Positions 1 through 64,000 of a DNA stretch of 64,000 nucleotides are shown here, piece after piece. The translations under genes were made by a program, and so were the position numbers. The number at the start of each line of letters is the position of its first letter. The first letter of the stretch is position 1. The notes below the pieces were generated by a model. It did not search any database. It saw only the letters and a list, made by a program, of their open reading frames with translations, and had not been told where the DNA came from. This DNA comes from Gemmatimonas sp. (lineage in GTDB: Bacteria; Gemmatimonadota; Gemmatimonadetes; Gemmatimonadales; Gemmatimonadaceae): NCBI GenBank assembly GCA_023910675.1, contig JAAVWC010000008.1, positions 1 to 64,000 on the forward strand, read 5' to 3'.

Positions 1-520
1 GCATTTGTTTGCGTTGTCCTGGTAGGATGCATACCGCTCCCGCACGGCAGATCACTTTCAGAGCAGGAAATCGCCGGAAAGTCCGGCGATAGCATACTGA
101 TCGCCCGGAGCGGCGATGTTTGTCGAGTGTCGTCGAACGTATTCGAATCGCGCCGGGTTGGAGACTTTCACAGGTGCATCTGGGAGTCGGCGCAACAGGA
201 TGAGCGGACCGCGGGTGACCCACGACGTGCTGGAATGCAACGCCCCCCGGAGCGCCCGAGAGTCCCTCCCATTCGGTAGCCATCCTTACCGTGTCCGTGC
301 CTGGGCTGTCCACAGGCACCGTTCCCGTCGACGAGTGACCACGGAGTTCACGCAAGGACGCCGAGCGAGGAATACTGGTTACCTTCCCCGCAAAAGCCCC
401 AGCCACCGAGCAGCTCTGCCAGTGTGCCAGAGGAACACGGTGGCGCATCCGCCGCCCCCAGCCACGTCGTGGCAATCGCCAAAACTGTCGGACGGGGGTC
501 CGCCGTGGGCGCGAGGTGTC
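1..520. other. Gene-poor stretch, no convincing gene
   Basis: I see no intact gene here. The open frames are short, unlike known families and lack ribosome binding sites. The one clear structure is a hairpin with a 9-bp perfect stem (ATCGCCGGA at 70-78, TCCGGCGAT at 82-90, 3-nt loop). On the minus strand it is followed by a short T-run, so it could be a terminator for something lying beyond the window edge. Together with the protein remnant just downstream, the stretch looks like decaying DNA. Confidence 0.5.
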
Positions 521-523
521 GTA

Positions 524-780
524 CTACTTGCAGTTGCTTCGCCCCGGCCCACCGGCCGTGCACTTGCCCTGCGCATCAAGGGTTCCGCCAATGACCAACA
601 TCGCACCGGCCTGCCCGTGGTCGGTGCCCGCCCGCGCCGCTCTGCCGCATCGCGCGGTAGAACTCCGAGCAGGTGGGAATCACGACGTCGCCCAGCCGAT
701 TGCCAAGGTCGGCCACCAGCGCCTCCATGCTGTCACAAGAATCGCGAGTCGATTGGCAAGCTGCCCCTGCGCGCGCTATG
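524..780 (-). pseudogene. DUF1501-family protein, C-terminal remnant (frameshifted)
   Basis: On the minus strand one frame reads MEALVADLGNRLGDVVIPTC then SEFYRAMRQSGAGG. After a one-base frame change in a G/C run near 633-645 it continues as GTDHGQAGAMLVIGGTLDA and stops at 524-526. The order 'SEF-R ... GGTDHG ... M..GG' is the conserved C-terminal block of DUF1501 proteins, secreted alkaline-phosphatase-superfamily members often partnered with DUF1800 proteins. The upstream part, including the signal peptide, is missing and the C-terminal end is replaced by unrelated residues. I read it as a truncated and frameshifted relic. The family assignment rests on my memory of this motif. Confidence 0.5.
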
Positions 781-1034
781 ATCGTGATGTGCGCGCCAGC
801 GCTAACATCAGGGAACGAGTGGGCGCACAGGGGTTGCTCTGCCGCGGGGATAATCTCCAGCCTGTGGAGTCAAACGTGACACGATAGCCAAGTGGGAGTG
901 CATTATTCCCACGACGCTGTGTTCACACGCGGTTCGTCGGGAAGGCCCTAGTCGCCCGGGGGCCTGTGGGCGGACTGTCCCGCCGACGCAAGTGTGTCCA
1001 AGCCGGTGCAAAACGATGACTTCGGAGCCGTTCC

Positions 1035-3017
1035 ATGCGTCAGCGTAAGCCCATGCTCGTCTTGGTCATCGCGGTCATTACCAGCGCCGCCACCGGTGCG
1101 TCCGCGCAGACGCTCCCCAACCAGGGCGCCAACGCGCCGCGCGTACCGGTACGCGCGCCGACTACGCCGCCCGGGGGCGATACCACGGGCTACTGGCAGC
1201 AGCGCGCCGACTACCAGATCGTCGCCACGCTCGACGAAACGCGAGGTCTGCTGCGGGCCACGGGCACGTTGCACTATGTGAACGCGAGCCCCGACACGCT
1301 GCGTGAGCTGTGGCTGCACCAGCACCTCAACGCCTTTCGCCCAAATAGCCGGTGGAGCCAGCGTGATTCGGCGCTGGGGGTGAAAAGCTTCCAGTCGCTC
1401 GCGCCCGCCGATCAGGCATTCGAGCGCTTCACGGGGGCGCCTCGGGTGGGGCAACAGGCGTTGAAGGCGGAGTATCCGCTGTCGCCCGACAGTTCGGTGG
1501 TCCGGCTGCGCCTGCCGCGGCCACTCCTTCCCGGGAAGTCCATCAATGTGCAGATGGCGTGGGAGGCGCGCCCCAGTGCGCTCCCGCGGCGACAGGGGCG
1601 GCGCGGGCGGCACTACGACTTCGCACAGTGGTTTCCCAAGGTGGCCGTGTACGATCGACAGGGGTGGCACCCCAATGCCTTCGTGCGACAGGGGGAGCTG
1701 TACGGCGAGTTCGGCACCTTCGACGTGACCTTCGTACTGCCGCGTGACCAGGTCATTGCCCCATCGGGCGTACCCGTGAGCGGCGACCCGGGGTGGGCGC
1801 GCGTGCAGCTGCCGGGCAGCATGGCACCACGCATCCAGAGCGACTCGCCCGCAGCCTTGGCGGCACGCGCACCCGCGGCGCGGGTCCCCGCCACGCACCG
1901 CGCGGTGCGCTTCGTGGCGCAGCGGGTGCACCACTTCGGCTTCAGCGTTTCCCCAGACTACCGCTACGAGGGGAGCCATTGGGTACGCTCGCACACCGAT
2001 GGTCGCGCTCCCGACACCGTGGCGCTGCACGTGCTCCACGAAAGCTGGGAGCCCGGGCGCACCATGGCCCATCTGCGCAGCGCCATGCAGTGGCTGGAGG
2101 GGCTGTACGGCGCGTACGCCTGGCCGCAACTCACCATTGCCCAGCGCATCGAGGAGAGCGGCACCGAGTTCCCCATGCTCGTCATGAACGGCGAAGAGGA
2201 CCCGTCGCTGGTGGTGCACGAGGCCGGGCACCAGTTCACCTACGGGCTGCTTGCCAACAACGAGTGGCAGAGTGCCTGGCTCGACGAAGGGTTCACCACC
2301 TATTCGGAGTACTGGGCGCGTGGGGAAGCCCGTGTGCCGCTGGCGCTCGAACGGGCGGACAAGGGGCTCTTCGACCCGAACATCGTGACCGACAGCAGCC
2401 TTCGGCGCCGTCTGCGGGCAGTCGAGCAGTTCACCGAGGCCGTGGAGGCACCGGTGGCCTTGCCCGACGCGCCCCCAATTGGCCTGCGCGCCGATCTCTT
2501 TGCCAACAAGGACGCCTACGACGCCGTCGTCTACGACCGCGCCGCTGGCATGTACTCTGCACTCCACGACGTGCTCGGCGACGCTCCCTTCCGTGACCTG
2601 CTCCGGCGCTACTATGCGCGCTGGACGTTCAAGCACGTGGACCGGTGGGCGCTGCAGAAAAGCGCCGAGGATGTGACCGGCGCGTCGCTCGATTGGTTCT
2701 TTGGGCAGTGGATCGACCAGGTGGGGACGATCGACTATCGACTCGATTCTCTCACCGCCCAGCCCGACGCTGGCAGTACCGACGACCGGTATCTGGTGAC
2801 AGTGCAGTTACAGCGCATGGGCGTGTATCGTCATCCCATGTCGGTCGGGGTGCAGACAGCTGGAGGGTGGACGGTGCTCCGTGGCGATCCTGCCCGTGAT
2901 CGCCACACGCTGCAGTTCTCCGTGCGTGGTCGTCCGCTGCGCGTCTGGCTCGACCCGTTCGGCACCGTTGAAAGTCGCACCACCAGCGCCTCTCGTCTCA
3001 CGGTGCCCCCCCGCTGA
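1035..3017 (+). CDS. Secreted M1-family zinc metallopeptidase
   Basis: Secreted aminopeptidase-type zinc protease of 660 residues. A signal peptide ending near ATGASAQT exports it. An N-terminal beta-sandwich (about 50-280) precedes the thermolysin-like catalytic domain. The zinc site is HEAGH (H395, H399) followed 18 residues later by E418 in WLDEGF, the classical M1 spacing. The substrate-binding GxMEN loop appears as the variant GTEFPMLVMNG. This variant fits secreted M1-like proteins of environmental bacteria rather than PepN, and the protein is shorter than PepN (about 870 residues). Expected role: extracytoplasmic peptide trimming for nutrition. It stands alone; the next gene starts 55 bases later and is unrelated. 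The exact substrate is unknown. Confidence 0.9.
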   Translation: MRQRKPMLVLVIAVITSAATGASAQTLPNQGANAPRVPVRAPTTPPGGDTTGYWQQRADYQIVATLDETRGLLRATGTLHYVNASPDTLRELWLHQHLNAFRPNSRWSQRDSALGVKSFQSLAPADQAFERFTGAPRVGQQALKAEYPLSPDSSVVRLRLPRPLLPGKSINVQMAWEARPSALPRRQGRRGRHYDFAQWFPKVAVYDRQGWHPNAFVRQGELYGEFGTFDVTFVLPRDQVIAPSGVPVSGDPGWARVQLPGSMAPRIQSDSPAALAARAPAARVPATHRAVRFVAQRVHHFGFSVSPDYRYEGSHWVRSHTDGRAPDTVALHVLHESWEPGRTMAHLRSAMQWLEGLYGAYAWPQLTIAQRIEESGTEFPMLVMNGEEDPSLVVHEAGHQFTYGLLANNEWQSAWLDEGFTTYSEYWARGEARVPLALERADKGLFDPNIVTDSSLRRRLRAVEQFTEAVEAPVALPDAPPIGLRADLFANKDAYDAVVYDRAAGMYSALHDVLGDAPFRDLLRRYYARWTFKHVDRWALQKSAEDVTGASLDWFFGQWIDQVGTIDYRLDSLTAQPDAGSTDDRYLVTVQLQRMGVYRHPMSVGVQTAGGWTVLRGDPARDRHTLQFSVRGRPLRVWLDPFGTVESRTTSASRLTVPPR

Positions 3018-3072
3018 ACAGACGGACGTCCCGGATGGTTCGCCGTCGTCATTTACCAATGAGGAGCTGCTG

Positions 3073-3450
3073 ATGAGTGGTCGTGTTGACGTCCGTCATG
3101 TGCCCAAGCCCTGGGGGCATGAGACCATCTGGGCCCATACCGATCGCTATGTCGGCAAGATTCTGCACATCAAGGCCGGACAGGCGCTGTCGGTGCAGTA
3201 TCACGAGCGGAAAGACGAAACGGTGTACCTGCTCAACGGCGAGATGAAGTATTGGGTACAGCTGCCGGGCGAAAGCGAGCTGCGCGATCAGGCGCTCAGT
3301 ACGGGGCAGTCGTTCCGGATTACGCCGGGCACGGTGCACTACATGGAGGCCGTGACCGACTGCGACGTGCTCGAAGCGAGCACCCCGGAACTCGACGATG
3401 TCGTCCGGATCAAAGACCGCTACGGCCGCGAGGGCACGAGCGCGCCCTGA
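3073..3450 (+). CDS. Small cupin, mannose-6-phosphate isomerase-like
   Basis: A 125-residue single-domain cupin. The chosen ATG has a GAGGAG box 7 bases upstream; the frame is open further upstream but that part overlaps the M1 gene and is not family-like. The metal-binding pattern is visible as VQYHERKDETVYLLNGEM (motif 1, H...E) and GTVHYMEAVTDC (motif 2, H). The N-terminal KPWGHETIW is typical of the type II phosphomannose isomerase cupin domain. Next to two sugar nucleotidyltransferases it probably acts on a phosphorylated or nucleotide-bound sugar. It lacks the fused GDP-mannose pyrophosphorylase domain of ManC/AlgA. The specific reaction cannot be told from sequence. Confidence 0.85.
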   Translation: MSGRVDVRHVPKPWGHETIWAHTDRYVGKILHIKAGQALSVQYHERKDETVYLLNGEMKYWVQLPGESELRDQALSTGQSFRITPGTVHYMEAVTDCDVLEASTPELDDVVRIKDRYGREGTSAP

Positions 3451-3476
3451 CCGACGCACAAAACCCACGCTTTCAG

Positions 3477-3515
3477 ACGGCGATGCCCTTCCCACGGAGC
3501 ATCGCCGTTCTGCAT
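3477..3515 (+). terminator. Putative rho-independent terminator after the cupin gene
   Basis: A 10-bp perfect stem (ACGGCGATGC at 3477-3486 and GCATCGCCGT at 3499-3508) with a 12-nt loop, followed by a T-rich stretch ending in TTTT. It lies 27 bases past the cupin stop codon and would separate the cupin transcript from the nucleotidyltransferase gene. Confidence 0.6.
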
Positions 3516-3569
3516 TTTGCGGGGATTCGCACGTGACATGACCCAGTACTCTCCCACCCGGTACTCGCA

Positions 3570-4559
3570 ATGAAGGTCATCATCCCGCTGGCGGGGAAGG
3601 GCACCCGGCTCCGGCCGCACACGCATGTCGTGCCCAAGCCCATGCTCAAGGTCGCCGGCCGCCCGGTTATGAGCTACGTCATGGATGACGTACAGGCACT
3701 GGGCAATGTCGAGCAGGTGGTGTACATCACCGGCCATCTCAAGGAGAAGGCCGAAGCCTTTGCCCGGTCGGCCTACAACATCCCGAGCATCTTCATCGAG
3801 CAGGATGTGCAGGACGGCACCGCCGGTGCCATTGCGCGGGCGCGCGACTACATCGACTCGCCGGTGCTCATCATTTTCGTCGACACCATCTTCGATGCCG
3901 ACCTGAGCATTCTCAAGGACAGCACCGACGACGGCATCATCTGGACGAAGGAAGTCGAAGACTACCAGCGCTTTGGTGTGGTGGTCACCGACGAGAACGA
4001 GCACATGACGCGCATTGTGGAGAAGCCCAAGACGCCCATCTCCAAGCGGGCCAACATCGGCCTCTACTACATCCGCAACTGGCAGCTGCTGCTCGAAGGG
4101 GTGGCGCATGTGCTTACCACCGCGCCCAACAAGGGCGAGTGGTATCTCACCGACGCCTTCCAGTACATGATCGACAAGGGCGCCAAAATCAAAGTCGTCG
4201 ATGTCGAAGGCTGGTACGACGCCGGCCAGCTCGAAACGCTGCTCGATACCAACCGCGTCATGCTCGAAAAGGGACGCGCGCGTACGCCGGCGCAGCTCGG
4301 CGAGGGCGCGACGATCATCGAGCCCGTGTACATCGAGGATGGGTGCGTCATCGAGCACGCCACTGTGGGCCCCAACGTCTCACTTGGCACCGGGAGCATC
4401 GTGCGTCAGAGTACCGTGCGCGACACGGTGGCCGGCGAACGCGTCACGATCACGAATGCGTCGTTGCATGACTGCATGATCGGCGACGACGTGCTCATCG
4501 AAGGGGTCGCGGGCAGTCTCAACATCGGTGACCATTCACAGCTGCGAGGCGAAGGATGA
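3570..4559 (+). CDS. Sugar-phosphate nucleotidyltransferase with C-terminal hexapeptide domain
   Basis: Predicted to join a sugar 1-phosphate to an NTP, giving an NDP-sugar and pyrophosphate in the cytoplasm. The N-terminal Rossmann-type nucleotidyltransferase domain (about 1-240) opens with LAGKGTRLRPHTHVVPKPML, the RmlA/GlmU P-loop with its conserved Arg and Lys. The metal-site region appears at IIFVDTIFDADL and a sugar-site WYDAGQ motif is near residue 215. Residues 255-329 form a left-handed beta-helix of hexapeptide repeats (IEPVYIEDGCVIEHATVG), as in long thymidylyltransferases. The downstream oxidoreductase start overlaps its stop (ATGA), so the two are co-translated. NTP and sugar specificity are not determinable by eye. 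Confidence 0.88.
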   Translation: MKVIIPLAGKGTRLRPHTHVVPKPMLKVAGRPVMSYVMDDVQALGNVEQVVYITGHLKEKAEAFARSAYNIPSIFIEQDVQDGTAGAIARARDYIDSPVLIIFVDTIFDADLSILKDSTDDGIIWTKEVEDYQRFGVVVTDENEHMTRIVEKPKTPISKRANIGLYYIRNWQLLLEGVAHVLTTAPNKGEWYLTDAFQYMIDKGAKIKVVDVEGWYDAGQLETLLDTNRVMLEKGRARTPAQLGEGATIIEPVYIEDGCVIEHATVGPNVSLGTGSIVRQSTVRDTVAGERVTITNASLHDCMIGDDVLIEGVAGSLNIGDHSQLRGEG

Positions 4560-5959
4560 GCGACGCGCATTCCCCGTTGACTCGTCGGGAACTGCTGGCC
4601 GGTGCCGCCGCGGCGGCTGCGGCGGCAGTCACGGCCACGCCCGCCCGACTGCTGGCAAGCACCGACGACTGGCGTGTGGATCTCATGGCCCCCACCTGGA
4701 GCGGCAACGGCTCCATGCTGGGCATGCCCTTCGAGAAGCACGGCACGGTGCGGTTCGCCGTTGTGGGCACGGGGCTGCGCGGACGCAGCGTCATTGGCGA
4801 ACTGCTCGCCATCGAAGGGGTGGAGATTGTCGCGGTGGCCGACATCGCCCCCGAAAAGGCACAGCGCGCGGTGGACATGTGCACCAAGGCGGGTCGCAAG
4901 GCGCCCGAGGTGTACACCAACGGCGAGCGTGACTACGAGCGCCTCGCCCAGCGCAACGATATCGACTTCGTGTATACCGCCACGCCGTGGCCGTTCCACA
5001 CGCCCGTCATGCTCGCGGCCATGAAGGCCGGCAAGCATTGCGGCAGTGAAGTGCCCATTGCGCTCACCACCGAGCAGGCGTGGGAGCTCGTGGAAACGTC
5101 GGAGAAGACGAAGCGCCACTGCCTCATGATGGAGAACTGCTGCTACGGCAACAGCGAACTCACGGTGCTGCGCATGGTGCGCGAAGGGGTCTTCGGCACG
5201 TTGCTCCACGCGGAGGCGGCGTACCTGCACGACCTGCGCGCCATTCTGTTCGAGAATCGCGACGAAGGGCTCTGGCGCCGGTTCCCGCATACGCAGCACG
5301 ATACCAATCTCTACCCCACACACGGGCTCGGCCCGGTCGCGCAGTACCTCGGTATCCATCGTGGCGACCGTTTCGACTACGTGGTCTCCATGTCGTCGCC
5401 GGAGGCCGGGCTCACCGAGTGGCGTGAGCAGACGGAGCCGAAAGACAGCGCCAAGTGGCGGGAAACGTACAAGACGGGCGACATGAACACGTCGCTCATC
5501 AAGACCGCCAAGGGGCGCACGATTCTGCTGCAACACGACGTGGTGAACCCGCGGCCGTATTCGCGGCTCAACAACCTGCAGGGCTCCAAGGCCGTCTTCA
5601 ACGACTACCCGCCGCGGCTGTACATCGATGGCGCGCCGGGGGGCGAGCGGTGGACGCCGTTGGCAAACTTCAAGGGGAAGTACGAACATCCGCTCTGGAC
5701 CGCGGTGGGCGACCTCGCCCGTAAGAACGGCGGACACGGCGGCATGGACTTCATCATGGCATACCGCCTCGTGCAGTGCATGCGTGAAGGCCTGGCGCCC
5801 GATTTCGATGTGTACGACGCGGCGGCGTGGAGTGTCCCGTATGCGCTGTGCGAACAGTCCATCCGCAAGGGCAGCGCTCCGGTGAAGTTCCCCGACTTCA
5901 CGCGCGGTGCGTGGCGCACGAGCACGGCACCGCAGGGTCCCTCGATCGCGGCCGGCTGA
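4556..5959 (+). CDS. Gfo/Idh/MocA oxidoreductase, GH109-like, Tat-exported
   Basis: A 467-residue NAD(P)-binding protein. The N-terminus carries a Tat-type signal (LTRRELLAG followed by a long Ala run), so it is probably exported already folded with its cofactor. The Rossmann fold begins at FAVVGTGLRGRS (about 66-77). The C-terminal half has MMENCCYGNSELTVLRMVRE (about 190-209), AAYLHDLR and YPTHGLGPVAQYLGIHRGDR. This signature resembles glycoside hydrolase family 109, NAD-dependent alpha-N-acetylgalactosaminidases that use transient oxidation at C3. Its ATG overlaps the stop of the preceding nucleotidyltransferase. A glycosidase or sugar-epimerising role is likely, but the activity is inferred from family resemblance. 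Confidence 0.85.
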   Translation: MSDAHSPLTRRELLAGAAAAAAAAVTATPARLLASTDDWRVDLMAPTWSGNGSMLGMPFEKHGTVRFAVVGTGLRGRSVIGELLAIEGVEIVAVADIAPEKAQRAVDMCTKAGRKAPEVYTNGERDYERLAQRNDIDFVYTATPWPFHTPVMLAAMKAGKHCGSEVPIALTTEQAWELVETSEKTKRHCLMMENCCYGNSELTVLRMVREGVFGTLLHAEAAYLHDLRAILFENRDEGLWRRFPHTQHDTNLYPTHGLGPVAQYLGIHRGDRFDYVVSMSSPEAGLTEWREQTEPKDSAKWRETYKTGDMNTSLIKTAKGRTILLQHDVVNPRPYSRLNNLQGSKAVFNDYPPRLYIDGAPGGERWTPLANFKGKYEHPLWTAVGDLARKNGGHGGMDFIMAYRLVQCMREGLAPDFDVYDAAAWSVPYALCEQSIRKGSAPVKFPDFTRGAWRTSTAPQGPSIAAG

Positions 5960-5997
5960 GCGTTGCGCGTCCCGTTTCGTAGCCGTCCGCGCACCGG

Positions 5998-6807
5998 ATG
6001 ATCCGTACCGCCGTCATCATGGCCCGAGGGCTGGGGAGCCGCATGCGTCGTGAAGACGCTGCGGTCTCCCTCGACGCATCACGGGCGTCTGTTGCGGATG
6101 CAGGCGTGAAGGGGATGATCCCCATCAAGCGCCCGTTTCTCGAGTACGTCATCTCGGCGCTCGCCGACGCGGGGCTCGAAAAGATCGTACTCGTGGTTGG
6201 CCCGAAGAGCGACACGATTCGCACGCACTTCACGCATGAGGTCTCGCCTAAGCGCGTGCACATCGGCTTCGCAATCCAGGACGAACCCATCGGCACCGCG
6301 AACGCGGTAACGAGCGCGGCGGCGGTCGTCGGTGACGAGCCGTTTCTCGTCCTCAATGCCGACAACTACTATCCCGTCGAGGCGTACCGGGCGCTCGCCG
6401 CCGAGGAGAGCGCGGGCACGGTGGCGTTCGATCGTGACGCGCTCGTGCGGGACGGGAATATCGATCCCGATCGCGTGCGATCGTTCGCGGTGCTGCGCGT
6501 GGGGGACGATGGGATGCTCAAGGGTATCATCGAGAAGCCGGGCGACGCGCTCGACCCGACGAGCGACGAGGCGCGCTGGGTCGGCATGAATCTGTGGGCC
6601 GTGACCCCGGAGATCGTAAACGCCTGTCGCCACGTGCCGAAGTCGGCGCGTGGGGAATTCGAACTGCCTGAGGCTGTCGGCATGGCGGTGCAGGAGGGCG
6701 TATCGGTGCGCGCCGTTCGCATGGCGGCGCCGGTGCTCGATCTGTCGCAGCGTTCGGACATCGCCGCCGTGGTGGAGCGGTTGGGTCATCTCGAACCGCG
6801 ACTCTGA
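5998..6807 (+). CDS. Second sugar nucleotidyltransferase, single-domain
   Basis: A 269-residue nucleotidyltransferase of the RmlA/GlmU/ManC fold with no hexapeptide tail. The P-loop is IMARGLGSRMRR, with a long insert before the conserved Lys (VKGMIPIKRPF, about 38-48). The metal-binding Asp lies in FLVLNADNYY and the sugar-site region in GIIEKPGDA. It starts 38 bases after the oxidoreductase and ends one base before the GTG start of the GHMP kinase. Kinase plus nucleotidyltransferase is the usual pairing for salvage: sugar to sugar 1-phosphate to NDP-sugar. The first nucleotidyltransferase in the cluster may act on a different sugar. Confidence 0.85.
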   Translation: MIRTAVIMARGLGSRMRREDAAVSLDASRASVADAGVKGMIPIKRPFLEYVISALADAGLEKIVLVVGPKSDTIRTHFTHEVSPKRVHIGFAIQDEPIGTANAVTSAAAVVGDEPFLVLNADNYYPVEAYRALAAEESAGTVAFDRDALVRDGNIDPDRVRSFAVLRVGDDGMLKGIIEKPGDALDPTSDEARWVGMNLWAVTPEIVNACRHVPKSARGEFELPEAVGMAVQEGVSVRAVRMAAPVLDLSQRSDIAAVVERLGHLEPRL

Positions 6808-6808
6808 G

Positions 6809-8179
6809 GTGAGCGCGCAGTTGGTGCAGCTTTCGCTAACCGACGCGTCGTTTCCGCCGCTCGTCGCTGATGCGTATCGGTCGCTGCTGCGTGACGCGCA
6901 CCAGGCGCTCGACGAAGCCGAAGTGCCGACCAGCGACCGTCGCGCGTGGATCGTTCCGGGGCGCATCGAGGTGCTGGGCAAGCATGTGGATTACGCCGGT
7001 GGCCGTTCGCTGCTGTGCACCGTGGAACGCGCCATTGTCATCGTGGCGTGCGTACGAAACGACCGCAACGTCGTGCTGCGCGATGCGCGACGCCGCGAAG
7101 CGATTTCGCTGTCGCTCGATTCGCCGACGCGCGGCGCGGTGCCCTGGGCCATCTATCCGCGCACGGTGGTGACTCGCCTGGTGCGCAACTTCGGCATCGC
7201 GGTTGGCGGTGCCGACTTCGCACTCGCCAGCAACCTCCCCGCTGCGGCGGGTGTCTCCAGCTCGAGCGCGCTCACCGTTGGCCTCACGCTGGCGTTCACG
7301 GCGCTCTTCAACCTGTCGGCTCATCCGCTCTTTCAGCAGGCACTCTTCGATCGCCCTGCGCTGGCCGGCTACGTGGGTGCCATCGAGAACGGCATGGACT
7401 ACGGGGTGCTCGGCGGCGAGAAGGGCGTGGGGACCATGGGCGGCGCTCAGGACCAAACGGCCATTCTGTGCAGCGAACGCGGACGCCTCGAAGTGTTCTC
7501 GTGGGCGCCGGTCACCTTCGAGCGCAGCGTCGCGTGGCCCGAGTCGCACACGTTCGTGGTTGGGGTGAGTGGTGTGGTGGCGGCCAAGACAGGCGCCGCC
7601 AAGGAGCGCTACAACAGAGCGGCGCGCACGGCACACCGGCTCGTCGATGCATGGAATGCCACGGGGGTACCGCGTGTGCAGATGCTGCGCGACGCGTTCC
7701 TGGCCGCAGGCGATATGCGTGTCCCTGGGGAAATCCCGCCGGCACTTGTTGCGGCGGCCGAAGCGGCGGCCGACCACGAGTTCTCGGCCGCGCATCTCAT
7801 CGGTCGTCTTGAGCAGTTCTACGACGAAGCGTTCGTGATCGTGCCACAGGCAACCGATGCGTTGGCGCGCAACGACCTCGCGGAGTTCGGACGGCTGGTC
7901 GACAAGTCGCAAGCCGGTGCCGAGCGCGCGCTCGAGAATCAGATCGCCGAAACCGTACACCTGCACCGGTACGCGCGTGAACTTGGCGCGACAGCCGCGA
8001 GTGCTTTCGGGGCTGGCTTTGGCGGGGCGGTGTGGGCCATGGTGCCGACTGCCGACGCCGAGCGGTTCGCGTCTCGTTGGCGTGACCGTTATCTGCGTGT
8101 GCACCACAGTGCGTCGCATCGCTCGTTGTTCTTTACCACATCGCCCAGCCCGCCGGCCTTCGAGGTGCTCGACGGCTGA
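6809..8179 (+). CDS. Galactokinase-like GHMP sugar kinase
   Basis: Predicted anomeric sugar kinase of 456 residues. I chose the GTG at 6809, one base after the preceding stop, because translation upstream is out of family and antiparallel to the nucleotidyltransferase. Three GHMP motifs are present: I, GRIEVLGKHVDYAGG (about 52-66); II, LPAAAGVSSSSALTVG (phosphate loop); III, GAGFGGAVWAMV near the C-terminus. The catalytic-base Asp is probably D215 in GGAQDQTAI. In galactokinases motif I reads GEHTDY, where the Glu contacts the sugar; here it is Lys (K58). So the substrate may not be galactose. It is the last gene of the sugar cluster. Confidence 0.85.
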   Translation: MSAQLVQLSLTDASFPPLVADAYRSLLRDAHQALDEAEVPTSDRRAWIVPGRIEVLGKHVDYAGGRSLLCTVERAIVIVACVRNDRNVVLRDARRREAISLSLDSPTRGAVPWAIYPRTVVTRLVRNFGIAVGGADFALASNLPAAAGVSSSSALTVGLTLAFTALFNLSAHPLFQQALFDRPALAGYVGAIENGMDYGVLGGEKGVGTMGGAQDQTAILCSERGRLEVFSWAPVTFERSVAWPESHTFVVGVSGVVAAKTGAAKERYNRAARTAHRLVDAWNATGVPRVQMLRDAFLAAGDMRVPGEIPPALVAAAEAAADHEFSAAHLIGRLEQFYDEAFVIVPQATDALARNDLAEFGRLVDKSQAGAERALENQIAETVHLHRYARELGATAASAFGAGFGGAVWAMVPTADAERFASRWRDRYLRVHHSASHRSLFFTTSPSPPAFEVLDG

Positions 8180-8189
8180 TCCTCGCGCG

Positions 8190-9332
8190 TTACGACGCGA
8201 GCGCCATCACCACGCGCACGAGCCGTTCGAGTCCGCGCGCGCCGTGTGTGTCGTCGTACCATTCGCCGTCGGTGTGTGCGCCACCGCCGTCTCCGCCCGC
8301 GCCGAGGCAAATGGCGGGAATGCCACGCGAGAGGGGAATGTTGGCATCCGTAGAGGCGACGGCGGCGTGTGGGACAACGCCAATAGCTTCAGTGGCCCGT
8401 TGTGCGAGCTGCACCAGCGGGTGATCGCCGGCGAGCGCTCCGGCCGGACGATCGCCGAGTGCCGTGATCGTCACGCGAAGCGATGCGGGCGTGACGTCGT
8501 GCGCGAGGCGAACCAGTTGCTGACGAACACTCGCGATGCGGGTGGCCGACGTCCCGCGAACATCGACCTCCACCCACGCGTGTTGTGGAATGGCCGTGAG
8601 TGATTCACCGCCGCCCATGCGGGTAATGTGCACGACGACGTCGCGTCGCTGTGCATTCCCGAGTCGCGACGCGCGGGCAATGAAATCACCGAGGGCGTGG
8701 ATGGGGTTATGTGCGTCCGCGTGGACCCACGAATGTCCGCCGGCGCCGTGCACCGCAACACGCAGGCGGTGTGCCCCGGCGGCCTGATGCACGATGCTCG
8801 TGTCGCCCGGACCATCGATGGCGATGGCGGCCACAGGGGTCACGCCAACGTTGGCCGAGTCGTCGAACCACGCGCGGGCGCCGCGCAGGTTGCCGTCACC
8901 TTCTTCGCCGACGGTGGCCACGAGGTGCACGCGGCGTGTGAGCAGGGGCAGCACGTCGGGTGCCTGCAGAATGGCGGCGAGCGTGAGCAGGCCGGCGAGC
9001 CCGCGGCTGTTATCGCCGATGCCGGGTGCGTGTACCAACGCGCCGTCACGCTGGACGGCGATGGGCGCGTCGAGCTGTGGCGACGTGGCGTAGACGGAAT
9101 CGAGGTGCGCCATGCACACGAGCGGCGGCGTGTCGCCCGGGCCTACAGCGCACTCCACGTTGCCGGTCTCGTACATGGTGACCGGTGCGGTACCGCATTG
9201 TTGCAGTAGCTGTTGCACCATGCGAGCCCGGGTACTTTCGTTCCCCGTGGGCGCGGCGATCGCGGCCAGCGTGACTTGCTGGCGCAGCGTCCACGCCTGC
9301 TGGGCGCGCACGCGGGTGCAGAGCATGGCCAT
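8190..9332 (-). CDS. M20-family zinc peptidase/deacylase
   Basis: Cytoplasmic di-zinc hydrolase of the M20/M25/M40 clan, 380 residues from the ATG at 9332. Earlier in-frame starts exist, such as a GTG at 9347, but they run toward the divergent MFS gene. Zinc-site motifs are visible in order: CMAHLDSVYA (His, Asp), APGIGDNSRGLAGLL (bridging Asp), ATVGEEGDGNLRG (catalytic Glu pair) and a C-terminal GAHTDGEWYDD (His). A dimerisation lid domain with HSWVHADAHNPI lies between. Likely substrates are peptides or N-acyl amino acids; no subfamily is assigned. It is transcribed divergently from the MFS transporter with 23 bases between starts, so the two may share control. Confidence 0.88.
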   Translation of the reverse strand: MAMLCTRVRAQQAWTLRQQVTLAAIAAPTGNESTRARMVQQLLQQCGTAPVTMYETGNVECAVGPGDTPPLVCMAHLDSVYATSPQLDAPIAVQRDGALVHAPGIGDNSRGLAGLLTLAAILQAPDVLPLLTRRVHLVATVGEEGDGNLRGARAWFDDSANVGVTPVAAIAIDGPGDTSIVHQAAGAHRLRVAVHGAGGHSWVHADAHNPIHALGDFIARASRLGNAQRRDVVVHITRMGGGESLTAIPQHAWVEVDVRGTSATRIASVRQQLVRLAHDVTPASLRVTITALGDRPAGALAGDHPLVQLAQRATEAIGVVPHAAVASTDANIPLSRGIPAICLGAGGDGGGAHTDGEWYDDTHGARGLERLVRVVMALAS

Positions 9333-9355
9333 CTCCGCGTCATTCACCGTCGACG

Positions 9356-10603
9356 ATGAAGAAAACGCCTCCTGTGACAGACGCGACACCGGACGACGGT
9401 CAAACCACATCGTGGCGCCCGCGCGGTAACGTGCTCGCGCTCGCCGCGGTGAGTTTTCTCACCGATGCGTCGAGCGAGATCATCGCGCCACTGTTGCCGC
9501 TTTTTCTGGTGGGAACGCTGGGCACGTCGGTCCGGATGGTGGGGCTCATCGAAGGCGCGGCCGAGGCCGTCGCGGCGCTGCTCAAACTCGCCAGTGGATG
9601 GTGGTCCGACAGGGTCGCACGGCGCAAGCCGTTGATTGTGGCGGGGTACACCATTGCGTCGGTGGTGCGCCCACTGGTGGCGTTGGCCCAGTCGGGGTCG
9701 CAGGTGCTCGCCATCCGGCTGGTGGACCGTGTGGGGAAGGGGATTCGTGGCGCACCACGCGATGCCCTACTCGCTGCATCGGTGCCTGTAGCGCAGCGTG
9801 GTCGGGCGTTCGGCTTTCATCGGGCTGCCGATCACGCGGGCGCCGTAGTGGGGCCGCTCATCGCTCTCGCCTGCCTGCAGGGGCTGGGCATGCCGGTGCG
9901 CCACGTCTTCTGGGTGGCGGCGGTGCCAGGGGCGTTGGCGGTGCTGGTGGCGGTCGTGTTCGTACGCGAGCGACGTGTCACACCGGCAGAGCTGAAACCC
10001 GTAGCGAGCCCCGAGCCGGTCGCCGCGCAGGCCACCGCGACGAAAGCGCCGTTACCCCGCACCTTCTGGAGCGGCATTGCTCCAATGGTGCTCTTCACGC
10101 TCGGCAATTCCACCGACGCGTTTTTGCTGTTGCGCGCCGCGCAGCTGGGAGTGGCCACCGCGCTCATTCCGCTGCTGTGGGTGGTGCTGCACCTCGTGAA
10201 GAGCGCTTCGAGCACCCCGGGCGGAGCCTTGTCCGACCGGTTGGGGCGTCGTCCGCTCATCGTCGCCGGCTGGGTGCTCTACGCGGCCGTCTACGCCGGT
10301 TTTGCGTTCGCGGAAGCCCAGTGGCAGGCGTGGGCGCTGTTCGCCGTGTACGGGGCCGTTTTCGGGCTCACGGAGGGATCGGAGAAGGCGCTGGTGGCCG
10401 ACCTCGTGCCGGCCGCGCAGCGCGGGACCGCTTTTGGCTGGTACCACGCGCTGCTCGGCGTGGCGGCGCTCCCTGCCAGCGTGCTCTTCGGCTCCGTATG
10501 GGACGTGTGGTCGTCGCGCACTGCTTTCCTGGCGGGCGCTGGCATTGCGATTCTGGCCAGCGTGTGGATGGCACTGCAGATCCGGCCGCGATGGGTGGTC
10601 TGA
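9356..10603 (+). CDS. MFS transporter
   Basis: A 415-residue inner-membrane transporter with about 12 hydrophobic segments. Motif A between the second and third segments is present as GWWSDRVARRKPLIVAG, and its counterpart in the second half as GALSDRLGRRPLIVAGW, so both MFS halves are intact. A hydrophilic loop rich in Ala and Pro separates the halves (about 205-235). The conserved stretch VGKGIRGAPRDALLA resembles a subgroup of uncharacterised bacterial MFS proteins. The substrate is unknown; drug export or metabolite transport are both possible. The start is an ATG just outside the divergent peptidase gene. Confidence 0.85.
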   Translation: MKKTPPVTDATPDDGQTTSWRPRGNVLALAAVSFLTDASSEIIAPLLPLFLVGTLGTSVRMVGLIEGAAEAVAALLKLASGWWSDRVARRKPLIVAGYTIASVVRPLVALAQSGSQVLAIRLVDRVGKGIRGAPRDALLAASVPVAQRGRAFGFHRAADHAGAVVGPLIALACLQGLGMPVRHVFWVAAVPGALAVLVAVVFVRERRVTPAELKPVASPEPVAAQATATKAPLPRTFWSGIAPMVLFTLGNSTDAFLLLRAAQLGVATALIPLLWVVLHLVKSASSTPGGALSDRLGRRPLIVAGWVLYAAVYAGFAFAEAQWQAWALFAVYGAVFGLTEGSEKALVADLVPAAQRGTAFGWYHALLGVAALPASVLFGSVWDVWSSRTAFLAGAGIAILASVWMALQIRPRWVV

Positions 10604-10620
10604 GCGGCGTTGGGTGCGGT

Positions 10621-10754
10621 GGCGAGATCGGTAACTACTTTCCGCGGATCTTAACTGAACAAGCGGGGGAACACGGATCAAAAGCAAATGTTGTTCATCC
10701 GTGTTCCTCCGCTCGATCCGCTCGTATCTGTGGAAGGCAGTTGACGATCTGGCC
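10621..10754. repeat. Palindromic dispersed repeat, copy 1 (nested hairpins)
   Basis: The outer arms begin GGCGAGATCGGTAACTACTT at 10621 and end with GGCAGTTGACGATCTGGCC at 10754; reverse-complemented, the arms match over about 28 bases with several mismatches. Nested inside is a perfect 11-bp stem (GGAACACGGAT at 10668-10678, ATCCGTGTTCC at 10697-10707). The left arm recurs almost exactly at 13775. This looks like a REP/MITE-type intergenic element. It could also act as a terminator after the MFS gene. Confidence 0.65.
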
Positions 10755-10884
10755 ACTTTGCGGTGAACGCATTCTCTGCAGAACGGATCCGTACACACCC
10801 CGGACGCCTACGAGGGCCAGTCACGGTGGAGTACCACCGGCGGCCCTCGCGTGGATCCACTCATGGATTGATCAGCGAAGAGTT

Positions 10885-11409
10885 TTACAGACGCATGCCG
10901 ACGTTCAGGATGCTCCACATGAACCGACGGTTTGGATCACCTGGCCGATACACTTGTGCGGTGAAGTTGTGCAAGCGACTCTCGACAAAGACTGGCCGAC
11001 CGCCAACGCTGGATCGGACGCCCAAGCCAACCGCGCCGTTAAGTCCGTTATCGCGTGGAGGATCGCCCCAATAGACGCCAGCTGAAGCACTGAGGTAAGG
11101 CTTAAGCCGGAGGCGTTCAGCGGAGAATAGCGCCCCAAGCGATGTGTTCCAAACGTTCGCCGCACCGGGTGTTTGGCGGCCAAGATCTGCACGTAGCGTC
11201 AGCCACTCCGGTCCGACGCGGCGTTCCGCACCAATCCCGAGGCTCAGCCCTGTTCGCTGGGCTTGCTGGACTTGCGTATTGCCCCACGACGCGCCCGTGG
11301 TGACGAAAAACGCGGTGCCTGCCGTCGACGATGTCTGCGCCGTCGCTCGGGCCGAGACGAATGGCACAAGAACGAAGAACGACAGAACGTATTTAGCGAC
11401 ACACCTCAT
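10885..11409 (-). CDS. Small outer-membrane beta-barrel-like protein
   Basis: A 174-residue secreted protein with an N-terminal signal peptide cut near RATAQT. The mature part is made of alternating hydrophobic/polar strands with Gly and aromatic turns (LSLGIGAERR, LTLRADLGRQ, LKPYLSASAGVYWG) and ends in a strand, ILNVGMRL, typical of small 8-strand beta-barrels. It follows the lipoprotein gene by 33 bases on the same strand, so the two are probably co-transcribed. No enzyme motif is seen. The family is not recognised; the barrel call rests on pattern only. The gene lies in the lower-GC accessory segment. Confidence 0.65.
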   Translation of the reverse strand: MRCVAKYVLSFFVLVPFVSARATAQTSSTAGTAFFVTTGASWGNTQVQQAQRTGLSLGIGAERRVGPEWLTLRADLGRQTPGAANVWNTSLGALFSAERLRLKPYLSASAGVYWGDPPRDNGLNGAVGLGVRSSVGGRPVFVESRLHNFTAQVYRPGDPNRRFMWSILNVGMRL

Positions 11410-11442
11410 GAGTTACCTCCAGCGCTCGGATTGGCGAGACCG

Positions 11443-12459
11443 TCATGGATTGGAGATCGTGGCAATTCCACCGTCCTGAGAGCCGTCGTTGTATATCGCC
11501 CCAAAGTTGTACGCTGTCGGCGGAAACGTTCGACTCCCGAAGAAGTCGTTCTGGTTCGGGCTCGCCGATCCTCCGTCCATCTCCCAGATCTGATGTGAGA
11601 ACGATGCGCCGAAGAAGCCCGCACAACCCAAACTCACGTTGGGGAAATAGTCGCGGTTTGTTCGGATGCCTCCAACCGCGTAAGTCACACCTGTACCCGG
11701 AACACCGTTTACATCCAACTGCCGTCCTCTGAACTCCATTTCGTTGGCGCCGCCGAAGGGGCCGTCCCCTCGAAAAATTCGGAAATACGTGAGCCGTACG
11801 TCAGTGCTCGTTCCCGCGCAGGCGGATGTTGAACTGCTCTCCAAAGACGCGAGCAGAGCGACAGAACGGAGTGACCGCCTTTCTGCGGGATGAATGACAA
11901 GCATGTGCCCTAGCGACGGAATATCCTTCTCCATGACCTCGCGAGTCCGACCATTCGCGTCAATCACGGTTGCTCGCATGGCATCCGGATCCGACACCGT
12001 GACCACTGTGACGGGGCCACCTGCCCAAGAATCGACATGCCCGTCTATTGGGAAGTAGAGGTCCATCGAACCCAAACGCCCCAATAGCATGCGATCAGAC
12101 TCCTCTAGGCGGTTAGCCGCCAGCACATCTCTTATCCGTTGTGGTCCATTCAGGAGGAACATGTGCAGGTCGAGCTTGTGCTCCTGAAACGATGACGTGC
12201 GGATTGCGTCTCTGAGAGCGGATCGGGCGGTCGCGTCCTCAAGTGCCACGGCAATGTGGCGTGCGATCTCCAATTGCGGCGTCATCTTCGAACTGCCGAT
12301 CACGGCCGAAGACGCCCGAGATGGCTCCTCCGCTAAACCGGCAACGGCACTTCCGTCACGCTGACAGGCCGTCAGGCAAGCAGCAGCGAGCGTTGCCGCT
12401 ATCGTTCGAACGACGGTTCGTCGCGGGAATGGCCGGCGGTTGTTGGAATCTGAAGACAC
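11443..12459 (-). CDS. Predicted lipoprotein of unknown function
   Basis: About 338 residues from a GTG at 12459, which has GAGGAG four bases upstream; an in-frame ATG at 12471 overlaps that box and one at 12495 has no ribosome binding site. After basic residues (RRTVVRT) a hydrophobic stretch ends in the lipobox-like ACLTAC, so the mature protein is probably lipid-anchored. Next come a helical region (about 50-120), a beta-rich block with IDGHVDSWAGGPVTVVTV, and a Gly/Asn-rich C-terminus. I do not recognise the family. Its neighbour is the beta-barrel protein, so a surface-exposed lipoprotein-porin pair is possible. Codon use and GC look lower than in the flanking operons. Confidence 0.6.
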   Translation of the reverse strand: MSSDSNNRRPFPRRTVVRTIAATLAAACLTACQRDGSAVAGLAEEPSRASSAVIGSSKMTPQLEIARHIAVALEDATARSALRDAIRTSSFQEHKLDLHMFLLNGPQRIRDVLAANRLEESDRMLLGRLGSMDLYFPIDGHVDSWAGGPVTVVTVSDPDAMRATVIDANGRTREVMEKDIPSLGHMLVIHPAERRSLRSVALLASLESSSTSACAGTSTDVRLTYFRIFRGDGPFGGANEMEFRGRQLDVNGVPGTGVTYAVGGIRTNRDYFPNVSLGCAGFFGASFSHQIWEMDGGSASPNQNDFFGSRTFPPTAYNFGAIYNDGSQDGGIATISNP

Positions 12460-12958
12460 ATAGCTCCTCATAGGAAAGGTGTTAAATCCACACAATACGT
12501 GCGCTGGAAGACGATGGCAGCGTGCACCACTACGTCTCGCTCAGGCCAAGCGTCGCTGGCCTTGACCTCCTGTTGAGTTGGGGCGCGGCTTTCGCTCTGC
12601 CGGTCCGTCGTCTGAGCCTAGCGGCTGGCCCGGCGTGCTGTCCGCAGCGTGATTCGCAGAGGACCCATCATCGCCGCACTCAAGCCGGGCCGTTTGCTGA
12701 TCCGGGCTACACGTAAGTGCTGAAGTCTGCGCCCATGTTTGTTGCCTCGATAAGCTCAGACGAGGGCGCGCGAACATCCAGCGCAAAACTGTCCCGATTC
12801 CTGCAGGAGAGTCCCACCGTCTTCGATTGTTTTCGTGCTCCGACTGGAACAGGTGCCCGCGGGCAGCGATGGAACATTAGGCGAGCCATCGAGAGTACAA
12901 TCGACAAACGGCGGCGATTCGCGCCGAGAGCCAGCCACCCGCTCGACTTTGCCAGTTA
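12460..12958. other. Intergenic region between the lipoprotein and the regulator
   Basis: About 500 bases between divergently transcribed genes. Short open frames occur on both strands, but none has a ribosome binding site, a signal peptide or family resemblance. It should hold the promoters for both neighbours; I could not identify convincing -10/-35 elements. Composition is closer to the accessory genes than to the core operons outside. Confidence 0.4.
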
Positions 12959-12964
12959 TTGAAT

Positions 12965-13729
12965 ATGATCCTGATCGTAGCCTCGTCCCGAGCCAGTACC
13001 ACGCGTATCCGCGCCGCCCTGCCTGCTGGTATTGTTTCACAATGTGTCACGGAGTGGCATGCGGCATGTCAGGCGGCGCCGACCGCCGGGTGTATTGTAC
13101 TGGAGTTGACAGTACCCGACGGGGCGATGTTTGTGGAGAAGGTGCGTTCATTGCGAAGCGTTGCCCCGGGTGTCGCGGTGGTGGCGGTGGCACCGTTGCA
13201 TACCAGTGCCGTTCGGTATGCGATGGGAGCAGGCGTTGACGACTTTGTTTCATTCGAGACTCTGGAGGAGGAAGGCTGGCAGGTGATTCGCGAGGCGCGA
13301 GCCCGCGCACTCCGTCAACAGGTCATTAGCCTGGTGCGTTCAACGGGTCATCTTAGCGACGATCTGCGCGACGCCATGATCCGGGCGATTAATTCAGACA
13401 AGCTGCCACGCACGGCCGCCGCGCTCGCGCTGTTGTCGCGATTGAGTCGTACCGCGCTCTACCGCTCAACAGCGAGCGGATCATCCACTAAGAATGGGGG
13501 AAGTGTGGTGCGTGAGGTCCTCGACTGGATCGCGCTCGTGCATTGCGTCTCGAGAAAGCGGCGCGACTTGCCGTGGGAGGCGATCGTGCGTGAGGTAGGC
13601 ATCGACCTACGTACGCTCCGAGCCATAGCGCGTCGACGCACAGGGCTTGCGCTGACGGAGCTACAGGAGCCGGGCAGTGCGAAGTTGGTGGACGAATGCC
13701 GAAAGTGGACAGCGGTGGCGAGCGCGTAA
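12965..13729 (+). CDS. AraC-type transcriptional regulator with degenerate receiver-like N-terminus
   Basis: About 254 residues from the ATG at 12965; a TTG six bases earlier is also possible. The N-terminal 115 residues have the layout of a response-regulator receiver (MILIVASSR, then CIVLELTVPDG, VAVVAVAPLH, GAGVDDFVSFE). The acidic pair of the first loop is missing, the phospho-acceptor Asp position reads Glu or Leu, and the conserved Lys is absent. The C-terminus (about 180-250) has two helix-turn-helix stretches (LPWEAIVREVGIDLRTLRAI and a following helix ending LTELQ) resembling AraC-family domains. It probably binds DNA independently of phosphorylation. It is an orphan at the edge of the accessory segment and could control the divergent lipoprotein-barrel operon. 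Confidence 0.6.
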   Translation: MILIVASSRASTTRIRAALPAGIVSQCVTEWHAACQAAPTAGCIVLELTVPDGAMFVEKVRSLRSVAPGVAVVAVAPLHTSAVRYAMGAGVDDFVSFETLEEEGWQVIREARARALRQQVISLVRSTGHLSDDLRDAMIRAINSDKLPRTAAALALLSRLSRTALYRSTASGSSTKNGGSVVREVLDWIALVHCVSRKRRDLPWEAIVREVGIDLRTLRAIARRRTGLALTELQEPGSAKLVDECRKWTAVASA

Positions 13730-13774
13730 GCTGAGCAGGCCAAACCGGCTTTGTGTGAACGGCTTCGGCGCGCA

Positions 13775-13830
13775 GGCGAGATCGGTAACTGCTTTCCGCT
13801 CGTTTCCGTGGAAAGCCGTTAGCGACCACG
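13775..13830. repeat. Palindromic dispersed repeat, copy 2
   Basis: Begins GGCGAGATCGGTAACTGCTT, one mismatch from the left arm of the element at 10621 over 24 bases. It folds back on ACGTGGTCGCTAACGGCTTTCC (reverse complement of about 13806-13828) with a loop of about 6 bases and 3-4 mismatches. This copy is short and lacks the inner hairpin of copy 1. It lies between the regulator and the convergent S9 peptidase gene and may double as a terminator. Confidence 0.6.
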
Positions 13831-13856
13831 TCCCAGCCTAGCGCGAGCCGGCGCGT

Positions 13857-16214
13857 CTACCGCTTCGCCTTGGTGCCGTTCGGCCCGATCGTGCGCTCGA
13901 ACAACTCGTAAATGCGACGGTACTCGTCGGTCCATGAATCCGGGCGCACGAAGCCGTGGTCTTCCACCGGGTACACCGCCAACTCCCAGCCCGTCTTGCC
14001 CAGTTCGATGAGCCGCTGCGAGAGGCGCACGATATCCTGGAAGTGCACGTTCGTGTCGACCATGCCATGCGCCATGAGCAGCGGGTCTTCGAGGCCGCTC
14101 GCAAAGAAAATCGGCGACGAGCGGCCATACGCCAGCGAATCCCCCTGCGGCAGATTCAGAATGCCGCCGGTGTAGCCGTGGTTGTAGTGCGCCCAATCGG
14201 TCACGCTGCGCAGCGCGGCGCCCGCACCGAATGACTTGGGCGCGGTGAAGAGCGCCATGAGCGTCATGAAACCACCGTAGCTGCCGCCATACATCCCCAC
14301 GCGCTCGGGATCGATGCCGTACTCCTTGGCCAGATACTTCGACGCATCCACCTGGTCCTGCAGATCGCGCCCACCCATGAAGCGGTAAATGGCCGTGCGC
14401 CAATCGCGACCGTAGCCGGCACTCGCCCGGTAGTCGACGTCGAGAACCACATAGCCCTTGCTCGCGAGATACTGGTTGAAGAGGTACTCGCGCGAATAGC
14501 TGCTCCAGAAGTCGTGCACGTTGTGCATATACCCGGCACCGTGCACGAAAATCACGGCGGCCCCATTGGGCTGCGCACCCATGTCCTGCGGCGTGTAAAG
14601 GCGCGCCGGCACCTGCACGCCATCACTCGCCGGGATCTTCACGATGGCAGGCTTGAGCCACGTGCGGGAGCGAAACGCCACCGACGTGCTGGTGGTCAAT
14701 TGCGTGGCGGCGCTGCCGTTCGCCATCGCGACATACAACTCGGGCGGCGTGTTGCTCGTGCTGAACACATCGGCAAAGCGCGCCCCGTCGGGGCTCATGA
14801 CCACCGTGTGCCCACCATGCTCGCGCGTGAGCTTGGTGCGCGCGCCACCCGCAATGCTCATGCGATACGCGTGGCGCACGAACGGCGACTCTTCGCTGGT
14901 GTGCAGCAAAAATGTACGGCCGTCGGGCGAGAGCTCCGCGCGCTCCACTTCCCACGTGCCACTGGTCATCGTCGTGCGCTCGCTACCATCGCGATTGGCG
15001 CTGTAGAGATGCGCGTAGCCACTCGCCTCACTCGCGAACCACACGCGACCATCGTTCAGCCACCCCATGCACGAGCCGCATGGACCACCCACCCACGCCG
15101 TGTCGTTGAGGGCTTCGAGCACACGGACACTACCTGTATCCTGCACGGTGGTGAGATAGCGCCACTTGAAGTCGGGCGTCGTGGCGGAAATGAGCGCCGC
15201 CGAGCCATCGTCACTCCACCCCATGGCGCGCACCTGCGCCGCCGCGCGCGTGCTGTCGCCGTTGATCACCCACAGCGGCGACATGGCGCCCGTGGCCAGC
15301 GAGACGCGATAGGCGCGGAAGCGCACCGTGCCGTCGCCGACCTTGGTGCGCGAGCCGATCTCCTCGGTGAAACCGCTCGCCGTGACGTAGTTGGGCACTT
15401 GCGTGAGTCGCGGCTGTCCCGGCGGATTGCTCGCGGTGAGCAGCACCGCCGACCGCAGCGACGGCGACACACTCAGTTGCGCCAGGCGCTCACCCATGGG
15501 CAGGTGCACCGAGGGCAGCGCGCGCGCGAGCGCCGCGTCGCGCTGCGCCTTGCGCACGGAGTCGGCGCGCTGCTGATCACGAATCACGCCGAACAGTTCA
15601 CGCTGCTGCCGCTCGAGTGCGCCGCGCATGCCGGTGGCCCGCGCTGAGTCGCGGGGGGCAGGGCCGCTGCGAATGTCGGTCAGCTGCCGCACGGCGCCGG
15701 TGGCCAGCTCCAGCGCGAACGCATTGCCATCACGTACGAAGAGCAGATGCTGTTCATCGGCGCTGAAGCGCGGATCGTTCTCGAATGCCACCGTTTGCGT
15801 GAGACGACGCGCTGTTCCCGTCTTGGTGTTCACCAGGTACAGATCGCCGCCGGTCGCCACCGCGCGTCGCATCCGGTCGCGCGACAGCGGGCCATCGGCG
15901 ATGAGCGCCGCCACAGTGTCCATGTGCGCATCGCTGACTTCCACGGGCGTCGCGCCCGCCACCGGTTGCACGCGATACGGGCGCAGTGGTGCGTCCCACG
16001 GGGCACCGGCGGGAGCCCACTGGAAGTACAGCCACTTGCCGTCCGCGCTCCACGACACATTCTGCGGTTCGCGGCCAACGTGCTCCGGGCCACGCATGAT
16101 GTTCGGAATGCTGAAGTCGAAGCTGCTCTGCGCGTGAGCCGACGAAGGGGCCGCCACGAACAAAGCGACGAGCGTGCAGGTGGGCAGCGCTCGTCGGGAG
16201 AAAAATGAGATCAT
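13857..16214 (-). CDS. Secreted S9-family prolyl oligopeptidase-like peptidase
   Basis: A 785-residue secreted serine peptidase. The signal peptide ends near SSAHAQS. Residues about 40-500 form a beta-propeller with WD-like SWSADGKWLYF and LSPDGRTFLL segments. The C-terminal alpha/beta-hydrolase domain holds the triad: S645 in GMYGGSYGGFM, D720 in HGMVDTNV and H753 in VEDHGFV. This matches the DPP-IV/acylaminoacyl-peptidase branch (S9B/S9C). It is the last gene of an operon with cstA and ybdD (19-base gap to ybdD). That suggests external peptides are cut and the products or resulting carbon acids are taken up by CstA. Confidence 0.92.
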   Translation of the reverse strand: MISFFSRRALPTCTLVALFVAAPSSAHAQSSFDFSIPNIMRGPEHVGREPQNVSWSADGKWLYFQWAPAGAPWDAPLRPYRVQPVAGATPVEVSDAHMDTVAALIADGPLSRDRMRRAVATGGDLYLVNTKTGTARRLTQTVAFENDPRFSADEQHLLFVRDGNAFALELATGAVRQLTDIRSGPAPRDSARATGMRGALERQQRELFGVIRDQQRADSVRKAQRDAALARALPSVHLPMGERLAQLSVSPSLRSAVLLTASNPPGQPRLTQVPNYVTASGFTEEIGSRTKVGDGTVRFRAYRVSLATGAMSPLWVINGDSTRAAAQVRAMGWSDDGSAALISATTPDFKWRYLTTVQDTGSVRVLEALNDTAWVGGPCGSCMGWLNDGRVWFASEASGYAHLYSANRDGSERTTMTSGTWEVERAELSPDGRTFLLHTSEESPFVRHAYRMSIAGGARTKLTREHGGHTVVMSPDGARFADVFSTSNTPPELYVAMANGSAATQLTTSTSVAFRSRTWLKPAIVKIPASDGVQVPARLYTPQDMGAQPNGAAVIFVHGAGYMHNVHDFWSSYSREYLFNQYLASKGYVVLDVDYRASAGYGRDWRTAIYRFMGGRDLQDQVDASKYLAKEYGIDPERVGMYGGSYGGFMTLMALFTAPKSFGAGAALRSVTDWAHYNHGYTGGILNLPQGDSLAYGRSSPIFFASGLEDPLLMAHGMVDTNVHFQDIVRLSQRLIELGKTGWELAVYPVEDHGFVRPDSWTDEYRRIYELFERTIGPNGTKAKR

Positions 16215-16233
16215 GTCAGTCAGGGCTGGTGGG

Positions 16234-16482
16234 TCAACAGCAACGCGAACCGGTGGCCTTGTAGCGGGCGGTCAGGCGGTCACGTTCGAACGTCTGCGGA
16301 TCGAGCGGGGTGCACTCGGGATAATGCTGGCGCATGTGTGCCAGATAGGTGTCGTAGTCGGGCACACCGATCACGCGCCGCACCACCGCAGCCACCCGAC
16401 GCGCCGCCGCCAGCCAGCGTCCCCACAAGGGGGACGCCGGGGACGACGAAGCGGCGGGGGCGTGGGCAGGACGAGCCATCAT
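16234..16482 (-). CDS. ybdD: YbdD/YjiX family small protein
   Basis: An 82-residue protein of the YbdD/YjiX (DUF466) family, the small partner of CstA/BtsT carbon-starvation transporters. The family core is plain: GVPDYDTYLAHMRQHYPE followed by ERDRLTARY and a terminal RCC, the conserved double cysteine. The N-terminal 35 residues are an Ala/Pro-rich extension. It starts 6 bases after cstA on the same strand. In E. coli such proteins are needed for transport by their partner; that role is taken from the family. Confidence 0.9.
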   Translation of the reverse strand: MMARPAHAPAASSSPASPLWGRWLAAARRVAAVVRRVIGVPDYDTYLAHMRQHYPECTPLDPQTFERDRLTARYKATGSRCC

Positions 16483-16488
16483 GTAAAG

Positions 16489-18561
16489 TTACGCCCCCGT
16501 CAACTGCGTGCGCACGAACGGCGTTTCGCTGCTCACCGCCGCCTTGCTGCCGTTGATCACCGACAGCCATTCCTTGATCGATGCGCTCAGAATGATCACA
16601 ACCGATACCAGGAAGAACGCAGCCACGCCGGCGTCGAGCCGATCGTTGAAGATCATGCGCTGCGCCGCTGCCACCGACTTGATGTTGGCGGGCAACGCAT
16701 TCGTCGCAATCTGCGACTGGATGAGTGCCGCGTGGCTCAAGAAACCCAGCTTGGGATCAGCGGAGAAAATCTTGGTGAGCCCCGCGGTCATCGTGACGAT
16801 CACCAGCCACGACATGGGCAGCAGCGTGACGAACGCGTACTTCTTCTTGCCCATCTTGATGATCACCGTCGTGCCCACGCACAGCGCCACCGTGGCGAGC
16901 AGCTGATTGGAAATGCCGAACAGCGGCCACAGCGAGTTGATGCCGCCCAGGGGGTCGGTCACGCCCTGGTACAGGAAGTAGCCCCACATGCAGACGAAGA
17001 GCGCACTCGCAAAAATGCCCGCGGGATAGCTCGATACCTTGCCCAGCGGCTTCCAGATGTTGCCGAGCATGTCCTGCAGCATGAAGCGACCCACGCGCGT
17101 GCCGGCATCGAGCGTCGTGAGAATGAACAACGCTTCGAACATGATGGCGAAGTGATACCAGAGCGCCATCGTGGCCGCGCCGCCCAGCGCCTGCGAGAAC
17201 AGGTGCGCCATGCCCACCGCGAGACTGGGGGCACCGCCGGTGCGCGACAACAGCGAGCTCTCACCCACCTGCTGCGCCAGCAGTTCCAGTTCGGCAGCCG
17301 TGATGGGCTTGAAGAGCGCCCAGCTGTTGATCGCATCAGCCGCCGCCGTCGCGGTCGTGCCAATCACACCGGCCGGCGAATTGATGGCGAAATACACGCC
17401 CGGCGTGAGCACACACGCCGCGATGAGCGCCATGATGGCGACCAGCGACTCGGTGAGCATCGAGCCGTACCCGATGAGCCGCGCATCAGACTCGCGCTTG
17501 AGGATCTTGGGGGTCGTGCCCGACGAGATGAGCGCGTGGAAGCCCGAGATCGCACCACAGGCAATCGTGACGAAGACGAACGGGAACAGCTTGCCCGCGA
17601 ACACCGGTCCCGTGCCGTCGACGAACTTGGTCACCGCCGGCATTTCGAGCGGCGGCAGCACCCACAGAATGCCGAACGCCAGCGCCACCACGACGCCCAC
17701 CTTCACGAACGCCGACAGATAGTCACGCGGCGCCAGCAGCAGCCACACCGGCAACACCGAGGCGGCAAAGCCATACGCCATGATGAGCAGCGACAGCGTG
17801 GTGCCGTCGAGCGTGAACACCGGGGCCCACGTCGCGGACTCCGATACCCACTTGCCGGCGAACAGCGCCACGCCCAGCAATACGAGTCCGATGGCCGTGC
17901 TCTCGAGCACCGCACCCGGGCGGAGGTAGCGCATGTAGAGTCCCATCAGCAGCGCGATGGGAATGGTGAGCCCGATGGTGACCGTACCCCAGGGGCTGTC
18001 GCGCAACGCGTTCACGACGACGAGTGCCAGCACCGAGATGAGGATGATCATGATCCCCAGCACGGCGACGAGCGCGGTCGTACCAGCCACGGTGCCGATT
18101 TCTTCCTTGGCCATCTGCCCGAGCGATTTACCGTCGCGTCGGACCGAGGCGCAGAGAATCACGAAGTCCTGAACCGCCCCACCCAGCACCACACCCACCA
18201 GAATCCAGATGGCGCCAGGGAGGAAGCCGAACTGGGCGGCGAGGGTGGGCCCAACCAGGGGGCCCGGGCCGGCAATTGCGGCGAAGTGGTGACCGAACAC
18301 CACCCACTTGTTGGTGGGGACGAAATCGCGGCCGTCATCAAGCCGCTCGGCGGGGGTGGCCCGCTCGGGATCGAGCTTGAAGATATCGTGCGAGATGATG
18401 CGGCTATAGAAGCGGTAGCCGATCAGGTAGGTGCAGATCGCGGCCGTCAGGAGCCACGCGGCGCTGATCTGCTCGCCGCGGTTGATGGCCACGAAGGCCA
18501 TGGCACCCGCGCCGACGGCGGCCACAGCCAGCCAGGGGAGGAGTTTCAGCAGTCGAGACAC
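16489..18561 (-). CDS. cstA: Carbon starvation protein CstA (peptide/pyruvate transporter)
   Basis: A 690-residue polytopic membrane protein with about 16-18 hydrophobic segments. Family hallmarks are present: a large N-terminal CstA domain with [40 protein letters not shown] and, further on, [19 protein letters not shown], then the C-terminal DUF4161-like region. Length agrees with E. coli CstA (701). Family members take up pyruvate and have been linked to peptide use under carbon limitation. The operon order cstA-ybdD-S9 peptidase supports peptide-derived carbon scavenging. The 147-base gap to the divergent dehydrogenase gene must hold its promoter; no operator is evident. Confidence 0.95.
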
Positions 18562-18708
18562 GCGGAGGGGAGAAAGGTGGGGACCACCGTGCCCATATGC
18601 GCTCCCGGGACGTGGCTTGTCAATGAACGCGCACCCCCTGATAGGCGTTGTCGGGACCGGAATGCCCTCGCCGATGCCCGAGCGCCGGTTCGGTGACTAT
18701 GCTTCGAG

Positions 18709-19722
18709 ATGGCCACTCCCGTGACTCTCATTCCCGGCGACGGCATCGGCCCGTCGATTGCCGAAGCCACTGTCCGCATCCTCGATGCTGCCGGCTGCGA
18801 TATTGCCTGGGACCGACAGGTCGCAGGGATGGCCGGTGTGGCGCGCTGGAACGATCCCATCCCCGACGCCACCCTCGACTCCATCAAGCGGACCCGGGTC
18901 GCCCTCAAGGGGCCCCTCGAGACGCCGGTGGGCGACGGCTTCCGCTCCATCAACGTCGCCCTCCGCAAGACGTTCGACCTGTACGCGAACGTGCGCCCCG
19001 CCCGCACCATCGTGCCCGGCCGTTTCGAGAACATCGATATCACGCTGGTGCGCGAAAACACCGAAGGGTTGTACATCGGCGTGGAGCACTACATCCGCAT
19101 TGGCGACGACCCGCGCGCCGCGGCCGAGTCGGTGGCGGTCATTACGCGCCAGGGGAGCGAGCGTATCGTCCGCTATGCCTTCGAGTATGCACTCGCCAAT
19201 GGCCGCAAGAAGGTCACGCTCGTGCACAAGGCCAATATCCTCAAGTTCTCGCAGGGACTCTTCCTCGATGTCGGGCGCATGGTCGCACGCGAGTACGAAG
19301 GGCGCGTCCAGTTCGAAGAGCGCATCATCGACGCGATGGCCATGCACCTCGTCATGCGCCCCGAGCAGTTCGACGTGGTCGTCACCACGAATCTCTTCGG
19401 CGACATTCTGTCCGACGAAATCTCTGGACTCGTGGGCGGGCTGGGCTTGGCACCGGGCGCCAACATCGGCAAGGACACGGCCATCTTCGAAGCGGTGCAC
19501 GGCACTGCGCCCGATATCGCCGGCAAGAATGTCGCGAACCCCGGCGCCCTCGTGCTGGCCGCCTGCATGATGCTCGAACATATCGGCGACGGGTCGAACG
19601 CTGCGCGCATCCGGAACGCCTTCGAGACCACCATCCGCGAGGGCAAGGTCCTCACGCGAGATCTTGGCGGCGAAGCCGGCACCGATGCCTTCACCGACGC
19701 CGTGATTGCCAAGCTGGGCTGA
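18709..19722 (+). CDS. NAD-dependent isocitrate/isopropylmalate dehydrogenase family enzyme
   Basis: A 337-residue beta-decarboxylating dehydrogenase. The N-terminus TLIPGDGIGPSIAEATVRIL, the substrate-binding arginine block SINVALRKTFDLYANVRPAR, VRENTEGLYIGVE and the metal site DAMAMHLVMRP are all present, as is GTAPDIAGKNVANP near the C-terminus. 'SxNxxLRK' with 'ENTEGLY' fits NAD-dependent isocitrate dehydrogenase of the short (LeuB-like) type better than LeuB. The likely reaction is isocitrate plus NAD to 2-oxoglutarate plus CO2 in the TCA cycle. Homoisocitrate or isopropylmalate activity is an alternative. The metallophosphoesterase gene follows within 5 bases. Confidence 0.85.
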   Translation: MATPVTLIPGDGIGPSIAEATVRILDAAGCDIAWDRQVAGMAGVARWNDPIPDATLDSIKRTRVALKGPLETPVGDGFRSINVALRKTFDLYANVRPARTIVPGRFENIDITLVRENTEGLYIGVEHYIRIGDDPRAAAESVAVITRQGSERIVRYAFEYALANGRKKVTLVHKANILKFSQGLFLDVGRMVAREYEGRVQFEERIIDAMAMHLVMRPEQFDVVVTTNLFGDILSDEISGLVGGLGLAPGANIGKDTAIFEAVHGTAPDIAGKNVANPGALVLAACMMLEHIGDGSNAARIRNAFETTIREGKVLTRDLGGEAGTDAFTDAVIAKLG

Positions 19723-19726
19723 CCCG

Positions 19727-20572
19727 GTGCGGGTGCTGCACCTCTCGGACATCCACTGCGGCCACCCCTTCGTGCAGGCGCACGTGGACGGGGCGCTCGC
19801 GTTGGCTCGGCAGTCCGCGTGGAACGCCATCGTCATCTCCGGCGATTTTTCGCAGCGCGCACGCCTTCATGAGTTCGAGGTGGCGCGTGAGCTGCTCGCG
19901 CAATTCCGCGAGTGTGCGCCGATCATCACGGTGCCGGGAAATCACGACACGGCATGGTGGCATGCGCCCTTCGGATTCGGCGATCTGTCACGGCTGCACG
20001 AGCGCTATCGCGCCTTTATTCACAGTGACACCGCACCAACCGTGCAGGTGCCGGGCCTGACCATGGTGGGGCTCAACTCGTCGTGGGGTACGTTTCCCGA
20101 GGCGCTGACGTGGTATCCGCGCGACTGGCGCGTGAAAGGCGGACTGACCGAGGCCCAACTGCGTGATGCCGCTGTACAGCTGTCACAGGCCCCAGCTGGT
20201 GATCTTCGTTTGCTGGTGGTGCATCACAACGTCGTGCGCGGCCGGCTCTCCAAGCGCTGGGGGCTCAAGCAGCCCTACCGCGTCCTCGATGCGCTCGCGG
20301 CCATGCCCGTCGATGTCGTCTGCGCGGGACACGATCACGAAGAGCGTGCCGAGGTCGTCGAGCGTCATGGCGGCCGTTTTCTGGTAAGCGCCGCGAACAC
20401 GCTGTCGAGTCGTATGCGCGGACACCGGCCGAGCGCGCTCAACGTCATCGAAGCCACGCCCACCGAGATCACCGTGCGGGCGTGGACCTTCGACGAGACG
20501 ACCGGGCAGTTCAACGCGGGACCGACAATGTCGTCCCTGTCGCGCTCGGGAGCACTCCCCGCTCCCCGCTGA
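19727..20572 (+). CDS. Calcineurin-like metallophosphoesterase
   Basis: About 281 residues from the GTG at 19727, 4 bases after the preceding stop; an ATG at 19706 would overlap the dehydrogenase. All dimetal motifs are seen in order: HLSDIHCG (D-x-H), VISGDFSQR (GD), TVPGNHD (GNHD), LVVHHNVV (H) and CAGHDHEE (GHxH). This is the CpdA/Icc-like class, which hydrolyses phosphodiesters such as cAMP or other nucleotides; the physiological substrate is unknown. The 3' end overlaps about 60 bases of a convergent kinase remnant. Confidence 0.85.
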   Translation: MRVLHLSDIHCGHPFVQAHVDGALALARQSAWNAIVISGDFSQRARLHEFEVARELLAQFRECAPIITVPGNHDTAWWHAPFGFGDLSRLHERYRAFIHSDTAPTVQVPGLTMVGLNSSWGTFPEALTWYPRDWRVKGGLTEAQLRDAAVQLSQAPAGDLRLLVVHHNVVRGRLSKRWGLKQPYRVLDALAAMPVDVVCAGHDHEERAEVVERHGGRFLVSAANTLSSRMRGHRPSALNVIEATPTEITVRAWTFDETTGQFNAGPTMSSLSRSGALPAPR

Positions 20573-21108
20573 AGAGGCGCTGCTGGGTGAGTTGCTGCTC
20601 GACCGACTTGAGCAGCCCGCCAAGCTCCTCGTAGGTCTCGCGCAACTCACCGCGGAAGAGCCACCGGTACCAGATGATGACCGCGGCCGAGCCCAGCACC
20701 GCCGCGCCGGCGGCGGCAATGAGGGGCGCGGCGCTCAGCACCGGGACCTTGAGCATGCTGCCGAGTTTGACCGCCGTGCTGACGCCGGCAATGAAGCTCA
20801 CCGCGGCCATGATCCTGAGGTCGAGCATCACGTTCCGCGAGGTAGCGCATCGAAAACCACACCACACCATCGGTTTCGTCGGTGCGGTACACGTCGATGA
20901 TGTGCGGATGCTCGAGCCTCGCGCTGGTGCGTGCTTCACGGAGAAAACGCTCGCGCTCCTCCGGTCCCGACTGGTCGGCGTGCAGCACCTTGAGCGCAAC
21001 CAGACGGTCGAGAAAGCTGTCGCCCATGCCACCGGCGCCCAACGGCCGAACGGTATCGAAACTGGCGGCCAGACCGGCCGGCAGCGAAACAGGTGAGGGC
21101 GGCGTCAT
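20511..21108 (-). pseudogene. Serine/threonine protein kinase remnant (catalytic core deleted)
   Basis: On the minus strand one frame gives the start of a bacterial Hanks-type kinase: MTPPSPVSLPAGLAASFDTV, LGAGGMG (glycine loop), LVALKVL (ATP-binding Lys), FLREARTSARLEHPHIIDVY (helix C) and VVWFSMRYLAERD. A second frame then encodes a C-terminal tail with two hydrophobic segments (about 20660-20850) and the end RGELRETYEELGGLLKSVEQ. The catalytic HRD and DFG motifs and the activation loop are missing, and there is a gap of about 8 residues between the glycine loop and VALK. An internal deletion with frame change has destroyed the kinase. It was probably once a membrane-anchored kinase. Confidence 0.75.
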
Positions 21109-21163
21109 GCCCGAGAACTCATTCGCACGGGCAGCGCTTGCAAAGGCAAAGATTTCATAATAG

Positions 21164-21175
21164 CTTAGCACTAAG
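21164..21175. promoter_or_regulatory. Candidate operator palindrome before the dioxygenase gene
   Basis: CTTAG-CA-CTAAG is a perfect 5-2-5 inverted repeat within an A/T-rich stretch, 32 bases upstream of the dioxygenase start. A second small inverted repeat (CCTGC/GCAGG, 21186-21197) lies next to an AGGAG ribosome binding site 8 bases before the ATG. Homologous mhq operons in Bacillus are controlled by the MarR-type repressor MhqR. No MarR gene is in this window, so the assignment is speculative. Confidence 0.3.
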
Positions 21176-21207
21176 AGATAAGCCGCCTGCGGGCAGGAGC
21201 GCGTTCC

Positions 21208-22368
21208 ATGAACACCAGCAATGCGGCCATTCTCGGCCTGCACCACGTCACCCTCGTGGCGAGCAATGCACAGCGCACCGTCGATTTCTATTCACGCCTC
21301 CTCGGGCTTCGCCTCGTCAAGACGACCGTCAATTTCGACGACCCCGGCAGTTACCACCTGTACTTCGCCAACGAGACCGGGGGCGCGGGCACCGTCGTCA
21401 CCTTTTTCGAATGGCCCAACGCCCCGCGTGGCCGGACTGGCATTGGTGGGACGCACCATTTTGCACTGCGGGTGGCCGACCGCGACGCGCTTCTGCGTTG
21501 GAAGCGGCGGCTGACCGATCTCGGGCTGCGCGTCATCGGCCCGTACGACCGGCACTACTTCACGAGCGTCTACGTGCGCGATCCCGACGGACAGATCGTC
21601 GAGATCGCGACGGATGGACCGGGGCTCTGGTGGGACGAGCAGGCGGGCATCATCTCGCAACACACCGCGCCCACCGACAAGGTGCGCGGCGGGCGCGACG
21701 AGGCGGCACTGGCCGCGTTCACCTGGCCCGAGCCCGTGCCAACGATCGACGCCGCCATGGCGCTCACGCGTGGCATGCACCACATCACCGCCATGACGGC
21801 GAACATCGAGCGCAGCCACGCGTTTCTCGGTGAGACGCTGGGCATGTCACGCGTGAAGATGACGGAAAACTTCGACGACCCCGGCAGGCGCCACTGGTAT
21901 TGGGGAACGGCCGATGCCCGTCCGGGCTCGCTGATCACGTACCTCGAGCGCCCGGCCACCGAGCGGCGGTCGCACATGGGCGTGGGGCAGGGGCACCACT
22001 ACGCGTTGGCCGTCGCCGACGAAGACACGCAGCTCCTGTTTCGTGAACGTCTGCTCGAGGCCGGACAGCAGGTGTCGCCGGTGATGGATCGCGTGTACTT
22101 CAAGAGCATCTACACCAAGGACCCCGACGGACATATCGTGGAGCTGGCGACCATGGGCCCCGGATTTCTGGTCGACGAGCCTGTGGCGAGCACCGGTAGC
22201 GCGTTGCGACTGCCACCGTGGCTCGAAGCGCATCGCGATGAGATCGGTGCGCGTCTGCGGGATATCGACCGCCCTTCGTGGCCCTACGATGGCAGCGAGG
22301 GTGAAGTGGGCATGCGCGGCCATCCCGGTCGCCGCCTCGATGTTTCAGAGCAGGTGGAGAGCGTCTGA
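21208..22368 (+). CDS. Ring-cleaving dioxygenase, VOC superfamily (MhqO-like)
   Basis: A 386-residue cytoplasmic non-haem metal enzyme with two vicinal-oxygen-chelate repeats. Each half starts alike: LGLHHVTLVASNAQRTVDFY (N half, about 9-28) and GMHHITAMTANIERSHAFLG (C half, about 188-207). Metal-ligand residues recur as GGTHHFALRV, DPDGQIVEIA, GQGHHYALAV and DPDGHIVELA. Length and layout match MhqO/MhqA-type hydroquinone or quinone dioxygenases. Its stop overlaps the ATG of an MhqD-like hydrolase, the same pairing as in Bacillus mhq operons, so detoxification or catabolism of hydroquinones and quinones is likely. The real substrate is untested. Confidence 0.85.
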   Translation: MNTSNAAILGLHHVTLVASNAQRTVDFYSRLLGLRLVKTTVNFDDPGSYHLYFANETGGAGTVVTFFEWPNAPRGRTGIGGTHHFALRVADRDALLRWKRRLTDLGLRVIGPYDRHYFTSVYVRDPDGQIVEIATDGPGLWWDEQAGIISQHTAPTDKVRGGRDEAALAAFTWPEPVPTIDAAMALTRGMHHITAMTANIERSHAFLGETLGMSRVKMTENFDDPGRRHWYWGTADARPGSLITYLERPATERRSHMGVGQGHHYALAVADEDTQLLFRERLLEAGQQVSPVMDRVYFKSIYTKDPDGHIVELATMGPGFLVDEPVASTGSALRLPPWLEAHRDEIGARLRDIDRPSWPYDGSEGEVGMRGHPGRRLDVSEQVESV

Positions 22369-23063
22369 TGCAACAGGAAAGCACTGTCCGTCGACCCCAT
22401 GAGGGCCGAGCGCCCGTGGTGGCCGGCACGGACATCTCCGCGGCCTCATACGGGCTGGTGCTCGTGCACGGCCGTGGTGGTACGGCGGACGGTATGCTCC
22501 CGATCGCGCGCGCCGCGAAAGCCACGGGAGCCGCGCTTATCGCCCCCGTGGCCGAAGGCAACAGCTGGTATCCGTACCGCTTTCTCGCGCCGACGGCAGA
22601 GAACGAGCCATGGTTGTCGAGTGCCCTCGAAAGCATTGCCTCGGCGGTCGCGCTGCTTGCGGCCGGTGAAATCGCCGAAGAACGCATCATTCTCGTGGGG
22701 TTCTCGCAGGGGGCGTGTCTGACGCTGGAGTTCGCCGCGCGGGCAGCAGCGCGCGGCGCGCGCTTCGGCGGCGTCGTCGCCATGGCGGGGGCGCTCGTGG
22801 GGGATCCCGCCGTGCCACGGCACGACACGGGATCACTCAATGGCACGCCGGTCGTCCTCGCCTGTGGCGATGCCGATGCGCATATCCCGGAGGCGCTCGT
22901 ACGTGCATCCGCCGAACACTTCGTGACCTTGGGGGCAACGGTCGATCTGCGCATCTCTCCGGGCGTGGGGCACGACATCACCGGCGATCAGATCGCCGCG
23001 CTCTCGGCACTCGTGGAAGCGTTGCGACCAGTTGCCCGCAGCGGCACGTCGCCCCAGTTTTGA
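22368..23063 (+). CDS. Alpha/beta hydrolase, phospholipase/carboxylesterase type (MhqD-like)
   Basis: A 231-residue serine hydrolase. It shows LVLVHGRGGTADGML (oxyanion loop), VGFSQGACLTLEFA (nucleophile Ser in GFSQG), CGDADAHIPEA (Asp) and SPGVGHDIT (His), the full triad. The start codon overlaps the stop of the dioxygenase gene (TGATG), which implies coupled translation. Family members include MhqD, which accompanies ring-cleaving dioxygenases in quinone stress operons. A role in hydrolysing the ring-cleavage product is inferred. The next gene starts 3 bases downstream on the same strand. Confidence 0.85.
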   Translation: MQQESTVRRPHEGRAPVVAGTDISAASYGLVLVHGRGGTADGMLPIARAAKATGAALIAPVAEGNSWYPYRFLAPTAENEPWLSSALESIASAVALLAAGEIAEERIILVGFSQGACLTLEFAARAAARGARFGGVVAMAGALVGDPAVPRHDTGSLNGTPVVLACGDADAHIPEALVRASAEHFVTLGATVDLRISPGVGHDITGDQIAALSALVEALRPVARSGTSPQF

Positions 23064-23066
23064 GGC

Positions 23067-23852
23067 GTGTCCCTCTTCGACGACCTGCAGCTCGGATTCT
23101 TTGCGGCAGCGCCCACCCCGGCGCCAGCTGCCCCGTCGCCGTCGCCTGATCCGGACGAGCAGCGTTTCGCGCGAGGGCGTTCGGCGCTCCGCGCGCGTAC
23201 CGCGGTGCTCTTCTCGCGGTTGCAGGACATGGGATTGCGCGGGGTGGAGCAGTTGGTGCTCATGCGCACGCGCACCGTCATGGTCTCGCTCATTGGCCGC
23301 ACCTTGCGCGTGAACGAAGGGTACGCCGAGGCGCCGGAGTCGGTGCTGCGCGCGATCGTGGCGTTCGCCATCGCGCGGACCAAGGCCGAGCGGTTAGCCG
23401 CCCGCGAAGTCATTCTGGCGCACGATATCCAGCGCGTACCCATCGCTCGTCGCCAGGAGCCTGCGAAACCGGGTGATGTGGCGATGATCGCGCAGCTCAC
23501 CGAGGCGCACCGGCAGCTCAATGCGCAGTGGTTCGGTGGCTCCTTGTCGGCTATTCCGCTACGCCTTTCCGGCCGCATGGCCACGCGACTTGGGCACTAC
23601 GATCCGGGATCGCGTCACCTTGCACCCGAGATCGTGATGTCGCGCTCGCACATTGCCAAGCACGGATGGCGCGAGGCGATGCACACGTTGCTGCACGAAA
23701 TGGTGCATCAGTGGCAACACGAAACGGGCCGGCCGGTCGATCATGGTCCGGAGTTTCGCAGCAAGGCGCGTGAGGTGGAGATTACTCCTGCCGCCCGCCG
23801 CGATGTCACCCCGCTCGAACGGCGTCGTCAACGCCAGGCCAGCGCGGGATAG
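23067..23852 (+). CDS. SprT-like zinc metalloprotease domain protein
   Basis: A 261-residue protein starting at a GTG three bases after the hydrolase stop. The N-terminus is Pro/Ala-rich and disordered. Residues about 150-245 form a SprT-like domain: TEAHRQLNAQWFGG, then the zinc site LLHEMVHQWQHETG (H210, E211, H214) and a third ligand in VDHGPEFRS. No C-terminal zinc ribbon is apparent. Such proteins are suspected proteases, related to eukaryotic SPRTN and bacterial SprT/WSS1-like families; DNA-protein crosslink repair is possible but unproven. It probably shares the transcript of the mhq-like pair and ends before a strong hairpin. Confidence 0.8.
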   Translation: MSLFDDLQLGFFAAAPTPAPAAPSPSPDPDEQRFARGRSALRARTAVLFSRLQDMGLRGVEQLVLMRTRTVMVSLIGRTLRVNEGYAEAPESVLRAIVAFAIARTKAERLAAREVILAHDIQRVPIARRQEPAKPGDVAMIAQLTEAHRQLNAQWFGGSLSAIPLRLSGRMATRLGHYDPGSRHLAPEIVMSRSHIAKHGWREAMHTLLHEMVHQWQHETGRPVDHGPEFRSKAREVEITPAARRDVTPLERRRQRQASAG

Positions 23853-23886
23853 CCACGAGAGTGCACGGCACTGGCGATTGAGACAG

Positions 23887-23916
23887 CGGGCGCCCGGAGT
23901 GATCTCCGGGCGCCCG
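23887..23916. terminator. Strong hairpin, likely bidirectional terminator
   Basis: A perfect 13-bp GC-rich stem (CGGGCGCCCGGAG at 23887-23899 and its complement at 23904-23916) with a TGAT loop. It sits between the convergent SprT-like gene and the Ig-repeat lipoprotein gene. The T-tract is weak on both sides. Confidence 0.65.
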
Positions 23917-23941
23917 TTGCGTGTCGGACCGCGGCGGGTCA

Positions 23942-26782
23942 TCAGGGCGAGACTGTCCCCGTTCTTTCAGCCACACGGAACGAACCGTTCTCGGCAAAGC
24001 CAAGTGGGCCAGATCCGGTAAGCCCCGTTGTGCCGCCGGTCATGCTGATGGACCACTGAGTGCTGGCGTTGGCCATGCCCCACGCTGCGCTGAAGCCCGC
24101 GACGCCAGTGAAGTCGGGGAAGACAAGTGCCCACGTCGACGCCCCGGTGCCGACGTAGTTCCGCGACGCGTTGATGACCCAGCTGTTGGATCCGGTCGTC
24201 TCTTGCGTGAATTCAGCGCCGACCGACTCGCCATACTCTGCCTGCCACGTTCCCGTCGCGCTGAAGCGCACGTACGGCGAGGTGCCAAGCGACGTCACGG
24301 TGGGCGAGGAGAGCGTTGGGCCAAGCGTGAGCGTACGATTCACCAGGTCACGATTGAACTGCGCCATGATGCGCGTCGAGGTGACGAATCCGGTGCCTGT
24401 GAACGCCGCGACGAGCACCTGATGCCGGTCATTGGCGGTCGTCAGCGACGACGGGACACCGTACAGGCGCTGCGTCGTCCCAAGCCCGCTGGCCGTGGGA
24501 AAGCTGAAAACGCCAGCCGTGCCGTTTGCCGTGAGGAACGACATGGTGGCCACCACGGTCTCGCCGTTCGCATTGCCGATCGTGTAGTCGGCAGAGGCCA
24601 CCGCAAACGATTCGCTCCCTGTGAAATCGAGGAGCGGAATGGCACTACCCGCTGCGTAGTTCACATTGCGACGCAGAATGCCGCGGTCCGGTACGATATC
24701 GAGCGTCGTGAGGTTGAGCGACATGCGAATGGCGGCGAGGTCGGCAAGACCGTCATCCACGTCTTCGACGGTGTACGTGGTCCCCGGGCCGACCACGCTT
24801 CCCAGTGCCCCACCAATGCCGATAAACGCCGCGCTGCCGGCCGGTACGTTGGCCACGGTTCCAGTATGCGTCTTGGTCGCGCGATTGGAAATGCACTCGG
24901 ACGTGCCAGCCGACTCCAACTCGGCTTGCGAGAGGTACTGCACCGTCACATCCGCGCCGCCGCCAACGCGCGATATGGCGTAGGCCACACCGCCACGGGT
25001 ATCAACGGTGAAGGTGTACACGCGCGTGGTCGTGCCGCTCGGCGTAATTCGCGTCCAGGCCCCGCTGGTGCCGTTCTGGACGGCGAACCAGACCGGGAAG
25101 CGCGCCGCTTCGCAGAAGGTCCAGTTGACGTTGCCGGATCCGCCGCCGCCACCGGGTGTAACCGTGAGCGTCAGCGTGGTGGTCGCATCGCTCACACCCG
25201 TTCCCTGCCCACGAATCGTGATGGTGTAGGTGCCCGCGGCTGTGCCGCTGCCGACATCGAGTCCCAACTGCGACTGTGTGCCAGTGGCCAGACTCGGCGT
25301 GAACGTCGCCACCGTGCCGCTCGGAACGCCCGTCGCTGTCAGCGTCACCGCGCCGGTGAAGCCGCCGGCCCTCGCGATATTCACGGTCGAGAGGCCGGTC
25401 TGCCCCTGGGCAACGGAGACGGTGGCGGGGACCGTGTTGATGACGAAGCTCCCCGTTGCGGCTGCCGTCATCGTCAGGCCGAACGACGTGGTGCCACTGA
25501 CGCCGCCCGCGCCCGAGGCGCGCACGGTCAGCGTGTAGCTGCCGGGGGCCGCCGTCGCGGTTGCGCTGAGCGTCATCTGGCTGCTCGAACTGGTCGCTGG
25601 ATTCGGCACGAAGGTGGCCGTTACGCCTGCCGGAGCTCCTTCAAGCGCCATCGTGAGGTCGCCGGTGAGCCCACCGGTGCGCGTCAGCACGAGCGGAATG
25701 GCGGTGGCCGACGACGTCCCCTGCGACAGCTGCTGCGCGCTGATGGCGGAAATGGTGACGCCTGGTGGCGCGGCGACCGTCACGGTAACCGCCGTGCTTT
25801 GCGCTCCAACACCGGTGCCCGTTCCGTTCACCGTGAGGGTGTAGGCACCCGGCGTAATCGTGGTCGTGGTGGCAATCGAGAGCGTGGCGGTGGTCGCATT
25901 CGCGGCCACCGTCGAGGGGGCGATGGTCGCGGTCATCCCCGCGGGCGCCCCGGCAACAGCGAGCGTCGCGTCACCGGTAAAGCCGCCACTCCGCGCAACG
26001 GTAATCGTGCTCGTGCCGTTCTGTCCGGCCGTGACCGACAACGCCGCCGGTGACGCACTCAGCGCAATGGCCGGTGTGCCGGCTGCGGTCACGGTCAACG
26101 AGACGGTCGTCGTGGCGTTGCTCACGCCCGTGCCTGCGGCGGTCACGGTGATGGGGTAAGTCCCGGGTGCCGTGGTGGAACTGACGGCGAGCACCAACGT
26201 GCTCGTCGTCGACCCCGCCGCGATGCTCGCGGGCGCAAAGGTGGCAGTGACGCCGGCTGGCGTCGTCGCGGACAGCGCAACGGCATCGGCATAGCCGTTC
26301 GTGCGGGTCACGGTGACAGGCACGTTGGCGGCCGCGCCTTGCACGGCGGTGGCGGTGGGAGCGCCAACCGCCACCGCGATCGCCGGCACCGGCACTGTCA
26401 GTGCGAACGACGCCGACGCGGCGCTGACGCCGCTGCCCGTCGCCGAGATGTCCACGTTGCTGCTGCCTGTCGCGGCCGTGGCACTCACCGTGATGGTCGC
26501 AATGCTGGTCGTGGTGCCCCCGCTGAGCGTACTTGGCGCGAAGGTGACGGTGATCCCGGCCGACAGTGTGCCGGTGCTCAGGGCGACCGTTCCCGTATAG
26601 CCGCCACCGCGCGCCACCGTCACCGTGGTCGTGGTGGTGGTGCCACGCGTCGCCGTGGCTGCGGCAGACGAAAGCGACACGGAAATGGTGGGGGTTGGAG
26701 GCGGTGTGACCGGAGGACTACCATCGCTGCCACCGGCGCAAGCGGTGAGCAGGAGTACAACCGACGCGAGTAGTCTACGCAT
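23942..26782 (-). CDS. Large lipoprotein with five tandem Ig-like repeats
   Basis: A 946-residue secreted lipoprotein. MRRLLASVVLLLTACAGG is a clear lipoprotein signal with Cys at about 15. A Pro-rich linker leads to five repeats of 95-105 residues (about 30-550). Each has the pattern 'G....TVTVARGGGYTG.V.L', 'G..ATFAPS' and 'TAPGTYPITVTAAGTGVS.A', typical of NHL/BACON-associated or HYR-like bacterial Ig folds in surface proteins. After a Gly-rich hinge (PGGGGGSGN, about 550) comes a C-terminal region of about 390 residues rich in beta structure with two Cys. That region is not recognised and is probably the functional or ligand-binding part. Thr/Ala/Ser content is extreme. It is a single gene. 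Confidence 0.8.
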   Translation of the reverse strand: MRRLLASVVLLLTACAGGSDGSPPVTPPPTPTISVSLSSAAATATRGTTTTTTVTVARGGGYTGTVALSTGTLSAGITVTFAPSTLSGGTTTSIATITVSATAATGSSNVDISATGSGVSAASASFALTVPVPAIAVAVGAPTATAVQGAAANVPVTVTRTNGYADAVALSATTPAGVTATFAPASIAAGSTTSTLVLAVSSTTAPGTYPITVTAAGTGVSNATTTVSLTVTAAGTPAIALSASPAALSVTAGQNGTSTITVARSGGFTGDATLAVAGAPAGMTATIAPSTVAANATTATLSIATTTTITPGAYTLTVNGTGTGVGAQSTAVTVTVAAPPGVTISAISAQQLSQGTSSATAIPLVLTRTGGLTGDLTMALEGAPAGVTATFVPNPATSSSSQMTLSATATAAPGSYTLTVRASGAGGVSGTTSFGLTMTAAATGSFVINTVPATVSVAQGQTGLSTVNIARAGGFTGAVTLTATGVPSGTVATFTPSLATGTQSQLGLDVGSGTAAGTYTITIRGQGTGVSDATTTLTLTVTPGGGGGSGNVNWTFCEAARFPVWFAVQNGTSGAWTRITPSGTTTRVYTFTVDTRGGVAYAISRVGGGADVTVQYLSQAELESAGTSECISNRATKTHTGTVANVPAGSAAFIGIGGALGSVVGPGTTYTVEDVDDGLADLAAIRMSLNLTTLDIVPDRGILRRNVNYAAGSAIPLLDFTGSESFAVASADYTIGNANGETVVATMSFLTANGTAGVFSFPTASGLGTTQRLYGVPSSLTTANDRHQVLVAAFTGTGFVTSTRIMAQFNRDLVNRTLTLGPTLSSPTVTSLGTSPYVRFSATGTWQAEYGESVGAEFTQETTGSNSWVINASRNYVGTGASTWALVFPDFTGVAGFSAAWGMANASTQWSISMTGGTTGLTGSGPLGFAENGSFRVAERTGTVSP

Positions 26783-27017
26783 GACGAGTTACGGAAAAGG
26801 GAAGGGAACGATGCCCCCCCCAATCATTGTGCGCCTGTCGCCAACTGCAACCAGTCTGAACCATGCGGTAGGTTTCATGGTGGAAGCCTTGCGGGTAGTC
26901 CCGCGCCGGGCACTCCCGCATTAGCCCGCCGTTCACTCGGTGGTGGTGCTGTTGCCGGCGCTGCCGCCCGCTACATTCCGCAAAGACATCCGTTCTTACC
27001 CTTTCGCCGCCGTCGCA

Positions 27018-28256
27018 ATGGCACTCGATACCCTGATGGCGAGCGCGATCCCCGCGCTCCCTTCCGTAGAGCTCACCGCCCACCCGGGCGACCTGTTCAA
27101 CATCGATGCCGCGCTCACTGAAGAGGAGCGCGCCATTCGCGACACCATTCGTCGCTTCGTCGATGCGCGCATTCTGCCCATCATCGGCGACTGCTATGTG
27201 CAGGGGCGCTTCCCGGATGAACTCATCCCCGAGCTCGCCGAACTCGGGGTGCTCGGCGCCAATCTCCCCGAGGAGTATGGGTGCGCGGGCCTCTCGAGCG
27301 TGGCCTATGGTCTCATCATGCAGGAGCTCGAGCGTGGCGACTCCGGCATCCGCTCGTTCGCGTCGGTGCAAGGCGCATTGGTCATGTATCCCATCTTCGC
27401 CTTCGGCAGCGAAGCGCAGAAGCGGGAACTGCTCCCCAAGCTCGCCAAGGCCGAACTGATTGGCTGCTTCGGTCTCACCGAACCCGACTTCGGCTCGAAT
27501 CCGTCGGGGATGATCACACGCGCCCGTGAGCAGGCGGACGGCAGCTGGATCATCAACGGTGCCAAGATGTGGATCACCAACGGCTCCAAGGCCGACGTGG
27601 CGATCATCTGGGCCAAGACCGGGGACAGCACTGACGACAGCAGCATCCGCGGCTTCGTGGTCCCGACCGACACCCCCGGCTTCCAGGCGAAGGATCAGAA
27701 GGGCAAGCTGTCGCTGCGAGCCAGCGATACCTCAGAACTGGTGCTGGTCGACGTGCATGTGCCGGCCGATGCGATTCTCCCGTTGTCCAAGGGGCTCAAG
27801 AGCCCGCTCATGTGCCTCACGCAGGCCCGTTACGGTATCTCCTGGGGCGTGTTGGGCGCGGCCATGGCGTGCATGGAAGAAGCGGTGAGCTATGCCAAGA
27901 CGCGTGTCATGTTCGATCGCCCCATTGGCGGGTTTCAGATTCAGCAGGTGCGCCTCGCCGACATGCTCACGGAGATCGTGAAGGGGCAGCTCGTGTCGCT
28001 GCACCTGGGTCGCCTCAAGGACGCCGGCAACTTCACGCCCACGCAGGTGTCGCTGGCCAAGCGCAACAACGTCGACATCGCGACGAACATTGCGCGCGAA
28101 ACGCGCCGGCTGTTGGGTGGCAACGGCATCCTCGCGGAGTATGGCGCCATGCGACACATGGCCAATCTCGAAAGTGTGTATACCTACGAGGGCACGCACG
28201 ATGTGCACTCGCTCATTCTCGGACAGGCACTCACCGGTCTGAACGCGTTCAAGTAA
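27018..28256 (+). CDS. gcdH: Acyl-CoA dehydrogenase, glutaryl-CoA dehydrogenase type
   Basis: A 412-residue flavoenzyme from the ATG at 27018; a GTG at 26940 would add 26 non-family residues. Acyl-CoA dehydrogenase domains are in order: N-terminal helical (TEEERAIRDTIRRFVDARIL), middle (GCFGLTEPDFGSNPSGM) and C-terminal (YAKTRVMFDRPIGGFQ, LLGGNGILAEY). The catalytic base is Glu in VYTYEGTHDVHSLILGQAL, a signature that fits glutaryl-CoA dehydrogenases, which turn glutaryl-CoA into crotonyl-CoA plus CO2 in lysine/tryptophan catabolism. Electrons pass to ETF, and etfBA lie about 5 kb downstream. A hairpin terminator follows its stop. Confidence 0.85.
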   Translation: MALDTLMASAIPALPSVELTAHPGDLFNIDAALTEEERAIRDTIRRFVDARILPIIGDCYVQGRFPDELIPELAELGVLGANLPEEYGCAGLSSVAYGLIMQELERGDSGIRSFASVQGALVMYPIFAFGSEAQKRELLPKLAKAELIGCFGLTEPDFGSNPSGMITRAREQADGSWIINGAKMWITNGSKADVAIIWAKTGDSTDDSSIRGFVVPTDTPGFQAKDQKGKLSLRASDTSELVLVDVHVPADAILPLSKGLKSPLMCLTQARYGISWGVLGAAMACMEEAVSYAKTRVMFDRPIGGFQIQQVRLADMLTEIVKGQLVSLHLGRLKDAGNFTPTQVSLAKRNNVDIATNIARETRRLLGGNGILAEYGAMRHMANLESVYTYEGTHDVHSLILGQALTGLNAFK

Positions 28257-28290
28257 GCGGCAGACGTCGGCCGCATTCCAGCGCCCGAAA

Positions 28291-28330
28291 GAACGGCCCG
28301 GTTCCCACGAGGAACCGGGCCGTTCGGTTT
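28291..28330 (+). terminator. Rho-independent terminator after gcdH
   Basis: A perfect 15-bp stem (GAACGGCCCGGTTCC at 28291-28305, complement at 28311-28325) with a CACGA loop, followed by GGTTT. It lies 34 bases past the gcdH stop. Confidence 0.8.
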
Positions 28331-28456
28331 CCTGGGCTGTCGCACCTGCGCCATTGCATGGTGCAGTGACGAAACACTGGACGGCGATGTTTGGGCACGT
28401 AGTTTCTGCCGCACAACGACGACCAGTGATTTCGTTACCTCACCTCTGGGAGAAAG

Positions 28457-31400
28457 ATGCACATGCCGCACTCCGCCGTCCGCGATGTCGCGGCCAGGGC
28501 GCGCGCGCTCATGGCCGCGCTCGGGCTCGCTGCCATGAGTCTGGCGCCATGCGACGCTGTCATGGCACAAGCTGCCGGATCGATTGCCGGAACCATCGTC
28601 AACGGGAAGAACGGCTCCCCCATCGGCGATGCACAGGTCTCCGTCGAGGGACGCAATATCGGAACGACCTCCGACGCTGCGGGTCGCTTTCGTCTCGCCG
28701 GGCTGACTGGGAGCGGATCGGTACAGCTCACGGTGCGTCGGATCGGGTTCCAGCCCAAGACCATTGGCGCAACGATCGGCGATAGCGACGTGCGCATCGC
28801 CATCGCTGAACGGGCCATGGAGCTCACGTCGATGGTTGTTACGGGGACTGCGGGTGTCGCGGAAAAACGCGCCATTGGTAACGCCGTGTCCACGGTGAAC
28901 GCGGCCGAAATCGTCGCCACGCAGCCGGTCAGTTCGTTGCAGGAACTACTGAATGGACGTGCCTCCGGTGTCAGCGTCGTGGCGAGCTCGGGCCAGGTAG
29001 GAACAGGCTCGCGCATTCGCGTACGCGGCGCCAGCTCGCTGTCGCTGTCCAACGATCCGTTGATCTACGTCGACGGCGTGCGGGTCGACAACACGCAGGC
29101 GTCGGGCCCGGCCAACCAGGGGTTTGGTTCGGCCTCCATCTCACGCTGGAACGACTTCAATCCCGACGACATCGAAAGTCTGGAAGTCATCAAGGGACCG
29201 GCAGCGGCGACGCTCTACGGCACCGAAGCGTCCAACGGCGTCATTCAGATCATCACCAAGAAGGGGGCCGCTGGTCGCCCGGTGTGGAATGTCACGGCGC
29301 GCGGCGGTTCGAGTTGGGTGCCCGATGTGTTGACACGCTTCGAAGACAACTACGGCACGGTGCCGCGCGCGGGCAGTGCGACGGCTCTCGATACCGTGAG
29401 CATCTCCACGCGGCAGTTGAATGATTCGCTGCAGCGGAAGTTCGGCAACGACATCTTCACCAACGGCACGCTGCAGGACATTCAGATGTCCGTGTCCGGT
29501 GGATCCAACGTCGTGCGCTACTACGTGGGCGGCGGGTACGAGGAGAATCAGGGGGCGGAGCGGGTCAATCGTCTGCGGCGCACGAATCTGCGCGTGAACC
29601 TTCAGGCGAATCCGTCCCCCACGGTCGACCTGCAGACGAGCCTCGGGTATACCACCGGCCGCACCTATCTGCCTTACGAATCCGGCGGCGGCGGCGCGGT
29701 GTGGGGGACGGTGTTCTCGTCGCCGAGTTTTCTGTATGGTGGTGTGAACGTCCCGTCCCGCAATCCCGATAATCCGCAACTCGGGTTTCGCTCGGGGCCG
29801 CCGAATGCGTACTACGAGGCGTACGACGTCTTCCAGGATGCCGACCGCTTCACCGGCAGCTTCCAGTTCACCAATCGTCCCACGAGCTGGCTCAATCACC
29901 GCTTGATTGTCGGCCTCGATCGGCTCGCCGAAAACAACGAAGATCGCACGCCACGCAACGACATCATTGGCGCGACGTACGCGTCGTTCGCTGGCAGTGG
30001 TCTGCCGACCGCAGGTTCGATCTCCACGTCGACACGCGACGTGACGCTCACGTCGTACGACTATGTGGCGAACGCCGATTTCCAGCTGTCCGGCGCCGTG
30101 AAGAGTGTGACCTCCGCTGGCGGACAGATCTACCTGCGTCAGTCGCGACTGCGCTCTATCAGCGGTTCGACGTTCCCGGCGGTAGGGCTCACGTCGATCG
30201 CTTCGGCGAGCATTCGCAACGTCAGCGGTGACGAGTTGGTCCAGAACAACACCGTGGGCGCATTCATCCAGCAGCAATTCGTGTGGAACGATCGCTTGTT
30301 TCTCACGGGGGCCATTCGCACCGACGACAACTCGGCATTCGGTACGAACTTCGACGCCGTCACGTACCCCAAGTTGAGCGCGTCGTGGGTCTTGAGTGAA
30401 GAGCCGTCGCTGCCGATTCCGGCGTTCTTCAATCAGCTGCGCGTGCGTTCGGCCTACGGCGCGAGCGGATTGCAGCCCGGCGCCTTCGATGCCATTCGCA
30501 CGTACACCGCGTCCGGTGGGTTCCTCACGCCGTCGTCCGCCGGTAATCCGGATCTCGGACCAGAGCGCAGTACCGAACTGGAACTCGGCCTCGACGCCGG
30601 GATGTGGAATGACCGTCTCGGTCTCGAGCTCACCTATTTCGCGGGCTCAACGAAAGACGCGATCCTCTCGCGTCAGGCGCCGCCGTCGAACGGTTTCCCG
30701 GGGCTCCAGCTGTTCAACGCGGGACAGGTCGATCGCTCCGGACTCGAATGGTTGCTGCGCGGGACGCCCATTCGGCGCGACAATTTGTCGCTCGAACTCA
30801 CGCTCAGCGGCTCAGTCAACAGCTACAACATCGCGTCGCTGGGTGGCACGACCGATTTTGTGTCGCTCAGTAGCAACGTGGCGCATAAGGTCGGCTACGC
30901 GCCCGGCGCGTGGTGGGACCGGCGCATTGTCAGTGCGGACTACGATGCGACCACCAAGCGTGCAACGAATCTGCTGTGCGACAACGGGAATGGCGGCACG
31001 GTTGGCTGTGCGACCGCTCCGCGTGTGTTTCTCGGGAATTCGGTGCCCACGCAGGAAGGATCGTTCTCCGCCGGCCTGACGCTGTTCCGCAATCTTCGCG
31101 TGAACGCCTTTGTGGACTGGCGCGGTGGCTACAAGAAGCTCGACGGCAACTATCGCGTGCGCTGCGGCGCGTTCGTGCTCTGCCGTGAGCTCTATTACCC
31201 CGACGACGTACAGGACAAGGCGTTGCTGGGTGCCGTGCAAGCCGGGACGGCCTACACGCACCATCTCATTTCCGACGCGAGCTTCGCCCGCTTCCGCGAA
31301 CTCGCCGCGACCTACACGCTGCCGCCATCGTTTGCCAAGCGCCTTGGCGCCAGCCGTGCTTCCGTCACGGTGGCGGGACGGAACTTGGGCTTGTGGACGA

Positions 31401-31528
31401 ATTTTCCAGGCATCGAACCGGAAGCGTCGTTCAATGGTGGAACCCGCGGCGGCGCTTTCGGCCAGTGGGAGCAGAGCGTCCTGCCGCAGCTCCGCCAGTT
31501 CGTCACCACCGTCAACTTCAACTTCTGA
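28457..31528 (+). CDS. SusC/RagA-type TonB-linked outer membrane transporter
   Basis: A 1023-residue outer-membrane channel. The signal peptide ends near AVMAQAAG. A carboxypeptidase-regulatory-like domain follows (SIAGTIVNGKNGSPIGDAQV, about 43-125), then the plug (AIGNAVSTVNAAEIV, SLQELLNGRASGVSV, GSRIRVRGASSLSLSNDPLI, about 135-280) and a long beta-barrel ending LRQFVTTVNFNF with terminal Phe. GGGAG lies just before the ATG. It is co-transcribed with a SusD-like lipoprotein 5 bases downstream. SusC-SusD pairs import oligosaccharides or peptides with energy from TonB. No carbohydrase, sensor or anti-sigma gene adjoins, so the cargo is unknown. Confidence 0.92.
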   Translation: MHMPHSAVRDVAARARALMAALGLAAMSLAPCDAVMAQAAGSIAGTIVNGKNGSPIGDAQVSVEGRNIGTTSDAAGRFRLAGLTGSGSVQLTVRRIGFQPKTIGATIGDSDVRIAIAERAMELTSMVVTGTAGVAEKRAIGNAVSTVNAAEIVATQPVSSLQELLNGRASGVSVVASSGQVGTGSRIRVRGASSLSLSNDPLIYVDGVRVDNTQASGPANQGFGSASISRWNDFNPDDIESLEVIKGPAAATLYGTEASNGVIQIITKKGAAGRPVWNVTARGGSSWVPDVLTRFEDNYGTVPRAGSATALDTVSISTRQLNDSLQRKFGNDIFTNGTLQDIQMSVSGGSNVVRYYVGGGYEENQGAERVNRLRRTNLRVNLQANPSPTVDLQTSLGYTTGRTYLPYESGGGGAVWGTVFSSPSFLYGGVNVPSRNPDNPQLGFRSGPPNAYYEAYDVFQDADRFTGSFQFTNRPTSWLNHRLIVGLDRLAENNEDRTPRNDIIGATYASFAGSGLPTAGSISTSTRDVTLTSYDYVANADFQLSGAVKSVTSAGGQIYLRQSRLRSISGSTFPAVGLTSIASASIRNVSGDELVQNNTVGAFIQQQFVWNDRLFLTGAIRTDDNSAFGTNFDAVTYPKLSASWVLSEEPSLPIPAFFNQLRVRSAYGASGLQPGAFDAIRTYTASGGFLTPSSAGNPDLGPERSTELELGLDAGMWNDRLGLELTYFAGSTKDAILSRQAPPSNGFPGLQLFNAGQVDRSGLEWLLRGTPIRRDNLSLELTLSGSVNSYNIASLGGTTDFVSLSSNVAHKVGYAPGAWWDRRIVSADYDATTKRATNLLCDNGNGGTVGCATAPRVFLGNSVPTQEGSFSAGLTLFRNLRVNAFVDWRGGYKKLDGNYRVRCGAFVLCRELYYPDDVQDKALLGAVQAGTAYTHHLISDASFARFRELAATYTLPPSFAKRLGASRASVTVAGRNLGLWTNFPGIEPEASFNGGTRGGAFGQWEQSVLPQLRQFVTTVNFNF

Positions 31529-31533
31529 TCATC

Positions 31534-32772
31534 ATGCACAAGTCGATGAAGCTTTTGACCGCGGTGATCGTCCTCGGGTTTACCGCAGCCTGCGGGAACT
31601 TCGATCGCCTGCTCACGGTGCAGACGCCCAGCCGTCTGGCCGAATCATCGTATCTCGTCGCGGGCAATGCGGCGCTCATTTCTGCGAGTGCCGTCTCCGA
31701 CTACGAGTGCGCACTTGGCGGCTACATCGTCGCCAGCGCCCTCGGCGCGGGTGAACTCGTAGATGCCACACAGACGGCGGCCCGGTGGAACTACGATCGC
31801 CGCAACGTCGAAGCGGTGGATGCGTTGTACTCCACCTCAGGGTGTGAAGGCATTGGCGTGTACACGCCGATCAGCACCGCTCGCTACACCAACGATCAGG
31901 CGGTGAGCAAGCTGGAAGGCTGGAGTGATACCGAAGTCCCCAACCGCCAGCGGCTCATGGCGTTGAACTCCGCGCTGGCCGGCTTCAGTCTGCTGTTGCT
32001 CGGTGAAGGGTTCTGCGAAGGCGTCATCAACCTCGGTGCCGCACTGACACCGGCGCAGCTCTTCGACTCGGCCGAGGTCCGCTTCACGCGCGCCATCACC
32101 GCTGCGACCGCAGCGGGGGACGCTTCCGTGCTCAACCTCGCCTACGTTGGGCGTGCACGGGCGCGCATCAACAAGGGCGCGAAGGTCGGTGCGGCCGAAG
32201 ATGCCGCGCGCGTACCGGTGGGTTTCGTGTACAACGCCACCGCCGATGCCACGATCGGTCGCCGCAACAATCGCATCTTTCAACAGGTGAATCAGTCCAA
32301 CAACACCTCCGTGGCGCCGGCGTATCGCACGCTGAACGATCCGCGGGTGTCGGTCACCGACATCAACCGGACGGCGGCCGACCAGGTCAATCGCCTGTGG
32401 AACCAGAACAAGTACGCGAGCCTCACGGCCTCGTATCCAATTGCGACGGGTATCGAGGCGCAGCTCATTCTGGCCGAGGCGCGCGGTGGCACGGACGGGG
32501 TGAATATCCTGAATACACTGCGGGCGCGTACTGGCGTGGCGCTGCCGGCACTCACCGCGCAGGAAACCGCGAGCGTCGACGCCGCCGTGGCGGAGGAGCG
32601 TCGGCGTGAACTCTTCCTGCAGGGGAACCGGTGGTTCGATATGAAGCGGTTCAACGTGGTGCAGGTGCCGGCCGCCGGCGCGCTGTATCCCAAGGGCGGT
32701 GTATACGGCACCCAGCGCTGCTGGCCGTTGCCGGACGTGGAAAAGCTGGCTAACCCCAATTTCCGGGGCTAG
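31534..32772 (+). CDS. SusD/RagB-like surface lipoprotein
   Basis: A 412-residue lipoprotein from the ATG at 31534; the signal peptide ends in GFTAACGN, a lipobox with Cys about residue 20. Helix-rich TPR-like repeats of SusD follow (LMALNSALAGFSLLLLGEGF, FTRAITAATAAG). The C-terminal SusD signature is EERRRELFLQGNRWFDMKRF. It should cap the SusC channel and bind its ligand at the cell surface. At 412 residues it is shorter than typical Bacteroides SusD (about 500-550). It is coupled to the transporter gene with a 5-base gap and ends before a strong terminator. Confidence 0.88.
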   Translation: MHKSMKLLTAVIVLGFTAACGNFDRLLTVQTPSRLAESSYLVAGNAALISASAVSDYECALGGYIVASALGAGELVDATQTAARWNYDRRNVEAVDALYSTSGCEGIGVYTPISTARYTNDQAVSKLEGWSDTEVPNRQRLMALNSALAGFSLLLLGEGFCEGVINLGAALTPAQLFDSAEVRFTRAITAATAAGDASVLNLAYVGRARARINKGAKVGAAEDAARVPVGFVYNATADATIGRRNNRIFQQVNQSNNTSVAPAYRTLNDPRVSVTDINRTAADQVNRLWNQNKYASLTASYPIATGIEAQLILAEARGGTDGVNILNTLRARTGVALPALTAQETASVDAAVAEERRRELFLQGNRWFDMKRFNVVQVPAAGALYPKGGVYGTQRCWPLPDVEKLANPNFRG

Positions 32773-32843
32773 CGGTTACCACCGGGGCAGGCGCTGGATG
32801 CCGCCTGCCCCCACCTCCGAGCCTCCTGTCCCGCCTGTTACGG

Positions 32844-32872
32844 AAAACGCGACGCTGCCGTCGCGTTTTTTG
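32844..32872 (+). terminator. Rho-independent terminator after the SusC/SusD genes
   Basis: An 11-bp perfect stem (AAAACGCGACG at 32844-32854, CGTCGCGTTTT at 32859-32869) with a CTGC loop and a run of T. It is one of the best terminators in the window. Confidence 0.85.
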
Positions 32873-32973
32873 TGTTTTAGGAGTGCCACCCGTGTTGCCC
32901 CGCGCATGGCCGGTCCCTAGCTTCCCCTCCGTAACGTCTCATTCCTACCTGACACTCGAACGGAGCGGCAGCG

Positions 32974-33729
32974 GTGAAGATCGCCGTGTGCATCAAGCGT
33001 GTCCCCGTCATGGAAACCAAGTTCGCGATCGCGGCCGATGGCACGCGTGTGGACGAGGCGGGGCTCAAGTACGACGTCAATGACTTCGACCTCTGGGCTA
33101 TCGAGGCGGGTCTCCAGCTGAAGGAAAAGAACGGCAACGTGGGCGAAGTCGTCGCGGTGTGCCTTGGTCCCGACGCGGCCCAGGAGCAGATCCGCAAGGC
33201 GCTCGCGATGGGCGCCGACCGGGGTGTGCTCTTGCAGGCGGCGTCCGTTCCGGCCGACGGTCTCGCCATCGCGCGGGCGCTGGCGGCCGAGCTCAAGGAC
33301 GGCGGCTACGACCTCATTCTCTTCGGTCGCATCGCCATCGACTCCATGAACCAGATGACGGGACCCATGGTGGCCGAGTTGCTCGACCTGCCGTGTGTCA
33401 CGAACGTCTTCAAGCTGGAAATCGCCGGCGGCGCGGGTCGTGTCGAACGTGCGCTCGAAGGCGCGAGCGAAGTCGTGGAGTTTCCGCTCCCGGCCGTGCT
33501 CACCATCGATGACGGTCTTAACAAGGAACGCCTGCCCAGCCTCAAGGGCATCATGGCGGCCAAGAAGAAGCCGCTCGATGTGAAGCCGGCGCAGCTTGGC
33601 GACATCAAGGTGTCCGTCGCGAAGATGGCGCTGCCGCCCGAGCGTGCCGCCGGACGAATCCTCGGCGAGAATGCCGACGCGGTCCCCGAGTTGGTCCGCC
33701 TCCTCCAGACCGAAGCGAAGGTGCTCTGA
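32974..33729 (+). CDS. etfB: Electron transfer flavoprotein beta subunit
   Basis: A 251-residue ETF beta subunit starting at GTG. It shows the family N-terminus MKIAVCIKRVPVMETKF, VNDFDLWAIEAGLQLKE, the AMP-binding region FGRIAIDSMNQMTGPMVAEL, and the ETF beta signature with the recognition loop LPCVTNVFKLEIAG, ending in conserved ILGENADAVPELVRLLQ. With EtfA it carries electrons from acyl-CoA dehydrogenases (GcdH is nearby) to the membrane. etfA begins 3 bases after its stop. The beta-subunit recognition loop is known to be lysine-methylated in some organisms. Confidence 0.95.
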   Translation: MKIAVCIKRVPVMETKFAIAADGTRVDEAGLKYDVNDFDLWAIEAGLQLKEKNGNVGEVVAVCLGPDAAQEQIRKALAMGADRGVLLQAASVPADGLAIARALAAELKDGGYDLILFGRIAIDSMNQMTGPMVAELLDLPCVTNVFKLEIAGGAGRVERALEGASEVVEFPLPAVLTIDDGLNKERLPSLKGIMAAKKKPLDVKPAQLGDIKVSVAKMALPPERAAGRILGENADAVPELVRLLQTEAKVL

Positions 33730-33732
33730 GCC

Positions 33733-34722
33733 ATGGCCAACGTTCTCGTTTTTGCCGAAGTGCGCGGTGGTGAGCTGCGCAAGGTTGCCTTCGAAGCGGT
33801 CACCGCTGCGCGTCAGCTAGCCGATCTGTCCGGTGGTGGCAGCGTGCATGCGGTGCTCGCCGGTGCGGCCGGTATTGGTAGCAAGGCTGGTGCGCTCGCC
33901 GAATACGGCGCCGACACGGTGCTCGTGCTCGAACACGCAGGCTTCACGCAGTACAACCCCGAAGCGATCGCGGCCACGCTGGCGCAGCGTTTGGGGAGCG
34001 GCACGTATGGCTACGGCGTGTTCAGCGCCACGGCGCAGGGGCGCGATCTCTCGCCCCGCGTGGCAGCCAAGTTGGGGAGCGGCCTCGCGCCCGACCTGAC
34101 AGGCTTTACGGTGCAGGGTGATGCGGTGCACGGTCAGCATTTCAACATGAACGGCAAGACCATCGCCACGCTCGCGCTCTCCGGCGCGCCGGCGGTGTTG
34201 TCGGTGCGTCCGGCGGCGTTCCAGCCGGTCGCCAATGCCAAGCCGCTTGCCACTGAAGCCATCACGTCGGCCGCCGATCCGTCGGCGTCGCGCGTAAAGG
34301 TCGTGGAGCTCAAGCAGGGCAACACCGGAAAGCTCGACCTCAACGATGCGCCGGTGATCGTGGCGGGTGGTCGCGGACTCAAGGCCCCCGAAAACTTCAA
34401 GCTGTGCGATGACCTAGCCGACGCCTTCGGGAATGCCGCGGTCGGGGCCACGCGCGCGGTGACCGACGAAGGCTGGCGTCCGCACTCCGATCAGATCGGA
34501 CAGACGGGAAGGAACGTCAGCCCCAATCTGTACATCGCGGTCGGTATCTCGGGCGCCATTCAGCACCTTGCCGGAATGCGCACCTCCAAGACGATCGTCG
34601 CGATCAACAAGGACAAGGACGCGCCCATTTTCAAGGTGGCCGACTACGGCATCGTGGGTGACGTGTTCGAAGTCATGCCGGCGTTTACCGCAGCCGTGAA
34701 GGCAGCGCGCGCGCAGGGCTGA
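33733..34722 (+). CDS. etfA: Electron transfer flavoprotein alpha subunit
   Basis: A 329-residue ETF alpha subunit. The N-terminal domain starts NVLVFAEVRGGELRKVAFEA. The C-terminal FAD domain has VIVAGGRGLKAPENFKLCDD, ATRAVTDEGWRPHSDQIGQT, VSPNLYIAVGISGAIQHLAG and VAINKDKDAPIFKVADYGIV, all canonical FAD-binding signatures. It follows etfB by 3 bases and precedes a terminator, with the membrane electron acceptor EtfD next on the same strand. Complete, with no odd substitutions. Confidence 0.96.
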   Translation: MANVLVFAEVRGGELRKVAFEAVTAARQLADLSGGGSVHAVLAGAAGIGSKAGALAEYGADTVLVLEHAGFTQYNPEAIAATLAQRLGSGTYGYGVFSATAQGRDLSPRVAAKLGSGLAPDLTGFTVQGDAVHGQHFNMNGKTIATLALSGAPAVLSVRPAAFQPVANAKPLATEAITSAADPSASRVKVVELKQGNTGKLDLNDAPVIVAGGRGLKAPENFKLCDDLADAFGNAAVGATRAVTDEGWRPHSDQIGQTGRNVSPNLYIAVGISGAIQHLAGMRTSKTIVAINKDKDAPIFKVADYGIVGDVFEVMPAFTAAVKAARAQG

Positions 34723-34741
34723 GTTGTCGGTTCGTCCAGAG

Positions 34742-34783
34742 GGGCCCCATCTCCAGCTCGGTGATGGGGCCCTTCATGTTTTT
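34742..34783 (+). terminator. Terminator between etfA and etfD
   Basis: A 10-bp stem (GGGCCCCATC at 34742-34751, GATGGGGCCC at 34763-34772) followed after 5 bases by GTTTTT. The next gene starts 48 bases later, so etfD may have its own promoter or receive read-through. Confidence 0.75.
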
Positions 34784-34830
34784 GCCCCTCTCAGCTTGTC
34801 GCCCTCCCGTCCACGGTCTAGCTTCGCGCC

Positions 34831-36867
34831 ATGACTCTGTCGAACATCGTTTTTGCGGTGATCCTCGCCGGCGCCCTCTGGCTGTTCTCGCAGCAGGCGC
34901 AACGGCTCGTGCGGTGGCTCAAGTTGGCCAAGGACGAAGTCCGGACCGACCACCCCGATATCCGCACCAAGAACTTCCTGCTCATCGGTCTCGCGCAAAC
35001 GAAAATCCTGCGCGACCCGGTCGGCGGCATGATGCACGCCCTCGTCTTCTGGGGCTTCTGCGTGCTCGGTCTCGGCACCATCGAGATCATGATTCAGGGG
35101 CTGTATACGCCCTTCACGTGGGATGTGCTGCTGCCGCGACTGCTGTACGTGCCGTATGTCTTCTCGCAGGAGATCTTCGCGGTCTTCGTGCTGCTGCCCG
35201 TCGGATACCTGCTGTATCGCCGCCTCGTCATCCGCCCCAAACGTTTCACGGTGGATGCCGTTCACAGCGGCGAAGCAGTGCTCATTCTGAGCGTCATTGC
35301 CGGCCTCATGGTCACGCTGTTGCTGCTCTTCGTGGGCGACGCGAAGCAGCCGGGTGCCGACATGAGTGGTCGTGTCGTCACCTTCATGCTGCTGCCGCTG
35401 TTCAGCGGCATGTCGGCAGAGACGGCACACCTCATGGCGCGCGTTTCCTTCTGGATCCACGCGCTCGGCATTCTGTGGTTCCTCAACCACCTGCCCAAGT
35501 CGAAGCACCTGCACGTGCTGTCGTCGCTCATCAACGTCTGGTTCTCCAACACGAGCGGGCCGGGGCGCGTGGGGGCCATGCGTCCCATGGATCTCGAGGC
35601 CGAAGACGCCGAGCAGTTCGGCGCGAGTGACGTCGAGCACCTCACGTGGAAGAATCTTCTCGACGGCTACAGCTGCACGGAGTGTGGGCGCTGCACGGCA
35701 GCGTGCCCGGCCAACATCACCGGCAAGGCGTTGTCGCCGCGCATGATCGTGGTGAAGACCCGCGCACGGCTGACGGAAAAAGCCACCGCGCTCGACGCCA
35801 TTACGGCGGGTGGCGGCACGGCGACGGTTGAACAGCAGGCGGTGCTCGACAAGAACCTGCTCGACGACTGGATCACCGAAGACGAGCTCTGGGCCTGCAC
35901 GTCGTGCCGTGCCTGCGTGACCGAGTGCCCGGTGAGCATCGATCAGCTCGACATCATCAACGAGCTGCGTCGCGATCTTATGCTCATGGAGTCACGTTTT
36001 CCCGAGGAACTCCAGCCGGCACTCACGAGCCTCGAGCGCAACGGCAGCCCATGGGCGTTCAGCGCATCAGACCGTGAGCAATGGGCCGAAGGGATGAACA
36101 TCCCCACCATGGCGGAGATGGCCGCGGCGAACGAAAAGCCCGATATCCTGTTCTGGGTGGGGTGCATGGGCTCGTTCGACGATCGCGCCAAGAAGATCAC
36201 GGTGGCGTTCGCGCGCATCCTGCAGGCGGCCAACGTGAAGTTCGCCATTCTCGGTCAGGAAGAGACCTGCCACGGCGATCCCGCGCGTCGCATGGGCAAC
36301 GAGTACCTGTACCAGATGCTGGCCAAGGGCGTCATCGAAACGCTCAATGGCTACGAGCTCAAGACCATCGTGACCTTCTGCCCGCACTGCTTCCACCAGA
36401 TGGGCAAAGAGTTCCCCGATCTGGGCGGGCACTACGAAGTCATTCACCACACCGAGTACATCGAGCGACTGCTCAACGAAGGGCGCGTCCCGCTCGACAC
36501 CGAGCATGGGCAGCGTCTCAAGGTCGCGTATCACGACTCGTGTTATCTGGGGCGCTACAACGAGATCTACGACGCGCCGCGTAACACGCTCAAGAAGGCA
36601 CTGCCCATCGTGGAGCTGGTCGAACCGGCGCGTACCAAGAGCCGTGGACTGTGCTGTGGTGCCGGCGGCGGTCGCATGTGGATGGAAGAGAACGTGGGCA
36701 AGCGCGTCAACGTCGAGCGCAGCGAAGAGCTGCTCGCGACCGGCGCCGATCAGATTGCCGTCGCGTGCCCCTTCTGCATGACCATGATTACCGACGGCGT
36801 GACCGGCGCGGGCCGCGACGTGCCGGTGCTCGATATCTCCGAAGTGGTCGCGGCACGACTCAGCTGA
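34831..36867 (+). CDS. etfD: EtfD-type membrane Fe-S oxidoreductase (ETF:quinone reductase)
   Basis: A 678-residue membrane protein. The N-terminal about 230 residues form a cytochrome b (NarI/HdrE-like) domain with five to six membrane segments. Next come two 4Fe-4S motifs, [20 protein letters not shown] (about 282-301) and [17 protein letters not shown] (about 356-372). The C-terminus has two CCG cysteine domains (CMGSFDDRA..., [10 protein letters not shown] and [15 protein letters not shown]) as in heterodisulfide reductase HdrD. This architecture matches EtfD of mycobacteria (Rv0338c), which passes electrons from ETF to menaquinone. Its position right after etfBA supports that job. Alternatives are other HdrDE-like lactate or quinone oxidoreductases. 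Confidence 0.85.
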
Positions 36868-36899
36868 GCGAAGTGGTTACGGCGTCGGTGACGGCACGA

Positions 36900-37640
36900 C
36901 CACTTCGCGCCGCAGTCGGATCTCTCGGCTCGACGCACCAACCATAATGCGCCACGAATGCGCCACGTGCCGGGTTCCTCGATGAGGGTCAGCGACTCAT
37001 CAAGGAACGGCAGCGGTAAGCGCTTCGCGTCGAAGGGCACGCGCTGCGTCGCGCCAGGCGCCAGCGTGATGCGCGCAAATGCCGCGAGCTCGGGAATGGG
37101 GCGCGCCACGCCCGCAAGCACATCACGCACATACAGCTGGGCGACTTCATCGCTCTGCCGCGTACCGCTGTTGCGCACGGTGAACGACACACGCAACGCC
37201 GCGACCGGGCGCGCTCAGCGTTCACTGTAAGTTCACCTGCGCATCCCGACGGTCGAGCGTCGGGATGCGCAGGTGAACGTGGCGTTGCCCCAGTACAGCC
37301 CGCGTAGTCCCACCAGAGAGTGGCCACGGCTGTCGTGTGAAAAATGACCTCGAGCTCGCGCCACAGCCGCAGACCGGCGTGCATGCGCACCACGGTGCCT
37401 CGCGGCGGCAGCGGTATTCGCTTCCGTGTGATGCAACACGATCGACCCGCCGGTGGCCGCCGCATCGGAAATGACGAACCCGTTGAAGCGCCACTCACTT
37501 TTGAGCACGTCGGTCAGTAGAGGGCGATTCTGCGATGTCGGCTGGCCAACTACCGAGTTGTCGACGCTCATGATGCTGCGCACACCGGCATCGAGCACCG
37601 CCGACTTGAACGGCGGTAAGATATCGCTCCCGCAACGGGC
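36900..37640 (-). pseudogene. Glycoside hydrolase family 3 (BglX-like) remnant
   Basis: Two conserved pieces of a secreted GH3 beta-glucosidase survive on the minus strand. The 5' piece (about 37395-37625) reads ILPPFKSAVLDAGVRSIMSV, then LLTDVLKSEWRFNGFVISDA (the SD motif carries the nucleophile) and jumps at once to GGSIVLHHTEANT. The 3' piece (about 36905-37196) is the C-terminal fibronectin-III-like domain: VSFTVRNSGTRQSDEVAQLY, PIPELAAFARITLAPG. About two thirds of a normal gene of about 750 codons is gone, frames disagree and a perfect palindrome lies between the pieces. It is clearly dead. An intact GH3 paralogue may exist elsewhere in the genome. Confidence 0.8.
37231..37278. repeat. 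48-nt perfect palindrome inside the GH3 remnant
   Basis: Two perfect 21-nt arms (37231-37251 and 37258-37278, starting GTTCACCTGCGC and ending GCGCAGGTGAAC) around a 6-nt loop GTCGAG. It sits at the junction between the two surviving GH3 pieces. It may be a REP-like element, a fold-back product of the deletion, or a terminator. No T-tract follows. I see no second copy in the window. Confidence 0.85.
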
Positions 37641-37701
37641 GCTCACCGAATTCGATGGAGTAACTGTCACGCCCTCCATCCCCACGGCTACTCCACCGCA
37701 G

Positions 37702-38145
37702 TTACCGACGCAGCTCCTGCTGAATCTCCAGATCCGCCTGCGCCGCGGCGAGCGCGGGGCCGCCAAAACGCACCAGCGCAAAGAGCACATACTTGCCGGC
37801 CGGAAGGGCCGGCATGTTCACCCGATACTTCTCCGTCTTGCCGGCACCGATGCGTTTCCCTTCGACGAAGGGGACGGCATCCACGACGTTCCCCTCAGCA
37901 TCGCGAACCTGCAGCTCGCCAATGATTTCCGTGGCTACGCTGCCGATGTTCTTGTAGGTGATCTCGAGCTGTTTGCCCTTGAGCACCAGGTCCACGACTT
38001 CGCCGTCAACCGCCGGCGTCGTGGGACGTTCCGGGGCCGACTGCGCACGAAGCGACGCGCCCGGGTACAGTGCCAGCAGCGCCAGCACGAAAATCAGGAC
38101 CACCACGAGCGGGGCGCGGAACGGAGAAGGGCGAAGAGGCTTCAT
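37702..38145 (-). CDS. Small secreted/anchored protein of unknown function
   Basis: About 147 residues. The ATG at 38145 is preferred because AGGAGG lies about 7 bases upstream. A hydrophobic segment (APLVVVLIFVLALLALYPGA) serves as signal peptide or membrane anchor, with cleavage possible after LRAQS. The rest is a compact beta-sandwich-like domain (LVLKGKQLEITYKNIGSVAT, GELQVRDAEGNVVD, PALPAGKYVLFALVRFGG), reminiscent of CARDB/DUF11-type periplasmic folds, ending in a charged tail. The family is unrecognised. It lies upstream of the GH3 remnant on the same strand. Confidence 0.65.
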   Translation of the reverse strand: MKPLRPSPFRAPLVVVLIFVLALLALYPGASLRAQSAPERPTTPAVDGEVVDLVLKGKQLEITYKNIGSVATEIIGELQVRDAEGNVVDAVPFVEGKRIGAGKTEKYRVNMPALPAGKYVLFALVRFGGPALAAAQADLEIQQELRR

Positions 38146-38390
38146 GCCCACCCCTCCTGGAAGGATGATGCCAAGCGGTTCGTCCTCGAAACGCTCCGAA
38201 ATCTGCCCTAATCGGACCGGTTGTGTTGCATCTACGCTACAGTCTGTGTCGGTGTCGTGCTACATCGTGCTGAATATCTCACTGTAGAGAGTCTGGACTC
38301 GATTCAGATTTTGGGAACGACTCACTACTCCGGAAGTTAGTCCTGATGTCCGGCGATGTGGCCGCTCGAATTATCAGCCCGAGGTCGTAA

Positions 38391-40277
38391 ATGAGTCGCT
38401 CCGAAAAAAATGTGGTTGACACCACCGACACCACGCTGCTGTCGGCGATTGTCGATACCGCAGGCAGTGTGATACTGGGGCTCCGCCCGGATGGGCTGAT
38501 TTTCGCCTGGAATCGCGCGGCGGAGCAGCTGTATCAGACGCCCAAGCAGGACGCACTGGGGACGTGCTACGTCGATCGCTTCATTGCGCCCGAGCATCGC
38601 GCGTTCGTCAAGGCGGACATTCAGGAGGTGCTCGCCGGCACGCGCACGCTCAACTTCGAAGATGAGTCCATCCTCCCGGACGGCACGCGTCGCACGCTGA
38701 TCTGGAACGTCACGCGCGTCATGAGCGACGATGGACAGCCATCGGGGATCGTCGCGATCGGACAGGACATCACGGAGCGCAAAGAAGCCGAGGAGCGGTT
38801 CCGTGTCATCTTCGAGAACACACACGACGGATTACTCATTTCGGACGCCAGCGGCGTCATCGACTGTAATCCGGCCGCGCTGCAGATTCTAGGCCTCGAC
38901 GACAAATCACAGTTGGTCGGAACGTGGCCCGCGGCGCTTTCCCCCGAAATGCAGCCCGATGGCCAGCACTCTGATGACGAGTCGCGTGCCCTCGGCGCCG
39001 TGACGCTCACGCAGGGCGCGCGCACCTTCGACTGGACGCATCATCGTCCGGACGGGACACTCGTGCCCGTCGAGGTCAGCGTGCGCCACGCCAACGCCAG
39101 CGGGCGTCGCGTCTCCGTGGTCGCATGGCGCGATCAGACCCATCGCGTGGAACTCGAACGCGAGCGGGCGTTCGCGCAGGAACGGCTCGATCTCGCACAG
39201 AAGATGGAGGCCGTCGGCCAGCTCGCCGGTGGGGTCGCGCACGACTTCAATAACCTGTTGGCCGCCATCCGGAACGCGGTGCAACTGGCGTTGTACGACA
39301 TCCCGGCCGACTCGCCGGTGCGTCCCGATCTCGATGTCGCCATCCAGACGGCCGAACGTGCCGCCGGTCTGACGCAGCAGTTGCTGGCGTTCAGTCGGCA
39401 GCAGCCGCGTTCCGTCACCGCCATTGATTTGGCCGCTTTGGTGCGCGAGCTCATGCCATTGCTCCGGACGTCCATGCCGTCAAACGTGACGCTGCGACTA
39501 ACATCGCAGCCTATCGACGGGCGCGTAGTGGCCGATCGCAGTCAGCTCGAACAGGTCATTCTGAATCTTGTGCTCAATGCGCGGGATGCCATGCCGAAGG
39601 GCGGGCAGATCAGCCTCGCCGTGTGGGTCGATCACATTCGGCAGCAGGTCATGTTCAGCGTGGCCGATACCGGCATGGGGATGGACGACGCCACGCGCCA
39701 GCGCATCTTCGAGCCGTTCTTTACGACGAAGCCCATGGGTTCCGGCACGGGGCTGGGCTTATCTGTGGTGTACGGCGTGGTCACGCAGGCCGGTGGCACG
39801 GTTCGCGTAGACAGCGAACCCGGACGCGGCACCACCATGCGCGTGGCACTCCCGTATGTCGCTGCCGAAGCCGCCAATGAGCCACAGGACCCTTCGCCGT
39901 CGCTTCAAAGCGCGCACGGCGTGCTGCTCGTCGATGATGAATCGGCGGTACGCACCACCACGCGACGGTTGCTTGAACGAAACGGCTGGACCGTGGTCGA
40001 GGCGAATAACGGGGAAGAAGGACTCGCGCTCTTCCAACGACACCGCAGTCAGTTGGCCATCGTGCTCACCGACGTGCGCATGCCCGTATTGGACGGTGTC
40101 GACCTCGCACGCCGAATCCGGGACGAAGTCCCGGGTTTCCCCGTGGTCTTCTTTTCAGGAGATGACAAGCTCGAGCCCCACGACGTCGCGGCGGTGTCCA
40201 ACGTCCCGCTGCTCGCGAAGCCCTTTGCGTCGGCCGAACTGTTCAGTGTGCTGCGTCAGGCGCTTGCCGCCGAGTAG
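38391..40277 (+). CDS. Soluble PAS-PAS hybrid histidine kinase
   Basis: A 628-residue cytoplasmic sensor kinase without membrane segments. Domain order: PAS1 (about 18-130, IVAIGQDITERKEAEE at its end), PAS2 (about 133-250, GLLISDASGVIDCNPAALQI), HisKA (LAGGVAHDFNNLLAAI, phospho-His H284), HATPase (NLVLNARDAMPKGG, ADTGMGMDDATRQRIFEPFF, GTGLGLSVVYG) and a C-terminal receiver (VLLVDDESAVRTTTRRLLER, D561 in VLTDVRMP, Lys in PLLAKPFAS). The HDFNN box is the family with internal receiver and phosphorelay output. No DNA-binding partner adjoins. The PAS ligand is unknown. Confidence 0.92.
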   Translation: MSRSEKNVVDTTDTTLLSAIVDTAGSVILGLRPDGLIFAWNRAAEQLYQTPKQDALGTCYVDRFIAPEHRAFVKADIQEVLAGTRTLNFEDESILPDGTRRTLIWNVTRVMSDDGQPSGIVAIGQDITERKEAEERFRVIFENTHDGLLISDASGVIDCNPAALQILGLDDKSQLVGTWPAALSPEMQPDGQHSDDESRALGAVTLTQGARTFDWTHHRPDGTLVPVEVSVRHANASGRRVSVVAWRDQTHRVELERERAFAQERLDLAQKMEAVGQLAGGVAHDFNNLLAAIRNAVQLALYDIPADSPVRPDLDVAIQTAERAAGLTQQLLAFSRQQPRSVTAIDLAALVRELMPLLRTSMPSNVTLRLTSQPIDGRVVADRSQLEQVILNLVLNARDAMPKGGQISLAVWVDHIRQQVMFSVADTGMGMDDATRQRIFEPFFTTKPMGSGTGLGLSVVYGVVTQAGGTVRVDSEPGRGTTMRVALPYVAAEAANEPQDPSPSLQSAHGVLLVDDESAVRTTTRRLLERNGWTVVEANNGEEGLALFQRHRSQLAIVLTDVRMPVLDGVDLARRIRDEVPGFPVVFFSGDDKLEPHDVAAVSNVPLLAKPFASAELFSVLRQALAAE

Positions 40278-40294
40278 TGCGGGCGCCGGCGACG

Positions 40295-41035
40295 TCAGCG
40301 TGTGTGGCGCAGGTGCAGGAGTTGCACGCTTTGCTTGATGATTCCGTCTTCGTATGGCACGACATCGGTGTGAACGAGTTCGAGGCCAACCTCGGGCAGA
40401 TGATCGCGAAACGCGGGTAGCGCCAGGCGCCCGGGATCGGCAATGATGGCCTCACCGTCGGGCGCCAGCGCGCGCTTGATGCACGCGCCCACCAACGTGG
40501 CGTACTCTTTTTCATAGAGGACATCCGCCGCGATCACGACATCGAACGTCCCGATGTCCTCGGGCCATGCACGCCAGTTTACCAGGCGCGCCTGCGGCTC
40601 ACGGCCAAGATTGCGCGCCGCATTGCCGCGCGCCATGTGAATGGCGTCTTCGTAATAGTCGGTCGTGGTGACATCGAAGCCTGCGGCCATGGCGGCCGTC
40701 GTGTCGAGCCCCAGACCGCAACCCATCTCCAACAGCCGCCGCCCGTTGCCAGGGAGAGTGAGCAGCGCGCCGGCGAGCACGCGCGCCGACGGCCACAGAT
40801 CGGCCCAGTAGGGCAGCCGTTCGTCCATCACGTAATCGGCTTCGCTGATCAGGTGATCAGCGTTGGCCGGCTTGAAGAGCGTGAACGGGCGCTGCGCATC
40901 CCCGGCGCCCACGGTAACCTCTTCGAATGCCGTACGGTACTTCTGCGAAAACGCGGCGTCGAGTGCGTCACCGTGCAGGTGGACGAGCGATCCGGTCGTC
41001 GGCGTCGGCGTCGGCGTCGAGGTCGCCTCGCTCAC
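40295..41035 (-). CDS. Class I SAM-dependent methyltransferase (Methyltransf_16-like)
   Basis: A 246-residue methyltransferase from a GTG at 41035 that overlaps the moeA stop (GTGA). The N-terminal tail contains TPTPTPTT encoded by a GGCGTC tandem repeat. The SAM-binding motif I is LLEMGCGLGLDTTAAMAA, motif II is DVTTTDYYEDAI, and motif IV is FDVVIAADVLYEKEYATLVG. LPYWADLWPSARVLA before motif I resembles the lysine/nicotinamide N-methyltransferase group (Methyltransf_16, METTL20/ETFB-KMT-like). The substrate is unknown. It is the last gene of a coupled minus-strand operon. A role in modifying ETF-beta is a conceivable but unproven idea. Confidence 0.8.
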   Translation of the reverse strand: MSEATSTPTPTPTTGSLVHLHGDALDAAFSQKYRTAFEEVTVGAGDAQRPFTLFKPANADHLISEADYVMDERLPYWADLWPSARVLAGALLTLPGNGRRLLEMGCGLGLDTTAAMAAGFDVTTTDYYEDAIHMARGNAARNLGREPQARLVNWRAWPEDIGTFDVVIAADVLYEKEYATLVGACIKRALAPDGEAIIADPGRLALPAFRDHLPEVGLELVHTDVVPYEDGIIKQSVQLLHLRHTR

Positions 41036-42351
41036 GTGGACCTCCCCGGCGTCCCCGCCACAAGCAGCGGCGCATCGGGGAGGAGAATCGCCTGCATCAG
41101 GCTGCCCGCTTCGACGCATTCCTGCGTGGCGGGGACTTCGAGCAAGGCATCGGCCATGGCCATCGTACGCAACAAGTTGGACCCCTGCGCGCCGGACAGG
41201 CGCGCCTCCAGCGAACCGTCCGCTCCAGCATGCAGCGAAACGCGAAGGAAGTAGGTGAGTGGTGCCGGTGTCTCGGCGCGATCCAGCATGCGAACCGGAA
41301 CGCGGAGATGATGCACGGCGGCGTGCCCACCCAGAGTGCGGATGAACGGCCACGCAAAGAGCGCTCCGGTGACCATCGTCGACACCGGGTTGCCCGGCAG
41401 GCCAAGCCAAGGCACACCGCGCACTTCACCGGTGCCAATGGGGCCGCCCGGACGAATACGCGCGCGCCAGAACTGCTGCGCACCGCCCAGGGCGGCCAAC
41501 GCGTCACGCGTGAAATCGTGCGCGCCAACCGACACACCGCCGGTGGTCACCAGCAGATCGCAGCCGGCATCGAGCGCATCGCGTAACGCCGACCGAAGCC
41601 CGTCGAGTGTGTCGGGCGCCAGTGGCGCCATCGTCACGTCGGCGCCCGCGCCTCGCAATAGTGCAGGCAGCGCGTAGCTGCTCGACGAAACGATACGGTG
41701 TCCGGCGAGAACGTCGTCGAATCGATCCAGCATGACCAGTTCGTCGCCGCTCGATACGACCGTGACGCGCGGTGCCCGGTACACCGATACCTCGGCCGCA
41801 CCGATCGACGCGAGCGCGCCAAGATGCGACGAGCGCACCGTGGTCCCCTTGCCGAAGAGCACGGAACCGGCCGCGACATCTTCGCCGCGCGGACGCACGT
41901 TGCCACGACCGGCCGTGTCGCGATCGTTGCGTATCGATACTTGCGTCTCGCCGCCGTCGGTATCTTCAACGCGCACCACGGCGTCGGCACCGGGAGGGAG
42001 CGGCGCGCCCGTCATGATGCGGACGGCAGTGCCGCGCTGCACCCACGGCAGCGCCGTCGCATCGGCGCCGGCGACACTCGTGCCGATTACGGGAAACACT
42101 CGCGGCGAGGTCGCCGAAGCGCCAAGCACGTCGGCGCGCTGCACCGCGTAGCCATCCATGCCGGCGTTGTCCCAGGGCGGAAGCGCAATGCGACTGTATA
42201 CATCCTGCGCCAACGCGCGCCCCAGTGCCGCAGTCAGCGGGACACGTTCGATCTGCTCGCGGTGTGCCGCATGGCGCTGCGCCTGCTGCACAATCGTGGT
42301 GAGCGCATCGTGAAAGGCGAGTCCGGTCGCCGGACCCATCCCGGCAGGCAT
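41032..42351 (-). CDS. moeA: Molybdopterin molybdenumtransferase MoeA
   Basis: A 439-residue MoeA, from the ATG at 42351; a GTG three bases earlier is possible. It inserts molybdate into adenylated molybdopterin to form Moco. Domain marks: LPPWDNAGMDGYAVQ (domain III), GTAVRIMTGAPLPPGADAVV, domain with VVSSGDEL, DLLVTTGGVSVGAHDFTRDA and GLPGNPVSTMVTGALFAWPF (the Asn-Pro active-site loop). The start lies at the dacB stop and the methyltransferase GTG overlaps its stop. No other Moco genes or molybdenum enzymes are in the window. Confidence 0.94.
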   Translation of the reverse strand: MPAGMGPATGLAFHDALTTIVQQAQRHAAHREQIERVPLTAALGRALAQDVYSRIALPPWDNAGMDGYAVQRADVLGASATSPRVFPVIGTSVAGADATALPWVQRGTAVRIMTGAPLPPGADAVVRVEDTDGGETQVSIRNDRDTAGRGNVRPRGEDVAAGSVLFGKGTTVRSSHLGALASIGAAEVSVYRAPRVTVVSSGDELVMLDRFDDVLAGHRIVSSSSYALPALLRGAGADVTMAPLAPDTLDGLRSALRDALDAGCDLLVTTGGVSVGAHDFTRDALAALGGAQQFWRARIRPGGPIGTGEVRGVPWLGLPGNPVSTMVTGALFAWPFIRTLGGHAAVHHLRVPVRMLDRAETPAPLTYFLRVSLHAGADGSLEARLSGAQGSNLLRTMAMADALLEVPATQECVEAGSLMQAILLPDAPLLVAGTPGRST

Positions 42352-43928
42352 CACCGGGCGCTGCTCACGGTGAGCGTCCCGCCCGCAATCATCGCCGCGA
42401 GCATGTCCTGCACGCGCTCTACCTCGCGTACCGGCACCGTGAAGTTGTTGGCGAGCATCGAGAAGAGCACGAGGCGCCCGTTCGCCGTGGTGACGTATCC
42501 GCTCAGCGATCGCGCCTTGTCGAGCGTCCCGGTCTTGGCCCGTACATTCCCCTGGGCTGGCGTATCGCGCATTCGGTTGCGAATGGTGCCGTCGACGCCG
42601 GCAATGGGCAGCGCGTCACGGAAGAGCGCGAAATGCGGCGACTGCCGCATGGTATCGAGCACCTTCACGAGTGCGCGCGGTGTCACGTAGTCATGTCGCG
42701 ACAGCCCACTGCCGTCGCGGTATGAAGCATCCGCCGTTGAAATTCCCCACGTCGCCAGCGTTCGCGCGCCAACGGCCTGTGCACTGTCGGCACTACCGCT
42801 CCCCGTCTGCACGAACCCGACGGTGCGAAAGAACAACTCGGCCATCTGGTTTTGCGAAGGCTTCTCCATGCGCCGCAACACGTCGGCGAAGTCCGGAGAC
42901 TCGATCACGTGCAACGTGTCGAGCGCGCGGCCCGCGGTATCACGCTTGGCAACGGCCTTGCCGCCGACCGCGATGCGCCGCGCCTGCAGTGACTCGTGCA
43001 ACGCCGCCATGAAGGCATCGGCCGGATGACGATATGCAACGGTAAGCGTGGTGCTGTCCCCCTCCGCCAACGTGCCGGTCACGACGAGCGTGTGGCCAAT
43101 GCTGTCGTATGCGGCCTCGAGGCGTGGGGCACGCGGCGTCCCCGCCACCGGCGTACGAGAACGCGAAATCGCCTCCACGCGAACGGCCGGATACCGAACG
43201 GTCGGTGAGGTCGTGACCTGTACGCGACTGCCTACCGCACCACCAGCCTTCACGTGCACGTACAGCTCGCCTTCGTTGAACATCAGTTCATCGATGGCCG
43301 CACTGTATGCCGCGTCGAAATCGTCGTACGCCCATCCATAGCCCGTCGTGAGTCCTGGCAGCGCATCACCCAACGGCAACACCCGCCCCGTAATCCGACG
43401 GATGCCCCGTGCTTCCAACGCCGCCAGAGCACCGTCGAACGCGCTGGCCGCCCGCCCGCCGCGCAATGTGTCGCTGATGCTCGGATCACCGCTCCCCAGC
43501 ACGTACACATTGCCTGCGAACGTCGCGCCACGCTGTGTGCCATGCAGCAGAACCGGTGTCCGCCAGCGGAACGATGGCCCCAGCAGCTGTGTGGCGATCG
43601 CTCCGGTCAGCAGCTTCTGGTTCGAGGCCGGCATGAACAAGCGGTCCGCGTCGTGCTCCACGAGCGTATCACCGGAGAGGGGATCGACGACCAGAATCCC
43701 CAATCGGGCGTTCCGCCACATGGGTGATGCGACAACCGAGTCGACGGTGTGTTGCAGCAGTTGTCGCAGCGTCGGTGCCGGTACCTCGGCGACCGGCATC
43801 ATCATCGGCGCGACCGGCTCAGAGCGGCGCGGTCCTACCGGCGCCTGCGTGGCGGGCGTTGCACACGCCGCGGCGGCGGCGAGCACGATGGCGGCGCGCA
43901 CGGCCGCCGAAAGCGAACGTGTCCTCAC
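42351..43928 (-). CDS. dacB: D-alanyl-D-alanine carboxypeptidase/endopeptidase (PBP4/DacB type)
   Basis: A 525-residue penicillin-binding protein of class C, MEROPS S13. The N-terminal hydrophobic stretch ends AAAAACATP, which could be a signal peptide or weak lipobox. Catalytic motifs: SxxK is FMPASNQKLLTG (Ser and Lys), SxN is PSQNQMAE and KTG is VRAKTGTLDKARSLSG. It trims D-Ala and cleaves peptide crosslinks in periplasmic peptidoglycan. Its start overlaps the QueD-like gene by 4 bases (ATGA) and its stop overlaps the moeA start. A cluster of L,D-transpeptidase and M15 peptidases lies on the other strand nearby. Confidence 0.93.
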   Translation of the reverse strand: MRTRSLSAAVRAAIVLAAAAACATPATQAPVGPRRSEPVAPMMMPVAEVPAPTLRQLLQHTVDSVVASPMWRNARLGILVVDPLSGDTLVEHDADRLFMPASNQKLLTGAIATQLLGPSFRWRTPVLLHGTQRGATFAGNVYVLGSGDPSISDTLRGGRAASAFDGALAALEARGIRRITGRVLPLGDALPGLTTGYGWAYDDFDAAYSAAIDELMFNEGELYVHVKAGGAVGSRVQVTTSPTVRYPAVRVEAISRSRTPVAGTPRAPRLEAAYDSIGHTLVVTGTLAEGDSTTLTVAYRHPADAFMAALHESLQARRIAVGGKAVAKRDTAGRALDTLHVIESPDFADVLRRMEKPSQNQMAELFFRTVGFVQTGSGSADSAQAVGARTLATWGISTADASYRDGSGLSRHDYVTPRALVKVLDTMRQSPHFALFRDALPIAGVDGTIRNRMRDTPAQGNVRAKTGTLDKARSLSGYVTTANGRLVLFSMLANNFTVPVREVERVQDMLAAMIAGGTLTVSSAR

Positions 43929-44353
43929 GCATCGACCTCGTAGCTGCTGCTCAACGTGGCGTCCTCGGCCAGGTGAACCTTGATGACGCGCGCCGTCGTG
44001 TGCGCGAGCGCGGACTGCACCCGTTCGCAGATGAATCGCGCGAGATTCTCACCGGTCGGAATCATCTTTCCATCGGCGAACTCCGGAACGTCGAGATTGA
44101 TATTCCGATGGTCAAACCGGTCGCGAACTTCGCGCTGCAGTACCTTGTCCAGAAACGCGAGGTCCACCAGAAATCCCGTCTCCTCGTCGACCGGCCCTGC
44201 CACTGTCACATCGCACACATACGTGTGCCCGTGGTAATTGGGGTGGGCACACGCGCCGAAGATTTCGGCGTTCTCCTGGTCGCTCCAGTCGGGCCTGCGG
44301 TAGCGGTGCGCCGCGGCGAACATCACGCGGCGGGTGAGTGACGTGCGCGGCAC
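43925..44353 (-). CDS. queD: 6-carboxy-/6-pyruvoyl-tetrahydropterin synthase family (QueD-like)
   Basis: A 142-residue protein of the PTPS fold. Zinc ligands: H in FAAAHRYR and the HGH of GACAHPNYHGHTYVCDV, with the catalytic Cys 8 residues earlier. FLVDLAFLDKVLQ and the DHRNINLD strand are family features, and the conserved Glu is in IPTGENLARFI. Its likely role is converting 7,8-dihydroneopterin triphosphate to 6-carboxytetrahydropterin, the second step of queuosine biosynthesis. It is translationally coupled to dacB and begins 7 bases after the beta-barrel gene. Other queuosine genes (queC, queE, queF) are not present here. Confidence 0.87.
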   Translation of the reverse strand: MPRTSLTRRVMFAAAHRYRRPDWSDQENAEIFGACAHPNYHGHTYVCDVTVAGPVDEETGFLVDLAFLDKVLQREVRDRFDHRNINLDVPEFADGKMIPTGENLARFICERVQSALAHTTARVIKVHLAEDATLSSSYEVDA

Positions 44354-44360
44354 GAGGCGA

Positions 44361-45071
44361 TTACCGGAACAGCGGTACGATTACGCCGGCCGACAACGAC
44401 CAGTTGCCACGCCACGCTTCACGGTTGCGTGTATCGGTAAGAATCGCGGTGGTATCCGCTGCGCGTACGAAGTACCGATCGGGATACTGATACTGCCACA
44501 AGAAATTGGTCGCATCGATCCGGACCTGCGGGCCGCGCCTGGGCAGATAGCGCAGGCTGAAGCCGTAATTGAAGGCGAACTTCGTGCCGAAGCGGTACCC
44601 GCCCGTATCGGCCGCGGCAAAATCGCTCACCAGCCCCGCGCCGCCGCTCACCGAGGGCATCAGTTGACGCCACGTCTTGCGGCCGGTGAGCGAGATATCG
44701 AGCCCGGCGTCCATGAGGTGCGTCGTCGCTCCCGGTGTGCCGATCTGCCGAGTGGCTTTGGGGTTCGTGGGTACCAGCAGCCGGCGCTCGCTCGGCGAGG
44801 CCATGTAGCGCGCAAACAACGACGCCGGACCACCCACACCGATTTCGTAGCGCAGTCCCGCAGTCCACGATGCCTTGGGGGCGACGTCGGCGAGATCGCG
44901 CTTGACGGCCAGCCAACCCCCAAGCACCGAGAGCGACTGTCCAATCTTGAAATCTTCGTAGGGGCTGGCGGCGGGCAGATGACCCACCTGCGCCTGGGCT
45001 GCAACGGGAGATAACGTGACCACCGTGGCGGCGAACGCGACGGTGAAAGAGTTGGTGAAGAGAGCGCGCAT
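44361..45071 (-). CDS. Predicted outer-membrane beta-barrel protein
   Basis: A 236-residue secreted protein. The signal peptide ends VAAQAQVG. The mature sequence is beta-strand patterned (ASWTAGLRYEIGVGGPASLF, YRFGTKFAFNYGFSLRYL, WSLSAGVIVPLFR) and ends in an aromatic/hydrophobic strand, fitting a 10-strand outer-membrane barrel. I do not recognise the family. The start codon overlaps the gpmI stop (TGATG), placing it in the gpmI-to-methyltransferase operon. Its link to glycolysis or cell-wall genes is unclear. Confidence 0.7.
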   Translation of the reverse strand: MRALFTNSFTVAFAATVVTLSPVAAQAQVGHLPAASPYEDFKIGQSLSVLGGWLAVKRDLADVAPKASWTAGLRYEIGVGGPASLFARYMASPSERRLLVPTNPKATRQIGTPGATTHLMDAGLDISLTGRKTWRQLMPSVSGGAGLVSDFAAADTGGYRFGTKFAFNYGFSLRYLPRRGPQVRIDATNFLWQYQYPDRYFVRAADTTAILTDTRNREAWRGNWSLSAGVIVPLFR

Positions 45072-46630
45072 CAGGACTGGATAGCGGATGTGCGGTCGCG
45101 CAGATCGCGACCGGTGATTTCGGGAGGCAGCGAGAGACCGAGCAGGGCCAAGGCGGTCGGCCCCACGTCGCAGAGGGCACCACCGGTCCGCAGCGGTACC
45201 GTTTCCTCAGGGTCGAGGACCACGAGCGGCACGGGGTTGGTGGTGTGCGCTGTATGCGGCTGATGCGTCACCGGATCGACCATCACATCGGCGTTGCCAT
45301 GATCAGCCGTGATGATCAGCTTGGCGCCGCTCTGTGCGGCCGCATCGAGAATGCGGCCGAGGCAGGTGTCCACCGTTTCCGCCGCCGCGATGGCCGCGGG
45401 CAATGAGCCGGTGTGTCCCACCATGTCGGTATTGGCAAAATTGCACAGCATGAAGTCGTGCGTCCGGTTGGCCAGGGCGTCGCACAAGATGTCGCAGATA
45501 CCGCCAGCGCTCATCTCGGGCTGCAAGTCGTAGGTGGCCACCTTGGGGCTCGGCACCATCTTGCGCTCTTCTCCCGGGAACGGATGCTCATGCCCGCCAT
45601 TGAAGAAGAAGGTCACATGCGGATACTTCTCGGTCTCGGCCGTGCGCAGCTGCGTGAGCCCGGCGTTGGCAATCACTTCGCCAACGAGGTGGTGCATCGA
45701 CTGTGGTGCGAAGGCAATCGGGAACGGAAACGTGTCGTCGTACTGCGTCATGGTGCTGATGTGTACCAGCGGACGCGGTCCCGTATCGAAGCCGGTGAAG
45801 TCCGGCAGCGCGAGCGCGCGCAACGACTGGCGCATGCGATCGCTCCGGAAGTTGAAGCAGATCAACGCATCACCGTCGCGCATCGGGGCGAGCGCGTGCC
45901 CGTCCGCATCGGCCATGACCCACGGCTTCACGAATTCGTCCTGCACGCCGGCATCGTACGAACGCTGCAGTGCCGCCACGGCGTCCGTCTCCACCGGGGC
46001 ATTGCCGCGCACCGCCGCCTCATACCACAACCCCGTGCGCTCCCACCGGTTGTCGCGATCCATGCCATAGTAGCGGCCGCTCACGCTGGCCAGCTGCGCC
46101 TTGCCGGCCATGCGCGACAGGGTGGTCCGCAGGAAGGCCATGCCGCTGGTGGGCGGTGTATCGCGCCCATCGAGCATGGCGTGCAGCACGACGCGTGGGA
46201 CCTGTTGCTGCGCGGCCAGCTCCACCAGCGCAAATAGATGTTCGTCGAGCGCGTGGACCCCGCCGTCTCCGAGCAGTCCCAGAAGATGGAGTGTGCCATT
46301 GTTGAAGCGAACATGCTCGCACGCGGCCACCAGCGTGGGGTTCGCGAAGAAGCCACCGTCGTCGATGGCGCTGCCGATGCGCACCAGGTCCTGCATCACC
46401 ACACGCCCGGCACCGAGATTGAGGTGCCCTACCTCACTGTTCCCCATCTGGCCTTCGGGCAAGCCTACTGCCTTGCCCGATGCCGTGAGTAATGTGCGTG
46501 AGGGATGGGACCAGATACGGTCCCAGTTGGGCGTATTGGCCAGACAGATCGCGTTGGCCTCGCAATCTTCGCGATAGCCCCAACCGTCCAGAATGATCAG
46601 GGCAACGGCGCGGTCTACACGTGCAGACAT
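45071..46630 (-). CDS. gpmI: 2,3-bisphosphoglycerate-independent phosphoglycerate mutase
   Basis: A 519-residue two-manganese iPGM that interconverts 3- and 2-phosphoglycerate. I chose the ATG at 46630 because the protein then begins MSARVDRAVALIILDGWGYR, the family N-terminus with metal-binding Asp (D15). The phosphoserine nucleophile is S65 in GQMGNSEVGHLNLGAGRVV. The metal-site blocks ADHGNADVMVDPVTHQPHTA and NFANTDMVGHTG are intact. Usual length is about 510. It is the first gene of a tightly coupled minus-strand operon. Confidence 0.96.
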   Translation of the reverse strand: MSARVDRAVALIILDGWGYREDCEANAICLANTPNWDRIWSHPSRTLLTASGKAVGLPEGQMGNSEVGHLNLGAGRVVMQDLVRIGSAIDDGGFFANPTLVAACEHVRFNNGTLHLLGLLGDGGVHALDEHLFALVELAAQQQVPRVVLHAMLDGRDTPPTSGMAFLRTTLSRMAGKAQLASVSGRYYGMDRDNRWERTGLWYEAAVRGNAPVETDAVAALQRSYDAGVQDEFVKPWVMADADGHALAPMRDGDALICFNFRSDRMRQSLRALALPDFTGFDTGPRPLVHISTMTQYDDTFPFPIAFAPQSMHHLVGEVIANAGLTQLRTAETEKYPHVTFFFNGGHEHPFPGEERKMVPSPKVATYDLQPEMSAGGICDILCDALANRTHDFMLCNFANTDMVGHTGSLPAAIAAAETVDTCLGRILDAAAQSGAKLIITADHGNADVMVDPVTHQPHTAHTTNPVPLVVLDPEETVPLRTGGALCDVGPTALALLGLSLPPEITGRDLRDRTSAIQS

Positions 46631-46705
46631 CGGTCTCCGGGGTATGCTTCTGATGCGAGCGTCTCTCTGGGAACGCAGCCGCTGCAATCTAAACCCCGCT
46701 TACCC

Positions 46706-47365
46706 ATGCGTGTTCGGCGTCGTACCGTGCTGTTGACACTGCTGTTGGTGGCCTTGGTGGCCCTCGATGGTTTGCTGCTGGTCCGCCAGGGGCGGTATCG
46801 CGCGGAAACGGCGCGTCTCCGCGCCGGCATGACCGACCTCGAACGCACCAGGAACGACGCCATTCTGGCGGCCGACGCCGCCCGGGCGGTGCTCATGATC
46901 GAGGTCATGCGGCGGCAGGCCCAAGGCGACGACGCCATCCATCTGGCTGTGAACACCGATTCGGGATTTGTGGCGCTCGACCGCGGCGGCGCCCGGCTCC
47001 GCACCATGCCGGCGCAGATCGGGCCGGAACGTCGGGTCGGCACCCCCCCTGACACGCTCCGGGCCGTCGTGCCCCGAGGCGTTCGTGCCATCGAGCGCCT
47101 GCTGACCGCCGCCGATGCCTACCCGCTGCCGCCTTGGCTCTGGGCTGACCGCGGACTGCCGGTACCGACCTCGCTCGCCGAGCCCGGCTGGACCGGCAAC
47201 GACGCCATCGTGACGACTGGCGGCACCTTGCTCTACTCGATGCCGTCGGTCGGTCCGCTGGCGGACAACGGCTACGTGATGCCGGGCGCCATCCGGCTCG
47301 CGGCGGCCGATCTCAAGGCCGTGCGCAAGAATCTTTCGACCGGAACCCGGGTCTACTTCTACTAA
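46706..47365 (+). CDS. Inactive YkuD-like protein (L,D-transpeptidase pseudoenzyme)
   Basis: A 219-residue protein, ATG at 46706. A basic start and one membrane segment (TVLLTLLLVALVALDGLLLV) precede a short coiled coil (about 30-70). The rest aligns by eye with the next gene, an L,D-transpeptidase: VNTDSGFVALDRGGARL resembles its VSITDRRVWYKRGDSV, and the ends match (TGTRVYFY versus VGTPVFIY). At the catalytic site the active enzyme has SHGCVRL; here it reads MPGAIRL (192-198), so the nucleophile Cys and the His are gone but Gly, Arg and Leu remain. I infer a catalytically dead paralogue. Its TAA overlaps the ATG of the active copy, implying coupled translation. Confidence 0.7.
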   Translation: MRVRRRTVLLTLLLVALVALDGLLLVRQGRYRAETARLRAGMTDLERTRNDAILAADAARAVLMIEVMRRQAQGDDAIHLAVNTDSGFVALDRGGARLRTMPAQIGPERRVGTPPDTLRAVVPRGVRAIERLLTAADAYPLPPWLWADRGLPVPTSLAEPGWTGNDAIVTTGGTLLYSMPSVGPLADNGYVMPGAIRLAAADLKAVRKNLSTGTRVYFY

Positions 47366-48270
47366 TGCCCTCCCGTGGATCGCCCTTGCCCGCCGCGTCG
47401 TCGACGGCCCGGTCCCCCCGCCTCCAGCGCCGTGGCTGGCGTGGGGCGCCGTTGTGGCTCCTCGCGCTCACGACCCTCGTGGCGCTGCATACGGCCTGGG
47501 TGGGCTATCACACGGTGCGCACCCGCTTCGAGCGCGACGTGGCCCGACTGGTATTCAACGACAACTCCGAAGCCATCGAAGCGGCGGTACTGCAGGCGGC
47601 GAAAGGGAATGACCGGCTGCGCGCCGAGCTCTCGGCGTCGCCGCCCCCACCGCCAGCCGACTCGTCGTACCTCGTCGTCTCGATCACCGACCGCCGAGTC
47701 TGGTACAAGCGCGGGGACAGTGTGCTTTTCACCGCTCCGGTGGCCACGGGGTCCGGCAAGCAGCTCGTGGTGAACGGCGGGGCCAAGGTCCTTCGGTTCG
47801 AGACGCCGCGCGGTCGCCTCGTGGTGCAGCGCCGCGACTCGGCGCCGGCATGGATTCCCCCCGACTGGCACTACCAGGAACAGGCCAACAAGCGGCGGCT
47901 CGGGCTGACCCAGCTGGTCCGCGGTAAACCCATTCCCCTGCGCGATGGCGGCCAGCTCACCGTCCGGGGGAACGACGTGGTGCGGGTGGACCGTGACGGG
48001 ACGGTGCGCGCCCTGAGCGCCGCCGACGGGCGCGAGATCGTCGCCGACGGCAAAATCATCATTCCTCCATATGGAACGAACCAGCGAAAGTACGGGGGGG
48101 TGCTCGGGAGCTTTCGGCTGTACTTGGGAGACGGCTACGCGCTCCATGGCACGAACAACCCCAAATCGGTGGGGCAGGCGGTGAGCCACGGATGCGTGCG
48201 ATTGCGGAACGAAGACATCGCGGAGCTGTACCACCGCGTAGTCGTCGGCACTCCAGTTTTCATCTACTGA
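47365..48270 (+). CDS. L,D-transpeptidase (YkuD family), membrane-anchored
   Basis: A 301-residue cell-wall enzyme that makes 3-3 crosslinks or attaches proteins to peptidoglycan. The N-terminus is basic, followed by one membrane segment (GAPLWLLALTTLVALHTAWV, about 31-50). The YkuD domain (about 100-300) contains ALHGTNNPKSVGQAVSHGCV, with catalytic C277 and H275, followed by RLRNEDIAELYHRV. The upstream partner is its inactive paralogue, fused by a TAATG overlap. Two M15 carboxypeptidases follow, which could prepare or recycle stem peptides. Substrate choice is not visible. Confidence 0.9.
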   Translation: MPSRGSPLPAASSTARSPRLQRRGWRGAPLWLLALTTLVALHTAWVGYHTVRTRFERDVARLVFNDNSEAIEAAVLQAAKGNDRLRAELSASPPPPPADSSYLVVSITDRRVWYKRGDSVLFTAPVATGSGKQLVVNGGAKVLRFETPRGRLVVQRRDSAPAWIPPDWHYQEQANKRRLGLTQLVRGKPIPLRDGGQLTVRGNDVVRVDRDGTVRALSAADGREIVADGKIIIPPYGTNQRKYGGVLGSFRLYLGDGYALHGTNNPKSVGQAVSHGCVRLRNEDIAELYHRVVVGTPVFIY

Positions 48271-48321
48271 TCTGACAATCAGTTACCGATGAGATTTGCC
48301 TGAGCCGCTCATCACCGTCGG

Positions 48322-49470
48322 GTGAGCGCACGAGTCCGAGTTGGCTATATTTCCAGAACGGGCGTTTGGTCGTCTGACTTGGGGGGCGCCGGGAACCTGC
48401 GGCCCCGGGTTCCGCTGCCTCTTGGCGTGCGACCGATTGCCACACCCGACATCGTGACCCAGACCCCTTCTGGCGCTTCGGCGTCTTCTTCGCGCATTGC
48501 GCGCCCAACTCGCACCCGTCGTGCCCGCCGCCGCGCCAGCGTCGTCGCGGGCTTCGTCGTGGTCGCGGGTCTCGTGGCGTTTGTTCGCCCGGCCGGTACG
48601 ATTGCGGCCTCGCCCGCGTTCGGCCGTACCTCGCGCGCCGTGACCACGGCCGCAACGGGTTCCGTTCCCGTCCCGTTTCCGGGGCTCGATTCCCTGCGTG
48701 GTGTCAGCCGCAAGCTCCGCGCGCGTTTTCTGGCGCCGCAGCGTGCGGCGGCCGTGCCCGTGCTTCGCGAGTATTTCGGCGACTCGGCGGCCACCCGCGC
48801 CGGTGTGTACGCGGCTGACGACTCTGCGGGCGCCTTCCACTTCATCACCATGCGCCCGTTCGCCGACAAGGTGAAGGGACGTATCGGGAGCTACCGGATC
48901 GGGTTCTTCCCGGCCGAACACCGCGGCGCGCGGAGCGCCTCGTACAGGAACCCCGAAGGCTTTCTCGAGGTGACGGCCAACAACGCCGATACGCCCATCT
49001 CCGAGCATTTCCGCCTGCGCGATTTCCTGACGAAGGACCAGGGCACCGTGTGGCCCAAGTATCTCGTGCTGCGTGAACCGCTCATCGACAAGCTCGAGCT
49101 GGTGTTGTCCGAACTGCAGCAAACGGGCGTCGCGGCGTCTCGCCTCCGCGTCATGTCGGGCTTCCGCACGCCGCAGTACAACGCGCAGGGCGTAGGCGCC
49201 GGTGGTCGTGTTCAGGACAGCCGCCATCAGTATGGCGACGCCGCCGATGTGTACGTCGTGAGTGGCGCGCGTGATTGGATGACCGATCTCAATCGCGACG
49301 GGCGAGTGGATACCGGTGATGCCCGGGTGCTGGCGGCGGTTGCCGCGCGCGTCGAGCAGCGTCATCCGGAACTCGTCGGCGGTATCGGCGTGTATCCAGC
49401 CACCGGGGCGCATGGCCCGTTCGTACACATTGACGTGCGCGGGACGCGTGCGCGGTGGGGACCGCTGTGA
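48322..49470 (+). CDS. M15-family D,D/L,D-carboxypeptidase, membrane-anchored (1)
   Basis: A 382-residue peptidase. The start is uncertain: the first about 45 residues are poor in family features, and GTG codons at 48427 or 48454 would also give a protein with the basic stretch and membrane segment (ASVVAGFVVVAGLVAFVRPA). The zinc domain has SGFRTPQYNAQGVG, then DSRHQYGDAADVYV (SxHxxGxAxD) and a final HIDVRG. Between them is DLNRDGRVDTGDA, an EF-hand-like calcium loop. It belongs to the peptidase M15 (DUF882-like) group that trims peptidoglycan peptides. It follows the L,D-transpeptidase by 51 bases, with a paralogue next. Confidence 0.82.
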   Translation: MSARVRVGYISRTGVWSSDLGGAGNLRPRVPLPLGVRPIATPDIVTQTPSGASASSSRIARPTRTRRARRRASVVAGFVVVAGLVAFVRPAGTIAASPAFGRTSRAVTTAATGSVPVPFPGLDSLRGVSRKLRARFLAPQRAAAVPVLREYFGDSAATRAGVYAADDSAGAFHFITMRPFADKVKGRIGSYRIGFFPAEHRGARSASYRNPEGFLEVTANNADTPISEHFRLRDFLTKDQGTVWPKYLVLREPLIDKLELVLSELQQTGVAASRLRVMSGFRTPQYNAQGVGAGGRVQDSRHQYGDAADVYVVSGARDWMTDLNRDGRVDTGDARVLAAVAARVEQRHPELVGGIGVYPATGAHGPFVHIDVRGTRARWGPL

Positions 49471-49480
49471 GCGTGCGCCC

Positions 49481-50473
49481 ATGATGCAACGTCGAACCGC
49501 CCTGCTGCTCAGCGGGCTCGTTGCGATTACGGCGGCGCTCATCTACCAGCCACCCGGGGAGTTGCTCGCCGGGTCGTCGGCCGACAGCTATCGCCGCGCG
49601 GTGCCGCGTGTCGCCGCCGCGACTTCGCTCAAGGGGAGTAGCGGCGAAGTCCGCATGCACTTCGTGCGTGCCGGCGAACGCGTCGCCTTCCCGCTCGAGA
49701 TCCGTGGTGTCTCCGGCACGTTGGGGGTGCGCTATCAGTGGGTGCAGGTCGGCAGCGGGGAATCGGTCGACGTCATGCGACCGCTCGATGGTGACACCCT
49801 ACTCGCGCCCCTCACGCCGGGCTTCTACGAACTCTCGATCGTCGGCAACGGTGTCACGCAGCGTATCGACGAGCCGCGGCTGGCTGTCATCCTCCCCTTC
49901 GAACTCAAGTTGGGGAGCACGCTCAACGGGTATCAGATCGGTCGCTATCCCGGCGAATGGTCGCGCGATGAACAGGCCGAGCGCCCGTCGGGCTTTGCCG
50001 AAGTGCGCGAAGAACATCTCGATCTGCCGCTCACCAAGCACCTCAAGGTGCGCGACTTCATCACGCACGATCGCCAGACCATCTGGCCCAAGTACGTGGC
50101 CGTCGACCCTCGCGTGCTCGACAAGATCGAATTGGTGTTGCGTGAACTCGCACGGCGCCGCGGGGAAGAGCAGGCCTCGTTTACGCTCGAAGTGCACAGC
50201 GGATTCCGGACGCCGCTGCACAACGCGGGGGTCGAAGGCTCAGCACGCGATTCCCGCCACTTGTACGGCGATGCGGCGGACGTCGCGATCGATGCCGACG
50301 GCGACGGACAGCTCACATTGTTCGACGCGTACCGGGTGGAGCAGGCCGTCGATTGGGTGGAGCGGTTGCATCCCGAGCTCGCCGGCGGGCTTGGTGTCTA
50401 CAGCAGCCGCCGTTTCGCGACCCCGTATTGCCATATCGACGCGCGCGGTGAACGGAAACGTTGGCGTGGTTGA
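49481..50473 (+). CDS. M15-family carboxypeptidase (2), paralogue of the preceding gene
   Basis: A 330-residue protein from an ATG 10 bases after the previous stop. The N-terminus is a signal/anchor (RRTALLLSGLVAITAALIYQ). A beta-rich domain (about 60-150) is specific to this copy. The zinc domain shows HSGFRTPLHNAG, ARDSRHLYGDAADVAI and CHIDARGERKRW, the same SxHxxGxAxD-H layout as its neighbour. The acidic loop DADGDGQLTLFDA occupies the same place as in the paralogue. DLPLTKHLKVRDFITHDRQT is shared with copy 1, so the two arose by duplication. Expected role: periplasmic peptidoglycan peptide hydrolysis beside the L,D-transpeptidase. Confidence 0.85.
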   Translation: MMQRRTALLLSGLVAITAALIYQPPGELLAGSSADSYRRAVPRVAAATSLKGSSGEVRMHFVRAGERVAFPLEIRGVSGTLGVRYQWVQVGSGESVDVMRPLDGDTLLAPLTPGFYELSIVGNGVTQRIDEPRLAVILPFELKLGSTLNGYQIGRYPGEWSRDEQAERPSGFAEVREEHLDLPLTKHLKVRDFITHDRQTIWPKYVAVDPRVLDKIELVLRELARRRGEEQASFTLEVHSGFRTPLHNAGVEGSARDSRHLYGDAADVAIDADGDGQLTLFDAYRVEQAVDWVERLHPELAGGLGVYSSRRFATPYCHIDARGERKRWRG

Positions 50474-50503
50474 TCCCGTAGGGCGTGCCAGGAGGAGCCT
50501 ACC

Positions 50504-50950
50504 ATGAATCCGTACGTCCGCGATCGTATCAACCGCAAGCTCGAGACGCTTTCCGATGAGCGTCTCTATCAGATCCTCGACTACGTCGAGTTTCTCGAAT
50601 CGAAGTACGGCGAGAAGCCGGCGCCGGTCACCAACGTTTTTCAGAAGTTCACCGATGGCGTGGAAGACACGCTGCGCGCCGGTGGACTTGCGGCGGGCAC
50701 GGTGGTGGAAGCCGTCGGCTTCCTCAACAAAGCTATGGGCGTCCTGAACAACGTCGCCCAGACTACAAAGACCGTTGCCACGGATGTGGTGAGCACGGCG
50801 CGTACGGTTGCCGACCAGATCGGCGCACCACCGCCGGGCACGCAACCTGCGCCGCAGGCGAGTACTCCGGTGCCGCCGGCGGACCCGTCGACGGGTCAGC
50901 CGCCCGCAGGGCAGCCCCCAGCGTCACCACCGCCAAGTTCCCCTGCCTGA
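50504..50950 (+). CDS. Small protein with helical N-terminus and Pro-rich tail
   Basis: A 148-residue protein with a strong ribosome binding site (AGGAGGAG, about 6 bases before the ATG). The first 40 residues, RKLETLSDERLYQILDYVEF followed by LESKYG, resemble the DUF2281-type helix pair. A mostly helical, amphipathic middle follows (about 45-105), then a low-complexity Pro/Ala/Gln tail (about 106-148). No signal peptide is seen. The function is unknown. It lies between the peptidoglycan cluster and a DUF1232 membrane protein on the same strand. Confidence 0.7.
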   Translation: MNPYVRDRINRKLETLSDERLYQILDYVEFLESKYGEKPAPVTNVFQKFTDGVEDTLRAGGLAAGTVVEAVGFLNKAMGVLNNVAQTTKTVATDVVSTARTVADQIGAPPPGTQPAPQASTPVPPADPSTGQPPAGQPPASPPPSSPA

Positions 50951-50960
50951 GACTCCTCGC

Positions 50961-51423
50961 ATGCGCCGGTCCGCCCGCCTGTCCAACGACTCTGCATCAG
51001 AGGCTGCCCCCCGACGAGGGCCACGCACCGGGATGAAACGGTCGGTGCTCCATGTCATTCGGCAGATCCCGTCGTACCTGCGGCTGCTCGTGGGGCTCAT
51101 TGGCGACGGACGCGTCTCGCGCATCGACCGGTTACTCGTCGTCGGCGCGTTGGCCTATATCGTCTCGCCGCTCGACTTCATCCCCGACATCATTCCGTTC
51201 CTCGGGCAGGTCGACGACGTCTTCCTGCTCATGATGGCCATCCAGCGACTCATCGAGAACGCCGGAACTCCGGTGTTGCTCGATCACTGGCGCGGCGATC
51301 CAGACGATATCGAAGATCTCAACGTCTCGCGGGTCGTATCGGCGGCCGCGTTCTTTTTGCCGCCGCAAATGCGCCGCCGATTGCGCCGCATGGCCGGCGG
51401 GCGGTCCGCCACCAGCCGGCGAG

Positions 51424-51428
<5 letters not shown>
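50961..51428 (+). CDS. DUF1232 (YkvA-like) membrane protein
   Basis: A 155-residue protein starting 11 bases after the previous gene. The DUF1232 core is RLLVVGALAYIVSPLDFIPD followed by IIPFLGQVDDVFLLMMAIQR (about 60-105), a membrane-associated family of unknown function. The N- and C-termini are strongly basic (MRRSARL, MRRRLRRM). Its stop codon lies in a 9-bp tandem repeat. Probably co-transcribed with the preceding small gene. Confidence 0.8.
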
Positions 51429-52997
<1,569 letters not shown>

Positions 52998-53203
52998 CCG
53001 CTCCTAATCGCGCCGCGGGGGGCCGTTTCGCAGAACCCGCCGTTGCGTGAATTGCAACCGGCACCGAGTTTGGTGGGTCTACTGTTGGAACGCCGAGCGG
53101 GCGGCCACATTAGCCCCCGAGTCTGGCTGTCACCCCGCTCGGACTCCGTCGTACTTGCGCGTGGCCGCTTCCTGCCACGCGCTTCACTCAGACCACACGG
53201 CTG

Positions 53204-54772
53204 ATGGGAATCTGGTCCAAGAAATCGATCACAGCGCTGCGCGCTGAGGCCGACAGCTCCGAAGGTGGCCTCAAGCGTACGCTTGGTGCCCTCAACCTGA
53301 CGATGCTCGGCATCGGCGCCATCATCGGCGCCGGTATCTTCGTACTCACCGGCACGGCCGCCGCCAACTTCGCCGGCCCCGGTGTCTCGCTCTCCTTCGT
53401 GCTGGCCGGCCTCGCCTGTCTGTTCGCGGGCCTCTGCTACGCCGAATTCGCGTCGATGATTCCAATCGCCGGGTCCGCGTACACCTACAGCTACGCCACC
53501 ATGGGTGAAGGCGTGGCGTGGTTCATCGGTTGGAACCTGGTGCTCGAGTACCTCTTCGCCGCTTCCACGGTGGCGGTGGGCTGGTCGGGCTACTTCAGCG
53601 CCATGCTGAACGAAGCCGGCGTGCACATTCCGGCCGCCTTTGCCTCGGCGCCGCTCACTGTAGTCAATGGACACGAGGTCGTCCGCGCCTTCACCTGCGT
53701 CGACGCGACCGGCACCACCGTCCTCGATCAGGTCACCAAGGCTGCCTTCACCGTGCGCGAAGCGTGTACGGCGGCCGGCGGGTCACCGGTCGAAGGACTC
53801 ATCAACCTGCCCGCGGTGTTGCTCATTCTTGCGCTCACCTTCCTGCTCGTGCGCGGTGTGCAGGAGTCGGCGACGTTCAACAACATCGTCGTGGCCATCA
53901 AGATGGTCATCGTGTTGCTGGTGATCGGCTTCGGCTTCATGTACGTGAATACCGACAACTGGTCGCCGTTCATCCCCGAGATGGTCACCAACCCCGACGG
54001 CAGCACCAAGTACGGGATGGCCGGTGTGCTGCGCGCGGCCCCGGTGGTGTTCTTCTCGTACATCGGCTTCGACGCCGTCTCCACGGCCGCGCAGGAAGCA
54101 AAAAACCCGCAGCGGGACCTGCCCATCGGCATGATTGCGTCGCTGCTCATCTGCACCGTGCTGTACATCCTGATGTCGCTGGTCATGACCGGTCTGGCGC
54201 CCTACACGGCGCTTGGCGTGCCGCACCCGGTGTCGGCCGCGCTCGAAGCGGTCCCGCAGCTCAAGTGGCTCGAGTACCTCGTGAACATCGGCGCCGTGGC
54301 GGGTCTGTCGTCGGTCGTGCTCGTGATGCTCATGGGCCAGCCGCGCATCTTCTACACGATGTCGCGCGATGGCCTCCTCCCGAGGATCTTCGCCAAGGTG
54401 CACCCGGTGTATCAGACGCCGGCTGCCTCCACGTGGATCGTCGGCATCATCGCCATCATCATCGCCGGTTTCTTCCCGCTCGGCCTCCTCGGTGAGCTCG
54501 TGTCGGGTGGAACGCTCGCCGCGTTCGCCACGGTGTGCATTGGGGTGTGGGTGTTGCGTGTGCGCTCGCCGGAGCTCGAGCGTCCGTTCCGTACGCCGCT
54601 GGTGCCGCTCGTGCCGTTGCTTGGCGCTGGCGCCACGCTGTACATGATGTACCAGCTCCCGAAGCTCACCTGGCAGCTGCTCGGCGTGTGGACCGCAATC
54701 GGCATGACGACGTACTTCGTGTACGGCATGCGCAACTCGACGATCGGCAAGCAGGAAGCTGGTAAGCGATGA
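53204..54772 (+). CDS. APC-superfamily amino acid permease (CAT-like)
   Basis: A 522-residue inner-membrane transporter with about 12-14 membrane segments. The substrate-binding first helix is LTMLGIGAIIGAGIFVLTGT and the sixth is VVFFSYIGFDAVSTAAQEAK, both APC hallmarks. A large loop between segments 3 and 4 (about 150-195) contains two Cys (FTCVDATG, REACTAAGG), typical of the cationic amino acid transporter subgroup. Substrate is probably an amino acid; which one is not clear. Its TGA overlaps the ATG of nrnA. Confidence 0.9.
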   Translation: MGIWSKKSITALRAEADSSEGGLKRTLGALNLTMLGIGAIIGAGIFVLTGTAAANFAGPGVSLSFVLAGLACLFAGLCYAEFASMIPIAGSAYTYSYATMGEGVAWFIGWNLVLEYLFAASTVAVGWSGYFSAMLNEAGVHIPAAFASAPLTVVNGHEVVRAFTCVDATGTTVLDQVTKAAFTVREACTAAGGSPVEGLINLPAVLLILALTFLLVRGVQESATFNNIVVAIKMVIVLLVIGFGFMYVNTDNWSPFIPEMVTNPDGSTKYGMAGVLRAAPVVFFSYIGFDAVSTAAQEAKNPQRDLPIGMIASLLICTVLYILMSLVMTGLAPYTALGVPHPVSAALEAVPQLKWLEYLVNIGAVAGLSSVVLVMLMGQPRIFYTMSRDGLLPRIFAKVHPVYQTPAASTWIVGIIAIIIAGFFPLGLLGELVSGGTLAAFATVCIGVWVLRVRSPELERPFRTPLVPLVPLLGAGATLYMMYQLPKLTWQLLGVWTAIGMTTYFVYGMRNSTIGKQEAGKR

Positions 54773-55812
54773 GCGGTGCTGTGGCAGACGGGCTGCTTCA
54801 GGCAACCGAGGCGCGGCAGGCGGCAATCCACGAATGGTTTGCCGCCCTGCGCCCGGGCACGACGGTAGCCCTCTCCACACATATCAATGCCGACGGTGAC
54901 GGATGCGGCAGCGAAACGGCGCTTGCGCGATTACTCGCGCAGCGCGGCATTCGCTGCCGCATCGTCAATCCCACGCCATGGCCCGCGATGTTCGGGTTCC
55001 TGCTGGGAGACGACATCGAAGAAGCGAGCGCGCAGGGGGCATCTGCACTCGACGATGTCGACGCGTTGATTGTGCTGGACATCAATGACGTACGCCGGCT
55101 GGGCAACCTCGCCGACCGTGTGCGTTCGCTGACGGTGCCCATTTCCGTTATCGACCACCACGTGGCCGGCGACGAGCCGGTCGGTACGTTGGCCGTGGCC
55201 GACACGGCGGCCTGTGCGACCGCAGAGCTGGTGTACGACATCGGCGTGACATTGGGGCTCGACATCACCCCAGCCATCGCGCAGTCACTGTACGCCGCCA
55301 TTCTCACGGATACCGGCAGCTTCCGCTTCAGCAACACCTCGCCGCGCGCGCACGGTATTGCCGCCGCGTTGCTCGCCGCCGGCGTGAATCCCGAGGAGAT
55401 GTACCGGCGCATTTACGCGCAGGTCAGCCTGGGGCGCTTACAGCTGCTGCGCGAAGCGCTCGCCACGTTGCACAGCGAGCCGAAAATCGGCTTGTCGTAC
55501 ATCTCGGTGAACGCCGATGTGCTCGACCGGTTCGACGTCACCAGTGAAGAGCTCGACGGCATCGTCGAGCATCCGCGCAGCATTACCGGGACGCGCATGG
55601 CGCTGTTCTTCCGCGACCTCGGGTATGGCAAGGTGAAGGTGAGCCTCCGCAGCACCGGCGATGTGGACGTACAGCAGTTCGCGCGGCGCTACGGCGGTGG
55701 TGGTCACCGCAAGGCGTCGGGTGCCATGCTCACCGGCTCGTTGGCGGCGGTGGAAGAACAGATTTTGGCCGACGCGCGGTTGTATTTGCGCGGGGAGTTG
55801 CCGGCCGCTTGA
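54769..55812 (+). CDS. nrnA: DHH-family phosphoesterase, NrnA-like
   Basis: A 347-residue bifunctional oligoribonuclease/pAp-phosphatase type enzyme. DHH domain: STHINADGDGCGSE (metal Asp pair), DVDALIVLDINDV, VIDHHVAG (the DHH motif) and YAAILTDTGSFRFSNT. DHHA1 domain: GGGGHRKASGAML, which binds the substrate. Family length is about 310-330. It degrades nanoRNA and 3'-phosphoadenosine 5'-phosphate. Translation is coupled to the permease gene by ATGA overlap. Its last 83 bases run under the 3' end of the convergent beta-propeller gene. Confidence 0.9.
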   Translation: MSGAVADGLLQATEARQAAIHEWFAALRPGTTVALSTHINADGDGCGSETALARLLAQRGIRCRIVNPTPWPAMFGFLLGDDIEEASAQGASALDDVDALIVLDINDVRRLGNLADRVRSLTVPISVIDHHVAGDEPVGTLAVADTAACATAELVYDIGVTLGLDITPAIAQSLYAAILTDTGSFRFSNTSPRAHGIAAALLAAGVNPEEMYRRIYAQVSLGRLQLLREALATLHSEPKIGLSYISVNADVLDRFDVTSEELDGIVEHPRSITGTRMALFFRDLGYGKVKVSLRSTGDVDVQQFARRYGGGGHRKASGAMLTGSLAAVEEQILADARLYLRGELPAA

Positions 55813-56881
55813 TACTCCGGGGCTGACGGAACCCCATCTCCGTCAGCACCCGGGTGGTGTCAGCGGTATCGGCCCATACGCGAAGTTTTTGCGTGGCGTC
55901 AGTCGATAATCCATAGACACGCCCGTTGATGTAGAACGCGCGATCTTCGGGTGGTTCGGGCCACGATCCGATGTACTTGCCGTTCTGCAGGTACAGATCG
56001 AAAACGCCGCTTTTCATGAGCGAGCCGGCGAAGTGAACAATGATGGTATCGCCACGTCGCGAGCCACCAAGCGCCGCGTTATCGCCTTTGTCGAGATATG
56101 TCGCGGTTCCGCCGTTACTCATGCGCTCTCGGCGGAACGTCGGCATCGCTACCTCCTCAGTAAAGGGGAAGCGGAACAGAGCCCCCTTGACGTCAACGCT
56201 GAATACACCGAAACCGAACGTCGTGCCATAGACACAACGATCCGGGCTGCCGCCGCGGATGATATTGACGCTGTGGAGGAAGTCGTTGGCGCCATCATTC
56301 ACCGGCCACGGAAACTTGTACTTCGCCAACTCCTTTCCCTGCGCGTTCACGCGCACGAGTTTCGACTCGTATTTGTAGGTCGAGAGCAACGCCGATCCGT
56401 CTGTGAGAAAGCAGAGCGTGTTGGCCAGCGACGCACTTGGCGTGACAATGCTCCGCAGGTAGCGACCGCCTGTGTCGAAAATGGTGACACGTCCGTTCCC
56501 CGGATCCAGCACGCCCACTTCCCGCTGCGGTGTGAGCGCAATATCTACCGGTCGCGCGAGCTGCCCGGGCCCGCTCCCCTTGGAGCCTGTGCTCCAGGCG
56601 TACCGGGAGTTCTGCGCGTCGAACGCATGCACCTGCAGTGTACCGGCGTCGAGGATGTACACATGCTTGTCGTTTGCTACATGTTCGCGCACCCATCCGA
56701 ATAGGGTGTCGTCGGCGCTGCCGCCAACCCGCCAAATGGGCACCCACTTCTTGGCAAGCATACGGCGCCCGCCCGTCGGCTCTTGGGCATGGAGCGCGGA
56801 ACTGCACAACAACGCCGCCGCCAGAACGGCAACCGTGACATTACGCCGGGAAGGCATGACCAACATCGTGAGATTCCGCAT
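55730..56881 (-). CDS. Secreted 6-bladed beta-propeller protein
   Basis: A 383-residue protein. I keep the ATG at 56881 because it overlaps the upstream stop (TGATG); ATGs at 56866 and 56857 also give a signal peptide (VTVAVLAAALLCSSALHAQE). Repeats of an NHL/6-bladed propeller type follow (KHVYILDAGTLQVHAFDAQN, PVDIALTPQREVGVLDPGNG, RVTIFDTGGRYLRSIV, GRVYGLS). The C-terminus is Pro/Arg-rich. It resembles the 6-bladed beta-propeller proteins found beside small cysteine peptides in Bacteroidota. It is the last gene of the peptide-redoxin-propeller trio. Confidence 0.75.
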   Translation of the reverse strand: MRNLTMLVMPSRRNVTVAVLAAALLCSSALHAQEPTGGRRMLAKKWVPIWRVGGSADDTLFGWVREHVANDKHVYILDAGTLQVHAFDAQNSRYAWSTGSKGSGPGQLARPVDIALTPQREVGVLDPGNGRVTIFDTGGRYLRSIVTPSASLANTLCFLTDGSALLSTYKYESKLVRVNAQGKELAKYKFPWPVNDGANDFLHSVNIIRGGSPDRCVYGTTFGFGVFSVDVKGALFRFPFTEEVAMPTFRRERMSNGGTATYLDKGDNAALGGSRRGDTIIVHFAGSLMKSGVFDLYLQNGKYIGSWPEPPEDRAFYINGRVYGLSTDATQKLRVWADTADTTRVLTEMGFRQPRSIKRPATPRANTTARRPKSVLPPPPTSR

Positions 56882-57468
56882 CAGTGAGAAGGATCGTCAG
56901 TTACGAGGTGTGTGATCGCACGGCCAAGCGCGACCCGGGCAACCGGATCGGCGTCAACGTGACTCGCAATGCGCAGGCGCGATTCGTGATCGAACAGCAG
57001 CAGCACTGGAGTGGCGTGGTGTCCGATATCATGCAGCCATGACTGCTCTTCACGACGAAGCAACCGAAGAGGACTGTTGCGGAGCGCGAACGGCAATTCG
57101 AGCCGGAGTCCCATGGTGTCGCGTGAACTGCCTTGAATGATCAGCTCTGGCGGTGCGGTCTTCTTCCGAGCGGGTCCGGTGGCGACCACGTTCGCGAGCG
57201 ATAGGTTGCCATTGCAATCGGCACGCTGGGCAACAAAGATAGCGCGGAAGCGCAAATCGTCAGACGTCGCTTGATGGCTCACGCTTGGCAGGATCGCACG
57301 GCGTTGCGTAGCGGAAAACCGATGTGGCATCGCTGCCAACACCCGCCGCACGTCGAGACTCAAGGACGCGAGAATCGCCAGCAGCGTGGCGCTCGCCATC
57401 AGTAGAAGCGACCGCCGGCGCCGGTGCCGGGAAGCCTGGCGGGCTTCCCGGCGTGCAGCAATCAGCAC
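56881..57468 (-). CDS. Membrane-anchored protein, possibly redoxin-like
   Basis: A 195-residue protein starting at a GTG that overlaps the stop of the small secreted protein by a few bases; GAGGAG lies just upstream inside that gene. The N-terminus is Arg/Lys-rich (RREARQASRHRRRRS), then one membrane segment (LLLMASATLLAILASLSLDV). The periplasmic part has FRAIFVAQRADCNGNLSLAN with a single Cys, and ATPVLLLFDHESRLRIASHV, both reminiscent of thioredoxin-like folds without a CxxC. The assignment to redoxins is tentative. The context points to a shared function with the Cys-rich protein. Confidence 0.5.
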   Translation of the reverse strand: MLIAARREARQASRHRRRRSLLLMASATLLAILASLSLDVRRVLAAMPHRFSATQRRAILPSVSHQATSDDLRFRAIFVAQRADCNGNLSLANVVATGPARKKTAPPELIIQGSSRDTMGLRLELPFALRNSPLRLLRREEQSWLHDIGHHATPVLLLFDHESRLRIASHVDADPVARVALGRAITHLVTDDPSH

Positions 57469-57848
57469 GACTCCTCGCCCTGCACTTCGGGCATGTACTC
57501 TTCATCGTCCTTTGATCGTGTGGCATCTGCAGGAAACTTCTGCGTCTGCACGCACACGCCACTGGCTTTCTTGCGTTCGAAGTCCTTGAAGATGGATACC
57601 GAGCCGTGCTCCTTGCACGAGCCGAACGAGATGCTGAATCCCCACAGGCCCGCAGTGGGCGTGACCGAGAAACCGAAACTGCAGGTGATCTGCGCGGGCT
57701 TGTGACCACATACAGTAGCTTGACCGGCTCCGCACTCGGTGGTGACAAGTTCTGTTGTCGTCGCCTGCGCCCCCACCGGCGTGAACGCCAACCCGGCGCT
57801 CAACGCGATGACCGTCGCCACGACCTTGAACAGTGTGTTGTGTGACAT
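57462..57848 (-). CDS. Small secreted six-cysteine protein
   Basis: A 128-residue exported protein. GGAGG lies 6 bases before the ATG, one of the strongest ribosome binding sites here. The signal peptide FKVVATVIALSAGLAFTPVG ends in AQA. The mature part of about 100 residues has six Cys (TTECGAG, VCGHK, ITCSF, GSCKE, GVCVQ and a final ESC, the very last residue) and a strongly acidic tail (KDDEEYMPEVQGEESC). I know no family with certainty. The layout of signal peptide, Cys-rich body and C-terminal Cys, followed by a redoxin-like and a propeller protein, recalls NVEALA-type peptide loci of Bacteroidota. Confidence 0.7.
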   Translation of the reverse strand: MSHNTLFKVVATVIALSAGLAFTPVGAQATTTELVTTECGAGQATVCGHKPAQITCSFGFSVTPTAGLWGFSISFGSCKEHGSVSIFKDFERKKASGVCVQTQKFPADATRSKDDEEYMPEVQGEESC

Positions 57849-58063
57849 TCGAAACCTCCAAATCCATCTATCGGTGAATGACCCGCGGCCCCATGCCGCC
57901 GGCCGTCCGGGGAGTCGCCACTCGGCGCCCCGCCCGCGACGGAGCCATCATACCACCGCCCCGTCATTCCCCTGTCACCAGAATCCTGCGCATTGGGCCA
58001 TTCCAACGCGTCCCACGGGGGCCTAACTTTGCAATGTCTTAAATCCGAGCCAGTTACTTCCCT

Positions 58064-59215
58064 ATGCAGCCTCTCATGGAACGGATCACCGGTGTCCTCG
58101 CCGGTGTCCGAAACCCCCGCACCGGCGCCGATGTCATGGCTGCCGAACAAGTGCGCGATATCGCCACCACCGTCGAGGGCAAAGTGCGGCTCACGCTGCT
58201 CCTCGCTCCCGACGACGATGCCACGCTTGTCCGTGATGTCCGCCAGGCCATCGAAGCGCTCGAGGGCGTGAGTGATGTGCGCGTCGACGTCCGCGACCCT
58301 GCACAGTCCGAACCCACACCGGCGCGCCGCGCGCCAGCCCCCGCCATGAATCAGCCGAAGGCTCCCGCCACCGGGGGCATGGGCCGAGCCCTCCCCGTCA
58401 TGGACGCCGCACCCCAGAAGGCGCCGCCCAAGGTCCCGGATCCCGTCCTCTATCCGAACCTCGGTCGCATCATTGCCATCTCGTCAGGCAAGGGCGGCGT
58501 GGGCAAGAGCACGGTGGCGGTGAACCTCGCTATCGCCCTCGCCAAAGCCGGCAAGCGCGTAGGCATCATGGACGCCGACATCTACGGCCCCAACCTGCCG
58601 CTCATGCTCGGCGTCGATGCCGCTCCCGCGGTGCGCGACGAAAAAATCATCCCGCTCGAAGCGTATGGCATCAAGGTCATTTCCCTCGGCTTCCTCATCG
58701 AGAAGGAACAGCCGGCGATCTGGCGCGGCCCCATCGTCATGAAAATCATCACGCAGTTCCTGCGTGACGTGGCGTGGGGACAGCTCGACTACTTCCTCGT
58801 GGACATGCCACCGGGCACCGGCGACGCGCAGCTGTCGCTTGTACAAGCCACGCAGGTGCATGGTGCCGTCATCGTGACCACGCCGCAGCAGGTCGCCGTG
58901 GGTGACGCGCTGCGCGGTGTGAAGATGTTCGAGCGCACCGCCGTGCCGGTTCTCGGTATCGTGGAGAACATGTCGTACTTCGAAAACCCGGAGACGGGCA
59001 AGCCCATCGCGCTCTTCGGTAGCGGCGGTGGTGAACGTCTCGCGAAGGAATGCGATCTCCCGTTGCTCGGGCAGGTGCCCATCGATCCGCGCATTCAGGA
59101 AGGCGGTGACACCGGTCGCCCCATCGTGGCCGCGGAGCCCGACTCGAAGGCGGCCAAGGCGATCAGCGCCATTGCCGAACGGGTGATGCAGCGCGTTGTC
59201 GAACGTTACGGCTGA
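58064..59215 (+). CDS. apbC: Mrp/NBP35-family iron-sulfur carrier ATPase
   Basis: A 383-residue P-loop ATPase. The N-terminal DUF59/MIP18-like domain (about 5-95) and a Pro/Ala linker precede the deviant Walker A IIAISSGKGGVGKSTVAVNL, then GIMDADIYGPNLPLMLG (Walker B region), VDMPPGTGDAQLSLVQ and GIVENMSYF. The C-terminal CxxC seen in many Mrp proteins is not evident, so the cluster-binding Cys are missing or displaced; the only Cys is in KECDLPLLG. Role: holding and transferring 4Fe-4S clusters to apoproteins. The MATE gene begins inside its 3' end. Confidence 0.9.
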   Translation: MQPLMERITGVLAGVRNPRTGADVMAAEQVRDIATTVEGKVRLTLLLAPDDDATLVRDVRQAIEALEGVSDVRVDVRDPAQSEPTPARRAPAPAMNQPKAPATGGMGRALPVMDAAPQKAPPKVPDPVLYPNLGRIIAISSGKGGVGKSTVAVNLAIALAKAGKRVGIMDADIYGPNLPLMLGVDAAPAVRDEKIIPLEAYGIKVISLGFLIEKEQPAIWRGPIVMKIITQFLRDVAWGQLDYFLVDMPPGTGDAQLSLVQATQVHGAVIVTTPQQVAVGDALRGVKMFERTAVPVLGIVENMSYFENPETGKPIALFGSGGGERLAKECDLPLLGQVPIDPRIQEGGDTGRPIVAAEPDSKAAKAISAIAERVMQRVVERYG

Positions 59216-60557
59216 TCACGCAGCGCCTGATGCACCACGCGGCGAACTCGTCGGCGAACCCCTTTCGCTGACGATTCGCCGCGTGGCGCTTCCCGCCGTC
59301 ATCGCGAACCTGCTGATGACGGCGTTTCACAATGTCGACACGTTCTGGATTGGTCGCTCGCTTGGCGCCGACGCGCTGGCGGCGGTCACGGGCGCGATCT
59401 TCTGGGTGTGGCTGGTCATCTCCATTGGCGAGATGGTGAGCATCGGGCTCGATGCCGTGGCTGCGCGCCGTCATGGGGAACGACGCCCGCAAGATGCCGC
59501 GCGCACCGTCAGCGATGGATTCATGCTCGCGCTGTTGCTCGGAGCGGCCATCGCCATCGCGACGCCATTTCTGATGTCATGGCTGTTCACGATGCTCGGC
59601 ACGAACGCCTCCGTCAGCACGATCGGTCGCGAGTACCTGGGGACGTATTTCCTTGGCATGCCGCTCATCTTCGGCTTCTTCGCCGTCGATGCCGCCTTCC
59701 GCGCCAAGGGAGACACGCGCACGCCATTGTGGATTCTCGCCGTCACCACGATCCTCGCGCTCGTCCTCGACCCGCTGCTCATTCGCGGATGGGGGCCGTT
59801 CCCAGCCATGGGTGTGCGCGGCGCCGCCATGGCCACCCTCGTGCCACGAGGACTTGGCTGTCTGGCCGGCGTGTTGATCCTCAAGCGACGCGGCATGATT
59901 GCCTGGACGCTCCCGCGCTGGAGTGTACTGGCCACGATACTGCGCGTCGGAGCACCGGCTGCGGCCACCGGTATCGTCTTCAGTTTCATCTACGTGCTGC
60001 TCACGCGCATCACCACGCAGTTCGGGACGCCGGCGCTCGCCGCGCTTGGCCTCGGCTTCCGCATGGAAAGCGTGATCTACGTGGCCAGTGTGGGTATGGG
60101 CGCTGCGGTGGCGGCGATCGTGGGGCAGAGTCTTGGGGCAGGGGATAGTGCCCGTGCCGCGCGCGCGGGGTGGCTGTCGACGGCGGTCGTCAGCGTGCTG
60201 GGCGTCGTGATTGCCGTGGCCAGCCTGCTCTTTGCCGAAGAGTTCGCCGGCATCTTCTCGAACGATCCCGCGGTGATCGCTGAGGCGGCCAGGTACCTGC
60301 GCATCTCCGCGTTCTCGCAGCTGTTTCTTGGTGCCGAGGTCGTGTTGGAAAGTGCGATGGCGGGCGCAGGTTGGACGTTCGTGCCCATGCTGCTCAGTAC
60401 CGGGATCACCGCCCTGCGATTGCCCATTGGTGCGTGGGCCGCCGCAACATGGGGCACTACGGGGCTCTGGTGGACGCTCGCCGTCACCGCTGCCGCACGC
60501 GGCGTGCTCATGGTGCTCCTGTGGGCGTGGGGGCGGTGGCGCACAGCGCGTGTTTAG
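59196..60557 (+). CDS. MATE-family multidrug efflux transporter
   Basis: A 453-residue, 12-helix inner-membrane exporter. It starts at a TTG that overlaps the Mrp gene by 20 bases. The two MATE halves are recognisable: the first by RVALPAVIANLLMTAFHNVD and GADALAAVTGAIFWVWLVIS, the second by TRITTQFGTPALAALGLGF and VGQSLGAGDSARAARAGW, matching the family signature. It exports drugs or organic cations coupled to H+ or Na+; the substrate is unknown. The link to Mrp is probably just positional. Confidence 0.9.
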   Translation: MSNVTADHAAPDAPRGELVGEPLSLTIRRVALPAVIANLLMTAFHNVDTFWIGRSLGADALAAVTGAIFWVWLVISIGEMVSIGLDAVAARRHGERRPQDAARTVSDGFMLALLLGAAIAIATPFLMSWLFTMLGTNASVSTIGREYLGTYFLGMPLIFGFFAVDAAFRAKGDTRTPLWILAVTTILALVLDPLLIRGWGPFPAMGVRGAAMATLVPRGLGCLAGVLILKRRGMIAWTLPRWSVLATILRVGAPAAATGIVFSFIYVLLTRITTQFGTPALAALGLGFRMESVIYVASVGMGAAVAAIVGQSLGAGDSARAARAGWLSTAVVSVLGVVIAVASLLFAEEFAGIFSNDPAVIAEAARYLRISAFSQLFLGAEVVLESAMAGAGWTFVPMLLSTGITALRLPIGAWAAATWGTTGLWWTLAVTAAARGVLMVLLWAWGRWRTARV

Positions 60558-60571
60558 GACACGTTAGGCAC

Positions 60572-61330
60572 ATGCCTCCTGCTGCCATTACGCTGCTCAC
60601 CGATTTCGGCACCGCCGACGGCTATGTCGCCGAGCTGAAGGGCGTGCTCGTGTCGTTGGCACCGGGCGCACCCCTTGTCGATCTGTCGCACGACATACCG
60701 CCGCAGGACATTGCCATGGCGCGCTTGACCGTCGCGCGCTACTGGCGGCGCTTTCCGGTTGGCACCGTGCATGTGGTGGTGGTCGATCCGGGAGTCGGTA
60801 CCACGCGGGCGGCGATTGCAATTGCGAGCGAAGGGCGCTTGCTGGTGGGTCCCGATAACGGGGTGTTGTCGCCAGCGTTGTTCTCGATCGACGCGCGCGT
60901 GGTACAGCTCCCCATCGACGACACGGCGTCGGCCACCTTTCACGGTCGCGACGTGTTTGCGCCGGTGGCGGCGCGACTCGCGTGCGGTGCGCCGCTCGAG
61001 CAGATCGGTGAGCCCTACGCCGGCGCCGTCCGGTTACGCACACCGCCGCCACGGCGCGATGCGCACGGATTGCTGCATGGCGAAGTCCTGACACTCGATC
61101 GCTTCGGCAACATCATCACCAATCTCATGACCCGCGACGTGTCGGGGATGGTGAAAATCTGCGGACGGGCCGCGCGACTGGTGCGCACCTACGGCGAAGC
61201 GTCACCAGGCGAGCTCGTGGCGCTGGTGGGGTCGAGCGGTTTTGTGGAGATCGCAGTGCGCGAAGGAAGCGCGGCGCAGCTACTTGGGGTCGAACGCGGC
61301 GCCGTGGTGGTGCTCTCGGGCGCGCCGTAA
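60572..61330 (+). CDS. SAM hydrolase/halogenase-like protein (DUF62)
   Basis: A 252-residue cytoplasmic protein from the ATG at 60572. Family block: ITLLTDFGTADGYVAELKGV (metal/SAM Asp), VDLSHDIPPQDIAMA, VHVVVVDPGVGTTRAAIAI, LLVGPDNGVLSPAL and FHGRDVFAPVAARLACG. The C-terminal domain has DRFGNIITNL. Members such as the archaeal and bacterial DUF62 proteins act as SAM hydroxide adenosyltransferases; only a few are fluorinases or chlorinases. Halogenase activity is not implied. Its stop abuts the convergent membrane gene by one base. Confidence 0.9.
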   Translation: MPPAAITLLTDFGTADGYVAELKGVLVSLAPGAPLVDLSHDIPPQDIAMARLTVARYWRRFPVGTVHVVVVDPGVGTTRAAIAIASEGRLLVGPDNGVLSPALFSIDARVVQLPIDDTASATFHGRDVFAPVAARLACGAPLEQIGEPYAGAVRLRTPPPRRDAHGLLHGEVLTLDRFGNIITNLMTRDVSGMVKICGRAARLVRTYGEASPGELVALVGSSGFVEIAVREGSAAQLLGVERGAVVVLSGAP

Positions 61331-61331
61331 A

Positions 61332-62069
61332 TCAGCGCGGCGCGTCGGGACGGTGCGTCGACGATGACGCATCCGTGGGGCGCGGGGCCGCCACGACGCC
61401 CTGAATGGGGGTCGGCGTCTGCCAGCTGACCGGCACCTGGACTTCGTTTACCCCGGTGCTGCTCGATGCCGCCCAGTTGCCGGGGAAGCCGCCCATTTTC
61501 GCGCCGCCAAAGCGGCCGAACTGCATGCTGATCCGCGACACGCCAATACGGCTCTTGACCACCGCACCCAACCCCACTGTGGCCACGGCCCACGTGAACG
61601 CCACCGCCGCCAACCGGGCAATCGCTCCCACAAGTGGCGTGCCCGACGCGAGCGCCGCGCCGAACCACACGAGGCTCAGCACCAAGAGCCCCACCGTGAG
61701 TCCGCGAAGTGCCGCGCTGCGTTCGGTGCTTCCGGCCCCGCGGCCAGCGATGGCACGGCCAATGACCATGGACACGGCCAGGACCCCGAGGGTGACAGCA
61801 CCCGCCAGCGCGAGCGCCCACGCGAGCGCCGCGATGGGAATGGCCAGGATGCCAATGATCGTGACGGCGCAGGCAATAAGCAGAATGACGAGAGCGGGGA
61901 CGGCGAGCAATTGCGCCAGCACGCCGGCCCAAAAGCTTCCGCTCACGTCGCGGGCAGCGCTCTTGGCTACGGCGAGTAGCGCTTCTTCCGCGGTCATGAG
62001 CACCACGATCCCGATGATCATACCGATGCCGAAGGTTCCGGCCACAGCCATGAGCGTGGTGGCAAGCAT
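61332..62069 (-). CDS. Multi-pass membrane protein of unknown function
   Basis: A 245-residue protein with at least five hydrophobic stretches in the first 180 residues (FGIGMIIGIVVLM, ILLIACAVTIIGILAIPIAA, LTVGLLVLSLVWFGAALA and others). Three of the stretches are rich in Ala, Gly and Val. The last about 60 residues are hydrophilic (Ser/Pro/Asn-rich). It lies 11 bases downstream of the anti-sigma gene on the same strand and is probably co-transcribed. Regulation by or with the sigma factor is inferred from position only. Confidence 0.65.
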   Translation of the reverse strand: MLATTLMAVAGTFGIGMIIGIVVLMTAEEALLAVAKSAARDVSGSFWAGVLAQLLAVPALVILLIACAVTIIGILAIPIAALAWALALAGAVTLGVLAVSMVIGRAIAGRGAGSTERSAALRGLTVGLLVLSLVWFGAALASGTPLVGAIARLAAVAFTWAVATVGLGAVVKSRIGVSRISMQFGRFGGAKMGGFPGNWAASSSTGVNEVQVPVSWQTPTPIQGVVAAPRPTDASSSTHRPDAPR

Positions 62070-62080
62070 GGGTCAGTGCC

Positions 62081-62671
62081 TCAGCGGGCGGATTGCGATG
62101 ACGTGGCCAGCGCGCGGATACCCACCACGCCCATGCCGGCGACCGCGACGAACCCGCCAAGCGCCAGCGCCATGACTTCGGGGCTGCTGCCACGCAGCGC
62201 CTCGAGGCCCGGCTGCCCAACCACCGTCGTGAGCAGGTCGCTGCCAGCGGCAACCACCTGCTCACGGAACGACTCGAGGCCGAGTTGCGCGAGCACGAAG
62301 CCCATGTCTGCGCGGGCCACGGCCCACGTGGCACCGGCTGTCGCCAGGCCGGCGGTGACCGCCGCGCCGAGGCCGGCCGCCAGACGGGCCGAGCGGGTGG
62401 CCGGCACGAACTGCTCAACTGCGCGGGTCGCCGCCACATGCCACGGCTCGAACACCTGCACCTGACTCATGACGCGATCGGCAAACGCCGGAGACGGCGC
62501 AAAATCAGGGAGCGTGTCGAGCGCAAACATGAGCTCCCGGGCACTCTCCAGCTCCGCTTGGCACTCCATGCACGAACGGGCGTGTGCCCGCAACGGGGCC
62601 ACGCCAAAGCCTTCTTCTCCGTCGAGAAGCAGCTCGATTTCGTCTGGTCTGAGGTGTCGATCGGTGCTCAT
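62081..62671 (-). CDS. Zinc-finger anti-sigma factor
   Basis: A 196-residue membrane protein. The N-terminus has the ZAS motif, LRAHARSCMECQAEL (H...C..C) at about 28-42, followed by a sigma-binding helix region. Two C-terminal hydrophobic segments (LAAGLGAAVTAGLATAGATW, ALALGGFVAVAGMGVVGIRA) suggest membrane anchoring. The ECF sigma gene is 127 bases upstream on the same strand, so this protein is expected to hold that sigma factor until a signal releases it. The released signal is unknown. Confidence 0.82.
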   Translation of the reverse strand: MSTDRHLRPDEIELLLDGEEGFGVAPLRAHARSCMECQAELESARELMFALDTLPDFAPSPAFADRVMSQVQVFEPWHVAATRAVEQFVPATRSARLAAGLGAAVTAGLATAGATWAVARADMGFVLAQLGLESFREQVVAAGSDLLTTVVGQPGLEALRGSSPEVMALALGGFVAVAGMGVVGIRALATSSQSAR

Positions 62672-62798
62672 AATGGTGCCTCCATGAGGGGACTACGCGG
62701 AGGAGTATGACTGGGTTTCAGGGAAGTTGCAGCGAATACGCGGGTGTGTCCGCTGAAGTTCTGTTCATGCAGACGAGTGGGGCCGGGAGCGTAACGAT

Positions 62799-63401
62799 TC
62801 ATTCCCGAATCGGCTCCAGCGCCTTGCGCAGCTCGTGCCGCGCCCGGTGGATATACGTCTTGACTGTCCCCAGCGGCAGGTCCAGTGTGGCGGCGATTTC
62901 CTCGTACGAGCGCCCTTCCACGTGACGAAGCATGATGCACGCCCGATACTCCGGCCGCAGCGCCGCGATGGCCCGCTCGATGGCCGACCCGAGCTCCTTG
63001 GCCTCGAGCTCGTCGAGCGCGCTCTCCTGCCCGTCGCCAAGTTCCAGTGTGGACGCCTCCACCTCCGCCGCCGTCGTGGCGTTCGGGCTGCCGTCCATGC
63101 TGATCGTGTCGATCCGTCGGCGGCGCAAATGGTCGATCGCGACGTTGTTGGCGATCTTGAACAGCCAGCTCGAAAACTTGAACTCGGGGCTGTACTTGTC
63201 GATGTGATTCAGGACCTTGATGAACGCATCCTGCGCCAGATCTTCGGCCGTTTCGCGGTCGCGCACCATGCGGAAGACGAGCGAAAACACCGGCCGCTCG
63301 TAGCGGCGCACGAGTTCGCGAAACGCGAGCTCGCGCCCCTGCTGGGCGAGGCGGACGACATCGGCATCAGGGAGGGTTCCCAGCTCGTCTTGAATAGGCA
63401 T
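62799..63401 (-). CDS. ECF RNA polymerase sigma factor (RpoE-like)
   Basis: A 200-residue group IV sigma factor. Region 2 (about 25-95): RELAFRELVRRYERPVFSLV, DRETAEDLAQDAFIKVLNHI, FKFSSWLFKIANNVAIDHLR. Region 4 (about 135-195): IERAIAALRPEYRACIMLRH and YEEIAATLDLPLGTVKTYIH, the helix-turn-helix. An acidic linker joins the two. With the ZAS anti-sigma factor encoded downstream it forms a sigma/anti-sigma pair, likely for envelope or redox stress. The start is the ATG at 63401. Confidence 0.93.
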   Translation of the reverse strand: MPIQDELGTLPDADVVRLAQQGRELAFRELVRRYERPVFSLVFRMVRDRETAEDLAQDAFIKVLNHIDKYSPEFKFSSWLFKIANNVAIDHLRRRRIDTISMDGSPNATTAAEVEASTLELGDGQESALDELEAKELGSAIERAIAALRPEYRACIMLRHVEGRSYEEIAATLDLPLGTVKTYIHRARHELRKALEPIRE

Positions 63402-63542
63402 GCGCAGCGGGCAAAGCTAGTCCAGCGGCCGCGGGGGGACCAGCCATGCGGCCATGATTCCGGACTGGCCTATGTGTGGCCCCTCTGTGAAAAGCCTCGA
63501 AACGCCGCTTGCTCGGCTCGCCCCGTCCCTTGATGTTTCGGG

Positions 63543-64000
63543 ATGCCAAGTACGATGGACGCCCCTCGCAATACGCCCGGTTCGCCGGCCGACGACCTGC
63601 ATGTCGCCGCGAACGCTGCCCAAGGGGAAGGGAAGCGCGAATACGTACAGCAGATGTTCTCCGACATCGCACCGCGCTACGATCTGCTCAACCACGTCCT
63701 CTCGCTGAACATCGACAAACGGTGGCGTCAGCGGGCGTTGCGACTGCTCGGGTGGACCAACCGTCCTGCCGGCACCTATCTCGACCTCTGCGCCGGCACG
63801 CTCGACGTGGGCGCAATGCTGGTCAAGCAGGCGGGTTTCACGGGGTTCGTCGCGGGTGCCGATTTCGCCGTGCCCATGCTGCAATACGGCAAGGGCAAAG
63901 CCTCGCGTGACGTCCTGGCGCCCGTCGGCGCCGACGCACTGCAACTCCCCTTTGGCAACGCCTGTCTGGATGGCGCGATTGTCGCCTTCGGCATTCGCAA
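63543..64000 (+). CDS. ubiE: Ubiquinone/menaquinone methyltransferase UbiE/MenG (5' part)
   Basis: The first about 152 residues; the gene runs past the window end. The ATG at 63543 is used, with another in frame at 63555. Family hallmarks: GEGKREYVQQMFSDIAPRYD and LLNHVLSLNIDKRWR (UbiE/COQ5 signature), then SAM motif I in the slightly divergent form YLDLCAGTLDVGAM (DxACGTGD in most members), and DALQLPFGNACLDGAIVAFG. It should methylate 2-demethylmenaquinone in menaquinone synthesis, which would also serve the EtfD acceptor. The 3' end is outside the window. Confidence 0.87.
   Translation, partial: MPSTMDAPRNTPGSPADDLHVAANAAQGEGKREYVQQMFSDIAPRYDLLNHVLSLNIDKRWRQRALRLLGWTNRPAGTYLDLCAGTLDVGAMLVKQAGFTGFVAGADFAVPMLQYGKGKASRDVLAPVGADALQLPFGNACLDGAIVAFGIR

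Follow-up and report, generated by a model that had tools for sequence, protein, structure and literature searches.

We analysed a 64,000-nucleotide stretch of DNA from Gemmatimonas sp. (JAAVWC010000008.1; hereafter the window), which is contig C8 of a 4.55-Mb host assembly of 52 contigs that is 85% complete. A 3.2-kb segment with three genes, flanked by two copies of a hairpin repeat, lies here between an MFS transporter gene, whose named relatives come mostly from Gemmatimonas or Gemmatimonadaceae metagenome assemblies, and a gene for an S9 prolyl-oligopeptidase. The features of the locus, by window coordinate, are the following:

9356..10603, + strand: MFS transporter gene, the core gene of the left flank (Pfam MFS_1, E 3.2e-42)
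10402..10603, + strand: divergent 3' end of the MFS gene, a putative donor-derived left end (identity measured over 10402-10567)
10619..10757, + strand: hairpin 1 (copy 1), an outer stem with a nested inner palindrome, from repeat alignment and folding
10646..10721, strand not applicable: inner palindrome, in copy 1 only, with TCCGC direct repeats at both bounds (match to covariance model R1 at 10652-10735)
10885..11409, - strand: small barrel-like outer-membrane protein of 174 aa with a signal peptide, called a barrel by inspection
11443..12471, - strand: lipoprotein with lipobox LTAC, of an unnamed family
12605..12766: inverted repeat (12605-12623 and 12748-12766, 84% complementary) in the divergent promoter region, a putative operator
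12959..13729, + strand: orphan regulator with a receiver-like N-terminus and an AraC-type HTH-like C-terminus
13775..13830, + strand: hairpin 2 (copy 2), the internally deleted form, from repeat alignment and folding
13840..13862: right junction at the S9 stop codon, placed by the identity to sister genomes from 13860 on
13857..16214, - strand: S9 prolyl-oligopeptidase gene of the right flank (Pfam Peptidase_S9, E 2.1e-45)

The barrel, the lipoprotein and the regulator had no Pfam or NCBIfam family. A profile of the regulator family (A7) matched the NtrC receiver (E 9e-4), and the regulator homologue in G273 carries HTH_AraC above the cut-off. The regulator was matched in one of 40 relatives (23% identity) and, across the phylum, in 14 of 394 further genomes, the best match being 45% in G066. 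The lipoprotein matched in seven of the 40 relatives (best 34%), and 49 of the 394 further genomes sampled from the phylum hold relatives at about 25-34% identity; the lipobox cysteine is invariant in the lipoprotein alignment (A6). Gene order also recurs: the regulator homologue of G273 adjoins a lipoprotein homologue, and in G064 a lipoprotein homologue is followed by a weak barrel homologue (E 3.8e-4, from a search for barrel homologues that covered the fetched loci). That both pairings recur supports a functional cassette. It is probably a divergon, in which the regulator would control a surface lipoprotein and a small porin-like outer-membrane barrel, with the inverted repeat between them as a possible operator.

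Other searches with these genes were less informative. The single-sequence fold of the lipoprotein had a mean pLDDT of 32, and a profile search of its family against the PDB returned nothing useful. Plasmid carriage was set aside with 0 plasmid matches for the lipoprotein or the regulator, and phage carriage with no viral relative of the regulator and no PHROG match. For a role in defence, PADLOC gave only a chance-level match to DpdC (E 0.0055), and the only Rfam match, to guanidine-II and within the lipoprotein gene, was below threshold (E 0.86).

We compared the locus with its closest relatives, G017 (JAIXTI) and G008 (CANGXD), which are 93.5-95.5% identical to the window across the flanking blocks. 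Their MFS orthologues are 94-95% and their S9 peptidase orthologues 96% identical to those of the window. In both sisters the site is empty: the stop codons of the MFS and S9 genes overlap (TTAG), and neither hairpin nor segment is present. What is missing is the entire 3.27 kb from window position 10570 to about 13840; by blastn, window 10570 aligns to sister position 7215, and window 13840/13849 to sister 7222/7228. In the sister comparison suggested in an earlier note on this DNA, the segment was missing and the flanks were about 94-95% identical, and the 3.2-kb stretch is a genuine presence/absence segment, gained or lost, that resembles a genomic islet in being missing from close relatives with conserved flanks. 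The MFS and S9 genes are also neighbours in G009, in G006 and in the more distant L076. In six loci (L069, L070, L071, L072, L077 and L040) S9 was unmatched and the match to the window after the MFS gene started only at about 16.2-16.5 kb, which indicates that the slot is variable in general. BLAST of the segment DNA and its three proteins against 21 flank loci gave 0 matches (L030-L033 and L035 entered this search only), and we found no close homologue of the segment elsewhere in the genus.

The segment resembles an islet in its atypical composition as well. As the earlier note had described, the three genes between the repeats are lower in GC, at about 58-61% for the segment compared to 65-70% on the left side and mostly 63-70% on the right. 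GC3 was 0.63 for the barrel, 0.62-0.63 for the lipoprotein and 0.67 for the regulator, compared to an average of 0.776 across 37 long gene-like ORFs in the window, a reference set that was picked mechanically, includes the lipoprotein and the regulator, and may hold some ORFs that are not genes. Judged by its low GC3, the composition of the segment is foreign.

The left edge of the foreign tract was found inside the MFS gene. In steps of 100 bp, the window is 87-100% identical to the sisters over most of this gene, and the last two full bins drop to 77% and 64%. A change point at 10402 had a likelihood-ratio statistic (LRT) of 105.8, whereas none of 300 random placements exceeded 15.9. In the 166 bp from 10402 to 10567, where identity to the sisters is about 75%, 42 differences are private to the window, versus 19 in the 1,046 bp from 9356 to 10401; G008 and G017 are 98-99% identical to each other across the same tail. 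A sharp divergence edge of this kind in a flanking homologous gene, seen here on the left side at 10402, is a hallmark of homologous import. Of 53 codons in the tail 30 are changed, 19 of them synonymously, and changes that are mostly synonymous are more in keeping with a functional allele from a different species than with decay. The host genome gives only one MFS match at E <= 1e-60, so gene conversion by a second copy was rejected. On the right, identity to the sisters at the end of the S9 gene is 92-95% in the 100 bp that start at 13860 and 92-98% across the first several hundred bases, and the change-point test showed no significant donor tract in this flank (51 of 500 shuffles scored as high).

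The hairpins that bracket the cassette share a direct repeat of 36 nt (10610-10645 and 13764-13799, 86% identical) and a second stretch of 31 nt (10717-10747 and 13795-13825, 81% identical). The earlier note had reported a 24-base arm at 10621 that recurs at 13775 with one mismatch, and we confirmed this. When we counted the arm genome-wide, as that note had advised, GATCGGTAACTRCTTTCCGC with up to three mismatches occurred at these two places only in the 4.55-Mb assembly (0 for a reversed-pattern control). Both copies also fold, with a nested inner stem in copy 1, as had been claimed: as single-stranded DNA, copy 1 gave z = -8.3 (0 of 200 shuffles as good) and copy 2 gave z = -2.5 (3 of 200). 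Copy 2 corresponds to copy 1 minus the 76-bp inner palindrome, which in copy 1 lies between TCCGC repeats at 10641-10645 and 10717-10721. Slippage across a hairpin would be expected to leave an absence bounded in this way, and may have produced it. When copy 2 is aligned with the outer parts of copy 1, 46 of 56 bases match and 10 differ. Orthologous hairpin regions of different species are 139/164 to 148/160 identical, and thus the two copies differ from each other at least as much as these regions do between species.

To place the hairpins in the genome, we turned the inner palindrome into a covariance model (R1) and ran it on the host assembly. R1 found at least five strong places (C8, C2, C14, C19 and C1) and three weak ones, with C2:67366 in addition; these counts are a lower bound, as 150 of 1,598 candidates were scored. 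G008 and/or G017 have counterparts of C2:63964, C14, C19, C1 and C2:67366 at the corresponding positions. In an alignment of 13 one-strand rows, 254 of 270 stem cells were paired, and 6 of 21 pairs had changed on both sides. These rows were chosen by hand from 30, the 17 that were dropped being opposite-strand reads together with four matches of the C2:67366/Tex-locus type; the count over all 30 rows on both strands (14 of 21 pairs) is inflated, each palindrome being read twice. By the strands of the neighbouring ORFs, seven of the eight places considered in the host and sister genomes lie between convergent gene ends, namely both window copies, C19, C1, C2:67366 and both hairpins of G008:C187 (for the right one, the neighbour was taken from the G017 orthologue). 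Gene strands were called mechanically and are ambiguous at C14, at C2:63964 and at two orthologues. The family is low-copy, under pairing constraint, and mostly found at convergent gene ends that are kept in the sisters. Its members probably serve to end transcription or as insulators. A limited literature search on palindromic repeats of Gemmatimonas or hairpins between convergent genes found nothing on this family.

The earlier note had also held that copies dispersed without a link to gene gain would speak against its reading of the repeats, and this is largely what we observed: at four of the five other places in the host genome, comparison with the sisters showed no gain or loss of genes at the hairpin, and at one it did. 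A second pair of hairpins, at G008:C187, flanks the genes of an HxlR regulator and of an oxidoreductase (both named by inspection), and G017 is without the left hairpin of this pair. The equivalent place in the host genome is without the HxlR and oxidoreductase genes and keeps part of the left hairpin, beside which lies a 413-aa ORF that by inspection looks like an IS256-type transposase.

We compared these hairpins with known palindromic elements. Like REP/BIME elements with RAYT, as described in PMC2817692, they are intergenic, palindromic and dispersed. PMC2817692 puts REP elements at more than 100 copies per genome; the present family has at least five to six clear copies, arms of up to about 50 bp and sides that co-change, and it is without linkage to the single Y1 gene and without an alternating BIME array. 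Y1 transposase is represented by a single gene in the host genome. No rayt gene with REPs of its own on either side was seen among the Y1 genes searched: the flanks of L191, L193 and L194, and L180 as well, held no R1 match. The hairpins are likewise not typical intrinsic terminators, in which a GC-rich stem is followed by a T run. We found no T run 3' of either copy and a terminator-like site at neither. Intrinsic terminators reportedly evolve by compensatory change, according to one study (PMC5381666), and the compensated stems between convergent genes are a point of likeness; the missing T run is the difference.

Taken together, these results make it probable that the segment is a three-gene cassette acquired horizontally by homologous recombination from an unsampled Gemmatimonas-like donor. 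In such a donor, hairpin 1, the cassette and hairpin 2 would have come, in that order, after a homologous MFS gene. A first crossover within the MFS gene at about 10402, some 220 bp outside hairpin 1, would have brought in the donor's MFS 3' end as well, and a second would have fallen at the S9 stop codon, either through very short homology (as in homology-facilitated illegitimate recombination, HFIR) or by virtue of an S9 gene also present in the donor. With the edge of the tract lying outside hairpin 1 and within the MFS gene, the hairpins look like passengers that were carried along; most likely they did not move the segment. This passenger reading accounts for the arm that is common to the two copies and otherwise absent from the genome only by assuming a donor-type hairpin. 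PMC3240628 and PMC5361080, on HFIR and the import of accessory modules, describe events that are alike in that a homologous recipient gene anchors one side of the foreign stretch and the opposite end falls at a place of very short homology, and PMC5361080 has modules entering beside a conserved anchor gene. Experimental HFIR, according to PMC3240628, usually deletes recipient DNA, about as much as is inserted; here, in contrast, such a deletion is not evident. The right end is perhaps one of ordinary homology, and the exchange may have been an ordinary two-sided one.

The tract edge is symmetrical, and it could in principle mark a loss, in which the cassette is ancestral to this lineage and the sisters, and the common ancestor of the sisters exchanged the MFS tail together with the cassette for a short allele without it by homologous recombination; the MFS tails of the window and of the sisters are about equally distant from other species, both at about 61-75% identity. 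We regard this as unlikely, given that the MFS and S9 genes abut or are adjacent also in G009, G006 and L076, that the cassette genes are absent from the other genomes of the genus searched apart from relatives at 23-34% identity, and that the GC3 of the segment is foreign. The earlier note had named an insertion framed by the repeats as one possibility. A segment gained or lost, absent from both sisters, is indeed real, but its framing by a MITE or REP pair is unsupported. If the hairpins were MITE- or REP-like ends that moved the cassette into the gap between MFS and S9, their position near both ends in direct orientation, the Y1 transposase of the host and the G008 pair around the HxlR and oxidoreductase genes would fit. 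Composite transposition is nevertheless very unlikely: the foreign tract begins in the MFS gene, about 220 bp beyond hairpin 1, aligning the junctions revealed no clean duplication of a target site such as MITEs or composite transposons leave at their outer ends (a degraded form may exist), none of the three segment proteins is a transposase by Pfam or PHROGs, the family is low-copy, and no hairpin of the family lies in the flanks fetched around the Y1 genes L191, L193 and L194.

The repeats had alternatively been proposed as recombination points. On one such reading, a resident hairpin would have recombined with a donor fragment flanked by hairpins. The direct-repeat arrangement and the variable gene content at the second hairpin pair would suit this proposal, which we nonetheless consider highly improbable: the empty sites inspected held 0 hairpins, the left tract edge at about 10402 lies inside the MFS gene and outside the hairpin, and 10 of 56 bases are different between the copies, which is no less than in orthologous hairpin regions across species. 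Finally, the segment might be an integron cassette at a secondary site with the hairpin copies as attC. An integron integrase above the curated cut-off is present in all 10 genomes searched, the host included, and the ends of copy 2 carry the letters GTAAC and GTTAGCG, which resemble the attC consensus. R2, an attC model derived from eight attC-like sites in Gemmatimonas arrays, however, gave 4.2 bits for a site within copy 1 and no more than 5.4 for a stretch overlapping the left arm of copy 2, compared to 36-86 for most array sites, and the cassette has three genes on both strands. The chance of an integron origin is therefore minimal.

On the probable reading of a horizontal acquisition by homologous recombination, the event is an ordinary transfer, unusually well resolved since the end of a donor gene came along. 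We also entertain, as a quite doubtful extension, that divergent regulator-target modules capped by hairpins form exchange-ready slots at convergent gene ends in Gemmatimonas. If so, modules could be swapped through recombination in neighbouring genes without damage from read-through, as part of a general modular layout exemplified by the present cassette and by the HxlR-oxidoreductase pair of G008:C187. What appears to be a mobile element bracketed by repeats can be explained without mobility of the repeats, with the true edge of the foreign DNA inside the neighbouring core gene. These findings further document a pairing-constrained hairpin family, and a regulator, lipoprotein and barrel cassette of unnamed families, in a phylum with few cultured species.

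In the sister Gemmatimonas genome G008, a second pair of hairpins encloses an HxlR regulator gene and an oxidoreductase gene (locus L160, contig C187, 5499-6824), whereas the genome from which the window was taken lacks both genes at the matching place (L162, contig C2, 4566-6217). There, a truncated hairpin was found with an apparent IS256-type transposase ORF adjoining it; these gene labels were assigned by inspection. The same hairpin family, searched with its covariance model, gave more than 20 distinct matches in G066, a further genome of the same taxonomic family, on contigs that include C12 and C51. Six of these places lie on C12, and the count in G066 is far above those of the Gemmatimonas genomes searched.

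Near the cassette locus, G008 carries about 2.2 kb of extra sequence (L068, 2603-4829). The sequences on its two sides adjoin each other directly in the window, at about 8172-8184; this difference is another recent indel. The cassette itself contains, in its divergent promoter region, a possible operator:

12605-12766 of the window, 19-bp inverted repeat

We also observed an integron in the same genome as the window (L189, C1:453000-472900; 13276-16408 of that locus), with the following integrase gene:

C1:472276-473214, integron integrase

The integron comprises three mutually identical 606-bp units in tandem and three tandem 509-bp units (99-100% mutual identity), every unit having an attC-like site. 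A search of one literature library combining integron, Gemmatimonadetes and attC found no paper. The integron integrase model TIGR02249 scored above its curated cut-off in all 10 genomes searched (G000, G001, G004, G008, G015, G017, G020, G041, G042 and G066).
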